Of a DNA stretch of 64,000 nt, positions 1-64,000 are shown in pieces. How positions within the stretch are numbered: position 1 is the first letter of the stretch; every line of letters starts with the position of its first letter. This DNA is from Pestalotiopsis fici W106-1 (taxonomy: Eukaryota > Ascomycota > Sordariomycetes > Amphisphaeriales > Sporocadaceae). The position numbers and the translations under genes were made by a program. Under the pieces are notes generated by a model. The model was not told the DNA's origin. It did no database searches and was given only the letters and a program-made list of their open reading frames with translations. The stretch lies in the NCBI RefSeq assembly GCF_000516985.1, contig NW_006917091.1:3369022-3433021 (forward strand), in the 5' to 3' direction.

Positions 1-302
1 AAGGGGATAAATCCATGCTTTTTTATTAGCGATTTCGCTTTGTGTTGCTATTTAGCAGCTATTTGCTTTAGCTTATATAGCGGGTTTAGGATCCGGATAA
101 TTTTTTTTTTAAATAACCTTTTTTACGCGCTAATTTTATAAATTATTCGAAAAATTATAGTAGGCTAAAGAATTATTTTATATAAATTTTTTTACGTAGG
201 TTATTATTAAGAAATATAAATATAAAATTAATTTGTAAAATAAATTAGCTTTTTAAAGCGGTAAAGGCTATTAATATTTTTTATAAGGCGGCTTTTATTA
301 TA

Positions 303-830
303 ATTGCGATTATTTCGCTATAGTTAATATTTAGGCGTTATATAAATCTACGCGTTATAATACGCGTTTTATATTTTTTAAGCGTGCCGTTATTATTAAA
401 TTTTTTTTTTAGCATTTATTTATTATTAATAAGGTGGTTATAATCGGCTTTATTTTTTTATATAAATTAAAAGGTATTTTTTTATATATTTTTTAAGATT
501 TTTTAATAGATCGCTTTTTATTATTAATTTTTTTTTAGTTTAATTATAGCTTTTTTAAATATAGGATTTTTTGGTAAATTTATTTTTAATATTTTATATA
601 GCTTGTCTTTTTTATGCGTGGTTATAAAGCTAAATAGCTAATCGTCGCTTTTATTAAGGTTTGCCGCCGTAAAAGAGTTTTAGGGACGGGGGCGTTTATT
701 TTTATTTTTATTATTATTATTATCGCTTTTTTTAATACGGCTAAGGCCAAGGCTTAATTTGCGAAATTTATTAGCTAAAGGGTTGTAGAGGTTAAATTCG
801 TTAATTTTGTACGCTTTTTTAAAAAAAAAC
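303..830 (-). pseudogene. copia reverse transcriptase remnant
   Basis: Minus-strand codons at 374-303 read YKTRIITRRFI-stop-RLNINYSEI, which follows the copia RT block YKARLVARGF-x-Q-x-x-GIDY-x-E with RIP-type substitutions. The upstream part (about 830-430) is a Lys/Asn-rich decayed frame typical of the integrase-RT linker and early RT. The YVDD box would lie beyond the left edge of the window. Confidence 0.7.
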
Positions 831-1599
831 GTAAATATATACCTTATTAATTCGCGAAATTTATTGCGTTAATCGAAAAAAAAAATTAAAAATTCGCTTT
901 TTTGCTAAAAGGTATAATAAATAAAATTATTATTTTTAAAAGCTTTAAGCATTTAGGCTTAATATATATTGGTTTTTTTTTTAAAGCGGCCGCGTTTTTA
1001 TTTAATAAGGCCGTTTTTAAAATCGGTAATATTTTTAGGAATAACGTTATAATTAAAATCCCGGACTTAGCTTTTTATAAGCTTAAATTTATGCCGTAAT
1101 TGTCGTTATATATATTATAATAAGGACTTTATTACGTTAGCCGGATTAGGCGCGCTTTTTGCGTTTTTTAAATATTCGTAAAAAATAATATATAAAATAA
1201 TTAAAATACGACTATTTTTAATTAGTTATATTACGTAATTGCTATTTTTTTAATAATTAAAGAATAAAGCTTTTACCCTGTTTAAATATAGCTTTTTATT
1301 ACGCGTTTTTTCGTTCCGATCGATATACGCTATATAACGGCTGCTAAAAATTAATAATTTTAAATTATTAGGCTAATATAGGCGCGTTTTTTCTTTTTTT
1401 ATAAATTTTATCCTATTTTAGTATATTTTATAAAAGGTAAAATCTTTAATTATAAACTGGCTTATGCGATTAATTATATAGCAAATTGCTAAAAAAAACG
1501 TAATTTTAGAAATAGGTAGGAATTTTTATTTAAATGGTTATAGCTTTTGCCTTATTTTAAAGGAATTTAATCCCTTTTTCGGCAATACTGTTTTAGTAT

Positions 1600-2520
1600 T
1601 AATTATATATAAATAATAGGATTATTTCGATTTTTTTAATATCGCATTTTTTCGTGAGTTTTTTAAGCGTAAATTTTTTTTTTATTAATTTTAATAGTTT
1701 TTAGTTTAATTTATAATTTGTTTATATTTAAGGCTTGTATTTATAAGCGCGCTAAAGTTTTATTAACGTAAGTAAATAATATAAATTATATTTTATTTTT
1801 AATTCGATAGGATATAAACGTTTTTTTTTTATTTTTATTATCCGTAATTAGGCTAAAATAACTTTTATTTTTAATAATTACCGGTTTAATCGATCTGAAA
1901 TTATATTAAATGATTTTATTTACCGCGTTAGCTTTTTTTTACGGTTGCTAAAAAGGCGTTTTTAACGCTTTTGCTTGATTATATGCTAAATAAGGTAATT
2001 GCGTTATTTGCCTGGCTTTAAAACCGATTTTAGTCGTTTATTAAATGGTTTATTATAGCTTTTCGGCGCTTAGGTGGCAAAAACGGCGATGCTAAAAAAT
2101 AAGCTATTAAGTTAAGCGCTTTATTAGCCTAATATCGTTAAATGCGCTATTAATTTTAAATATTGCTTTAATTAGTTTTTTAATTTTATTATCGCCGATT
2201 TTAGGCGTTTTATATTATTAAAGGTTTTGTTATAAATTAGTTAGCGCTATTATTAAACGTATTTAAGGCTTTAGTTTTCCGAACCGCTATAAATAAAAGC
2301 TACGCTTAAAAATATTAAGGGAAGTTATTATTTTGTTATTTTTATTTATTAGGCTGTTTTTATAAATAAAACCTTTTATTAAATATTAGCGTTCGCTTAA
2401 TATAATTTTTACGGGGAAATTTTTAATATAAAGGGTTTTTAATATGCCGACGACTACCTTTTCTCTTTTTGCCTTTATTAGGAATTTTTTACTAAATCCG
2501 ATTTATTAGGTATAGATTAG
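1600..2520 (-). pseudogene. copia protease / GAG-pre-integrase / integrase remnant
   Basis: One minus-strand reading frame can be followed from about 2520 to 1600, broken only by TAA/TAG codons. At 2091-2056 it reads HRRFCHLSAEKL, matching the GAG-pre-integrase signature (H-R-R-x-G-H-L-S-x-E-K-L). About 35 codons later there is an AKA/PF-like element. At 1851-1819 it contains an ITD-then-basic motif typical of the copia integrase core. The aspartic protease upstream is too mutated to confirm. Confidence 0.75.
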
Positions 2521-3026
2521 TCTTTTATTTATATTAACCCTAAATTTTTTCCGCATAAGGTTTATTACGGTGCCTTCCTTAAAATTATTCGCGTTAAGGG
2601 TAATATTAATATCTAATTTAATATTAAATAATAACGGGCGTTTAATATTTTTATATAATATATTAAATTTACGTAAATGCTAAAATCGAAAAGGGAAATT
2701 AAAAGGCTGGGTAAAAGGTTATAAATTACGCTTATACCACTATTAAGGGTAATAGGTAATATTATAATATTTTTAACGTTATTATTAAGCGGCTAAAGGG
2801 AATTATTATTTTTTAACTGCGAGTCTTTATTAATTAAAAACTAGTCGTATTTTTATTATATTTATATTTAGATCTGTATATTATCTCGCCTTACGATAGC
2901 GGCTATATTATAGCCGGATTTTTTATTATAGTTTTTTAATCCCGGGATTAGTTTATTACCATTTTATAATCTTTTTAACGTTATATTATTCGCGTTGTTA
3001 TTTTTTTGTTCCTTTTTTGGCTTAGG

Positions 3027-3142
3027 ATAGTTTTTGGCGATATACCTATATTTATTATAATTATAGCAGAGAGGGCCTTTTTTTTTATTAAATTTTAGCT
3101 TACGCTTCTTTTTATTACCCTTGCCGTTACCTTTGCCGTTAC

Positions 3143-3174
<32 letters not shown>

Positions 3175-3240
3175 GTATTATAGGAGTTGGCATTTTTATT
3201 ATTATTACCGTTATTATTATTATTATTACGGCGCCTTTTT
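3027..3240 (-). pseudogene. copia Gag C-terminus: Asn-rich linker and CCHC zinc knuckle
   Basis: On the minus strand an Asn-rich linker, encoded by (AAT)n and visible on the plus strand as ATT repeats at 3141-3235, runs into a Lys/Gly basic stretch and then a knuckle at 3068-3027. The spacing is exactly CX2CX4HX4C. The first Cys is intact; the other Cys codons now read TAT (Tyr), as does the His codon. TGT to TAT and CAT to TAT are both RIP-type transitions. The N-terminal Gag part lies towards about 4.2 kb and is AT-rich with stops. Confidence 0.8.
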
Positions 3241-4794
3241 TCGCTTCCGATTTTGCTTTTATACTCGTTAATAAAATTCGAATTAAGCTTTATTATAGTT
3301 ATTTTTATATATAAAAGGATAGCGTTAATGCTTTTTATTTATATATAAGCATTTTTTTTATAGCTACCGATAAATATCGTAATTTATTATTATTGATTTA
3401 TTTTTATCCTAGCGTTTTTGTATTATTTAGTTAAACGCGTAAAATTAGTGATATAGAGTACGGGATTTTTCTTATTATATATAAGCTTATTAAGCTTTTG
3501 CTATAACGCTTTTTAATAGGCTTTACCTATATTAGTATAAGTGCGGTTAAATACCTTAAGTATTTTCGTTTTTTTTTAAAGCCTTTAATAAGGTTAATAG
3601 CGTTACGCTTATTAGTTTTTTGGATGTATCTAGCGATGCATAGCTTGTTTATTATAATAAATTTTAGGGACCCGTTATTTATAAAACCGATTAATTTAAA
3701 AGCAATTATAAATATATTTTTTTATATAGGCTAATTATTTAGGCCCTTTAAGTGGTATTTTTTATTAAAAGAGAAGTCGAAATATTTTTAATTTAATATA
3801 TAGTTAATAATTATATTTATAATAGGCGTTATTATAATTAATCGACGCGATATAGCTTTATATACGCTTTTTTTATTTAAGTTATTTTTAAAAAAAGAAG
3901 AAGACGACGATAGGTTATTTTTTATTAGCATTTTGCCTTTAGCGCGAGCTTTATTATAAAGCGTTTTTTGGCGACGGCGTTTATTTTTTAATTTATTTAA
4001 TAAATCGCTACGCTAATTAAAAATAGACTAATTGCGTTTTTTCCGTAATTCTTTTACGGATTTAAATCGCCGGATTAGGAGTTTATTACCTAAAGTATTT
4101 AAAAATTTAATAATACGGATAAATTTGTTTTTACCGTTATGTTAACGGCTGTTTTTTTTTATTATTTAAATAGGACGATTTAGGGTTATTATTATTTATT
4201 ACGCTTTACGCTTTTTACCTATTTTTTTAAGCTTTTGCCTATTTTTATTTTGCTTATTAATAGCTTTTTTTTTAATTTAAGTTTATTACGTCGGTATATA
4301 GCCTTAAGGTTTTTATAATTAATTTTTATATTTTTTAAATTAGCCGTTTGTATGGCGATAGTATTGTTTTTTATTTTATTAAATGCTAATATAACGCGGA
4401 GGAGTTTTTTTAAATCGCTTTTAATTGCTTTTAAAAAGTTAATATTTATAATATTTTCGTTAGGTTATTTAATATTAGCCTTATTACTAGGTTTAGCGGT
4501 AATAGGCTTTGCGGGAATATTATTATTAATTAGGTTTTATTTTTATACCGGATTTTGGTTTGCTATAAAATCTGCTATTATGCTATTTGCTTTAATATTT
4601 ATTAAGTGCTAAAAATACGGAGGACTCTTTAATATCGGAGTGGTGCTATTATATAAATAATTTATAAGGTTTATAAAATTATAGAATTATATAAAACGAT
4701 AGCAAAAAAAGAATTAATTAAAAAATGCGATATAATAATTATTTATAAGCTTAAAAACTGTTAATTTCCCGTTTATATAGCCATTTACGGTAAT

Positions 4795-4925
4795 AAAGCC
4801 GTAGGCACCCGGCTATAGCCGTTTCTGGACTTTTCCACGATCCTTTGTTGACCATAGGCACCAATAGGCCCCAGCGCCCTCCGCCAACACTATATTTATA
4901 ATAGCTAGAAATGCAAATACCGCCG
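4795..4925. other. small island of unmutated, GC-rich sequence inside the RIP block
   Basis: About 130 bases here keep many CA, TG, CCC and GGCACC tracts, while both flanks are fully RIP-converted. It does not encode anything I recognise. It may be a short single-copy spacer, or an insertion that post-dates RIP. Confidence 0.5.
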
Positions 4926-5259
4926 TACGTCTACTTTATATTCCTATTTTTTAATATTTTCCTAATTATAATAACTAATTCCCGATCCAGCCCCGGCCGC
5001 CTAAAACGGAAAAAAAGAGAAAAATAATAATAATAATAATAACGACGACAATAACGACGAAAATTTATATATTATAGCAAATTAAAGCCCGGCGATATAG
5101 GCTTTAAAAAGTAAATCCCTTTTAAGCTAGGGGGCCTTTGCATTTATTTATATTACGGATATAAAGCGATAAAAATAAATCTAGGCTATATCGGCTAAAT
5201 AATAAAAAGGCGTAATGCGTAACGCTTTACGGGAATTAAAGCTTTTATACTAAATAAAA

Positions 5260-5475
5260 CCGCCCGAAAGCGATAGCGACGATGATAATAACGATAATAG
5301 TAACGATTAAAAAGCGGCTTTTAATAATAATAAAGGCGAAGATAAAAACGAAAACCGCCGTAATTTTAAGTTATTTATATAATTAATAAGCGATAATATA
5401 GATAAAAATAAAAGCGAAAATAATAATAATAATATTAATAATATTAATTAGGCTTTCGATTTATTTTAAAGTTAA
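5260..5475 (+). pseudogene. decayed Asp/Asn-rich reading frame
   Basis: A plus-strand frame starting KPPESDSDDDNND is rich in Asp, Asn, Glu and Lys codons and is interrupted only by TAA and TAG. It looks like the low-complexity part of a transposon-encoded protein. I cannot assign the family. Confidence 0.35.
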
Positions 5476-6231
5476 TTATTACGAATTAAAGGCATTATAT
5501 TTCTATTTTTTATATATTTAATTTTTATTATAATTTTGTAATTTTTTTATTTAGTAAGCTTATAAAATCGCTAAAGCTATAATTATATGCGCTTAATATA
5601 ATTTAATTTGCTAAATAAGCTAAAAAAATGCGTAAGATTTTAAATAACGCTTTATGCCGTATTTTGCGATAATTTTTAAAATAAAAACTTTGTTATTTTT
5701 CTAATTTTATATATTATATAATATTTTAAGTAATTAATATAATTAAAGGAAAAATTAATAAAAGCACTAAAATGCTAAAGCCGCGGTAGTAAAAGGCGCC
5801 TAGAAAATTTTGCGGAAAACCACTAAATACGGGATATTTTAAGCTTATATTTTTATTTTTAGCGGTATTAATACCGGTTTTTGTTATCGATTAAAATAGT
5901 AAAATCGCACGTAAATATTACGTAAAAAGCAATTTTTTTAGGCAAATCTTTTTTATATTTTTCCGGTTTATTAATATATAATTTTTGCGAAATTTTAATT
6001 TTATATTAACTTTAACGCGTTTAAATTTAACTAATTATTAAGCTTTTAATTTATAATAAATTATAATATATATTAATAAATAAATATTAATTAATTTATA
6101 AATATATTATTTACCCGATTAGATTTTAGTTTATTTACGAACGCTTTTAAGTATAATTCGCTATATAGCTATTTTTGTTATTAAATACCTTAGCTCGTAA
6201 TAACCCTTAATTAAAATTAAAATCTTTAGAT

Positions 6232-6648
6232 TTTATTAAGCCGGATAATAGCGGAAGCGACGATAACGCCGGCTAACCTAAGCTTATTCCTAATTTCGAT
6301 AATATTATAAAATTAAGCTTAGCTTTTATTAAGGATCCTGTTACGCTTAAATAGCTTTTTAATAGCGATACCGTTAATAATATCGTTTAAATGCCTTTAT
6401 ATATTTAGGTTTTTATTATAAACGGTTTAATTAATTTTGCTAAATAGCTCGAAAAAAAATTTATATTAACCGAATTTAAATTTAAATAGGCTAATAACTA
6501 ATATAATCGCTTAAAAGCCGAATATAATAAAACGTATACCGAGTTTAAAGCTATTAGCGAGTTTTTTATTAAAATAAATAAAAAGCTAAACGAGGCAAAA
6601 GCTAATTTATTTTTTATCGCTAAGCGTTTAAAAAAAAAACGGATATAA
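6232..6648 (+). pseudogene. decayed coiled-coil (Gag-like) reading frame
   Basis: A single plus-strand frame of about 139 codons is broken only by TAA and TAG codons, the RIP products of Gln codons. The first part is acidic (PDNSGSDDNAG) and the last 60 codons are Lys/Glu/Leu-rich with heptad-like spacing (LKAEYNKTYTEFK, INKKLNEAKAN), ending in a basic tract. That suits a retroelement Gag or transposase coiled coil. The family is not identified. Confidence 0.45.
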
Positions 6649-7115
6649 AATAAAAAAAAACGGTTTCGAACTTTTAGCAAGCTTATTTAGCTAAATTTAA
6701 TTATATCTTTTAGGCTATATTATACCGGTTATATTTTATTAAAAATTTAATTTATATAAAAAAATTATAAATTATTTTAATTATATCGTATTATAATTAT
6801 ATGTAATTTAATGCTATAAATAATATAAATCGCTTATTACCGAATTAAAAATTAATACTATTTTATTATTTTATTAAACGTTTTATACGTTAATTAATAT
6901 TAATATATATTTTTCGATTAAAAATAAATCGATAAAAATAGCAAAAAAAAAATACCGCTAAATTATTTATTTAAGGTAAAATAACCGATATTATTTAAAA
7001 CTTTAAAATCCGAAAACTTTACCGCGGCTTTTTTTTTACGTTTATTTTATTTTTCGAATCCGTATCCGCTTATACCTTTTTATAAAATTATAGGATTTAT
7101 ACTAAAGTTTTTTTT

Positions 7116-7134
7116 AAAAAGGAAAAGGGGGGAA
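7116..7134 (+). other. polypurine-tract-like run
   Basis: A 19-base purine-only run, five A then GGAAAA then six G then A, follows the decayed plus-strand frames. It resembles the plus-strand primer tract just inside the 3' LTR of a retrotransposon. No LTR pair could be verified. Confidence 0.35.
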
Positions 7135-7205
7135 TATATTTAAGGTTAAAGTTAATTATATTTTTTAAATTATTTTTATCTTTTATTTTTAAAATTGCTT
7201 ATATT

Positions 7206-7231
7206 TGGAAATTATTCGGAATCGAACCTTA
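7206..7231 (+). other. primer-binding-site-like / tRNA 3'-end complement
   Basis: The plus strand reads TGG and then a stretch containing GAATCGAACC, the complement of a tRNA T-arm (GGTTCGATTC) followed, 12 bases on, by CCA. A retrotransposon primer-binding site starts with TGG and pairs with a tRNA 3' end. The match reaching into the T-arm is longer than usual, so a mutated tRNA or tRNA-derived SINE on the minus strand is an alternative. Confidence 0.3.
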
Positions 7232-7942
7232 AACTTTTAATTAATAATTAATAATTAATATAATAAAAATCTAATATAAATTCTAAAATTTAAAAAATCG
7301 TATAAATTATCCGTTCGGCTAATCGATTAGCTAGTGCCTTTTAAATAAACGGTAAATTCGTCGATTATTTTGCCTTTTAAAAAATATTTAAAAGTTTTAA
7401 AACGTAAAAAATTATAAGCGTTTAATAATTAAAAATATTAAAGCGTATATAATTATAATAATAATAATAAATATTAAAAATATTAGAAATATAATTAATT
7501 TAATTTAATATATTCGGATTAATTACCTTAATTTTATATTTTATATACGGGTTATTTTTGCTATTAAGCCTATAAATTAATTTTATAATTAATTTTAATT
7601 TCCGATTTTATATATATAAAATTATTTTATATTATTATTATTATTTATTTAAAATATAAAATTATATTTATTTAAGCTATATATTTAGTTATTTTATAAC
7701 GGCTATATTAAATTAATAATTTAAGCTAAATCGATTATTTATATATATATTTTAAGTTTAAAATCTCGCGTATTCCCTTTTTTAGCCGTTATACCCCCCG
7801 AATTCGTAGCTAATAATATTATATTTAATATATAATTTAAAAACGGTTTAAAAAATTTAATAAAAATAAAAAGCAGGCTCGGCTATATAAAACTATTATT
7901 TATTTTAAGCATAAAAAACTAATTTTTTTAATATTTAAAACG

Positions 7943-8176
7943 CCGTCAATCCGCCCGAAAGCCTGTTGCGAAAATTCGAGGCTTTAAAAATATCGTTATC
8001 GCGTAATAAAATCGTATATATTATTTTAATATAGGCCGCGAATATTACGGCTATTTTTCCGGAAGAGTTTCGTTTAATATAAGCTAAATTAGCAAAATGC
8101 GAAGCGTTAGCAAAAAAAAAACGGGAGCTTTATAAATTAAAAGCTAAAATAGGCTTAAAAAATATTTATATATAAA
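7943..8176 (+). pseudogene. decayed reading frame with Lys/Glu/Leu-rich helix
   Basis: The plus-strand frame starts NPPESLLRKFEALK and continues through EEFRLI-stop-AKLAKCEALAKKK, interrupted only by TAG and TAA. It is a clear coding relic, probably the C-terminal helical part of a transposon protein. No family is assigned. Confidence 0.45.
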
Positions 8177-10929
8177 TACCGCTTTTGCGTCGCTTTAAGC
8201 AAAGCAAAATTTAAATAAGCGTTTATAAATTTAAATAATTTAAATAAAAAGCAACCCGAGCTTTATAACGGTATTAACGCTATAATAAATAATATAAAAT
8301 TATTAATAAAAAAATTAAAATTTTAATAAGCGAATATTAAAAATTTATAAAACGGGTCTAGGATATTATTAATATTTATTTAACCGTAAAAAGCGCGGTA
8401 TATAATAATATTATAAATTTATATATTTATAAATTTATCGAAAAATAATTAAGCGTATATTACGCATTAAAATTTAATTTATAATCGAAAAATTTTAAAA
8501 TTAAAAAACGAATATTTATAAATAACCGTAAGCTTTTCTAATTTATTTTTACGCCTTAAATCTAAATATTATTATTTTTTTTAAAACTTAATTAAAACGC
8601 TAATTTTCCTATTTTATTTTTTATATTTATATATTATTTTTTTATAAAGCCTAGGCGCTTTTAGGATTTTATAATTTTTTATTATTAATTTTAGTATTTT
8701 TTTTATTTTTTATTTTGGTATTTTCCTTATTTCTTATTTTGGTATTTTTTTTATTAAGCTTTAATATAAGCTCGCGCTTTAGCCGATAAAGCTTATGCTT
8801 GTTTATTAGCTTGTTTTTTACTTTTTTATTAATATTTAGGAATAAATATATTTGTTTTAGGTAATTATTAATTAAATTATATTTATTATTTACGGCGCAA
8901 AAATTGGCTTATATTTTTTCGCGTTTTCGTTATAATTACTTAAGCTTTTTTTCCGTTCGACGTTTAAAGTTATTAATTTTAAATAATTTTTTATTATCCG
9001 TTTTATATTATAAATCCTCGAGTTATCGTTAAGCTACGTAAAAAAGCTTATACGTATAACGTTTTTACCGACGCTTTTTCTTTTCGGCGATTTTAGCGGG
9101 ATTTATTTTATTTTTAAAATTTTATTTAAAATAAAACCCGTTAAAATTAAATATTTTAGGAATTTATTAGTAATTTAATTTAGGAAAGCTAATTTATACG
9201 TAATTTATATAAAAATTTACCTTAACCGGCTTTGCCGTCGGCTTTATTTTTTAACGTACGCGGACGCTTTATCGATTTAGCTTAAATTAAAATTATCGCT
9301 TATAGCCTATATTAATAAATATTTATATATATAAAATAATTTATTTATTTAAATAAGCTCCTTTTTTATTTTTTCCCGTTTTTTTTTTAGAATTTAAAGA
9401 TTTATAAAGTTGCGTAAATCGGGGAGCTTATTAAATAAAGCCGCCGAAAACTAGCTAAAAAGCGGCGGCGTTTTAATTTAATAATTATCGGAAATACCGC
9501 TTTCGCCGTTATTTATTTTTAAAATAAGCTATATAGCGATTGGGCTTTTATATTAATTCGTTAGCAATTTGCGGCGTTTAGCTATTATTATAAAACGCGA
9601 AACCGAAAGTTAGCTAAAAGCCGGCGGCGTTATAACCTATTAATCCTTATTTTCGCTATAAAAACTATTTATTATATTTAATATAAAAAATTAATTAAAA
9701 TAATATTGCAAAAGCAAAAACGTAAAAAATTATTAAAATTAAAAATTATTAAAAAAATAATGCAAAAATAATTTTTTTTTATATATTTTTATTACCGTTT
9801 AAACGTATTTTATACCTTAGCTATAAATATACTTTAGCTTTTATATATATACGAAGTATATATAAGCAAATAATGCCTACGGCACTTTTAAAATAAAAAA
9901 AATAGCTATTTAAGCGTAATATTATACGGCCTAACGAAATTGCGTAAAAGCATAATAATAAATAAAAGCTATAAAATATAGCTATTATAAAATTATTTAT
10001 TTCGTTATATACCTTTTAATAAACGAGTCGTTATTATAAATAAATAAAATATATTTTATAGCCGGTTTTTTAATAATTCCCTATTAAATATAATGCGCCG
10101 GATATAAGCTATATAATTTATTTAATATATTTATAAAGCTAAAGCCGATTAAAAATATAGCTTATTATATAACCTAAATAAGGCAATAGCGTGCGTTTTT
10201 AGGATTAAAAGCTTATATTTAATTTATTATATATAAAGCACGGTCGATTATTTTTATTTATAATAATATTAGTATATATCGGTATATAAAATAAAAAACG
10301 CTATTGCGATATAAATTTAAATAAAAATAATTTTTATCGTATCGGCTACGAAATAATATAATAAAAAAAAATAATAAATTATAAAAACCTTTTATTTTAA
10401 TATAGCGGTAACGGCATATTATATTTTAAGGCAGATAAAAATAATTTAAATATTAATTTTAAAATTATACTAATAAATCGGGCTAAATATCTCGGCGTTT
10501 TATCGCTATTAAATTTATATATCGATACGTCCTATTTTTAGCGGGCGGATTAAACCGTTAACGCTTGCCTAAATATTTTATAAGCTAACGCTAATATATA
10601 TTTTATTTAGTAACCTTTATAAAAATAATAACCGTATTATATCCCTTTTAAAATAGCTTAGCTTCCGATAGCTTTAAAATAAGGATTCCCGCTATAAAAA
10701 AACCGCTAAGCTAATATTACTATATTTTAGCGTTTAATTAAATAAGCGTTCGCGCAAAATAAATAAAATTACAACGTACCTTAATATATTTAAGCGTTAA
10801 ATAATTATACGCATTTTAAAGCAGGCCAAAAATTGCAAAAAAACCTTAATCGAGTTAACCGAAGAGTTTTTTTACGTAAATTAAATTTAAGGCCTAAGCG
10901 GCCGCGATTTAATATTTTTTAAAATTTTA

Positions 10930-11045
10930 TAAAAAGGCTGGATAAGCAGAAAAAAAAAAGGAAAAAGCGGAAAAAAAAACCGTAAAAAAAAGGAAAAAAG
11001 AAAAACGATAAAAACGGGAAAATAAGCGCAAAAAAAAAAAAGCAT
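10930..11045 (+). repeat. purine-rich, Lys-rich low-complexity tract
   Basis: A-rich sequence on the plus strand would encode Lys/Arg/Glu repeats. Downstream the frame continues with a Leu/Lys/Asp/Glu-rich stretch (DLNESLNDIKSELKRLK). It is probably the basic C-terminal tail of a decayed transposase. Confidence 0.35.
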
Positions 11046-12339
11046 AAAAGGCTACGGCGTTCGGTCCTAACGATAATATTATTTCGGACCTTAACGAAAG
11101 CTTAAACGATATAAAATCGGAGCTAAAGCGCCTTAAGCTTATTATTTAAAAAAAAATCCGAAAACGCCGCCGCCTTTTATAAATAATAGCTCGTTAAACT
11201 CCGATAATAAAGGATTACGCTTTAAATTCCGCTTTAAAAAATTATATATATTTTATACCGCCGAAAATATAAAAATAAATCGTTTTATTCCGGGCGTATT
11301 AGCTTAGCCTATTTAATAAAACGCCGTAATCGGTAAAGCTAAACGGCTTTACTAATATTTTTTTATTAATTTAATTGCTAATAAAAAACGGCTAATAAAT
11401 TAAAAATAAATATTAAAGCGAATAATTATATATATTAAGCGCGGAATTTAGGCCGGGAAAATTAAATAAAATTAAAATAATTAATTTTAAAACGCTAATA
11501 GATTTTATATAAAAACCTGCGATACGGAAAAATAACTTAATAATAATATTTATAAATTAATAATTTAAGCGATTACAGGTTAATTAAATATAAATTTAGG
11601 CAATAAGCGCAAAATTTTATAAAATTTTATAAATATAATTATGCCTATTAGCTTAATTAATATTTATTATTTTAACAAATTTTAATAATAAATAAGGATT
11701 ATAAGGCTCGATTAAGGTTTAGCTAAATAAAACCGTTGCCGGCCTGGCCCGTTGTTTATAAAATTAAAAATATTAATTATCCCCGTAACACACTTCACAT
11801 ACTAAGGTTATAGCTTTTCGTAAATAATTAGCAGCGGTCCGCAAATTTCGACTTTTGATTTTTCGCTGTTTTTACTATTTTTATTATTACTGCTGCTTTT
11901 GCTTTTGCTTTTATTATTTTTATTTATTACCGATTTTTACCCTCCGCCTAATTAATATACTATTATATAAAAAAAAAATACGCTATAAAAATAAACGCCA
12001 TATTTTAACCGGATAAAAAAGTAAAATACTAACGCTATAGTTAATATTAAAATTGCCTTATAAATATTAATTCTACCTCCCTGACTTTTCCTTTTTATTT
12101 TTTTAACTTATTATATAATTTGCTACCCAGCTTACTAAACGTAATTTAACTCACCAGCTTATCGAGTCTAATCCAATATTATTAACCCAAATATCAAAAT
12201 CTTTATATTTAACCCTTACCTATTATAATTTATAAATAATAATATTCCTAAAAGCATAAGCGGCGTTAAAATTTAATAATATAATAAGCCCTTAGCTAAC
12301 CTTATATAGCTTTCCGTATTTTTAAGCTTTGCTTGGAAA

Positions 12340-12478
12340 ACGCGGAAAAAAAGGAGGAGAGAGAAAAAGAGGAGAAAGAAAAAAAGGAAAAAGAAAAGGA
12401 GGAAAAAGAAAAAAGGAAAAAAAAGGAAAAAAAAGAAAAAAAGGAGAGAGAAAAAAAGGAAAAAAAAACAAAAAGAAA
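12340..12478 (+). repeat. long polypurine tract
   Basis: About 120-130 bases are almost exclusively A and G on the plus strand (short GGA/GAG/AAAAAGG units). This is a homopurine:homopyrimidine tract with hardly any C or T interruptions. It may be an expanded Lys/Glu-coding repeat or simple-sequence DNA. Confidence 0.7.
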
Positions 12479-15400
12479 TGCAAATAAAGCGGTTTAAAAT
12501 TAAGCTAAATTATTACTAAAAAACGCTAAAATCTTTAGGAATCGTACGTAGCTTTACGGAAAAAACTTTAAATTAAAATTTATAATATTATTATAAATTT
12601 ATTATAATGCGTTTTTAATAAATTTAATATAATAATTTTCGCAGGTATTAATTAATATCGTATAAATAAACGGAATTTATTAATTAAATAATAAGCATTT
12701 ATATATTTTATTATAATTTTAATATTAAAAAATTAACGTTGCGTCGTTTTTTATTAATAATTCCTATTAAAATTCCTTTTATAAACGGCTTTTTTAAATA
12801 GCTATCGCCAACGCTTATTTAGCCGTAAACGGCTTATTTTACGGTTATTAAATAGGTATTATATAATTTACCTTATATTTTATACGAATATATATCTTAT
12901 TTATACGATTATAAGCCCTTTTAACGGATATTATCCGAGCCGTTATCGCGTTTTAATTAATATTAAAAAAGCTATATTATACGCGGCGGCTAATATAAAA
13001 AAATATATTATAAATAGTAATAAAATGCAAATTATATATTTATTAATTGCGGTTAAATAAAGGGCGGTAATACCCGGAAATTTATATAAATTAAAAAGCT
13101 TTTATGCCGCTTACCTTTTACGTATTTTTAAAATTATTTAAAGCAATTAATTACGAATTTTAAAAATAATCGCTAAAACTAAAATTACGCATAAGCGTAA
13201 AAAATATTATTATTTATTATTTTATTAAATTATTATAATTATATTAAACGCTTAGCTATTAAAAAATTTCGGCATTTATTGTAGGTTAAGGGAGCGATGC
13301 AGCCTGCCTAAAAAAGCCGTTATATATATTAAGGCCTATCGATTATAATATATATATTTAAAAGCCTTAACCTATTTTATATAACCTTAATTTAAAATAT
13401 ATATTTTAAAAGCAAAAATAATAGCCCGCCCAGCCTTTTTAAAAAATAAAGGCGCTGCTAAATTTATAATAAAACTATTCCGCCGCTATATTTAAAATTT
13501 AATAAATTATATTATAATTAAATCGATAATACGGGCTTAACGGCTAACCGGCGGTAAAGCTAAATAAATAAAAATATTTTAATATTTAAAATCAACAAAA
13601 TTTTTAAAAAATAATAATAATACTTAAAAATATATTAATATTAATATAATATATTTTATAATATTAGCGCCTAAGGTATAATTATAAATATTTATAATAT
13701 TTTATTAGCGGTAATTAATATTTATATTAAAGCGATTTAATTTATTAGGTTTTTAGCTAAATCGCTTCGATTAAAAGCTAGCTATAGCCGTACGGGTAAT
13801 CGATAAACTAAAGATATAATAACCTTATAATTAGGCGGGGACGGCTTTTGGTATCGTTTAGGAAAATAATTAGATAAACATTAAATTAAATTATTAAATT
13901 TAGAATTAAAATAAATGCCGTAATTGGGTAAAATTAAAAAATAAAACGCTGCTAAAAAGGATATTATAAAACGTGGCTATAAAAGCGCTGGCTTTAAAAA
14001 AATTACTATTCTGTTAATTTTACGGGTAAGCGAAAAAAAAATAAAATTTTTATTATATAATTTACCTAAAATATTTATAAACCCGATTTTAGCGAATTTA
14101 AAGCTATAATTTTCGATTATAATATTTAGGCATTTATTTATATATATTAAATAGCTTAATAAAATTAATTTAACCTTTTTCCTAAATTTAAATTTTACGT
14201 ATTATTAATGGCTTATAAAGCTTTTATTATAAAAATCCTAACCGTATTTATCCGATGCGTTTTTTTATTTCCGGAAATAAACGATAATATTAGCCAGGTT
14301 ATTTATATAAAATATAACTTTATTATTATATATTTTATAAAAAGCAAACTTAAAAGTTTTAAAGCTATAAAATTAAATAAATATTATTATATACGAAATA
14401 TTTTACCTTTTAATAACGCCGCTGTTTTATTAGCTTTTAATTCGATTAGAATATGCGGTTTATAATAATTTTACGGAATTTATTATAAATAATTTCGTTT
14501 AAATAATCGATATTATCCTAATTTAAATATTTTATAATAATAAATAAGTTTTTTATAAAACAATACCGAGTTTTTATAATTATTTTATATTCGGCATTTT
14601 TATTTTTTACCGAATCCGTATTATACGCCGATATTAATTTTACGTCCTTAAATAAATTACCTTTATTTAAAAGCGATTCGGTATAAGGTAAATTATAATT
14701 AAGCTTATTTTTTAAGGCTAATATAATATTAAAATCGGATTTATCGGTTTACGGCGAATCGTAATATTTATTTATAATCGCCGCTAATTAATTAGGGTAT
14801 ATAGCGCGTAACTAATATATTAATCGATTACGGCTTACGGCCCTTGGTCGATATTTTATTAATATAAGGGTATTTTAAGGTACGGAAAAAAAATAAATTA
14901 ATTCGTTTGATAACCTATAGCGGTTATAATTAATAATATATATTTAATTTTGCCTAAAGCTAATTATATTTGCTAATAATTAAATATTTTTTTATAATAA
15001 TGCTAATTATAAGCGTTTATAATCGACCGGCGAAATAATATAATTTTATTTTTTTTAAATAGGCTTATTATATTAAATATTTAATTTCGGGGGTAAAATT
15101 TTAATATAATAATAAAGCGTATTAGTTAAATAAATAGGAAATTAAATGCGAATAGTATACGGTCGTAATATAATAAAAAAAATTATTAGAAAGAAAAAAA
15201 TTAAAAAAAAAAAGGCAAAAGAAAAAATAAATAAAAAAAAAATAGCGGGCTAAGCCGTTTTAAATATTATATATCGTTTATAAAACGCAAATCGATAATA
15301 GCCTTATAAAGCGCAGGTATATCCGGCAAATTTTTTTTTCGGATTTTTGCGTAAATTAAAATAATGCTATTATATATTAATTTTTTTCGAAATCGAGTTA

Positions 15401-17162
15401 TTTATATAAATTATACTAAAATATAATTGCTAATTATATTTGCTTTATAGCGTTTTTTAATATAATTAGGTATATAGCTTTATATTTCGTTATAGCTTAT
15501 TTTAGCTATAAAAACTAATTTTTCGTATAATTTATCGTTAAAAAAAAGGCCGAATTCCTAAAAAGCTATAATAATTTAAAAATTTTTAATAATTTTATAA
15601 TTAATGCTATATTACCGGAATACGTCGATTTTTTTTATACGGCTAGCTTTAGGTTTTTAAAACCGTACGGATTGCGATAATTTTTACCCCGCTATCGTTA
15701 TAAGGTTTAAAAAAATGCTAAGTAAATTTTGCTAAATGCGTAAAATACGTTTTTTTTATATTATATTAGGGCTAATATTTAAAGGTATTAATTAAAAGCA
15801 AGGTTTCGGGTTTTACGATAATTATAAATAATAAAATAAAATATTATATCGAATAAACGGTTTTTATTTATATAGCGTGGCGGTAGGTTAAAAATATTTA
15901 TTATCGGATTCTTTCGTTATATTTAATGCCGTTTAGCGGATATTAATTTAGCAAATATTAATAAACGCTAACGTATAAAATACGGCGTTGGGTAAGCAAT
16001 TTATATAATTAAAAATAAATTAGATTTAAACGAGCGCGATTAAAATAATTTAAATAATATTAAAACTATTATTATATTTTTTAACTTATATAAAGCATTA
16101 TAAAAATAATTAAAACTTATAGCACTTTTTCGTATTTTAGCTATTATTAATAATATATTTTAATATATAAATAAATAAAAAAATTAATGCTTTAATAAAA
16201 GGTATTAAATTTAATATTAGTAAAAATAAATTAGCCTAGTAAATTAAATAGTATAGCGTAGCAATAATTTTGCAAAAATTTATTACCGCTTTTTAGGCTT
16301 AAATATTTATTTGGTATATATATTTAATAAATAAAGGAATTATTTGCTTTAATAAAAAAATTAAGTTTTTTCGTTATAAATTAAGAAAATTAAAGGATAT
16401 AACGCGACGATAATTTATAAATATTCGTATTAATAATTTTTAGGGACGTTATACGACGGCGATAATAATTATTTTTTAATAGCTATATTAAATAATTTAA
16501 TGCGTAAGCGTATAATTAAAAAAAATAAAAGTCTAAAATAATTTTTAGAATCTTTGCTTTAAATTTAATTTATTTCTTTTTTTATATTTTAATAGCCCTA
16601 ATTTTATTATTTTCCTGCTTATCCTCGTATATTTATTTATTATTATTATTTTTTTCGATATTATTTAAATTTATTTATTATTTAAATTATTCGTTTTTAT
16701 ATTATTTTAAAAATTATATATTATATATAATTGCTTAATTTTACCAGCTTCCTAAATATTATCGCATTTTATTATAAATAATTTAGCGATAAAAACGAAT
16801 AAATGCATTAAGGGTTATAATATACTAATTAATAGCCGTAATTATTTAAATAATATTAAAAAGGTATATATAATTTATTTTTTTCGTAAATAATTATTTA
16901 TTAACAGATTAAATATTATTATAACGCTTTTCCGCCGTTTAATATTTTTTTACCTATATAAATATTTGTTAAAGCTAGCAAACGCATTATTATTTTACCT
17001 TCGACCTTCGATAAGCTAATTTTTTTATTAATAGAAATAATCGTTATTAGGCTTAAATATATTATCGAATTTTCGTATTTTGCTTACCACGGTAAGATCC
17101 TTTATTCCGAGCTTTTTTTATGCGATTATAATATTTAAAATAATATAATTTTTAACTGCCTA

Positions 17163-17399
17163 CCCCGGTTTTTCGGTGGCGCTCCAGGAAAATATAAAGG
17201 TAAAAGCAAAAGTATAGCTATTACCGCTAATTTAGACCATTCGAGTAATATCGATATAATAAACGTTTTTAATAAAAACGATTATTCCGAAAAGCGTACC
17301 GGTAACGATTTTAATTATATCGATAATAGCTTTAATAATATCGATAACGATAACGATAATTATACCGATAACGATATTTTTAAAAACGATTTTTTTTAA
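17163..17399 (+). pseudogene. open Asn/Asp-rich frame without a start codon
   Basis: The plus-strand frame is open for 79 codons without a stop, which is unusual in this block. It starts PRFFGGAPGKYKGKSKS and passes into a (D/N)-rich repeat region. GGT/GGC/CCA codons indicate lighter RIP here. No family recognised. Confidence 0.35.
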
Positions 17400-20300
17400 A
17401 GCTAAAACGCTAATAATTTTAATTTTATCGGTAAAGGTCCTTTTTAGGGTCCTATTCCCTAATACCGGCTTATTATTAATTTTAATTTTTAAAATAATAA
17501 TAACGATAACGCTAAAAAAATATTCGACCTAGAAATAAAGCAAAAGGCTATTAAAATTATATCCGATTAAAATAAAAAAATTTTATCTTTTTACTATAAA
17601 ATATAAAAAAAAGGTTTTAAGCCAGATCTAAGCAAATTAACGGAAAAACGAATTATACGTCAACCGCGTTTTACGCCGCGTTAATAGCCCATTTTTAAAA
17701 TTCCTATTATATAATTATAAAAACGCATTTAATAACACGTTAAAAGTGCTATTTACTATTAAAATCGAAAGCTTTATAATTATAAAAACGTTATCGTTAA
17801 TAAGCTATAATATAAAAAATAATTAGTTTATTATTTGCTTTCGTTTTATATATAATTAAATAAAAATAATAAAAAAATACCCGTATTTTTTATTTATACG
17901 GGCCGGCCGCTATATTATAATTTATTACCCGAATTAACCTTAATAAAAGCGGTATATTATTATGCCGTTTTAGCGACCGGCCAGCTCGGCTATTATATTT
18001 TTATTAATATTATATTAATTAAAATATTTTTAAATTTTAATAAATAGGCTTTATCCGTTATATTCCTTTTTTTTGCCGTAAAAATTATGCGCGTTTAGGA
18101 TTTTCCGGTTAATTAAAATATTAAAAAGGCCCGTTTTTAATAGCTAATAAATATAGCGATTAATATAGCTATTTTTTACGGAAAATATAGCTATTTTAAT
18201 AGTTATAAGCGACGATACTAAAAATAAAGTGAATTTTTTGGCTATAATAGCACCGATTTAGCAAAAATATTATAGATTTTGCGGATAGGCTAAATTATAC
18301 GTTTTTTAATAATTTTTAAATAAGCTCGAAAAGCTTTAACGGGGTAAATATAATACGCATTTAATAAAAATATAAATATTTTTATTATTAAAAAAAACCT
18401 GCTCGAGATTATTGCGAATTATAAGTTATTAGCCGAAAAATTCCGAGTTTATTATATTATCGGTAATAAAAAAAATTAGGTATTTTTTCCGTTTATTCGG
18501 TTAACGGCCGAGATTATTACCGTTATAAGCTGGAATTAGGATATTATTCGTTAATAAATAAATATACGTTTTTATAAATTTTTTATTTTTTATAATTATT
18601 AAGCGAATATATTTAGTATAAAAAAAATTGGTTTAAATTTAATTAAATTATTTTATAGTTATATTTATTAAATTTATAAAAGCATTTAAATTATGAAAAA
18701 ATAATTTTTAGGCAAAGGGAGAGATTTATCGAAAGATAAGGTTTTTAATAAAATAGCATATAAGGCGGTTATCGACCGCTTCGGGATTTTTTTTAATACT
18801 ATAGAGGCTTTATCCCTTTTTAGCTTTAATTTATAAAAAAAACGAATACAGGGTCGAAATAAAAATAGGCTTTTAAAATATTAAGATTAATTATCCTAAA
18901 TTTAACCTATACGATTAAATTTCGAAAAAATATATAATTACTTTAAATACTTTATTAATAAATAATTATATAAATAATTATTACCCTAATATTTAGGCAG
19001 GTTTCGCTAAAGTTTTTTAAGCCGTTTTTTAAATATATTTATTATAAAAAATCGACGAATATTTAAAAAAAAGCGTTTAAGGCTTTTATAGGGATTTTTT
19101 TATAATACCGCTAAATTAAAAATATAATTTTTTTATTTTTTTATTTATTTAAGCCTGGGTTTAACCCGATACCGCCGTTAATTTCCGGTGCCGTAATTAT
19201 TTTTATAATATAACTTATAAATTAGTCGCGGAGCTGCTAAGGCATTATTAGGATAATTATAGCCGCTTACGACCGTTTGCCTATAATAAAATAAAATATT
19301 CTCGAAAATTTATAACGGCAAATAATTTAACCAATTATATAAAAAAAGAATATCGGCAAAACCTAAACGATTTAAAATATTATTAGGATAATTATTTTAA
19401 ATGCTTATATAAATATAATAAAAATTAATCGTACGGCCGCGTTAGCACATTTATTAAATATATAAATTTTACGCATTTCGGCTATAGAAAGCTATAGCCG
19501 TATTTTTAAATAAGCTACGGTTAAGCATTTTATTATTAAAATAATTTCTCGAATTATTTTATTAATAACTACGGCTTAAAAAATATAAATTCCTAATATC
19601 CTTATTACGGTCGGGTTTTTACCTCCGATTTTCTACGGTATAAATATACGAAATATAAAAAAAAAAACTACCCGTATAAATGCGTTAAAATCGGATATAA
19701 GCTTAAATTCGTTAATTAGCTAAGCCTTAATTTTTATATTTTTTGGGTATATAATTCCCCGAAAAACATAATAAATATATATAATTAATTAATTAAAATA
19801 CACTTAATATAATATCCCCGGTATCGCGACCTTTGCTTTATTAAAGCTTTGCAATATTACGCCGAAAAAATACATACGCCGTATACGCTATACCGATTTT
19901 ATCCCGAAAAAAACTAAGCGATTTTTATAAGCTTTATGCGTATTCGCATTTATATAATAGCTAAATATCAAAATATTTAGTATAACATATATTATTATTT
20001 ATTTACGAATTTAAAAGCTTATACCTTTTATAAAATATAATAATATAACGTATTAGCCGTAAATATTATTAATCCGAAAAACTATCGGTTCGAAATATAA
20101 GGTTTTTAAAAAAAAAAGGGGATTAAACCACTTAAATCGGCAAAAAAAACATTAATATCTTTTTTATAATAGCATAATCGCAATATAAAAAAAAGAAAGG
20201 AATTACTTATTAAAGCAATACCTTTTTTACAAAATCGAAGGTTACGAATACCAATGCCTTTAATAAAAAAACCTCGGCCGATATTTCGCAAAATACCCTA

Positions 20301-23300
20301 AATGCGATAAATATAATAAATAATTCCTCGATTAAAAAATTATAAATTTACACCGTTATAATATTGCTAAGCTATAAAATAAAATCGTTTTGCTTTAAAA
20401 TTTACAAAAAGCGATTAACAAGGTTAATAAAAAAAAGCCGCCGCTATAATATAAATACGAAATAATATAGCCAAAACAGGAACCGATCATAAATTCCTTT
20501 TTATTTAACGCTAATATTAAGCATTTTAATTCGGCTACCGATACGTTTACGATCCAAACTCTTCGAATAAATTTCCTAAATTCCTAGCGAATAATATTAA
20601 TTAATATTTTGCAAAAACGGGCAAAGCCGAGTTATTTTAAAATAACGCGCTTATAAAACGTAAAGCCGCTCGAATCGCTAATTTAAAAAAAGGCTTTTAT
20701 TTAAAAAACTTTATTAAAAATATAAGGCTTACCGGTATATTAATATTATAAAAATCGCAAAAACCTTACGGCGACGTATAATTATAACAAACCGTACAAT
20801 AATTATAAAATCGCAGGCGTACCGACTAAATGCCAGTTTTAATAAACTTCGGAAATAAAAATTTTATAATAATAGCTATTATAATAATAAAATAATAATA
20901 TATATAATTTTCGTTATAATAATAATGCGTATAATATATTAAATAAATTAATTATTAAATCGTCGCATCACAAACAACTCGACTAAATCAGCATAATATA
21001 CTAAACCTCCCGCACACTAAGTAAATACTACCTAAGCCTCCGGGGAAGTTTTTAAGCCCCCCAAAGCTTGCAAATAAGCCACAACGCCATCAAAATATAA
21101 GCAGCCATACAACCTAAATACATAAGCTCCCATATCTCCGGCAATAATAATTATAATAATAAATTAATAATATATATACTCTATATAATAAACTAATAAA
21201 TATTACCTTTATAAAAATATTATATAAATATATTTATCGCTAAATATAAATGCGAAATATAATATTAAATTAATATAAAAAATCTATTTTTTAAATATAC
21301 GGTTCCAGCTTATTACCGCAAATTCCATTTTATAACGTCCGCCTATTTAAATATCGCTATTTTTAGCTAATTAAGCTTAATTGATATAATAGTATTATTC
21401 CGAAATAGCTTATTAATATTTGCTTTTTTTTATTAATATTACCTTTATATTCCCGTAGCCCGCCGCATTTTTCGCAGCCGATTGTAATCGCTCCGGTTAT
21501 AATATTAATATATAACGTAATTTTAAAAAATAATAATATTCGCAAAGCCTTTAATACGATTATATAAACCGTACGCAAAATTTAGCTTATACGCTTATAT
21601 TAATATTATAATTTCGAGCCGCTTTTTTAACTCGAATCGAATACCCGGCTGCTTTTTATTAAAAATTAAAAAAAGCTAAAATTTTAATATAATAAAAAAA
21701 TACTACCGTAACCGCTCGGGCTAAAGCCGTTAGGTAGGAACGCTTTAAAATTACCGGAACGCTTATACCTAAATTAAATATTTTTCGTAAATCGTTAGCG
21801 CGGTATATTATTATTATTTAATACCTTATATAAACGGCTTTAATATTTCGGATGCTAATTTATATTAAATAAAGCGGCTTATATTTTATATATAATATTA
21901 AAATATACTAATTTTAAGCTTATAAATATTTCGCGCGCTTATAGCAAACGCGTTATTTTTAATTAACGGCAAAAAATTTATATATAATATACGACGGCAA
22001 AATATAAAAAGCGTTATAATACCGATAAAAACCGTTTATCCGTTTATATAAGCCGCATTTAAGGAAATTATTAAGCTTATAGCTATAACGCGGCTATTTC
22101 CCGAATTACACAATAGCTCGGGCTATTATAATAAAATAATCGGAATATTAATATATTTAAAAAATAAAAATATTAACGGCTTATATTTATTATTATTACC
22201 GGATATACTAAAATAAAAAAAATATAAAATAAACGAACCAGCCGAATTAATTTATTATAAAAAGCATTTTAAAAATTAAAAATATTAGTAATATAATCGG
22301 GTTTAAAAAAAGCCTATTTTTAAAAGCAGCTAATATAAATATTAGCGTAGCTAATAATAAATAATATATTTTAGCTTACCGTAAAACGCGTAATTTATAT
22401 TTTAAAAGCGGTTTTACCGGCCCGGCTCTATTAATCTAATGCTTTTTATTAAATTAAATATTTTTTAATAAAATAATATCGTAAGTTAGCAAAAGCTTCC
22501 GGTGCCCTAAACGGGAAATTTAATATTAAAAATCTTTTTCGTATATTTTTAGCCGAAAAGCCGATAATAACGATATAAATTTTAATACCTACGGTATTAC
22601 TAATTATTATAAATTTTATCTATACGAAATATAAGCCGTAATATTAATTAATACGGCTCCGGATAGCATTAATATTATCGGTTTAATAATCGCTAATAAA
22701 AGCTGCGATAACGCCGCCTATTTTAAATTCTGCTTATAAAAATTATAAATTATAATATTAATATATACGGCTCTTAGCAGCACTAGTATTATCGGCTTTA
22801 AAATCGCTATTAGGCGTCGCGGCGGTATTATTTATTTAAAAATCTGCTTATACGTATAAAAATTATATATCGCGGTATTAATAAATTAAATCTTAGCTTT
22901 TAATAATATTAATATTATAAGCTTAATAAGCTTTATAATTATTATTAAAAAAGGCGGTAAAGCTATTTGCTTTAAATCCTACTTATAAAAATTAGGAATT
23001 ATCGCGTCGGTAAATTATATTTTAGCCTTAAGCTATTTTATAATCGTAAGCTCCGCGGGTTTTATAGCTTTTATTAAAAAAAGCGGCGGTATTATTTATT
23101 TTAAATCCTATTTATTAGCGATATTAGTTAAATTAAAATCGGTTAATAATTGCGCCGGCGTTATTTTTATAATCGCTTTTAAACGCCGCGGCGATTTCCG
23201 TTAAATAAACCGAAGCCGTCGCTTTTAAACGTTATAAATAAATATTTTATTACGCTAGCGGTATTACGATTTTAAATGCTTTTTTAAATTTTATTTTTTT

Positions 23301-26300
23301 TAAAAAATTAAAAAGCAAATTATTCTGTTGCTACGGCGCTTTTTATAAAAATATTTATTATGCTATATTATTATTATTTAGCGCTTTTTATATAATTTTA
23401 GGAAGCTTATTAATATAATTTTTATAGTTTTAATAATTTAAATAATTTTAATAATTTAATAATTTCGTAACTTTTGCCTTTTTATAAATAAAGTTTTTAT
23501 ATTTATATATATTTCGATTAGCCGAATTTAATTAATCGATTATATTATTTAAAAGTTTAATTTTCTATTAATAAAAGCTAAAAATAAATCGGATTTAATG
23601 CTTTATTATTTATAAAATAGCATATAATAAAAGCGCGATAACCTAGTATATACGCTAATATTATTATATATTATTTATTAGGTTAATTAGATCTTTATAG
23701 GACGGTATCGTATAATGCGTGCTACCGCAAATTCCATTTTTCCACATTTACCCATAAAAACGTTGCTTATTTTAATTCGGCCAGCCTTAATAATATATTA
23801 TGCTAAATTAAGCTTTTAAATTTTTTTTTTAATATTATATCTATAAATCTATACCCCGTTATATTTTATTAAATTTATTATCGTCGCTCCGGTCCTTATG
23901 CTAATAAATAATATAGCTTTAAAAAATAATTATAATCGTAAACCTTTTAATATAAAAGTATAAGCTATATATAAAGCCTAGCTTACGCGCTTTACTTATC
24001 CGACCGACCTCGATTTATTTTTTATTAAACCGGATATTTTGCTTTTAATCGTCGACGAATATTAAAAAAAGCTAATATTCGAAATTAGAAAAAATATAAT
24101 ACCGCGGCCGGGTCGGCATTAGTAATAAAAAACCTTAAGCTCGTCGGAACGCCTAAAGCTAAAAAAAATATTTTTTATATATCGTTAATGCGGCGTGCTA
24201 TATTAAATACGGCGGGTTATGCCTATTATATATAATCGGAACCTTGCGATTATAACTTTTTAAAAAGCGCGCGTATTAATAGTAATTAATCCGAGCCTTA
24301 TTTACCCCGGTCGGTTCGTATATAATATAAAATAAAAAAATATAAAACGGATTATAGCATTAATGCGAATTATTTATTCGCTAATAAAGCCCGCACTCTA
24401 TAAATATATCTAAATTTATGCCGCGATAAAGCCAGCTTTTAAATTATACGATAATTTTAGCCGCCGTAATTATATAATTTAAGTAATTATAAATTTAAAG
24501 GCATATTAATAAATATAATTATAATAATATTAAAATAAAAAAAAATAAATTAGCCTATTTAATAATATTCGCGGGCCGTTACGCTTATTAAAATTTTCGG
24601 CAATATATTTTAATAATAATTACGCTTAATTTTAAGGGTAAATAATATAAAGGCTCGATTAATCCGCAATCGGCGAAATACCTTAAGCTATAGTTAAATC
24701 CGCGATTTAAAACTCGAAATAGTCCTTACCGGTTTTTGCTAATTATTCGAGGGCTTTTAGCTAATTTAAAATCTTTTTAAATAGCTTTAAATCGTAATCC
24801 GGCGCGCGTTTTTAAAAGCGCGCTTGGAGCGATTAGCGCTGTTAGGCCTAAGAGTTATTATTTCCCCGTTTTATGCCGATTAAAAGGGATAACCGTAATA
24901 TAAGCGCCGCGTCGCTTTTAAGGTTTATTTTAGGAAAATACGGTAGCGTAATATTTTTATTAGCGAAAAAAAATAAAAATTCGATATCCGGTAAAAATAG
25001 CTATATAATAAATATATTTTCGCTTAAACGTTATATTTATAATTATACCGCGAATATTTATAATAAGGCGTTTAGCTTTATAGCGAATATATTAATAAAC
25101 GTTTTTTTTATACTAATATTATATTAGCTTTATATATATTTTTTTAGGTTTTATTTTGTTTTAAATATCGCATCGTATAGTTTTCCGTCGGTATAACGCT
25201 TATTGCATTGGAATTGCTGCGTTTTATTTATTTTATTTTTATTATTTTATTTATTTAAAGGCAATTATCGAATTACGTAAAAGGTAGATATATTCCGATT
25301 TAATGCTTCCGATTAAATTAGCCCAGGCGCTTAAATATTTTTAATATTATAAAAAGGTTATAGTTATATATTTAGGATTTTTATAATAGTTTTCTTTATA
25401 ATTTATTATATATTTACCTATAAAGGGCATAATCGAATTACGGCTATTACGATAGTCAGATTCTAAATATTTAATAAATTATAATTATTAAATTATAACG
25501 GATTTTAATTACGATACGATAAAACCTACGAAAATGCTTAGCGATATTTTAAAAATTATTAATCTAACTAACCGTTTACAATCGAATACTTACGCTTAAA
25601 TCCTTTTTTACCCAAATAAGCAGCTTTATTTTCGCATATCTTACTTAAAAGCTTTCTAAGGTTTAATAAAAGCATTTTAGGCAATTTCGGGAGCTTTTTA
25701 TAATTTATTAAAAGTAATAGCATTTTTTTAAAGCTTTTTATTTACTTAAATCTTTAATACCGGCTTATATAACGCTATAATACTATTATATTATAAATTC
25801 GAAAGCGAAATATTAGCATTATTTAATCCCTAACTTTTTTATATAAATAATATATATTATTTTATAATTTAATAATTATAATTAATTTTGCTAAAAATAA
25901 TTTTATTATTTTTATTCGAGAAAGTTTATTTTTATTCGAAAAAATATTATATTTTATCGAACGATCGATAATAAAACTTTTAATTTATATCTTTTTTATT
26001 TATTTATAATTTTTTATTTTACCGAATATTTTTAATATTTCTAAAATACGAACGGCGATTATAATTTTTATAAATAATTAAACTAAATAAAGTATTTATA
26101 TACGCTTAAAAAAACCTATTTAATAAAATAAAAAACCGGAAGCGGTATATTTAAATAAAATAAAACTTTATTTTACTTTATAAATTATAATATTTATAAT
26201 AAAATAATAAAACTAATTTTATTATCCCTAAGCGGAAATTTATAATAATACCGGATTTTTGCGTTAATGGCTTATAATAACTATTTGTTTAAAAAAAAAT

Positions 26301-26859
26301 ATAAGGAAAAGGTCGTATTTTTAGCCTTATTAGCAATTTTTTTTATTTTTATAAAATATAATGTTTTATATTATAAATATCTGCTAAAAAATAATAAAAA
26401 ATTATATTATAATATTTATTTATATATTTGTTAAATAGCTATTATTAGCAATTTTTTTACGTATACGTTTTATTAGCAGTTTTCCGGTATAGCTGCTATT
26501 TTTTTAGGAAGTGGTTTATATAGATTATTGTATCCGCCTTTGAGCTAAAGTTTTTATTTCTGCTTATTACTATTTTTTATAAATAAATAATTAAATTAAA
26601 ATATTTTGGCACTTTTTATCTTAAGCTCGCAGCTGTAAATTAATTTTTATTTTTTATTTATAATTTTACTACCCCTAAATTTTAACCTATTACTAAATAT
26701 ATCTGCCTTAATTACCGAAGCGTAAGGTGCTAGTAAATACTATTTTAGCGAAATTAAAATTAAATATAAATTATTTTTTTTTTATATTTTTTTATTTTTG
26801 CCTGGCTATCTATTTTTCCCTTTTGCCCTTTTTTCCGTCCCTTTTTTTTATAATATATT

Positions 26860-27271
26860 TCGGCGATTAACCAAAAAAGACATCTTATTCGTCGTTTTTG
26901 ACGACAACGTTTTCGAGGAGGGCATCGTTTATAACGTCGCCTATCGCTTTAATAGAGGATACGAAATAAAAAAAGATAACTCCGACACTACTTACGGTTA
27001 TATTATAGCCAACCGCGATGCTATACGCTCTTTTAAACGTATTATTAATATTTATAACCGATTTGGTTATAGCTAAAAGCTTAAGGTAAAAATAATCGAA
27101 AGATCTAGTCGCTTCCGTTATACGATTTACGATTATAACGATAAAAAGGTTATTAATTACGGTTATAATAGCATAACCTATATATAATTCGAGCCCGAGG
27201 CCTTTTCCGCTAATAATAATTAAAAGACCTCCGATAAAAATAGCAAAAACGGCAAAAAAGAGGAGGCTTAA
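26860..27271 (+). pseudogene. decayed reading frame near the right edge of the AT block
   Basis: The plus-strand frame contains KKDILFVVFDDNVFEEG, then a Tyr/Asn/Arg-rich stretch, then KVKIIERSSRFRYTIYDYND and a Lys/Ser/Glu tail. It is broken by in-frame TAA codons only. It is less mutated than the sequence further left. I do not recognise the family. Confidence 0.4.
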
Positions 27272-27878
27272 GTCCCCGCGGCAGAATCACTAATCTTATT
27301 AGTTACGTCCCTTTATTAACTATTATAATTATTAATTAGAAACGATGCTTAATTAACTCTTAATTTAATATATTCGTTTATTATTATTATTAATATTAAA
27401 CTTACCTATATATTTATTCGCTGATTTATTATATTACTAACGTTTATTTAATAGTTAATATATTTATTTAATAATTTATATTATGCTAAATATGCTAATT
27501 AATTTAAATTATAATAAGCTCCGGGATAAATACCGGGATTATTCTAAATTAATCTTATAAAGCAGCGATAAATCCAAAAATGCTTTTTATAAGCGCCCTA
27601 TAATATAAGTTTAGCGTACGGCAGCTAATTTATCGCACATTTTAACGCTTTAAATCGGGGTTAGACTTCTAAATTAAGGCTTAGCCTATTAAGGCAGCTA
27701 CCATTATTTTATATATCTTTTGGATTAATGGATTAAAAGGTTAAATAGCATTAAAACAGCATAAACCCATATATACCCGCGTAAAATAGCATAAGACCTG
27801 CGTAAAACAGTGTATTATGAGGTAAAGTACTACCTAGATAGGTATCTTGGGCTCCTTGTTGCCTAATAAGATGCACTC

Positions 27879-29609
27879 TTGGACGTCATCTCACCGGAAC
27901 TCGTGGACAATTATTCTCTTGACATCGAAGAAGTAGCCAGGAAAATAATCCCTCCAATCGATGGATGTGGATGCGGACGACCTCACTGTACAGGTGGTCG
28001 AATCATATTTGCAGCATTGCTATCACTGTCTAGACCAGGTCTTGTCAACACGTTGTTCCAAGATTCAACTGAGGCTTTCTGCGATGCCGACTTAGCCTCT
28101 CTGTCTCCAGGGGCAGATGCCCCGAATACCCCAAACCATCTGGCAGAAGCTTTGAATCGGAAATTGTCACCCGAGGAACTCAAACGCTTTATACATTTCA
28201 CGTGGCAGATGAGAAGTCCCTTTGTGGAAGATCTAGCATCGCAAGATCTTGCTGCAGGAAAGCAGAAGATACTGGAACTACCGGCCAATGCTTCATTGCC
28301 GTGGATTTTGCTAGAGGATGCGAAAGACACTTATGATGAGGCCACCACTGTCCAAAAGATGGTCATACACCCGAGTCATCGGAAACCAGTAAGTCGACCC
28401 AGCTTGATTATGACTATCAAAATTTGTCTAAGAAATTGTATTAGGGCATTCTGGACGGAGAGCTCGCTCTGAAAGTCATCTATGAAGACGGCTTTGATGC
28501 TAATAGAGCCAAGAAAGCCTACAAACGAGAGGTGAGAGCCAATTGTAGAGCACCTCGACACGACCGTATTGTACCGCTCTTAGCCGCATTCAAACATCGG
28601 GAAAAATTCCATTTGATACTACCATGGGCACGTGGAGGCAACCTCGCGGATTTATTCCAGAACTATGCCACATCGACAGAGACTAAGACTGAGGAGCAGC
28701 AAGTCGCTGATTGGTACTCCGAGCGATGGCTATTGGCCCAGTGCTTGGGGCTAGCTGATGGGCTGGCTGCGGTGCACCGAACAAGCGACAACCCACCCAC
28801 ATCAGCTCAGATACATGCCGATATCAAGCCTGAGAACATTCTGTGCTTCGCCCTCGGCGAAGCAGATCACGGTCCATTTGATCTGAAGCTTGCAGATTTC
28901 GGTGAAGCGCAGGAGGTAGACCCGGAGACCAACACAGTCCCAGTAAAGCGTGTACCTCACACAAAGACCTATCGCCCACCAGAACATGACACAGATGATA
29001 TTTTGCATCTCAACTACGACGTATGGTGCCTCGCTTGTGTCTTTATAGAGTTACTTACTTGGGCAATTGCCGGGTCTGAAGCTGCAGACAAATTTGAGCT
29101 AGGTCGCCTTGCAGAACGTGACGAACGCAAGGCCACCACTGCGGGAGGGAATGTCTTTGCCGATACGTTTTTCAAAAAGGTGTCAACGCGCCTAAAACAC
29201 AGGCTCGAGCCTCAAATCAGAATTATTCATACGAGCAAGACCGCCGATGGTGAGGATAAAGAAGATGCCGAGGATGGTGAGCGGTCACCGAGAAGTGTAC
29301 TTCGGAGGTGGCATCGGTGGTCGCTAAAGTATACTCGCAACACCCGCATAACAGCTGTTGTCAAGACACAAGTCATACAGGTCAGTACCCCTGCCTTTAC
29401 CTCTCGCTACATCAAGTAGCAGGCATCGCCAATGATCAGATATACTGACTCGTTTGCAGCATATCGATTTCCTGAAGGGAAAGAGTGAAAGTGAAAAGTT
29501 GAATCAATTTTTGGATTTCATAGAGTCAAACATGCTTGTAATTGACACAAAAAAGCGAGCAAGCTCAGAGGATGTACAAAAGTTTCTCGATAATTTGCAT
29601 CAAGACTGA
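27879..29609 (+). CDS. protein kinase domain protein, 5'-truncated at the AT-block edge
   Basis: A predicted serine/threonine-type protein kinase of the kind common in fungal accessory loci. Exons are 27879-28388, 28445-29380 and 29460-29609; both introns (56 and 79 bp) are GT-AG and keep the frame. The N-terminal part has a Cys-rich element (GCGCGRPHCTGGRIIF). The kinase follows: LALK (ATP-binding Lys), a Glu in AYKREV (helix C), IHADIKPENIL (catalytic loop with Asp, Lys, Asn), LADFGE (DFG) and TYRPPEH (APE equivalent), then a C-lobe ending in KRASSEDV. The catalytic residues are present, so activity is plausible. In frame there is no ATG between the stop at 27867 and codon 27879, so the true start is upstream or was lost where the AT-rich block begins. 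Not assigned to a named kinase. Confidence 0.75.
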
Positions 29610-29682
29610 AGGGAAAGAGAATTGGAATGATCACATAGAGACTGAATCAAGTATAAGTTACTTCCATGTATCGTACTAAATT

Positions 29683-32179
29683 CTAATCGCTGTCGTCCGC
29701 ATTCTCCTTTCTATGCGCCTCAACATATTTCCTGTGAATGGTCGCAATTTGTTTCTACTCTGTTTTAGCTAAGGAAATAATCAACAATGCTTCTTAAACC
29801 TACCTCTGTCAGTTTCTTATTGTTGGGGAGCCAAATTTGAATTCCGGGGCGATTCTTATCCTGCTCCAAATTTAGTTTAATGGTATCTCCGTGAAACATT
29901 TATAACTTACATTGACCCTGTAATTCTTGGAGCCAAACTCGTCGTCCAGGTACTTGATGAGTATATCAACCTTCTCATAACGATGTTTGACAATATTATT
30001 CCACTCGAATCGGGCTTTGAGCGGCATCGTGTTTCGAGACTTGAGGCCAGAATTGCTCATATTCCTATCCATAACAGTGGGTAATTCGTTCGAGCTGGGG
30101 AGTGTTTCTGGATTCTTGAGTTTCAGGGTACTCTCCTGTGGCTGCGGTGTCTGATGCGTCTGTTCAGCCGTGGCTTCTTGCACACCATCTACGGCATTAT
30201 TTTTGATGTTGTCATCTGTTACAACTCGGGCAGCGTTCTGATTGTATGATGATGATGATGATGATGATGATGATGTCACTGGAGCAATTCCCGTTGTGCG
30301 AAGAGAGACTTCTCCGACTTTCCGCTTGTATTCCAGCATTTCTTGAATCACACGATCGTCTGTCGAGTCTTCCTGTTCATCAGGGCTGTCAAGGACCTGG
30401 CTTACATGCGGTGGCAGGGATCTCAGTGCAAGCAACCTCAGGTGGCCTACGATGTGGTCTTCCAAGGAGTTTCCTTCTGCTTCTGTACCACACATTGGGC
30501 ACGCTTGGAACATAGGACCGATCGACCGGGCATTCGCGTCGGCGAGTGCGCGAAGTTGCGGCTCTGTGAAAGAACCAGGGTGGAACTCTCTCATATGTTC
30601 TATGTATTCGTTCTCTGTAGGATAGATCTGTGGTTTGTGCGACTTCGCCTTGCAGCGCCAACGTAGGGTATGGCTGCGCATGTGCTTCAACCAATCGCTA
30701 CTGTGGTGATACAGTTGTTCAGGTCTATCGCACTTGTCAAACAAGCATACGTACGCATCGAGGTCACTGGTGACATGGGCCCTATACCAGTGGTTAGCAT
30801 CCGTCCACCGTGTAGTTCTCAGGCTGACAGTCACATGCTTCCATTTCTTGTCGTCGCCAACGGAAAGGCTGGGAAGGACATAGAGGCAAAAAGGGCAGGT
30901 CAGCTCGGGGACGGCCTTGCAGCATTCACGCCAATCCAATTCAAGGTTAACCTGGAGTTCGGTTTCAGCTTGATATATCTGCTCTTGTCGCTCTGAAACC
31001 GATACTAAGCCAGAAAGGGAGTTTATAAATTCCTTATGAAGTTGGCGTCGCTGCCTTTCAAGCGCTTTGTATCGGCTTTTGATCCTCTCGTTTGGGGGTG
31101 GTGGGAAAACGAGGTCCTCATGGCTACCAAGGGGAATCGACTTTGTGGTTGACATTACGGGTGGCGCTGGGGCGTTCTTGTAGGCATTAACAGACAAGGT
31201 GGTGGCACTAACTGCCTGAGACTGTAAGTCGCTCTTGGCTGGTGTCTGGCCCATGACTGGTTGGGAGGCTTTTGCGGCTCCAGGTCCAGCGAGAGCTTGA
31301 CGCTGATTCTGAGGCAATTGTATCAGCGGCTGCGATATAATTTCATGGGTCCGGATTCCAGAGCCGTAGTGAAATCTCCTGTAAAGGATTCTTCTGCGTC
31401 GGATAATCATGGAAGACGCAAGGCGTTCACAGAGACTGTCCTGGATGCTGGGAAATTGTCCGCGGATGTAGCTGCAATAAACCTCACGAAGCTTTGACTC
31501 TGAGTCATTTCCATCGTTGTCTGGTGCGTCAGAAATTTTTGCTACCTTGAGATTGTGAGATTCTCTGCTGGCTCTTCGAATAGTGTTCGAAAGCCGGTAA
31601 AGCATGCTTATCTCGTCAGCCACGGCTTGGACAGACGAGACCAGCCTTGGATCCGGATCGGTCAAAGCATCTTCACTTGTCTGGCTTTGTGAACCTGTTA
31701 TACTCTCAAGAACAAGTGAACCTGCAAGGAATTAGAATTTCTGACTAAAGATGGGACTTCGGGGTAATTTCCAACCACCGTGTCGAGATGGAAACAACTA
31801 TTATAGACAGTCTCACATGACCAGCATGTCACCGAAAGTGCAAACCAGATCCAGGGACATCGGAGAAGAAAAAGAGGGACATGCACCTACACTCCTTCAT
31901 GCCGTAGGTCACATTTTCTAGGAGGCTCGTGACGGCGTCAGCAACGTCGGGGACCTCGCGAAGGCGGTGATCTATGGAGGCTCTCCCCGAAGCAAAGACA
32001 CCAATGTCGGATGCCCAGATAGAAAACCTGGCAAGTTGATCTTCAAAAAGTGTATACTCCCGCGGATGGAGCCTTGCCGCCCTAAAAAGGCATTCTTGAA
32101 AGCTAGAGAGCGCCAGCTCACTTCCGCGCGCTATGAGCGTTGTTGTTGTTGTTGCCGTTGCTTCCTGTGACATTGCCAT
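29683..32179 (-). CDS. C2H2-like zinc-finger protein with fused C-terminal orphan domain
   Basis: I model four exons: 32179-31891, 31721-29911, 29860-29804 and 29754-29683, giving 742 aa with every intron GT-AG and in frame. Residues 1-97 are a helical domain (FSIWASDIGVFASGRASIDHR, then LREVPDVADAV) seen at the N-terminus of fungal NACHT/ankyrin/zinc-finger proteins. A CPFC pair lies near residue 372, CLFDKC near 422 with WLKHMRSH at about 440, and CPMC near 504 followed by HIVGH; together these form several C2H2-type fingers. A poly-Ser run is encoded by a (TCA)n microsatellite (plus strand ATG repeats near 30246). The last ~100 residues match a separate 99-aa gene at 39679-40078, with both introns conserved. 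Probably a nuclear or regulatory protein in a recognition locus; function unknown. Confidence 0.8.
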
Positions 32180-33166
32180 CTTAGCATAAGTGGCTGATTC
32201 CCTGTTGATCGCAAGGCAAAGAGACTGTAGGTTGTAACATATGAGGGAGGTCGGCTACTCAAGTTGACTACTTCAGCAGATATTGAGAATGGACAGGCCA
32301 GCCGCTGTTGCAGGATAATGGTAGAGCATGGAATCGGGTCAACAGTCTTGAGGTTAGTTTGCGGCTCGTGCTGCCGTCAGGATCAGATGAGCACGGGCAC
32401 GCCTAAACCATGGTTTGGTGCACAACCCCGCATCTAGAAAAAGACAAAAGTCGGCGTGTCCATATCTCAGCTGACATCGACGAAGATACAGTCAATGGCT
32501 GGTGATTATAAAATTAGCACCGTAGCGGAGATAACATAACCATCCACTGGTAATTGAACGATTTTACCATTGGAAATTAGGTGTTAGATCAGGTGTTGTA
32601 TTATATATCTTCACGACTAACTAACGAACCACAATGCAAAGCATATCTGCTACCAACAGATAAATACTAATATCCACTCGACTTAGCCATATACGTACGA
32701 CCCAGCCCAGCGATCATTCAATCTGCCTAGGTTAGATCAATACGCGTACTATTGTGTCATCCCCTTGATGATGACGGTTGTAGAATGCAGCGCCAGATGC
32801 GCATCTTATCTCTGCATTGAATTGTTCGTCTTAGAGACAATGCTGAATACAGTCTCCAAGAAAGAGTGCACCGAGTAGATGTCGGCAGCCGGATGTCAGA
32901 AAGCGGGGTAAAGTTGCTTTCCAACCCCATCCTCATATTGATTTGTCCATACTTCGTGTCCCACTGTACCGCCCATTTAAGTATCTGGTAAGCGCGCCGC
33001 CCATTGGTGATCTGCCTTAGATTCAACAAGTACCGCAAGCACCTGCACCCAAGACGAGGCTCAAATGTTCGATCGACTGAGCATCCACATTGCATCTCGC
33101 GATCCTCCACCTCACAGGTGATTTCAGTTGCGCACTTCTGCGAGTTTCGTCTTTATCGGCGTCAGT
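32180..33166. other. intergenic region between divergent genes
   Basis: About 1 kb between the zinc-finger gene (minus) and the DUF7580-S8 gene (plus). It holds the two promoters. An upstream exon of the plus-strand gene is possible, because 33127 follows a good acceptor (TTTCAG), but I see no convincing coding homology. A minus-strand frame at 32757-33110 has no supporting features. Confidence 0.5.
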
Positions 33167-36100
33167 ATGGCACCATCGCTTGGGGCTGGTCCCTGGAGGA
33201 ACAATCAGAACGTGGACCTGGTGATACGGACAGCCAGGTCGATTTCCGAGATCGCTAGACTCCTGAGACCCCTACAGACAAACATTGACCTGATGCACTT
33301 TTACGGCAACTTAAATGTTCATTGCGTCCTAGTCAAGGATCAGATGAAGCGCCTTAAGTTTATATTAAGTCCTGCGAACGATCTTGTGGCCCAGGCTCTG
33401 AACCTTTTTGAATCTCTCGTCTCCACCCAAGGGGTCCCGCAAGATTCAGCGCTCATGCTCAACTACAGTAAACAGCGTGCACTGAATCAGCGCTGGGATG
33501 TCCTGCGAAACCAAGAAAATGACGCCAAGGTTCGGTTTATTGATCAATGTTTCAATGTGGTGAAGTCTCCTGGGCTCCGCCCGGGCCAGGCCCTCGATGA
33601 ATCGTTCCGTGCATGGGAAGACCACGTCTTCGCAGCGTACCCCGAAGACCGTTCACAGTGGTTGATCGAAGATTTGCCACCAAAAAAGGTCCGCGATGAG
33701 CCGCCGTACGTTGTATGGAGTACAGCAAATTCTTTGTACACAGCCCTCACCAAATCAGCTAATTGTGGATGCCATCAGAAGCATGAGCTTGGTGCGACGC
33801 TCTGTCTTGGGACCTATCGCAATCCCGAGTCTGAAAACAGCAGTGATTTCGACATGTGTTTCTCACGTGAAGGAAATTGGCAGGAAGCTCGTGTGTATAC
33901 CACTCGAGAGAGCGTGGTCCGATTCTCTCTGAACGATAAACCGCCACCGCCGCAGAAGCAGCTACTGGACTACAAGCCTCTGCTCGTCAAGAAGGAACTA
34001 TGCGAACACATCAAGGGCAAAAGTTTGACGTCACGCCGACTAGAGCTTCGGTTTGAGGACGATTGTCTCTTCAAGCTGCTATCCGCCAAGGGCAAGCTGT
34101 GGACCAATAGCGCGGAACCTACTGTGTCGCTCCAGCAATTCATTGACGACAGATTCACATCACAGCCGACGAGGACGAGAGTAATTCTAGCAGTGCTTCT
34201 GAGCTATGCGGTCCTGCACCTGCATGGTACTCCCTGGCTTCAACCCACATGGAACTCGTCACATATCTTGTTCTTCCGTACCCGGACCAGCATTCCCTTA
34301 CGGCCTTACATTCGAACGCAGCTGGGAACCGAAGGGATAGATCCCGATTGGAGTCACCCGAAGAATCAGAAAGATGGTGATAACCTAACGCAACACCCTG
34401 ACCCATCAAATGAGGTCTCTCCGGATGACTCCGATCCTGACAACCTTGACTATGGTGACCTAGATCCGGACGATATCGAACATCCATTTCCTGCCCTTGT
34501 CACTCTCGCCATCATATTGATGGAGATATACACGAAAACTCCATTTGGAGAATTGGCGAAAAACTGTGACATGCCGCTGCCAGAACTCCCTGATAGTCGC
34601 ACCAGGCTTTCGGACGTGGTGACTGTGTTCACGGAATCAAAGATCGAAAATATTGCCGAGAATTCGAAGTTTTGCAATGCAATAGAAAAATGCCTCCAGC
34701 CGAGGGTGTGGCGAGACGAGTGTGGTGAGCCCATGGATGACCAGACGCTGAGAACCGCAATATACCGAGAGGTTGTCACGCCACTAGAGGATGAACTATG
34801 CGACGCTTTCAAAACCATCACCATTGAGGAGCTTGATCAGATGGCTAAGGAGGTGGACATTGGTAATTGGGGCCAGCCCATACAGAGCCGGATTGCTGAG
34901 GAGATGCCTCCAAAGACCGCAAGCCCCGCGATCGACGAAGTGTGGCCTCAGCGACAAGGTCATTTGATAGGATCTGAAGTAAGATTTCATGATGCTCCAT
35001 TTGCTGCCTGGAATCATCGATCCCAAGAATACCTTCCGCCCTTCTTTGATCTGAAACAGAATCCCGCTCAGGAATCCGAATATGATTCTGCCAGATTTTA
35101 TGACGATGAAAGGCCTTCAGAAGCCCACTCCCGTGCAGAGTACGTAAGCTTCTATTATTTCACTGTGATCTATTGATTGTTTGCCTCTAGCTAAGACTCC
35201 TGGCAATTCTGAGCTGCTCTGTTGTTCATCACACGGCCTGTCTTGCTGATATGGAATCATTTAGGCTCCTGGACTACCTGACTTGGAAAGCCAAATATAA
35301 AAAAGTCTACGAGAAATACATAGAGAGGTCCCCTCAATCTGTGGTGAGGGTTGCGATTCTAGACTCTGGCGTCGATGATGGACATGACCTTCTCAAAACA
35401 GGCCAAATCAAAGACAAGTACAACTGGACAACAGCTGCCAAAAACAAAAAAGTCGCCCATGATCGCGATGGACATGGCACTTTCGTAGCCAGTTTGCTGA
35501 TCGACTATGCCCCTGATGCCGAATTATACATAGCCAAAATAGCCGAGAAAGAGCTGTCTTCCCCTCGAATCATTGCAAAGGTATATTCTCTATATAGACA
35601 ATTCCTGGAACCAACTCAGTATTCTAAACACATTGGCTGACGCAGGCCCACAGGCGATCGAAATGGCCGTAAACGATTGGAAGGTCGACATCATATCCAT
35701 GTCTTTTGGGTACCCCACGAACCAGATTGACGGTTATGAAGAACTCAAAAAGGCTCTCGAAGACGCACACTGCAAACATGTCTTGATGTTTGCAGCAGCC
35801 TCCAATAGCGGTGCAAATTTAGGCCGTGCGTATCCTGCTCGTGAACCACAGGTCATCTGCGTTCACTCGACAGACTCGCACGGCAATCGGTCCAAATTCA
35901 GCCCCACAGCGCACAAGTATAACACCAACTTTGCAACCATAGGAGAAGCAGTAGAATCAGCATGGCCAGTCAATCTCTGCGATCGATTGGCCAACCCGCA
36001 ATTTCTCCAGCTCAAGTCAGGTACATCCTATGCAACGCCCATTGTATCCGGCATTGCAGCATTCCTGCTGCAGTATGCACGGTTTCACCTGGCGGATATG

Positions 36101-36283
36101 GCCGATGTGCTGAAACGCAAGGACAAGATGGAGGAAGTGCTTCTAGAAATTACTAAGAAGACTCCGACGACCATGGCCCGTGACGATTATCATTACATTT
36201 CCTTGAGCCTGTACTCAGACAACCTCTTTGCAAAGGGCAAGCGTTTCATTGATGCGACATTGACTGAAATTCTAAAACGATGA
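33167..36283 (+). CDS. DUF7580-like domain fused to subtilisin-like (S8) serine protease
   Basis: Exons are 33167-35143, 35191-35580 and 35654-36283 (998 aa; introns of 47 and 73 bp, all in frame). Residues 1 to about 660 resemble fungal DUF7580 proteins: a helical start, then an LRFEDDCLFKLL segment, LLSYAVLHLHGTPWLQ, an acidic Asp/Pro linker, and FPALVTLAIILMEIYTKTPF. The C-terminal 300 residues are an S8 peptidase: AILDSGVD (Asp717), DGHGTFVAS (His754), AAASNSGA (oxyanion Asn840) and KSGTSYATP (Ser914). The triad is intact and there is no signal peptide or propeptide, so an intracellular protease with an N-terminal regulatory domain is expected. It faces the gasdermin-like gene, whose stop is 119 bp away; by analogy with HET-Q2 it may cleave that protein. 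The first ATG in frame was chosen; a small upstream exon is possible. Confidence 0.85.
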
Positions 36284-36402
36284 CAGTCCAAATACGATCT
36301 TGAAGTGGGTTTAATAATGCATTTGTTTCACATACAATTTTCAAAACTGCATTGTTGGCTGAAAGGAGGTCTGAGCACCAGTATCATAATTCGAATCTAG
36401 AA

Positions 36403-37357
36403 TCACATCTCCTCCTCATCCGTGGCTGTGACTCTGGGAATCGCGCATAGGACAACGCGATCTCCTTCCGTGAATTCTCCTTCATCATGATTTTCATCGC
36501 TGGGCTTGGGATCCTCTTGAGATAATATAAAAATATCTGGGAGGGCATCTCGAATTTTGTCGGTCTTGCTGTCGAGGAGGGCGCCCTTGGTGTAGTCATG
36601 ACTTTCGTCCACCGCTTGTGTCTTCCTGTTCACATGAATCTTGTGGACTCGGAATGCGAAAACGAAATCACTACTCCCTTCCCAAGTCGTTTCCGTCGTC
36701 GTAACCCTCTTCCCCCCAACCCCAGGCTCAACACTGAGGGGCGCGGTGCCCCCGCTCCAGATAGTACCGTCGACCGCAATCCCGACTTCGCCACCATGCT
36801 GCTTGTGCTTGTAGGACTTTGCTCTTGCTCCATACACGGTTTTGATACCGGTGATTATGTAGACAGGCTTCCGGTACCGAGAGCGATCCAAATAAAGCCG
36901 TACCGCGTCGGCTTCGATACATTTCTGTATGTAATCTTCTTTCGGAATGAATTGCGTGGTCTCAACGCTTTTGAAACCATACAGCTCTGCATTGCTAGAA
37001 ATTTATTTTAGCATTGTACCATTGAGGGATCAACCACAAAGAAGAGAAAGGAGTAGAAGTATAGGCTGGGGCGTTCTCTAACCTGTCTTGCCAGTCAGCA
37101 CCGACGTTGATGCCGACACCGAGAATGCTTAAGAATTTGGTCAAGATGGAAAATCTCCCCTCTCTAAGCTTCTCCTTTGTGTACTCTACGTTGAACTTTT
37201 CTGACGTGAATACCTCGGATGCAGCAGGCAGTGGTGCTGTGAACAGCGGTTGCTCCGGCTCCCCGACTGCCCTGATCACATTTCCTAGCTTTATGGGACC
37301 TTCTGGGGGCCAGTCCCATGTCGGCGCATAAAAGAAATAAAAAACGTTGTTGGCCAT
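36403..37357 (-). CDS. fungal gasdermin-like pore-forming cell-death protein (HET-Q1/RCD-1 family)
   Basis: Two exons, 37357-37083 and 36994-36403, joined by an 88-bp intron with phase-2 splicing, give 288 aa. The features I associate with fungal gasdermin-like proteins are present: an opening FYFFYAPTWDWPPEGPIKLG, ETTQFIPKEDYI near residues 103-114, SRYRKPVYIITGIKTVYGA (130-148), a glycine-rich VGIAVDGT stretch, and EGSSDFVFAFR (197-207). The last ~45 residues are acidic and sit where HET-Q1 carries its inhibitory tail; HET-Q1 is 278 aa. In the known system a neighbouring S8 protease removes that tail and the N-terminal part permeabilises the plasma membrane. No transmembrane helix or signal peptide is visible, as expected. 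The assignment is by motif memory, not alignment; the neighbouring protease supports it. Confidence 0.75.
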
Positions 37358-37923
37358 GGTCTGGAGAATTCTTTGAAATAGTGATCCTGCGCGTTGATGT
37401 TGCGAAGTGCTACAGGTATCAATGCCTGGAAGGCAATGATGAGTGGCAGAGGCTGATAACTTTACCTTATTGATGAGTCGTTATTCACTGTCGATTAGCG
37501 TTCTGTGTTGCTTTTTGTGGTGGGGCGAAGGAAGGAGGGGCTCTCCGCAGCAGCTGTCAAGACACGTTTGGGATTCTACTGCTACACGATGACATGGAGG
37601 TGAGCTCTATTCACGTTGATTGGTTTCGCGTAAAGAATACAAATGCAATATATAAACTAGTGCCCGCCCAGTCTGTGGACGTGACATTTGGCTGGCTGCT
37701 CATTGGTTTCTGTCAAGGTGGTGGGAGGGGTCGGGCAGCGTTTTGCACCCGCACCCAGCACATGTCGGTTTATTGACGACAAGGCTCTGCTCTACTTATA
37801 GTTCTAAACCCGATGATTTCGTGGACATGCTTCCAGTAGCAACAGCTGAATATCTGAATGACGCTGCACCAACTGTTGGGTCGGGTTTCCGTTGCTAGCT
37901 AGGTACCGCTGCGGGAATGCCTA
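37358..37923. other. gene-free stretch upstream of the gasdermin-like gene
   Basis: About 560 bp with no supported reading frame. It includes the promoter of the minus-strand gene and ends at the inverted-repeat element. Confidence 0.5.
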
Positions 37924-38347
37924 GGGACTTAGAAGGCTACTGCATATATTGATCCTTCCTAAGAGCCGAAGCCTTTTGTAGAGAATTTGCCTTTTGATTT
38001 TGAAATTGCCTTTTTTGCCCCCTGTAAGCCTACTAAAATAACCACTATAACGTCCACTGAAGCCAGCTACTGATTTTAACCAAACGCTAAAAAGAAATCC
38101 GGAATTTCTTTTTCTTTAGACAATAACAAGAATTGAACTCTCGTCTTATATACACGAGCTTACGGATTTACAGCTAAGTTATAACGGATTTACGGATTTA
38201 CAGATTTACGATTACGAACGAAGAGCTGGTTATTCTAATTTATATAGCCTCTACGGAGCATTTCCAGGTAATAGGGGATCTCAGAAGGCAAATTTCCCAC
38301 AGAAGGGCTTTAGCACTTCTAGAAGGCAAATTAGCCTTCTAAGTCCC
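37924..38347. mobile_element. MITE-like element with 15-bp terminal inverted repeats
   Basis: GGGACTTAGAAGGCT at 37924-37938 is the exact reverse complement of AGCCTTCTAAGTCCC at 38333-38347, about 420 bp end to end. Subterminal copies of AATTTGCCTT (and AAGGCAAATT in the other orientation) occur near both ends. The interior is AT-rich, noncoding and carries repeated ACGGATTTAC units near 38160-38205. It lies directly upstream of the truncated CorA-like gene. No clear target-site duplication was found. Confidence 0.6.
38037..38234. repeat. AT-rich LTR-like segment inside the inverted-repeat element
   Basis: AATAACCA (38037-38044) and TGGTTATT (38227-38234) bound an AT-rich stretch whose interior resembles a short solo LTR (ACAATAACAAGAATTGAACT, then reiterated GGATTTAC). 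This could be a nested insertion, or simply the body of the surrounding element. Confidence 0.3.
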
Positions 38348-38408
38348 CCAGCCACTCCCACTATGGTAGGTACCTAGGGTGGTGCCTAGCACCTAACAAG
38401 CTACCTCA

Positions 38409-39229
38409 CAGAAGGACGAAGCAAACACAAAACTATTACTCGATATGAGTCGCTTATTGGTTGCTTTGGAAAGCTTTGGAAACGTGCTAATTTCAATCCA
38501 AAGCCAGATAAATACGCTTCGAAAGGAATCAAGTTTCAGTGGATCAAGTGTTCAAAGAGATGCGAGAGATCTGGAAGGCACAGAACTTATGCGAAGAGGA
38601 CTTCAAGAGATAAGCGCAGAAATAGATATTAACATCAAAACTCTTAAGGGTCTGCCCCGGGTGCTAGAGCGAGCCAGTCAAGTAGTGAGGCACGGCATTG
38701 ATAAAAGAAAAAAAATATTTAAGACCAACATTAGACAGGAATGGAATTACTACTCGCGACGCGATGCAGCCGACAATATCGTCATTGCCAAAGCCACGAA
38801 AGAGGATAGCGCCCGGATAAAGTGGATTTCTTTTATTGGGATGATATTTCTTCCAGCGACCTTCTTTGCAGTAAGCTAAAAACAATTTCTCATGAATGTT
38901 GTGCTAACATTTGGCTAGACGTTCTTTTCAATGTCATTCTTCCGATGGATGCCAGATGACAGTCGAGACATAGTATCTCCATACCTGGGTGTATATTTTG
39001 CTCTCACCCTGTTCGTCACACTTGGTACTTTAGCATCCTAGCAAGGAGAGACGATGGAAATCAACGCTATTCTTTGGTGGAAGGTGGTGAACAGAAAATG
39101 GCGAGAACTGCTGAAGATCAAATGGTGGGCCCTGGTGAAAAAGAATTGGTTGTCATTGGCAAGGACTCTCTTCCAACCGAGCCGTCCCTTGAATTGAGAT
39201 GGGCAATTACCTCAGTAGTGGCTAGATGA
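38409..39229 (+). pseudogene. truncated, frameshifted CorA-like membrane protein gene
   Basis: Homologous to the intact paralogue at 40.9-42.7 kb but lacking its N-terminal half. The match starts at codon 38409 (QKDEANTKL against QKDCDSAKL in the paralogue), 60 bp downstream of the inverted-repeat element. It runs through a coiled region, QEWNYYSRRDAADN, and a first membrane helix (IGMIFLPATFFA). A 48-bp intron (38875-38922) separates this from a loop, FFSMSFFRW, and the second helix. The frame closes at 39039-39041, while a neighbouring frame stays coding-like (ILARRDDGNQRYSLVEGG) to 39229, so a frameshift at about 39025-39030 is likely. I call it a pseudogene; a short expressed product cannot be excluded. 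Confidence 0.65.
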
Positions 39230-39314
39230 TGGAAAGAGAAAGTATTCGAGGAGTGATGTGGCATTGAATGACTCTATTTCATGTACCGGGACACAAGTTA
39301 TCTTTCTCAAATTC

Positions 39315-39345
39315 GCAAATTCATTTTTTTTTTTTTTTTTTTTTT
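39315..39345 (+). repeat. poly(T) run
   Basis: A run of about 22 T on the plus strand. It could be the poly(A) tail of a retroposed copy on the minus strand, but no retrogene is seen next to it. The rest of 39230-39678 holds nothing I can support. Confidence 0.7.
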
Positions 39346-39678
39346 GGCCAGGTACCCAGTCAAGAAAATCCAGAGACGATGAGTTGTTCGACCGGCTGCT
39401 ATTGTCCAGTGTCAGGTCAAAGATAAAAGAACTCAAGTCGCGGGCCTGACGAAAATTCAGTCAGTAACTGATATGTCTTGAATGGGGAATTAGATACAGA
39501 TAGAAAATACTGGTGAAGTAGCTAGATAAGAAATATTCCTGATTGGGACAATATTTGGTGGATAGGATACCTGGGCAGGTGTACTGGCTGTACCAGTGTC
39601 CAAATATTCATCAAGATGGAAATCAAGAGTGGCAGTTGTCTTACAGAAGATACTTACGTTATCTGATTATATCGCCAG

Positions 39679-40078
39679 TTATCCCGAATCGCTATCCTCA
39701 TTCGCCTTTCTATGCGCCTCAACGTATTTCTTGTGAATGGCCATAATTTGGTCCTACTTTGTTTTAGCGATAGAAATAATTAATATTACCTATTTTTAAA
39801 ACCTACCTCCGTCAATTTCTTATCATTAGGGAGCCAAATTTGAATTCCGGGGCGATTCTTATCCTGCTTTAGATTTAGTTTAATATCGCAATAAAATATT
39901 TATAACTTACATTAACCCTGTAATTTTTCGAGCCAAACTCATTATCCAGGTATTTGATAAGTATATCAACCTTTTCATAACGATGTTTGACAATATTATT
40001 CCACTCCGGTTTGGGCGGCATCTTATTTCGAGACTTGAGGCCGATGAGGCTCAGAATCCTGTCGACAGCATCGGGCAT
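39679..40078 (-). CDS. 99-aa three-exon orphan protein, stand-alone copy of the zinc-finger protein's C-terminal domain
   Basis: Exons are 40078-39911, 39863-39807 and 39753-39679 (168 + 57 + 75 nt, 99 aa). Both introns are GT-AG and sit at exactly the same positions and phases as in the last three exons of the 742-aa gene 10 kb away. The product opens MPDAVDRILS, contains EWNNIVKHRYEKVDILIKYL and NRPGIQIWLPNDKKLTE, and ends in a charged KKYVEAHRKANEDSDSG tail. The ATG aligns with an internal site of the long protein (MPDAVDR against LPTVMDR), so this is a complete reading unit, not a random fragment. A TATAAAG lies about 18 bp upstream of the ATG. Many differences from the long copy are C/T or G/A changes. 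Family and function unknown. Confidence 0.65.
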
Positions 40079-40733
40079 GTTGAGGAGGCTTTATACGCAA
40101 GCACCCGCCTGACCCGAGTTGACTCCTTTGTTTTATAACTGTTATTACTTGCTGTAAAAGTACGTTGTAGCTGGCTATCTGGTGAGTGTATGCTGAGAAA
40201 TGTCATACTTACAGTAAAAGGTGGTATTCAAAGTGAAAGATAATGGACGAGGCTGTGAGCTTGTCTTGCACAATCAGTCTCATCGGTGGAGACTTTCGGT
40301 GAACAGGAAGGTGGTGTTGCAACAACTCTCGGAGATATTCTGGGCAGACCGATGATCAAACTGGAGTGTCAGACCCGATGGCTCTCAGGAATCTGCCGAT
40401 GTGCAACAACCGGTGTCAGCTCAGTGGCGTTGGGCGAAGCAGGCTGTGCTTATCACGACATTCGAGCTCTACTCATGCTAGGGTTGCACTCAATCCTTAT
40501 TGGCCTCTGTTACAGCCTCTGCATCATGCGGGCATGTGTTGGACGACTCAAAGATGCGGGTGGGCAAGAACCCCGCTTTCTGCCACTCGCCCCGAGAGTT
40601 GAGATGTGTCGGCGGAGCTTCTCCCATAGTTCTCGTCGACTCGACGGCCATATGCATACTAATAACAACGTGAAGCATCTCCACCGTCAAAGCAAGCAGA
40701 CAGTCTGCCATACTTTTAAGGTTGAACATCAAC
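40079..40733. other. gene-free stretch
   Basis: No supported coding feature. It may contain the promoters of the minus-strand 99-aa gene and of the plus-strand CorA-like gene. Confidence 0.45.
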
Positions 40734-40937
40734 ATGGATTGGCTCAAACAAACACCAGAATACTCGAAAAGTGATCGTAAGAAATCCCGGTGCTTTTGTA
40801 TTATTGTTTTGTGGACGAGAAAGAATGAAAATATGCCTTTACGGGCGCCTTTACTGGGAGCATTCGCTTACCGGGTCCACACGAGATCTCAAATTGGCTA
40901 TAGTATCTCCAGAAAGGTTTGCTGATCAAGAATTATA

Positions 40938-42702
40938 GTGAAGAAATTCACCTTCTGTCCAGGAGAACCATTTCACGTCAGAGCGGTGACGTTGACTGAG
41001 AAGAATGGCGTTAGTGCAAATTCATTGCATGAAGGGGAAAGGCTAATACCCCAGCAGAGTGTTGAGAATGAGGTCAAACGGTTTGACTCGGAAACAGAGT
41101 TCAGGCAGTGGATAGAACGAGTATTTATCCCCCAACTTATCTATTGCCCAACCTCGACTCACAACGCCCTAGTACTCTCCCAGACAGGATCAGCCGACCT
41201 TCACCTTGATCATACACGAGCGACATGATGACACAACAAACTCACTCACGTACTCGAAAGAGACGTTTATGGCTGTCTCGAAGAAGTTGTATCAACACAG
41301 ATCACTGATATGGAGTATGCAAAGAACTTCTACCGCTATTTTCAACTCTAAGCGGACCAATTGGACTGTCGACGCGTCAAAGGAAGAAGCAGTTGGTAAG
41401 CGCCACCGTGTCGTTACGATTCATAATGCCTTCGCAAGGGTCCATTCTTCATGACTGTATTCAAACCAAGCCTGGACGTTTTACAGTGCTCATGGAGAAC
41501 AATCTCTCCATGGATATATCATCTACTCGTTCACTGCTGACATCTTCCAAGTGTATAATTGTAGATCAGACACGGACACTCTGAAATTCAATGAAGACAT
41601 CCTTCTCTCAACGACGTACTTTGAAAGAAAACCCTGGGTATTTTCAGCCATATATGGCTACCCTTCAGAACAAGCTGAAGTTCTTGTTCGTCGTCTCATA
41701 AAGTTCACTGAGACAGCATTCCATCCGCTCATGATGCCGATGGTATTTGTCGAACATGAGCGCTCGCGTTTCATGGAGGCTATGGAACTCAAAAGTCCAA
41801 AGCTGGAGGAACGAATCATGGACCTTGAGAATAGACTTCAAGCGGATAAGCAGAAGAAGAGTCAAAATCGTAAAGAATTAAGGAAAGAAAACCAGGAAAT
41901 GACACAGAAGGACTGTGACAGCGCAAAGCTATGGGACGACGTGAGTCGCTTGAGGAATGGAATGGAAAGCTTCCGGAAGGTGCTCGCCTCTCTCGAAGAA
42001 CAGTTTGTGACATTCAAAAACCTCAATCTGCAATCCCATCTTCAGGGGCCAGATGAGAAGGTAGCCGACTCAATAAGCTCGGAGCACATTAGGTGCCGGC
42101 TCAAGGAAATGGATGTAGAGGTTGATGGCAACATCAGGAAATGCGAAGGTCTACTAGCTGGAATGGCCCTGGCCATCCAAGTTGTAAGTCATACCAGAGG
42201 GGCATTGGTAGTCCTGATGACTGACAAAAAGCAGGAATGGAACTATCACACAAGACGAGATGCCAAGGCAAACATATTCATTGCTCGGGCCTCGCATCAA
42301 GATAGTACCCAAATGAAAATGATATCCTGGGTTGGAATGATCTTCCTTCCGGGTACTTTCTTCGCGGTATGTTGACACTGAATATTTGATCTGCGCATCG
42401 CGATTCTGACAGACCGCGATTAGACTTTCTTCTCCATGTCATTCTTCCAATGGATACCAGATGATAGCCCTCGATTGATATCTCCATGGGTGTGTATGTA
42501 TTTCGGTCTGACAGTCATCATCACGGGTGCCATTGTATGGTTCTGGTGGCGAAAAACAAAGGACCAACCAGATCTTGGAGAATTTCTTGAGTATATCGGG
42601 GTAGAGGATATTGAAATGGGGTTGAAAGAGCCCCCTCGCCGCAAGCGTTCACATGATAGTGATGAATCAAGAGATACAGAAGCTATCGAGAAGGACGACT
42701 AA
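40938..42702 (+). CDS. CorA-like two-helix membrane protein (intact paralogue)
   Basis: A fungal CorA-like magnesium-transporter-family protein. The 3' part is clear: an exon ending at 42366, a 57-bp intron (42367-42423) and a last exon 42424-42702. It reads STTYFERKPWVFSAIYGY, a long coiled coil with KLEERIMDLENRLQA, QEWNYHTRRDAKANIFIARA, the first helix WVGMIFLPGTFFA, the loop FFSMSFFQW, the second helix and a charged cytosolic tail. Canonical CorA has a GMN motif in that loop; here it is SMS, so ion selectivity may be lost. Upstream, exons 40938-41120 and 41173-41395 fit (FRQWIER, then a TFTLIIHERHDD segment and SKKLYQHRSLIWS), but the junction between 41396 and 41550 and the first exon (possibly ATG 40734) are unresolved. 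Sits in the recognition cluster. Confidence 0.65.
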
Positions 42703-43771
42703 CCAAGTCTCAACTGGGCACCAGACATAAGGACTTCAAATATGCTTTGTTATGGCGGGGTGCACCATGTGTTTTTCCTATTTCATATAGCTTAGTCTTT
42801 ATTTACGAAACGGGTATGATCTTCATTGTGTGACCAATGTGGAGAGCGTCGTACGATCAAGAGGTCAATTGAAGACCGTTGGAGTTTTGACTACTACCTC
42901 GATGCAAAGTCCGGGACTCCACTTTAACCGAGATGCCGGCACCGACATCCGCCGCCGAAACCAATAAAGTGCCGTGACTAATCGGACATGGCCTCCGTTA
43001 CTTGAAAGAAGCGTTTGGAACTATTTTTTCTGCTGATGCTACTATGCGATCTTGGCATCTATAGTGCCACTTCGATCGATCGCTGCAACAGCGCTGTGAT
43101 TGGGCAAAGTAGAGTGAAACTTGTCCCAAAACCTGGATCAATATCAGTTCCGTGGAGTGCCTGAATTGAGGTTAACAATTACGTTACCCTAATACTCGGC
43201 GCACAAACTTGATACTGGCTTCTCACAACGATCCAAAGTCGAGTATGATTCTCAGATCACTCAATTGGTGCCGGTGGATTTCCTCCGGGGAAATGAGCCA
43301 CGGCCGTATCAGCTATAACGAAATGACAAAAAAGACTTGGGAAATTTCGCGGATAAGTCCCTCACCGCAAACGGCTGTGGCACAGGGTTGATCTTCTCTC
43401 TTCTGAGCCAAAAGCAGCTGAGCCTGATGTTGATCTTCACCATTCCCGGCGCCTGCTGCTGCATGCACCGACCCCGCTCCCCCGGGGCAGGCGGGCGAAC
43501 CAGGCAGGGGGAGGGGCAATTGGGGGTTTGAACAAAGTCCTATTCGTCGCGGGAGTGTGCCCTGCTGAGATGCAGCTAAGGGGAAAAGATCTGCGCTGCA
43601 TCTTGTTTCGTCGCGATGCAAGAAGAGAAAAAATCGAACTCCGAATGTAACGCCGAAGTCTCGAGGGAGAATGTTTCACCTTTCTTGGGGGACAGCAAAA
43701 AGCATCAAAGGCATTTGTGTCGAATACAACGTAGTAAAGTTTTTTCTTTGCCTGTGACGCGTCCTTGGCCC
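42703..43771. other. gene-free stretch
   Basis: About 1.1 kb downstream of the CorA-like gene. Several overlapping open frames on both strands near 43.3-43.9 kb have no motif or coherent splicing, so I see no supported gene. Confidence 0.45.
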
Positions 43772-44556
43772 TCAGTAATTGTTGAACTCCGATATATTGA
43801 ACTCGGGAATAGGCTCTGGTGCATTTTCGTGTCGTGCGACGTTGGCGTAGGACTCGAAAATGGATATGTCCCACATATCAAAGTCCAACCACGTGCATGA
43901 AAACATGTGGTTTCCACGAAAGTATTGACGTTTTGAGCCATCTTTGTTGGGGAAAGTCGACTGATTGAGCATTCAAGTCTCAAAAGGTTAACTGTATCTT
44001 GAAAGTATCCAGTCTTATACAGTTGACTGACCCACAAGTTCCATTCTTCAGCAAACTTGCTACCATTTTCCTGCTGCAATTTTTGAATCCCTAGTGACAT
44101 AGTTTATAAAGAGTGGTACTTGTTCAAGACTTGTCCATGAAACAAACATACCGGGGACTCTGAGTTCCGTAGGATCCTTGCGCTTCACCGCAGACGGTGA
44201 ACCAAGAGATTAATATAACACATTGCTTGCAGACTGCAGGCTTCATGCCACCAGAGCTAGACGACTATAGGCCGTCTTCATTTCATCGGTCTCGGGACAA
44301 TAGTCATGACATCTGCAAGGCGTCCCGGTCCAGGCTCAACATCTCGGTAGTTGTCATTAAACTTGGTTTGAAGCTTAACGGTCAAGAGCAGCAAGCAGGG
44401 TGGAACAGGGAGAATACCTTGGAAGTTCTCGTCATGAAAATTGGTTCGAGCCCAGTCACGTAATTGCATTTTCGCCGCTTTGTAAGCCCACTGCGCCCCG
44501 GTTGAGAGGTGTTCCGGTTGAGATCGCCGACTCCCTTGGCGCATCAAAGATGACAT
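43772..44556 (-). CDS. hypothetical protein, multi-exon, incompletely resolved
   Basis: I do not recognise this product. A plausible minus-strand chain has an exon in the 44556-44440 region (LSTGAQWAYKAAKMQLRDWA, then TNFHDENFQ), a possible piece KFNDNYRDVEPGPGRLADVM, an exon around 44090-44031 (GIQKLQQENGSKFAEEWNLW) and a last exon 43957-43772 (STFPNKDGSKRQYFRGNHMF, then WLDFDMWDISIFESYANV, ending EFNISEFNNY). The last junction uses a 73-75-bp intron with donor GTCAGT and acceptor ATCAG and keeps the frame. Upstream junctions do not close cleanly and one piece ends in TGA, so it may be a decaying gene. Aromatic- and Asn-rich, no membrane segment. Confidence 0.35.
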
Positions 44557-47500
44557 GAGCCGTGTGGAGTTGTCATGAAGTCTTCATCGAATGGCGGGTC
44601 GTCATGGAAGAGCATATTGCAGGACAAGGCGCGAACTCCCCCGGGCCACTGTCCAGGGCTTTTAATCGATATATGAGAGAATGCGGTACTATTGCCATTC
44701 CACAAAAGTAGAAGATCACGGCCCGAAATGAACTAACTGGGACCTGGAACCGATCGAAGTTCATTCAACTTACCGTTCCCTTTATCCTGACGTAAGTCGC
44801 TATTGTAAGGATACTGCATTTCATGACTTGGTGGATCTGATGTTGAAATGTTTGCTTGTCAGAGAGCAGATCAACGGCAGGAGTGCAGGTAAGAATGACT
44901 TTTTAATATGGGACGCGTACCACTTGATCCTGCGAACATGCAGCAGTCAGTGAGTGAGATTGATCCACCACTGGGATATTGAATATGCATTATATTAACC
45001 ACATCGAACCCGAGCCTTTGTCACGGAACTCTGTATAGCGGAAACAAACTCTAATAAAATAAGACTGTAAGTACAAGCGAAGTCGGAGTCTCGAGAGCAA
45101 ATTTTGACGTGCCTCTTGAGACCAAGAAAGCAAAATTGATGGTCCAGATTACATCACAATTGATATCAGCAACAGCCCTCATTGCTTTTTCCATATGTCT
45201 GTAAGTTGACACCGAGACACTGGGCACGAATCGTTGCGCTAGTGTCGATTTTTATCATATTTCTTCATTTGTCTCAAATTGGGAATGTGGTCTCTGCGGC
45301 TTCAGCAGCACGCACTCCTTTTCATCTCTCTAAGCATTGAGTCATGTCAACTCAAGATGTTGTATTGACATTTCGGGGCGTCTGCTTTGGTCTCATTGGC
45401 CTTTAACAATGTATGACGTTTGGTTGTGGTGGAAAGGATGCCACGTGCATACGCTCTATACACCCCATACGACTTCCGTTTCAGGCCAGTCATACTAGAG
45501 GTTCTCTGCCGATCTGCACAATTGCCGGAGGGGATTCTCGGATGCCATAGTTCGTTTTTTCCTTAGTCGGAATTCACGATGTTGTCTGCACGAGCTCGCA
45601 GATTGCAGCCGCCTGGTCCTGGGCCCAAGGGCCATCAGGCTATACGAGGCAAAGCCAGATCAGCATTCGTAGGATCTGTCATTCATGTCGTGTACATATG
45701 TCAAATGACATTTCCGTGGACCATGACCCGTTGAGACCTCCGACCTTTTCGCCACGTCCTTGTATGGACTGTTCAATCTCGCCCACAGGGGCGGTTGGTC
45801 TTACATGGTTGTCTCGACGCAGAGCTGCTTCGCATGCAGTCTCATACGGGGCTACTGCCTGTCATCCTATACACCCGCTCCCCTATCAAAGGTCCGTCAG
45901 AAGGCGGCCGGAAGACCCGTGAGGGGTTCTTGGAGCCTGCCATTCTATATTGTGTAGGCCACGAGCTCCTCAATAAAGGGTATCATCCCCCCCTTGACCC
46001 GTCTACATCCCGTGTTAGTGCTTCTGTTTTCTCGCGCAATCATTGGGGGCCCGACGCAGTGATAGGGGCCATGGTCTTTACATCACCTTCAACATACCGA
46101 CCGTAGCAACTAATAACCTGGTGATGGGCATTCATATCCATGACCTTTCGACACAACATTAGCTCATCCATCGACTCAGGATGGCCGAGTCTCGTCAGCC
46201 CCGAAAGCAGACAAGTTTCGAAGATGGTCGTCGCTGGAATTGCATACCAGGTTCAACACCATCTCGTTGTCGACTCGATCCAGGTAGCACAGATACCCAA
46301 GACGTAAACTAGAATCAGTGAAGCCGACAATGGAGACACACAGATATCGACGTCGGAATCAGCGCGTTGTTCACAATACGTGGTGCGGCCGAGTCACCTC
46401 GTCGTCCTTGACCCCCATCATCACCATCAACAAAGAAGACTTGAAGCAGCAAATGAATTCGGCTTAACCTATGACCGTATTCGATATTCAACAGCTTGTG
46501 TAAGCATAATGCTCTTGGTTTAACACAAATGGGACTATTTGCAAAGGCTACCTGTCACAACGGCGTCGCGAGAGGTGCAGTCTGTCCATCAATTAGTTCG
46601 TGTCGCTGCCGGCATCCGACGAGAGACAGCAGGGGACGCCATACCCAAAGATACTCCTGGACGGCATGTATGTTCAGTACATCTCGAAATGCTCTTTTCC
46701 ACCATTGCGAGTCCAAGAAGGGTTATCTTCAACCTGCGTTGGAAGTGGTCATGCGTTGCGACTGAAGGGCCTCGGCTGAGGAGTTGGGACAATCAATTTC
46801 CATAACAGTCAAAGACAAAATGGCGAAAGATTACGGCCCATGACGAGGAGTCGAGCCTTGCTGGTATCAGTGTAGTCCCTCATGTCACAATACTGATGAG
46901 CTGACAGACGTACAGGTGATGGCGTTCGTTCCTGCATCTGGGTGGGAAAATCTGGCGTCGCGAGCCGTGCCGCTATTGAATCTAGTGTCGAGCTAAGCAA
47001 CCACATGTCTCACAGAGAAGCGACGATCCCTTCAAAGGACACATGCATGCAGCAGCAGAGTCGCACAATGACGTTCCTGTCTTTCTCGCTGTCAATCAAC
47101 AAGAAACGAGATCCTCCCGTGCTGCACCAGGAAACTCGCAGCAGTAACAAGCACTCAAGGCATCATCCGAGATTGGCAAGACACCATGACTATCATTGTC
47201 CGGGACGCAACTTTCTGCTGGCAGGCACCGAGTACAAGTGCTGGAGGACTGCCTCAAGACTGGCTTTGATCTGGCTCGGCGAGAGTAACGTCCTGGAGAT
47301 CTCACCAGAACCATCGCAACAACAAGCACATGCCGTATCAGCAGGACCGTTGCCAACACAATCTGGCGTGGCTACTCAACAGTCACCAAGCAGGCGATGC
47401 CAGCCATCTATGCCACTCTCCCCAGGTAATTCCTCGAATCTGCAAATAGCCAATTGATATACCGGCGCAGAATCAAGTAGGTGATTGACAGATATTCAGG

Positions 47501-50500
47501 GCAATGTCAGGTCATCCTTTGCCTCATGGCTCCTGCATTTCGTCAGTCAAGAACTCTGGTCGGCGGAAAAGGGGTTCTGCATATGGCTAGCGGTCCAACA
47601 TTCAACATGAGTTTGACCGTCTTACGATATCCGAGCGACAGTCTCTATTTTCGACAGTGTTTGAATATCTCAGAGACCATGGTCCCTGCACTGAGGCCTC
47701 CTTGAACTCTGCCTCGGTGTCCAGGACCTGAAGCTCCATTGGCGGTTCATGAGCCGGCAGCATTTGTTTTCGCAACAAGCAGTGGATACAATTCATGGAA
47801 ACAGTCGAGTCAGCTCCCGGCTTCTTCACCGCGGCATCTCTCACTTGGTTTCCGGCGGATCATGAAGAGTCATCTGTGAGAATCTGAGATGTCCTGAACC
47901 CCTGTGACCGGTTGGATTATCAACCCAGCCGGTGAGTCTTTCAATTCAATCTATTCTGCAGCGATCAGATCGTCCAATCTACCAGACCCATGGGACTCTA
48001 CTCGGCCTTAGAACTTTCACTCACTTCCCTCCGACCGACTTGATGCTCCGAGCGAAGGACTGCCGAGGCAATTACCAAGTTCTACAGAGTCCAGGCGTCC
48101 ACAACAGATGATAAGTTCGCAGATGATCACCTTGACCAGGTATCTGACTCGAATCAGCATCAGGACTATCTCGGAAGGCAAAAAAGCCGTCCAACTTGGC
48201 ATGATTCTTCATCAATTTCCTTTACTCTCTTTTCTTTTTCTTCTCCACTACTTCATCAGGTGGGCCTCTTGGTCTCTTCAGTTGACAGAGTGCCCGGTTA
48301 ACTCCGAACGAGCAGCATCCCTCTGTGTCACCCGTCCGGGGAGCCTACATTCCTTCATACTTTTCAAGCAGCCTACCATGGACTCCCTTGATGCCTGCCG
48401 GAAGACTTCGGAATCGACGATCACCTTTGTCATGAGTACACCGGTCAAGGATTGCATTTCCTCCCCACCATCCCATGGGGGGCAGGGCAGTGGCTCTTCA
48501 TTTCGTGTTCTGCAATCATTACAGCCCGTCGTTTCTTTTTTCCTTGCTGGGCCTGCTTTTGCCCAGACAGCACAAAGTTTCAACTTGACGCCAGAGGGTA
48601 GGCGTAGTGCTATTACGTCCACCCCCAGTGGGTAGGACAGACCCGCACCCTTCAGTACAGACTTATACTCCGCCTCTCTAAAATGACTTCTCTGATCCAG
48701 AATACATTAGTGCTGCACATTGAGAAGGCTAAATGCAGTCTATACAACGATACAACCCCCGACCCCGGACCGCTTGGGTCTTGGCAGACGACTCGCTCGA
48801 TTGGATACATCGGAATCTCAAAGGCGCCAATGTCCAATCATTCCATCGTTCGAACCAAACAGTACTTACAGTAACACAGCATGTTGACATGCCTGCAAGC
48901 AATCCATGTCTATGCTGGCGGCCATCTACAAACATCTTCGACGACGAGACGCGACAAGATGAGAGCATCGTCAATGATATTTTTCATTGGAACGGGCAGC
49001 CACAGTACGCTTGTGGGCTTGAGGGTGGTCACATTGATGCAGCTTACGACTTCTGCCGCTCTGTGAATGCAAGCCATGACGTACTGCTGCTACACTCTTG
49101 AGTTCTGCACGGCCATGCAAAGTATTTTCGATCATTCTTGAGGGTATCACGCAGTTTATTTGCAGCCATCGCTGGGAACTGAATTTGTTTTTTCTTGCAG
49201 GTTGTCATCTGCAGCGGAACATGACCAAGGGACACAGACAGGGCTCAAACGATCGGAAAGCGACTCTCAGTCAGATTGTCCGAGACATCACAAACGATAC
49301 GACGTGGGGATTGATATCTTGATCACATCGGATGGGTCTCTCTACACCCCCCACAAAACGGGCGAGACAAAGTGATCATCTCACCAGGCGCCACTCCGCT
49401 AAGGGCCCGTTTCCGCGGCCGAGAGGAGGGACAAGGAAAAAAAAAAAAAAAAAAAAGATGGCGCTCGGGGCGCATAATAACGGATTTTCTGGCGAGCTGT
49501 CATCTGCAGCAAGGATGGACACGAAATACCACCAGGTGTCATGGCACTACAAAGGGGCCATGCTGACGTTAGTCTATTGCATTCTGATGCCACGACACGC
49601 TGGCAGCGGATCGTGCGTTCTCGCTAAGGCGTGAGCGGAGACTTGAAGGCGCGCTCGCTGGAATGGGAATATTTCACCTTATTCCTTTTCTTCTGATTTC
49701 AGCTGGCAGTTGGGTTATTTGCAGCTTGGCACGAATTGGGTATCGCCCTGGCTGCAGCCTGGAAGTTTCAGCCGCTCCAAAGTGCAGATTCTATCCGTAA
49801 GTGGATCGACCGCCGTGGATCTGTCCGAATATGGTCAGGTTTCGAGATCTGCGGCATGCATGCGGAAGACCCGGAGTCGCGCCCTCCTTGGCAGCCATTT
49901 TTTCATCTACAGTACAGTCCTTTGCTCCGGGGCACAACCGCATGCAGAACAGAACGACCAGTCAGTGGTGATAGTCACCGACCCAGTGCGGGCTTGGGAT
50001 TATGCAAGGAGATGGAGCCCCGTGCTACCGGGTTGAGTAAAGTGAACGGGGAGGATCACGATGAGGCAGGTGAATTGCTTTGTATGTTCCAGGCCACCGT
50101 GATAACGACAACTTTGGGATGAGTAGTACTTACTATACAGGGACAGGCCGGCGAAAGATCAAGATGCCCAAGCAGAAGAGGCGCCACTTACATGATCCAC
50201 ATGGGTTCACGATTTTGGGATGATGGAAAAGTGAAATCTCATAGTGAGCGGCCGTCGTCGATACTACACCCACTCCACGCACGGCAGGTCCAAAGTCTCG
50301 GATTGGACAACTGGATTCGTCCGGGACGGGTTGCCGGGACTAAGGAAAATCGTTCTATGACGTCTATGGCAACGATCAACGCTGCGCCAGGGGCAGGTAT
50401 TCGACTTTCTCTGGGGCCAGAATGCCAAGAGCTAGGTCATCAACTGATGAGAAAAGAGAGAGGCGAGACTAACGCAGCGACCTGTATTCGAACCGTGGGA

Positions 50501-50848
50501 CATGTGGGATGGTCAATGGACATGCAATTTCCAGACATTGACCAGGCCAATACTGCAAAATATAGAAGGATCCAATGGTCGTGTGTGTGACATTGCATCT
50601 CGCGACTGGTAAGCGATATAAGATGTTGCTCGCCTCCAGCGTCCCGTGAATTATTGGCGAGACGGTGGAGCATTTGTCGTTCTTTTTTTTGATATCTTGT
50701 TGTTGTTTTCTCAGGTCACGCACCACTTGGCTTCAGAGAAGAAGAAGAAGAAGACACCGGACCGAGACAGAAAAGGAATTCTTAGAAGAAAAAAAAGCTG
50801 CTCGTGTATGATTTACCAACCTACTACGTTTTACCCTGCCTTGCCAAG
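44557..50848. other. 6.3-kb gene-poor region
   Basis: Base composition is normal, not RIP-converted. Many short frames overlap on both strands, but none shows a domain, a sensible splice chain or biased composition. A Leu/Ala-rich minus-strand stretch near 47.2-47.4 kb (IKASLEAVLQHLYSVP) could be a relic of a transcription factor but is unsupported. A-rich runs occur at 49437-49456 and 50739-50754. GAGCTGTCATCTGCAGC-like sequence recurs near 49.2 and 49.5 kb. Confidence 0.5.
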
Positions 50849-51415
50849 ATGAAGAGTCGAAAGGCCATCACCAACACACAGCGCCGTGCTCTGCGGAAAT
50901 GGTTCTTCGATCCTACTACCAAGGATGGCGCTAAGACGCACGCCGACGCATCCTTTTGGTGGGAAGAGAATTACGGTTACTACCTCAATTCAAGTACCGT
51001 AAGCGAAATTTTGAGCTACAAATACGATCCGCTGGATAATATCTCCGCAGATCCGGCTTACTGTCAAATCGACTCCCGCAAGCGGCAGCGCCCGCCCAAG
51101 TGGGAGACCCTGGAAGAGGAGCTCATCAAATGGGCCTTTTGGCACGAGTGCGTTGCTGGCAACGGACCGGTTACCGGCGCCATGCTCAAAGACCGCGGCA
51201 CCGAGCTGTGGAACACTCTCGAGTGTCACCGGGGCATGCCAATGCCAAAGTGGAGCGAAGGTTGGCAGTGTCGGTTCAGAACACGATATGCACATCGGAA
51301 ACAGAAGATGCTCGACGAGATAGCACGGAACAGCAGCGGCCCCAGCAGCAATAGCGAGAGCGGAGATTATGGCAGCCCAGACCCCTACTTTGAGACGGGC
51401 CATTACTATTGGTAG
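50849..51415 (+). CDS. CENP-B-type helix-turn-helix DNA-binding protein
   Basis: A single-exon 188-aa frame, starting at ATG 50849. Residues 1-60 form a Psq/CENP-B N-terminal helix-turn-helix (ITNTQRRALRKWFFD, then YYLNSSTVSEILS). Residues 75-155 form the second Tc5/CENPB-type helix-turn-helix (LEEELIKWAFWHECVAG, MLKDRGTELWNTL, GWQCRFRTRYAHRKQKM). The tail is Ser/Gly-rich and ends in FETGHYYW. Pogo/Fot1-like transposases carry this pair of domains before a DDE catalytic domain; here there is none, so it is either a domesticated DNA-binding protein or a transposase remnant. It ends 30 bp before the assembly gap, so a longer gene split by the gap is unlikely given the stop codon. Fission-yeast Abp1/Cbh proteins are the conceptual relatives. 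Confidence 0.75.
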   Translation: MKSRKAITNTQRRALRKWFFDPTTKDGAKTHADASFWWEENYGYYLNSSTVSEILSYKYDPLDNISADPAYCQIDSRKRQRPPKWETLEEELIKWAFWHECVAGNGPVTGAMLKDRGTELWNTLECHRGMPMPKWSEGWQCRFRTRYAHRKQKMLDEIARNSSGPSSNSESGDYGSPDPYFETGHYYW

Positions 51416-51445
51416 CCTGGCCTGGCCGCCTGGCTGTGGCCGCCC

Positions 51446-51545
51446 NNNNNNNNNNNNNNNNNNNNNNNNNNNNNNNNNNNNNNNNNNNNNNNNNNNNNNN
51501 NNNNNNNNNNNNNNNNNNNNNNNNNNNNNNNNNNNNNNNNNNNNN
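51446..51545. other. assembly gap (100 N)
   Basis: Exactly 100 N, the conventional length for a gap of unknown size between contigs. Linkage between the recognition cluster and the NRPS/ABC locus therefore depends on the scaffolder. Confidence 0.99.
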
Positions 51546-54500
51546 GAGAAGGGGAGGGGGCAGGCGACCAGAAGGGGAATTTGGCAACGTCTGTCTGCAT
51601 GCGGGTCTTGGGTCAACACACAACAAACGACGTGAAATCAAGTTATTATGGTGGCGCTGGTCTCGAATTTTGAGTGGACGAAGGAGGGCCGGATATGTAT
51701 GCATCCGCTGGCGGTGATTGACGGAACTCCTTCCCCAAGCAGGCGCGTAGGAGTTGTGGGTACAAATACGGATCGGGATACTGTAATATAATTAGCCTTT
51801 AAATTGAGCCGCTTGGCTGCATTTTTCAAGGTAAAATCCCTGTAATGCTTGCGTGCTTGCTTTGACGCTTTTGGGGCGGTGCCTGATTACTGGGTGGTTT
51901 TGCTGCTTTGCTGTTGTTGAGGAAATAGTTCCAACGCCATTCCACCAGGATTCCCTTAACCATGACCAAGTTTAAAGGTTGGGGAAAGAAGAAAGAAAAA
52001 AGAGACCATTCTAGATCCGGCTACCACGTGGCGGATGGCGCCTGTGGCTAGGTCATAGCGTCGTCTGGGGAAGACTATACCTGGTGTACTATGTAAAACG
52101 TTCGGAACCAAACTTCAGCCACTGGTTCGCTCAGCTCCGTGTTAGCATGGAAGGCAGAAGGAACACTGACATGGATGGGGATGGGAGAGACGGTAAGTCG
52201 TGGAAGACAAGTCTCCGTGTGTGTGAGTGTGAGTGAGTTGAGTGTGTGTGTGTGTGTGTGAGTGCCCAGGTGTGTGAGAGTGTGTGCGTGCTGACCTGCG
52301 TCAAAGGTGCGTACAAGACGTTCAGGTCTGCCGGAGAACGAATCAGAAAAAGAAAGGATGAAAGCGGGGATGGTATGCATGTCAATCTGCAAGGCTGACC
52401 GGCACCCATATCAAAATGACAAAATCCAAATCCCCTCCAGGGTTTTGTGCGTTTCCGCAATAGTCTCCTGCATGACTTCCTTGGCGCGTGGGGCCAATCA
52501 CAGACTATTCCCACCCTAGGAAGATATAGCCGTCGCTTCTTGATTGGCAATGGGGTTTGATTGTGCCATATTCGGCAAGCAACGGTCTTAGTATGGAAAA
52601 CAAGGAAAATTTTTGCGGCAAGGTCGAAATGGTAGTTGGGCTTGAAAAGGCGAAGTCTGGGAGAGAATGTCCGGGGGTTTCTGAGAGGGCCGGGTGATAT
52701 TCCGAAGCCATCGAAACAGAACCTTGAATCTTCAACAGTTGTACTCGCTGGGGATCGACCTCACGCTACGGCAGCTTGTACCTTAGGCTATCAGCTAAGA
52801 CTTAGGTAGTATCGGGAAAATTTCGTACCGTCTGCAGGCCCGTTAGACTCAATAGGACTATTGAAAGTATATGGCTATTTAAAGCACCTATATTGTTCAG
52901 CAACTAAGGGAAAGACACACATACTTTGATAGTGTTAAAGTAACAGCGCTCAAAAAGTATATTTTTGCAACCCATTGGAAGGGAGGGATGGTCGTACTCG
53001 AGGGCAGGTGAGCGATTGACGCGTTACCATCTGATACAGTAAAACTGCCGGTTGCCAGTTTGGTACTTTGTGGGCAGCCAGTGATGTATTGCACGCCTCG
53101 CCCGCAGGAGCCACTCAGCTACAATGGAGGGAAAAAGTACCGAGCTACAGGAGCAATGAGCACTGCCGTTCCCAATTTTCATGTTAAACTTGCGCTATTG
53201 GAAGCGTTTGCCTCGCGGCGCCTGCATCAAGAAGCGCCAGAGGCGATGATCATGATCATTTGCAGCGTCGGAAAGGTCTCTGCAGGGCATTCAGCTGTGC
53301 TGCACCTGGTCGTCTGCACGTATTGTTGTCCACTAGGCCAAGTGATTATGTCCTCGGGACCCAGCTAGGAAGAGCAGCTCCACAGAATAAGTGGCTTGCT
53401 TGGTCAGATTACTGTAATCTGCAATGGCCATCAGTCTCAAGCTTGCTCTCGTATCGTTGCAAGCACATTTTCTAGCGCGTCTGGCTCTGCCTCCAATGCC
53501 CAGGTATTCCAGGACAGTCGGTGAGTAGACGCCTTATGACGCGGCCAAAACTTCAGCTGAAACCTCTAGTACGATATCATATTGGGGTCGTTGGTGGCTG
53601 TCGCTCTGCTGCAAGGTTGCTGTATCAAAAAGTATACATTGTGTCGAAGTAACCTGTTGACATCATACTAGAGGGTGCCGTACCGTCATGCCGTCTCCTA
53701 CGTCCGTAGTCCATGGCTCACAATCAGGGGACATTGTGATGATAGGCCAGCGAGCCTACAAGGCGTTTCGATGTGATGTTGACCGGTAAACACAGAATGG
53801 TTGAGAACACTGGACATTTGTCATCCGACGTGGCTGGGATAGGGGTCCATCACTCGAGCCACTCGTGGCCCCCAGAAGCTTCGTGTTGTAGTCTCATGCC
53901 CTCATCCTGTGTGCTGCGTGGGGTTGGTCGGGTGCCGTACGGGAAATCGCTCTGTCGGATGGACCTGTCCGATCAAGTAAAGTGAGATCTGAGAAATCCC
54001 ACGATCTCGTAGCATTCGATCGAGGGATGCATCCAATTTTTTTTTCCTGACCAGTCGTATGCAAGACGTGTTGACTGCACTACTCTCGGTATTGACGAGA
54101 CCCGTGGACAAAGTGTGATGAACAAGGCGACAATCATACGATAAAACGTCACATTTACAAAAAGGGATGGGAAGTGACCCTGATTTAAATGGTCGTCGCG
54201 GCCTCGACCAAAGACACAATGCGAGGTGCGGAGCCGCCAGCCTGGAGCTCCAAGCCTCACACAGTGCACCAGGCCACATTTCATGTTGTGTATTATTATT
54301 CCGCGTCGTTGGGCATCGGGACTTTGCGCGGCCGCATCATGCTGTACACTGTAGGGAACCCATGGATGTTGGACGAATGCACGGTTGACCGAAATGGGAA
54401 AAACGCGTGCATGCCCTGGAGATTGTAGGGCAACAAATTGTCGCAGTGAGCAAGTGCTGCGACGAGTCAGACAGAAGAGAGAAAAAAGAAAATAAGGAGA

Positions 54501-55363
54501 CGAATTCCCAGGCCCAGAACGTCCCCATTTTCGGCCCAGTGGGCAGATGTATGCATGCGCTGGAAGCAGAATTGGGACAGTGGTTGCTGTTCTGGTCTGG
54601 ACTTGAGTTTGCATAAGCTTTTAGCTCGTGGGCGGCGCCACAAACACCCGCCCGTCCGATCGGAAAATATCTCAGCGCCGCAATCGTGGGGTTGCTTAGG
54701 TAGTACACTAGAGGGTGAGAATTAGGGCAAGGAGGGACCTGGATCATGGTTCGAAGAATTCCAACGGGAGACTTGGCCAGGCCCTCAGGTACCCGTGGCT
54801 AGACACCAACGTAGCGCTTCGTTAGCTGACTTAGCGCACTGGTGCGCCTGTTGAATTCCTATGGTACGACAGGAGCAGCAAGCCATGGCCCACAGCACCC
54901 AGTTTCGCACCTGTTGCAGTATAACTCTTGCACTACGTGCATGTTGTCATGATATATGTAAAGCATTAACGTGATAAAGTCAATGGGACATTTGGGTGAG
55001 ATGCAAGGCTAGGCACTATGCTAAGTAGTCCAAGGTGTATGTGTATTTCTTCGTGTATTGATGACATTCATGTTAGAGCTGGTTGGATCAGGTTTATGGC
55101 TCAAAGCCGACCACCACCGGCAACTTCCGCTCCGCCCCGCTACCCTACCTGGGGTTACAGGTTCCTCCCGCCGCCATCCTGGAAACCGTCGCAATCGATG
55201 GCAAAGACCAAGGAGTGGTGGATCGTTGACAGCTACGTGGGAACGAACCCGGGAACTTGACAGTCTCCACCAGTTCCCAGCAATATGATCGCCAATTATA
55301 GGTAGCAATCCAAGATCAGATGTACAGGGCTCGAACCCCCTCTTTCCCTGCGCAGCCGCCCTA
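51546..55363. other. 3.8-kb gene-poor region downstream of the ABC transporter gene
   Basis: No supported coding sequence. It contains a GT-rich microsatellite at 52215-52290 and a degenerate tRNA-like segment at about 52740-52810 (minus). Short frames on both strands lack motifs. Confidence 0.5.
52215..52290 (+). repeat. (GT)n microsatellite, interrupted
   Basis: GTGTGTGAGTGTGAGTGAGT-type sequence continuing into a perfect GT run and further GTGTGTGAGAGTGTGTGCG units. Confidence 0.85.
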
Positions 55364-58300
55364 TCATGATTCGTACAGCGTCTTGAAGGCCGAGGGGCGT
55401 GTGAGCAGGTCTCGTGGGTTCCCCTCCTCAATGATGCCGCCTTTGTCAAGCACCAGCACTCTGTCAAAGTCCATGATTGTGTCCAAGCGATGAGCAACGC
55501 ACAGCACGGTCGCGTCCTTGAACCTTTCCCGCACAAGCGATATCATCAAAGCCTCAGACTCCTCGTCGAGACTGAATTCTAATGTCAACCGCCAAGCTCT
55601 TTGATCGTCATCAGGAAGAAATTTGCTTACCTGCTTGATGCTTCATCCATGATCACGACCCGCGAATGGCCAAGCAGTGCCCGGGCCAGACTAAATAATT
55701 GTTGTTGGCCTTTCGAAAAGAGCTCTTCATTGACTTCGGCGTCGAGACCGCCCTTGGCTTCTACAACGCTCCAAAGTTTCACAGCCTGGAGCGCTTGAAT
55801 GATGGCTTCGTCTGCAAATTTGCCTTGCGGATCTGTGTTTAGACGAACATTTCCGGCAAAAGAAACAGGATCTTGAGGCACGGTCGTCAACCTCTCACGG
55901 AGGGTTTCGCGGGGGATGCGGGAAGTGTCGAGGCCGTCGATCGTAATTGTCCCACGGGGATTCATCAGGTGGAGAAGCGCTAGGAGCGTTGAACTCTTGC
56001 CGCTGAAGTGGTCCATATTAGCAACTGCATACACCGATGACATAGGATGATAGAAATGCCTTACCTTCCACTGCGACCACAAATTCCTATCTTTTCACCA
56101 TCATTAATCTGCAACGACAGATTTGATATGGCAGTTTGTTCGTCGTCGTCCTTGTACGACGCAGTGACATTGTCAAAGACAATGGTTCCCGTCGAGGGCC
56201 ACGCATCGGGCGGCTGGAGATCCTCTGTTGCGAGGTTCTCATCCGGCGTGGACTCCTCATATCTCTTGACACGCGCCACGGCTCCTATCGAAGTCTCGAG
56301 CATTGTCCAGCTCGTGATGGCCGACTTGAGTGCAGCACTAAGATTCATAATGTTGAAGAGAGCAACACCTGCGAAGCCTACGCTCGAGGAGTTTCGCAGC
56401 GCCACTGCGACAGCGATCAAGACCACTGCTAAACAAGCGACTATGAGATCCAAGACTAGATTGAGCCATCTTTGAATGCTGTAAAGAAGGTAAAATGGCT
56501 TTTGCGAAAAGTCAAGGCGCTCGTCTGCTTTGGTGATCAGGTCATCTTGCCACCCAAAGGCTCTGACAGTTGCCAAGCCGTTCAGAGTCTCCAAGAATTG
56601 AGAACTATTTGCTGTTAGTTGGGACAGAACTCATAAGATGGCAGCTTGGGTGTCTTTGCAGCTGGACCAGAAGTTGACGTACTAGATGGGACTCTTGGCC
56701 TCCAGGTCCAAGAACCGGAGTTGTCTGGAGGTTCGCAAGTAGAATCTCTGCAGTAACCAGAGGCCACCAAATAATATTGGATAACCAATGAGGAGCCACA
56801 CTGAGGCGGGTATGATCATGAGAGCCTGCGCAATGCAGGTCAAGCCATCTGCAGAAATGTAAGTGCATGGTTTCATGGGCAAAGGTCTGCTATGATGACA
56901 TACTGCATACGAAATTAATGAGTGAGAAGGGTAACTCGGCGTCGATGAGGTTCATATCTTGACTGAATCTGCTTGGTGTTAGACCACTGAGCATTTACGA
57001 ATGTGGATGCGGATGGAAATTTACCGATTGGTGATAGATCCCGTGTCTGTGACTCCAAAAAAGGATAAGGGAGCCCTGTCGCCTGTTAGTTACCCGGCTC
57101 ATGCCATTACGGGGGTTTTTGCAAGGGCATGCAGTACCTCATGGTACATGTCAAAAGTGTGTAATGTAGCTTTGAGCCTGAGATGACGGCCAGGTTCAAT
57201 AAAACGTGCCTGTATGGGGTGTTCTCTTAGTATGGTGACTTTACGTGGTACGATTCTGAGAATTCTTTCATCCACTTACCAGCACACCAACGCCAGAGCA
57301 ACGAGCGCAGCAACCTCCAGGGCTGCGAATATGCCCAGCCACTTGCTGTTGTGTACGTTCGGCTCTCGATCATTGTCCTCGCCCCACCAGGAAAGGATGA
57401 TCTCTGACGGGTATCATGATTAGCTCAACACGGAAGACAGCCAATCCCAACCAGGTGGCCCTGCACTTACCCGGAAATTTAAGACAAAATACTAGGGTAA
57501 CCTGCAGGGCGAAAAACACTATTGTTTTGGGCCAACCAAAGGTGGAGAAGTAATACTTGTACACTGAGCCGTCGCCCAGGCGTTGGGTTTCCTCGTCGAC
57601 AGAGCTCTCTGACGCGGACGGCACCGGCTGTGAAGGTTCAAAAGCTGGCTCGTGTTTGTGGATCGCGGTCAAAGATGGGTCTTGGGTGATGGCATCCACG
57701 CCCTCAAGTACAGCGGCAAGTGTCTCCTCACCACCTAACTGTTCTGGTTGCCCCTGCTTGACGATCCGGCTCTCGGAATTGAGAGCAACAATTTCGTCGG
57801 CATGGACGAGAAGATGTGCTATGTTCTTGTTAGACAGACTCTTCGGCTTTGACGGATAGATACCACGCACCAGCATGAGTTACCAAGATGGCCGTGGTTC
57901 CCTGGGACTTGAGTAGACCATTAGGACCAAACACCTCTCGTATGACGTGCGATTGCGTCTCCATGTCCAAACCACTAAAAACGTCGTCAAATATCGCAAT
58001 TTTGCGCCTGGAATATACGGCCCGTGCAATTGCCTACCAATGTTAGTAGGTTCTGATTAATCATGTTGCATGGGTATTGACTGGTACTTACGACTCGCTG
58101 CTTTTGCCCTCCACTTAGACTCAGGCCATTGCTGCCGATGTTCACTTGATCGCCCTGGCTGAAGCGTTCGATGTCCTGTTTGAGCGCACACGCATCTACG
58201 ACCTGGCTGTATCTGGCCGCCTCAAAGTGACTGGTGCCTAGAATATTCGCTCGCAACGTCTCGTTTGCCAGCCAGGGATTCTGGTCACAGAATGCAATGC

Positions 58301-60724
58301 TATGGGACGAAAGCTCCACTGTACCACGACATACTGGTGTCTCCCCTAGAATACCCTTCAGGAGAGTCGTCTTTCCAGAGGCAATCGGTCCAGTGATCAT
58401 GGTTAGTTTGCCCGAAGCGATCTCGAGATCCAAGTTTTGTAGCAGTGGATCAGCCTTTGCGTCCCACCCAAAAGAAGCACTCTGTAATCGAAGGGCAGCA
58501 CTGTTGCCAAGGGCCTTTTCATTCCCGTCATCCGAGTCTGAACTCAGGGAAGAGTCCTTGTTTGACTTTTGTGCTAGTGACTTTTCAGAATTGGTCTCTG
58601 AGATGCTGGGGCGGTCAGGAACGCCGTCTTCATACACATAGTTCTGAATGCGAGAGAAACATGCTACACCTGCAATGATCTCGGGCACATAAGAGAACAA
58701 GAGGTCAAGAGGTTGTGTGATGAGTGACAACAGAGACAGGGTAGTGAAGATATGACTTGAGTCCAAGCCAGTTGCGTCCGCATTTCGAGCGAAGATGCCA
58801 AATGTGGCCACTGGGGCCAAAGTGACGGGAATGAATGCTGAACGTTGTCAGCAGTAACTCTGAATACGGACATGGCGCATAAAAGGTCTACTCACAGACT
58901 GCGACGACTCCAAGAAGCATCAATCTAAAGCTTCGTGCCGACGCTATCTCTCGAAGGCGCAGATCCTGCAAGATTTCCACTGCTTTTCTTGACCAGCCAA
59001 GCATTTTGACTCCTTTAATCGAACCGAGGAGTGAAGAAGTGACCGCTGTAGTGGATAACAGGATTAGCTACTTGACGTTCCTGTTCTCAATCTTCCTGTT
59101 TTTCTGCCCCCGACTTACCAACTCTCTTTTCCAAAGCAGCCATCCATTTGACTTGGAATGTTCCTGCAAAACTAGACAAGACGAGCGAAAGGAATGTGCA
59201 GACTGCCGCAAATTAGTCCACTGAAAAAAATTTTTCAACTGTGCTTGTAAGTGAGAATTACCGATGGATAAGACAATGGGTGCGATAAAGACTGCGCCGA
59301 CCTGACGGTAGAGAATATACATGGCGCAAGCAACTTGGATCAATGTCGACCAAGCGTCATGGATTTTGACCATACCAAGTACAATTCTTTCCACATCAGT
59401 ACTCATCAAAGTAATTGCCGAGGCATCACTAGCTACAGCCAGTGTAGCCGACATGGTCTTCCTGTAGATGGATGTGACCAGGACACCGCGTAGCATGACG
59501 ACGAATCGGTACGACAGATGCTGACCCCATGCCGTAGAAACCTGAAGTTGGTTAAAAACAATTAACAGTGAACTATGAGAGGCTATACTCACAGCAATGC
59601 ATAGATATACTAGGCCATACGCCCCAATGAGTCCATATCCAACATTCTTCTGATCTTGACTGCCGTCATTTGGCGATCCCACATAATCCAGAATGGTGCT
59701 AATCAAGAACGGCTGTGCAAGTTGCGATGCAACAAGTACACAGTAAGGAAATACTGGTGCCATCAATGGCCCCCTGAGGGACCAGAATACAGTCAGGAGC
59801 AATGACTTCTTTTCCTTTTTAGCTGCATTTTGGTCAGATAATGATCGTCTTTCCCAATTGTACTGCGGCTTACCTTTATGGACTTGAGGACCGATGCGAT
59901 CCCAGAGAGACTGTGATAGCAATTTGGCATCAATGTCCGGCAGTTTTCCAACCGACAAGGCGCTCGAATACCCAGCACACATGAGCCGGTCAAGCCAAGT
60001 GAATAATGTGCGACTGAAGATCCCGCCCGTGACCTCCTTGCTCCAAGGCATTGAGCTAGGAAGGAGCCATCTTCGCTTGTTAGATTCTTCCAGAACTAAA
60101 GCCACTATCTTGATTACCATACAAGTGGTGAAGAGACCGGCAATTGATGACTGTGTATTCTTCAGCCACAGAGTCCGGACGCGCACAGCATCGAATAATA
60201 TGGAGATTAACAAATATGCGTCAAGAAGCAGAGAAGAACCAGCAGATTTTCTATGCTCTAGGAAAGAAAGTGTCATGAAGACGAGGCATTCCACCATGCT
60301 CAGGACAGCTGCTGGGACTGATGCCCGAGTACGGTACATTGAACGCCCGCCTGATGACCATAATGCCAATAAAGCAGCAGATAGAACAAGCAGAATTCCA
60401 AAAACAACCTATAAATTTTTATAAAAGTTTCCCATGAGTTAGTCAAGAATATTCGTCTTTCGTAATGCTCAATATGTAGTGGCTGGAGAAACTTACAAGT
60501 TTGACAGCGCTGAATACATGGCCCCCGACGCGGCGTTGTCGACCACTCAGCACTCCGATGCGAAGAAAAGCGAAAATCAAGAATATCGAAGAGGGCAGTA
60601 TGGATAAGATAGATTCTTCAAACAGAATCGTGAAGTCGAATGTTCGGACGCATTCATCAACAATTGGGCCAAAGGAGCCATCAACAGACGGCGAGCAGCC
60701 CGGACGCGCTGGATCGTCTGCCAT
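55364..60724 (-). CDS. ABCC-type (MRP-like) ABC exporter, full length, 16 exons
   Basis: Splicing at 15 GT-AG introns gives 4413 nt and 1470 aa, normal for fungal ABCC transporters. Exons: 60724-60497, 60408-59593, 59541-59262, 59202-59119, 59045-58896, 58837-58092, 58033-57871, 57818-57471, 57403-57280, 57209-57138, 57075-57025, 56968-56904, 56848-56683, 56604-56065, 56002-55631, 55571-55364. The N-terminus (MADDPARPGC, then FDFTILFEESILSILPS) is a TMD0-type extension. NBD1 has GPIASGKTT (Walker A), LSLSGGQKQR (signature) and IAIFDDVFSGLD (Walker B with Asp for the catalytic Glu, usual in ABCC). NBD2 has GRSGSGKSS across an intron, FSKGQQQL (signature with Phe for Leu), VVIMDEASS and VAHRLD. 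It diverges from the NRPS gene, so product export or self-protection is the likely role. Drug efflux is the alternative. Confidence 0.92.
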
Positions 60725-63023
60725 GTTACCGATGTTGGAGATTATTTTTCGCAAAGCAACTCGGCTACTACTCGACGGCAGCTGCTCATATCCACTGCTG
60801 GCAAGATTGGTAATGACACGGGAGTCTAGGTGCTTATTGTGAAAAATAATCTGGACCGATTTGATCAAGTGTTTCCCCCCTGGCGATCGAGCCCGAGCTG
60901 TGCAGCGCGAACGTCTTGTCTTCCTGCCTTTTTGCAGAGGGCGTAAGATTATCAAACTATGGAAATGGCAAAGATCGACGTCATTGAGTGTTCGAGTCGA
61001 GAAAAAAGCATGCAGAGTTTGACAACGGGAGGAATATACAAATTTAGGCGTGCATGATCCCAAGGTACTCGAGGGTACTTTCGTGAGCCGAGCCTTGGCT
61101 GTATGCGTGCCCAGAATGCGTGTCAGCTATATCGAGTGCGAAGTACCTCGCAGGTGCCAGGGCAAGAGGAAAACGAGAAAATCGCCATCCTCTCGCTTGA
61201 CTGCATCGTAAGGAGCTGTCAACGGATATTGATCAATCAGGTGCCTACGGTGTGGGCCAGTTTGCAGCTGGCCTGGAAAGTTGAAAGGGCATCCAAGGCA
61301 TCCTCAATAAGTGGTTGGTCAGCGACTCATTCAGCCAGCGCTGGAGTGCAGTGGACTTGGCTACCGGAACGGGCTGACGGGGGAAACTCGAGCTAGAGAA
61401 GCTGAGGTGAGCCACTACCAGGTCCGGAGCGTGTGCCGTTCCTGGGCGTCAGGGGAGCGAGCGCCTTATTTCAGTTCTTTAGTACGCAGTGGTTGGGGTC
61501 CTTAGGGTTGCCATTAGGCAGGTCATCGCTGTCCTAGACCGCGCTGGGTTAGGTAGCTGGGGGACTGACAAAGACCTGTTAAATCCGTCAGAAACTTCAA
61601 GACCCCCAGAAACGCAGGGGTGGGAATGGCGCGCCGGCAGCAGGCCAACCGACGACCTAACAGGCTACATAGTCAGATTTTGGCGCGCTTGATTGGTCCG
61701 CTTGAGCCTCACGATCAGCTCCCGTTTGTGCGTTGCCATTCAGACCACAGACAAACATACAACAGCATCGATGAGATGGATGTCGCGCCTTTGACGTTGC
61801 ACCTTGCACCTGCAGCAAGCAATTTTTTCTTGTCTCCACGACATCGACCATCGAGACCTACTATGTACCTACTCGCCTGCGGCTGCCCAGACTCCGGCTA
61901 CTCTGTTCACGCCTCCATCCGCCCCTGCTTAACGCACAGCTCAATCGAGTGCGTGCATAGTATGTATTCCAAGTTTGGCACCTTGGGTCGGATTGTACAC
62001 GGCTCAATACTCCTCCACCTACGCCATCGCCTGGCGAAAGAGGCACCACGTCGGCCAATGGTCGACTCCATCCAGTATAGCCGGTCGTCCTTGTGTAAAA
62101 TCCCGAGCTCGATTTCCATCTTTCAAAACCAGCCCAGCGTGCCACTTGCGTCAACGTGCTGCTCTTTTTCCAGCCATGGGCTGGATTGAATAGTCATCAG
62201 TCCCTCATTGGACATCACTGCCGGCCACTGGACGTGAATAGTCATCAGTCTAGCACACCATGAACCCGAGGTTTGGGCCCCCGGGTCGTTCGCTATACCC
62301 ACGGCCCGAGTGTACCACAAGCTTTCCCCCCCTGGCAGGATCTTGCAATAATGAAAAGAAATTCGCCGCCCAAACAGGGTGTACATACATGCTTCTTGTG
62401 ACACATCACGACCTGATACAGTATGGTAGCCATGGCGAGGATGCCGCATTATCCTCAATGGAGTGTGACCCTAGTCTTGCTCGTTCCCAGTTCTATGGAT
62501 ATGGGTAAGCATACAGCGATGTGAGCCATGGGTTTAATGGTAGCGGATCTATATACCATCATCTCCCAAGGAAAAGATCGTCGGTCAGTGTCAAGCTCAA
62601 ACAGCGTGGACTCTGTTTCTGGTCTTTTGAATCCTAGTCAACCATCCTTTGTGAAAGAGACACTCGAACCTGTACTTTATCCACCAATCTTCGAGCATAT
62701 ACCTCGTGATCATCAACACGAGGCTCTCAACACATCGCGCTGCCATCGGCAATCAGAAAACTAGTCACTTCTGGGCAGCAAACGATCTACATTTTTCCTG
62801 CAGACTGCTAATACCAGTAAACTCGGGAACAAATGCAACATACAGCTGCATCATCAGTCTAGACGAAGACATCTTTTTTGTCTACAAAGCGCTGCAAGAT
62901 ACTTGCCCACCTGTATATTCTATTCTTGCATTCATTTAGCAAGTATCCGAGAACATAATCGAGCAACAAGAGTACATACTATAGCACACGTAAGTCATAC
63001 CATCAATTCTAAAAGCTAACGAA
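60725..63023. promoter_or_regulatory. 2.3-kb divergent intergenic region between ABC exporter and NRPS
   Basis: The exporter starts leftward at 60724 and the NRPS rightward at 63024. Frames inside (for example 61620-62189) show no domain and overlap on both strands. The region should contain the promoters of both genes and is the natural place for cluster-regulator sites, but I could not identify a specific operator. Confidence 0.5.
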
Positions 63024-64000
63024 ATGTCGCCCGCACAAAATGAGGGCGAACTTGATGCTCGTCCCACTGCTTCATTGAGCTTGGACGAGCTCGAGTCATA
63101 CAACACATGCATATTTCCTACTCTTTCCAATGCTAGGGCCTCGGGAGACAATGACTTGTCATCTTTCGACACGGTCGTAGCCTGCATGGGGGAAGTTTTG
63201 GAATTCTGCAACACCCACGATATATCCGTCACCAGTCTTCTCCAGGCAGTCTGGTCCATTGTGTTGGGAGGATACACAGGATCATCTGGGATAACCTTTG
63301 TCATCCATGATGCCGAGCAAGGCCACTCCGTCTTACTATTTGGAGTGCAATTGGACTGGGCAAATTCTCTGCAAGATACTGTCCAACATGTCCACCAGTC
63401 GGAAAAGTCTGTCGTGCCACTTGACACAGAGCAACGACAGCGCCTCCTCCAGCCTGGACCTGTCCATATAACCAACACTGAGCTCCGATTTAATCTGAGC
63501 GGGAGCCATATTCCGGATAATGATGCCAAAATGGTTGAAGCTACCCTGGTAAGCCAACTGGACCTGGTTTCTGATATCCTCGGGCCTGACGCTGACTACT
63601 GTGCAAGGCTGATGTAACACTCGGCTTCTCAGAAGACAACAGGAATCTCATCCTGAACCTGAGATATCGCTCTTCAATACTCAACGATGAACGCTCACTC
63701 GTTGTGGCTGAGACTTTCAAGTCTACTCTCGATGCCATTCGCAGCAGGGGGCATTTACGCTTGGATCAGCATGACTTCCTTGGTCAAAATGACAAGGAAA
63801 GAATTCGTGATTGGAATGGAACTCTTGAGGAGTCGAGAAAGACCTCTACGCTTCATGCACCATTTGAGTGCATGGCAGTTGAGAAACCTCACAATGCCGC
63901 CATTGATTCTTGGGACGGGCGGTTGACATACGCCGAGCTCGACCACTTAGCTACTCGACTCTCACAAGGACTACGGCAACTGGGAATTGGCCCGGAGTCA
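63024..64000 (+). CDS. non-ribosomal peptide synthetase, N-terminal part (runs off the window)
   Basis: Exon 63024-63548, a 59-bp intron (63549-63607; GTAAGC donor, CTGAC branch, AAG acceptor) and an exon from 63608 to the window end give the first 306 residues. Residues 1 to about 230 are the C-terminal half of a condensation domain (EFCNTHDISVTSLLQAVWSI, VLGGYTGSSG, then LRFNLSG); there is no HHxxxDG motif, so this half domain cannot condense by itself. From about residue 250 the linker into an adenylation domain begins (HAPFECMAVEKPHNAAI, then RLTYAELDHLATRLSQGLR), the A1 core. Fungal NRPSs often start with such a partial C domain. The substrate code lies beyond the window. The adjacent divergent ABCC exporter supports a biosynthetic cluster. 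Confidence 0.9.

What the first reader, a model, noticed from the sequence alone, without database searches (positions are those of the whole stretch)
33167..37357. Gasdermin-like gene convergent with an S8 protease gene: HET-Q1/HET-Q2-like cell-death pair with a new regulatory domain
The 288-aa minus-strand protein has the motif order of fungal gasdermin-like proteins, and the gene facing it encodes a subtilisin with an intact Asp717/His754/Ser914 triad. In Podospora the HET-Q2 S8 protease cleaves the gasdermin HET-Q1 to trigger death. Here the protease is fused to a ~660-aa DUF7580-like N-terminal region, which would act as the sensor or regulator, a different input from plain HET-Q2. Seen: motifs, triad, gene order. 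Known: the HET-Q system. Inferred: cleavage and death.
Basis: partly seen in the sequence, partly recalled or inferred. Interest (0 to 1): 0.92.

Follow-up and report, generated by a model that had tools for sequence, protein, structure and literature searches.

The report
Fungal gasdermin with pseudokinase-protease trigger gene
In a plant-dwelling fungus, a gene for a membrane-puncturing suicide protein sits tail to tail with a gene for a protease that probably switches it on; such pairs are known, but here the protease is joined to a dead-kinase-like control region and the pair has a third, unstudied companion gene.

The parts
36403..37357 (-). Fungal gasdermin gene (PFICI_01036), 288 aa; exons 37357-37083 and 36994-36403
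   Evidence: gene model identical to the annotated protein; RCD-1 sequence match; gasdermin fold
36574..36594 (-). Linker motif Y-T-K-G-A-L-L (residues 226-232), predicted cleavage region between pore-forming core and C-terminal tail
   Evidence: Y 47, G 48, A 48, M/L 46, L 44 of 49 homologues, K 34 of 49; linker 219-241 has pLDDT under 50; coordinates; cleavage there is inference
33167..36283 (+). Q2-L-type gene (PFICI_01035), 972 aa: N-terminal helical region, DUF7580 (pseudokinase-like), S8 protease; exons 33167-35139, 35265-35580, 35654-36283
33716..34798 (+). DUF7580 domain (residues 184-544)
   Evidence: Pfam E 1.3e-37; kinase relation
35265..36283 (+). Exons coding the S8 protease domain with Asp691/His728/Ser888 (972-aa numbering)
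29683..32173 (-). Third cluster gene (PFICI_01034, 740 aa), C2H2 zinc-finger type; exons 32173-31891, 31721-29911, 29860-29804, 29754-29683; its start lies 994 bp from the protease gene's start, divergent
   Evidence: Model reproduces P0195 exactly; linkage
27870..29419 (+). Neighbouring protein-kinase gene with intact-looking motifs (HADIKPEN, DFG); possible but unproven part of the cluster
   Evidence: Pfam Pkinase E 4.9e-21 for frame 28445-29416; ORFs
39884..40081 (-). Decayed partial copy of the C-terminal part of the zinc-finger gene
   Evidence: 76% identical to residues 549-616 of the query frame; short frame between stops

Best explanation
A regulated cell-death module of the fungal gasdermin/Q2-L kind. 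Shown: a gasdermin whose pore-forming core is joined by a low-confidence (probably disordered) linker to a short C-terminal tail, convergent with an S8 protease gene that also codes a helical N-terminus and a DUF7580 domain resembling a protein kinase without catalytic motifs. Inferred: at rest the pseudokinase-like half holds the protease inactive or apart from its target; a cue (a ligand, a phosphorylation, or the third gene's product) relieves this; the protease cuts the gasdermin in the linker at or next to Y-x-x-G-A-[ML]-L, removing a ~6-kDa tail; the freed core oligomerises in the plasma membrane and kills the cell. The biological use (defence against mycovirus or parasite, or non-self recognition) is not known.
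For: Gasdermin by sequence and fold. Intact triad, subtilisin fold. Linkage of 7 of 7 gasdermin loci to S8, 6 of 7 to DUF7580-S8, in varied arrangements (convergent, tandem; zinc-finger gene upstream, beyond the gasdermin, or between), so kept despite rearrangement. Adjacent locus tags in nine other species. Linker motif strongly conserved in an otherwise poorly conserved, low-confidence segment, 219-241. Published precedent: HET-Q2 removes ~5 kDa from HET-Q1; over 80% of fungal gasdermin genes cluster with proteases (PMC12881547 and PMC10989679 passages; PMC10197012 section 15).
Against: No cleavage, pore or death assay. One DUF7580-S8 gene of this genome (L020) has no recognisable gasdermin beside it but a convergent 313-aa ORF of unknown kind. 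One gasdermin (C3) is next to an S8 gene without detectable DUF7580 or zinc-finger neighbour. The L019 paralogue lacks the linker motif, and 5 of 49 homologues miss my relaxed form of it. The kinase relation is weak when tested directly: E 0.092 in a first try, E 6.5e-4 but HHalign probability only 27.5% in a second, no PDB sequence hit, and no isolated-domain model.
Confidence: 0.82

Rival explanations
1. A true HET-Q1/HET-Q2-like vegetative-incompatibility locus, with the two genes acting between strains.
For: Same two protein classes; gasdermins serve allorecognition in Podospora and Neurospora (PMC12881547 passages).
Against: HET-Q1 and HET-Q2 are idiomorphs in different strains; here both sit 119 bp apart in one genome, as in the general two-gene clusters. 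The protease is 972 aa, not the 388 aa of HET-Q2 (PMC10989679 passage).
Confidence: 0.08
2. The gasdermin is controlled without proteolysis (RCD-1-like, by pairing of allelic variants) and the protease is a neighbour with another substrate.
For: RCD-1 is the closest solved relative and works without cleavage (PMC12881547 passages).
Against: Linkage to S8 in 7 of 7 own-genome loci and in other genera; linker motif conserved here, while RCD-1-1 reads FGKTSSF where the paralogue L018 reads FAKGATF (one pairwise alignment).
Confidence: 0.07
3. The unit is part of a larger DUF7580 + zinc-finger defence module whose S8/gasdermin arm is one of several interchangeable outputs (HET, HeLo, PNP, S8). This extends rather than contradicts the best explanation.
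For: Zinc-finger gene within 10 kb of 13 of 29 DUF7580 places, and 13 of its 14 loci are at DUF7580 places; HET-DUF7580 in one frame (L004); HeLo and DUF7580 matches in one frame at three places; DUF7580-PNP (P0184).
Against: Linkage shows common use, not common function; paralogous clusters may descend from few events; 16 of 29 DUF7580 places have no zinc-finger gene within 10 kb, and the three HeLo-DUF7580 places are among these.
Confidence: 0.45

Closest known systems
HET-Q1 / HET-Q2 (Podospora anserina)
   Same: Fungal gasdermin of similar length (278 vs 288 aa) and an S8 protease
   Different: Those two are idiomorphs and HET-Q2 is a 388-aa protease; here both genes are co-resident and the protease carries a helical + DUF7580 region (PMC10989679, PMC12881547 passages)
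Fungal gasdermin / Q2-L two-gene clusters (Clave et al. 2022; seen only through reviews)
   Same: Adjacent gasdermin and multidomain protease genes; S8 in about 60% of cases
   Different: 18 annotated architectures covered about a third of ~1500 Q2-L proteins (PMC10197012 section 15); DUF7580 is not named in what I read, though 'kinase-like' fusions are mentioned in PMC12881547; the third gene is not mentioned in the passages read
RCD-1 (Neurospora crassa)
   Same: Gasdermin core, closest solved structure
   Different: Activated by the meeting of two allelic variants, not by cleavage (PMC12881547 passages)
Fungal HeLo/HELL-kinase proteins and mammalian MLKL
   Same: N-terminal helices followed by a (pseudo)kinase-like domain; HeLo-linked DUF7580-type domains of this genome match kinases at E 9.2e-12
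   Different: Here the output is a C-terminal protease acting, by inference, on a separate gasdermin; the N-terminal helices show no HeLo homology by profile
Bacterial gasdermin-protease clusters
   Different: Other kingdom; protease architectures not compared here

Membership tests
Fungal gasdermin (fGSDM) | Sequence relation to the RCD-1/HET-Q1 pore-forming domain | tested here: met
   phmmer to RCD-1-1 E 1.3e-12, RCD-1-2 E 4.8e-5; HET-Q1 itself was not compared
Fungal gasdermin (fGSDM) | Gasdermin fold | tested here: met
Fungal gasdermin (fGSDM) | Short inhibitory C-terminal tail removed by a protease | tested here: inconclusive
   Tail and conserved linker present; inhibition and cleavage not tested
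Fungal gasdermin (fGSDM) | Membrane pore and cell death | not testable with these tools
   Needs expression
Q2-L protease | S8 (or CHAT) protease with intact catalytic residues | tested here: met
Q2-L protease | Gene within 10 kb of a gasdermin gene | tested here: met
   119 bp; 6 of the 7 DUF7580-S8 genes found in the genome
Q2-L protease | Cleaves the neighbouring gasdermin | not testable with these tools
   Needs assay
HET-Q1/HET-Q2 incompatibility system | The two genes are idiomorphs in different strains | tested here: not met
   Both in one genome, side by side
HET-Q1/HET-Q2 incompatibility system | S8 protease of ~390 aa | tested here: not met
   972 aa with DUF7580
NLR-type Q2-L | NB-ARC/NACHT nucleotide-binding domain | tested here: not met
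   Pfam at E up to 1: only DUF7580 and S8
Protein-kinase-like fold (DUF7580) | Homology to protein kinases | tested here: inconclusive
   For: second profile match E 6.5e-4 (probability 27.5%) against 0.09-0.65 for four decoys; bridge through four HeLo-linked domains, E 9.2e-12 to kinases and 1.3e-11 to DUF7580; viral kinases at Foldseek ranks 10-12. Against: first profile match only E 0.092, no PDB sequence hit, domain not folded alone
Active protein kinase (DUF7580 of this protein) | HRD and DFG catalytic motifs | tested here: not met
   LQPTWNSSHILFF and LRPY stand where HRDxKxxN and DFG align
HeLo/MLKL four-helix bundle (residues 1-200) | Homology to HeLo | tested here: inconclusive
   Helices predicted but hhalign to HeLo E 0.21, no better than the reversed control 0.27; no Pfam hit there

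The most novel reading that the evidence does not exclude
DUF7580 is the chassis of a non-NLR class of fungal death receptors: a pseudokinase-like regulator that accepts interchangeable outputs (S8 protease acting on a gasdermin, HET/TIR-like, HeLo, nucleoside phosphorylase) and in many cases works with a dedicated zinc-finger partner whose C-terminus varies between species and may carry the sensing or baiting function. The gasdermin version is then a three-gene, pyroptosis-like pathway controlled by an MLKL-like regulator instead of an NLR.
Probability: 0.4. Interest if true: 0.75.

Novelty: new variant of a known kind. Interest (0 to 1): 0.5.

Why it matters
A 2025 review (PMC12881547, passages) names the stimuli and the regulation of gasdermin-controlling proteases as open questions. 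A pseudokinase-like regulator plus a regular companion gene gives concrete candidates: remove or swap them and see whether killing changes. The conserved linker motif gives a cleavage site to mutate. If the DUF7580/zinc-finger linkage reflects function, it adds a receptor class next to NLRs in fungal immunity and a gene-neighbourhood handle for finding more effectors.

Tried and rejected
Rejected: an incompatibility idiomorph pair (both genes co-resident); NLR-type Q2-L; an active kinase (motifs absent); HeLo homology of the N-terminus (no better than control). No Pfam model in the copy used covers the gasdermins: 0 families for P0001, and among the 49 members of A1 only scattered matches in one or two members each; three listed homologues carry PF26164 in the database's own newer annotation, a family whose name I did not see. 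The 972-aa VIA-align comparison listed subtilisin-type proteases in all 50 rows, because that domain fills the list; the kinase question was therefore put to the viral library and to profile alignment. The profile of ten DUF7580-bearing relatives without S8 found nothing among PDB sequences. In one search the DUF7580 profile also matched the N-terminal alignment strongly (E 2.3e-14), which is by construction, since the slices overlap. The zinc-finger call for PFICI_01034 rests on database names (UniRef 'C2H2-type', relatives with PF26082) and on reading the sequence; Pfam here gave only sub-threshold matches. Its helical N-terminus was read by eye, not predicted. The L020 convergent ORF, considered as a diverged gasdermin, found no relative in PDB (best E 2, an antibody chain) and one fragmentary own-genome paralogue; left open. 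Paper searches: DUF7580 (0 papers); gasdermin/fungi/subtilisin/pseudokinase (127 papers, 12 listed); acuF + C2H2 + fungi (9 papers, 6 listed, none on this topic by title); 'fungal gasdermin' + zinc finger + cluster (2 papers, listing only); 'fungal gasdermin-like proteins' + protease (16 papers, listing only). The primary paper, Clave et al. 2022, is not held, so its architectures and neighbours were seen only through reviews.

Full report
Origin and gene models. The 288-aa protein is identical to PFICI_01036 and the 972-aa reading of the protease gene to PFICI_01035 of Pestalotiopsis fici W106-1. The window lies in a 51.7-Mb, 20-contig genome held here as G000, at C1:3369022-3433021. Base composition changes at about 28 kb: the first 28 kb are 19-27% G+C in 2-kb bins, the rest 40-52%, so the cluster sits next to an AT-rich block.

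The linker. Residues 219-241 have pLDDT below 50, while 246-278 are again predicted with ordered elements. In the 49-member alignment the part after residue 215 is on average less conserved than the part before (2.22 against 2.96 bits per position), yet it holds Y226 (47 of 49), G229 (48 of 49), A230 (48 of 49), M/L231 (46 of 49) and L232 (44 of 49); K228 is K in 34 and R in 6. A relaxed pattern, [YFH]-x-x-G-A-[MLFVI]-[LFM], is found in 44 of 49. Read from the ORFs, related strings occur in own-genome paralogues L015 (YNKGAFM), L017 (PRGAFL), L018 (FAKGATF) and more loosely L016 (SEAALL) and L048 (THRATF); L019 lacks it. HET-Q1 loses ~5 kDa, probably cut at F238 (PMC12881547, PMC10989679 passages); a cut after 231 or 232 here would remove 57 or 56 residues. 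That this is the cleavage site is inference.

What DUF7580 is. The order of predicted elements (three strands, helix, two strands, helices, short strands, a long disordered acidic stretch at 389-436, helices) reads like a protein kinase to me. Profile comparisons: a first one (43 DUF7580 slices, 7 kinases) aligned the expected helix and catalytic loop but at E 0.092 only. A broader one (63 DUF7580 sequences, 10 kinases) gave E 6.5e-4, score 35, probability 27.5%, against four decoys with E 0.09-0.65, scores 13-23. Four HeLo-linked domains of the same genome that the DUF7580 model hits at E 8e-5 to 6e-7 match kinases at E 9.2e-12 and DUF7580 at 1.3e-11; reversed kinases 0.43, gasdermin 0.41, S8 0.78. 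Viral kinases appear at ranks 10-12 of the viral Foldseek search, E 0.0037 to 0.14, with poor superposition. Against: no PDB sequence hit for the profile of ten relatives that have DUF7580 without S8. The HRD and DFG positions are occupied by other residues, so I call it pseudokinase-like.

Own-genome survey. DUF7580 has 29 matches at E up to 0.001. Seven have an S8 match 184-820 bp downstream on the same strand; I read these as fusions, which is shown for the window and visible in one frame in L016 and L017, and inferred for the others, where introns intervene. Gasdermin queries find seven gasdermin loci, all seven within 4 kb of an S8 match, six of seven beside a DUF7580-S8 gene. The seventh (C3:4208960) faces an S8 gene in which I could not detect DUF7580. 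The DUF7580-S8 gene without a gasdermin (L020) faces a 313-aa ORF of unknown kind. Counts are lower bounds, since the genome search scores exons and limited candidates; one S8 gene (L018) was missed by the family search and found by tblastn.

The third gene. Upstream of the protease gene and divergent from it lies PFICI_01034 (740 aa; four exons, 32173-29683, model exact). Relatives carry PF26082 in the precomputed table, and UniRef names some 'oxidoreductase acuF-like C2H2 type'; Pfam here gave sub-threshold zinc-finger matches only. Nineteen matches in the genome fall into 14 loci plus one decayed fragment that I left out; 13 of 14 lie within 10 kb (in fact 1.1-4.1 kb) of a DUF7580 match, among them all seven DUF7580-S8 genes (random expectation about 1% per locus; the binomial value 1e-24 ignores shared descent of clusters). 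Its position varies: upstream and divergent in the window, L016, L017 and L020, beyond the gasdermin in L015 and L019, between protease and gasdermin in L018, which argues that linkage is kept rather than merely inherited. Elsewhere: consecutive locus tags zinc-finger/protease/gasdermin in Cudoniella acicularis (g12090/12089/12088), Hypoxylon texense (2617/2618/2619) and Scytalidium lignicola (890/889/888), one tag skipped in Purpureocillium takamizusanense (9019/9017/9016), protease and zinc-finger in Cylindrodendrum hubeiense (3625/3626). By equal contig length, of 61 contigs with a fusion (62 fusion proteins, one without a contig length), 25 also hold a listed gasdermin, 15 a listed zinc-finger relative, 8 both; these are lower bounds because lists were cut and clustered, and for chromosome-sized contigs equal length suggests the same contig, not adjacency.

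Other partners of DUF7580. L004 is a HET-DUF7580 protein in one frame (HET E 3.2e-12, DUF7580 E 1.7e-34) and P0184 a DUF7580-PNP protein. HeLo and DUF7580 matches share one open frame at C3:580k, C9:89k and C2:5405k; these three have no zinc-finger gene within 10 kb. So the domain is used with several death-related outputs, not always with the zinc-finger gene.

Literature. Fungal gasdermins clustered with proteases are established (PMC12881547 passages; PMC10197012 section 15 and passages; PMC10989679 passages). The first states that protease domains can be fused to 'other predicted kinase-like domains'. No held paper contains 'DUF7580', and the searches showed nothing on the zinc-finger link by their listings; the primary 2022 paper was not available.

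Judgement. The pair is a new example of a known kind; the domain architecture is a variant hinted at in print; the zinc-finger linkage and the linker motif are the parts that I did not find described. Interest 0.5.

Noticed in passing
L020:3325-4266 (+) and L052:1110-1875 (-): A 313-aa ORF faces a DUF7580-S8 gene where a gasdermin would be expected; no Pfam match and no PDB relative, one fragmentary paralogue on C5. It could be another substrate or effector of the protease.
   Followed up: partly
window 27870-29419 (+): An intact-looking protein-kinase gene lies next to the zinc-finger gene; a kinase match also lies 1.5 kb from the zinc-finger match on C10 (2412346). A kinase acting on the pseudokinase-like domain would parallel RIPK3-MLKL, but among the listed kinase matches (not all candidates scored) only 2 of the 13 zinc-finger/DUF7580 loci show one.
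   Followed up: partly
window 39884-40081 (-): A decayed copy, 76% identical, of part of the zinc-finger gene (residues 549-616 of the query frame), about 2.5 kb past the start of the gasdermin gene.
   Followed up: partly
window 1-28000: AT-rich block (19-27% G+C) that ends abruptly about 28 kb, beside the cluster; it looks like a decayed or repeat-silenced region.
   Followed up: no
window 30784-30840 (-), residues 389-407 of P0195: The annotated PFICI_01034 holds about 19 residues (KHVTVSLRTTRWTDANHWY) that the five relatives read beside it lack, probably an intron read through by the annotation.
   Followed up: no
P0192 (MGG_05803, Pyricularia oryzae): A DUF7580 protein numbered next to a gasdermin gene ends just at the start of the S8 domain: either a cut gene model or loss of the protease.
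   Followed up: no
P0196, P0209, P0232, P0234, P0239, P0243, P0257: Zinc-finger relatives carry differing further domains in the listing (DUF7889, PP1 phosphatase, WD40, EF-hand, PHD, ubiquitin-like, NACHT; accessions, names confirmed only for P0196 and P0209, the rest recalled or from database names). Some may be gene-model fusions, but a variable C-terminus would fit a sensor or bait.
   Followed up: partly
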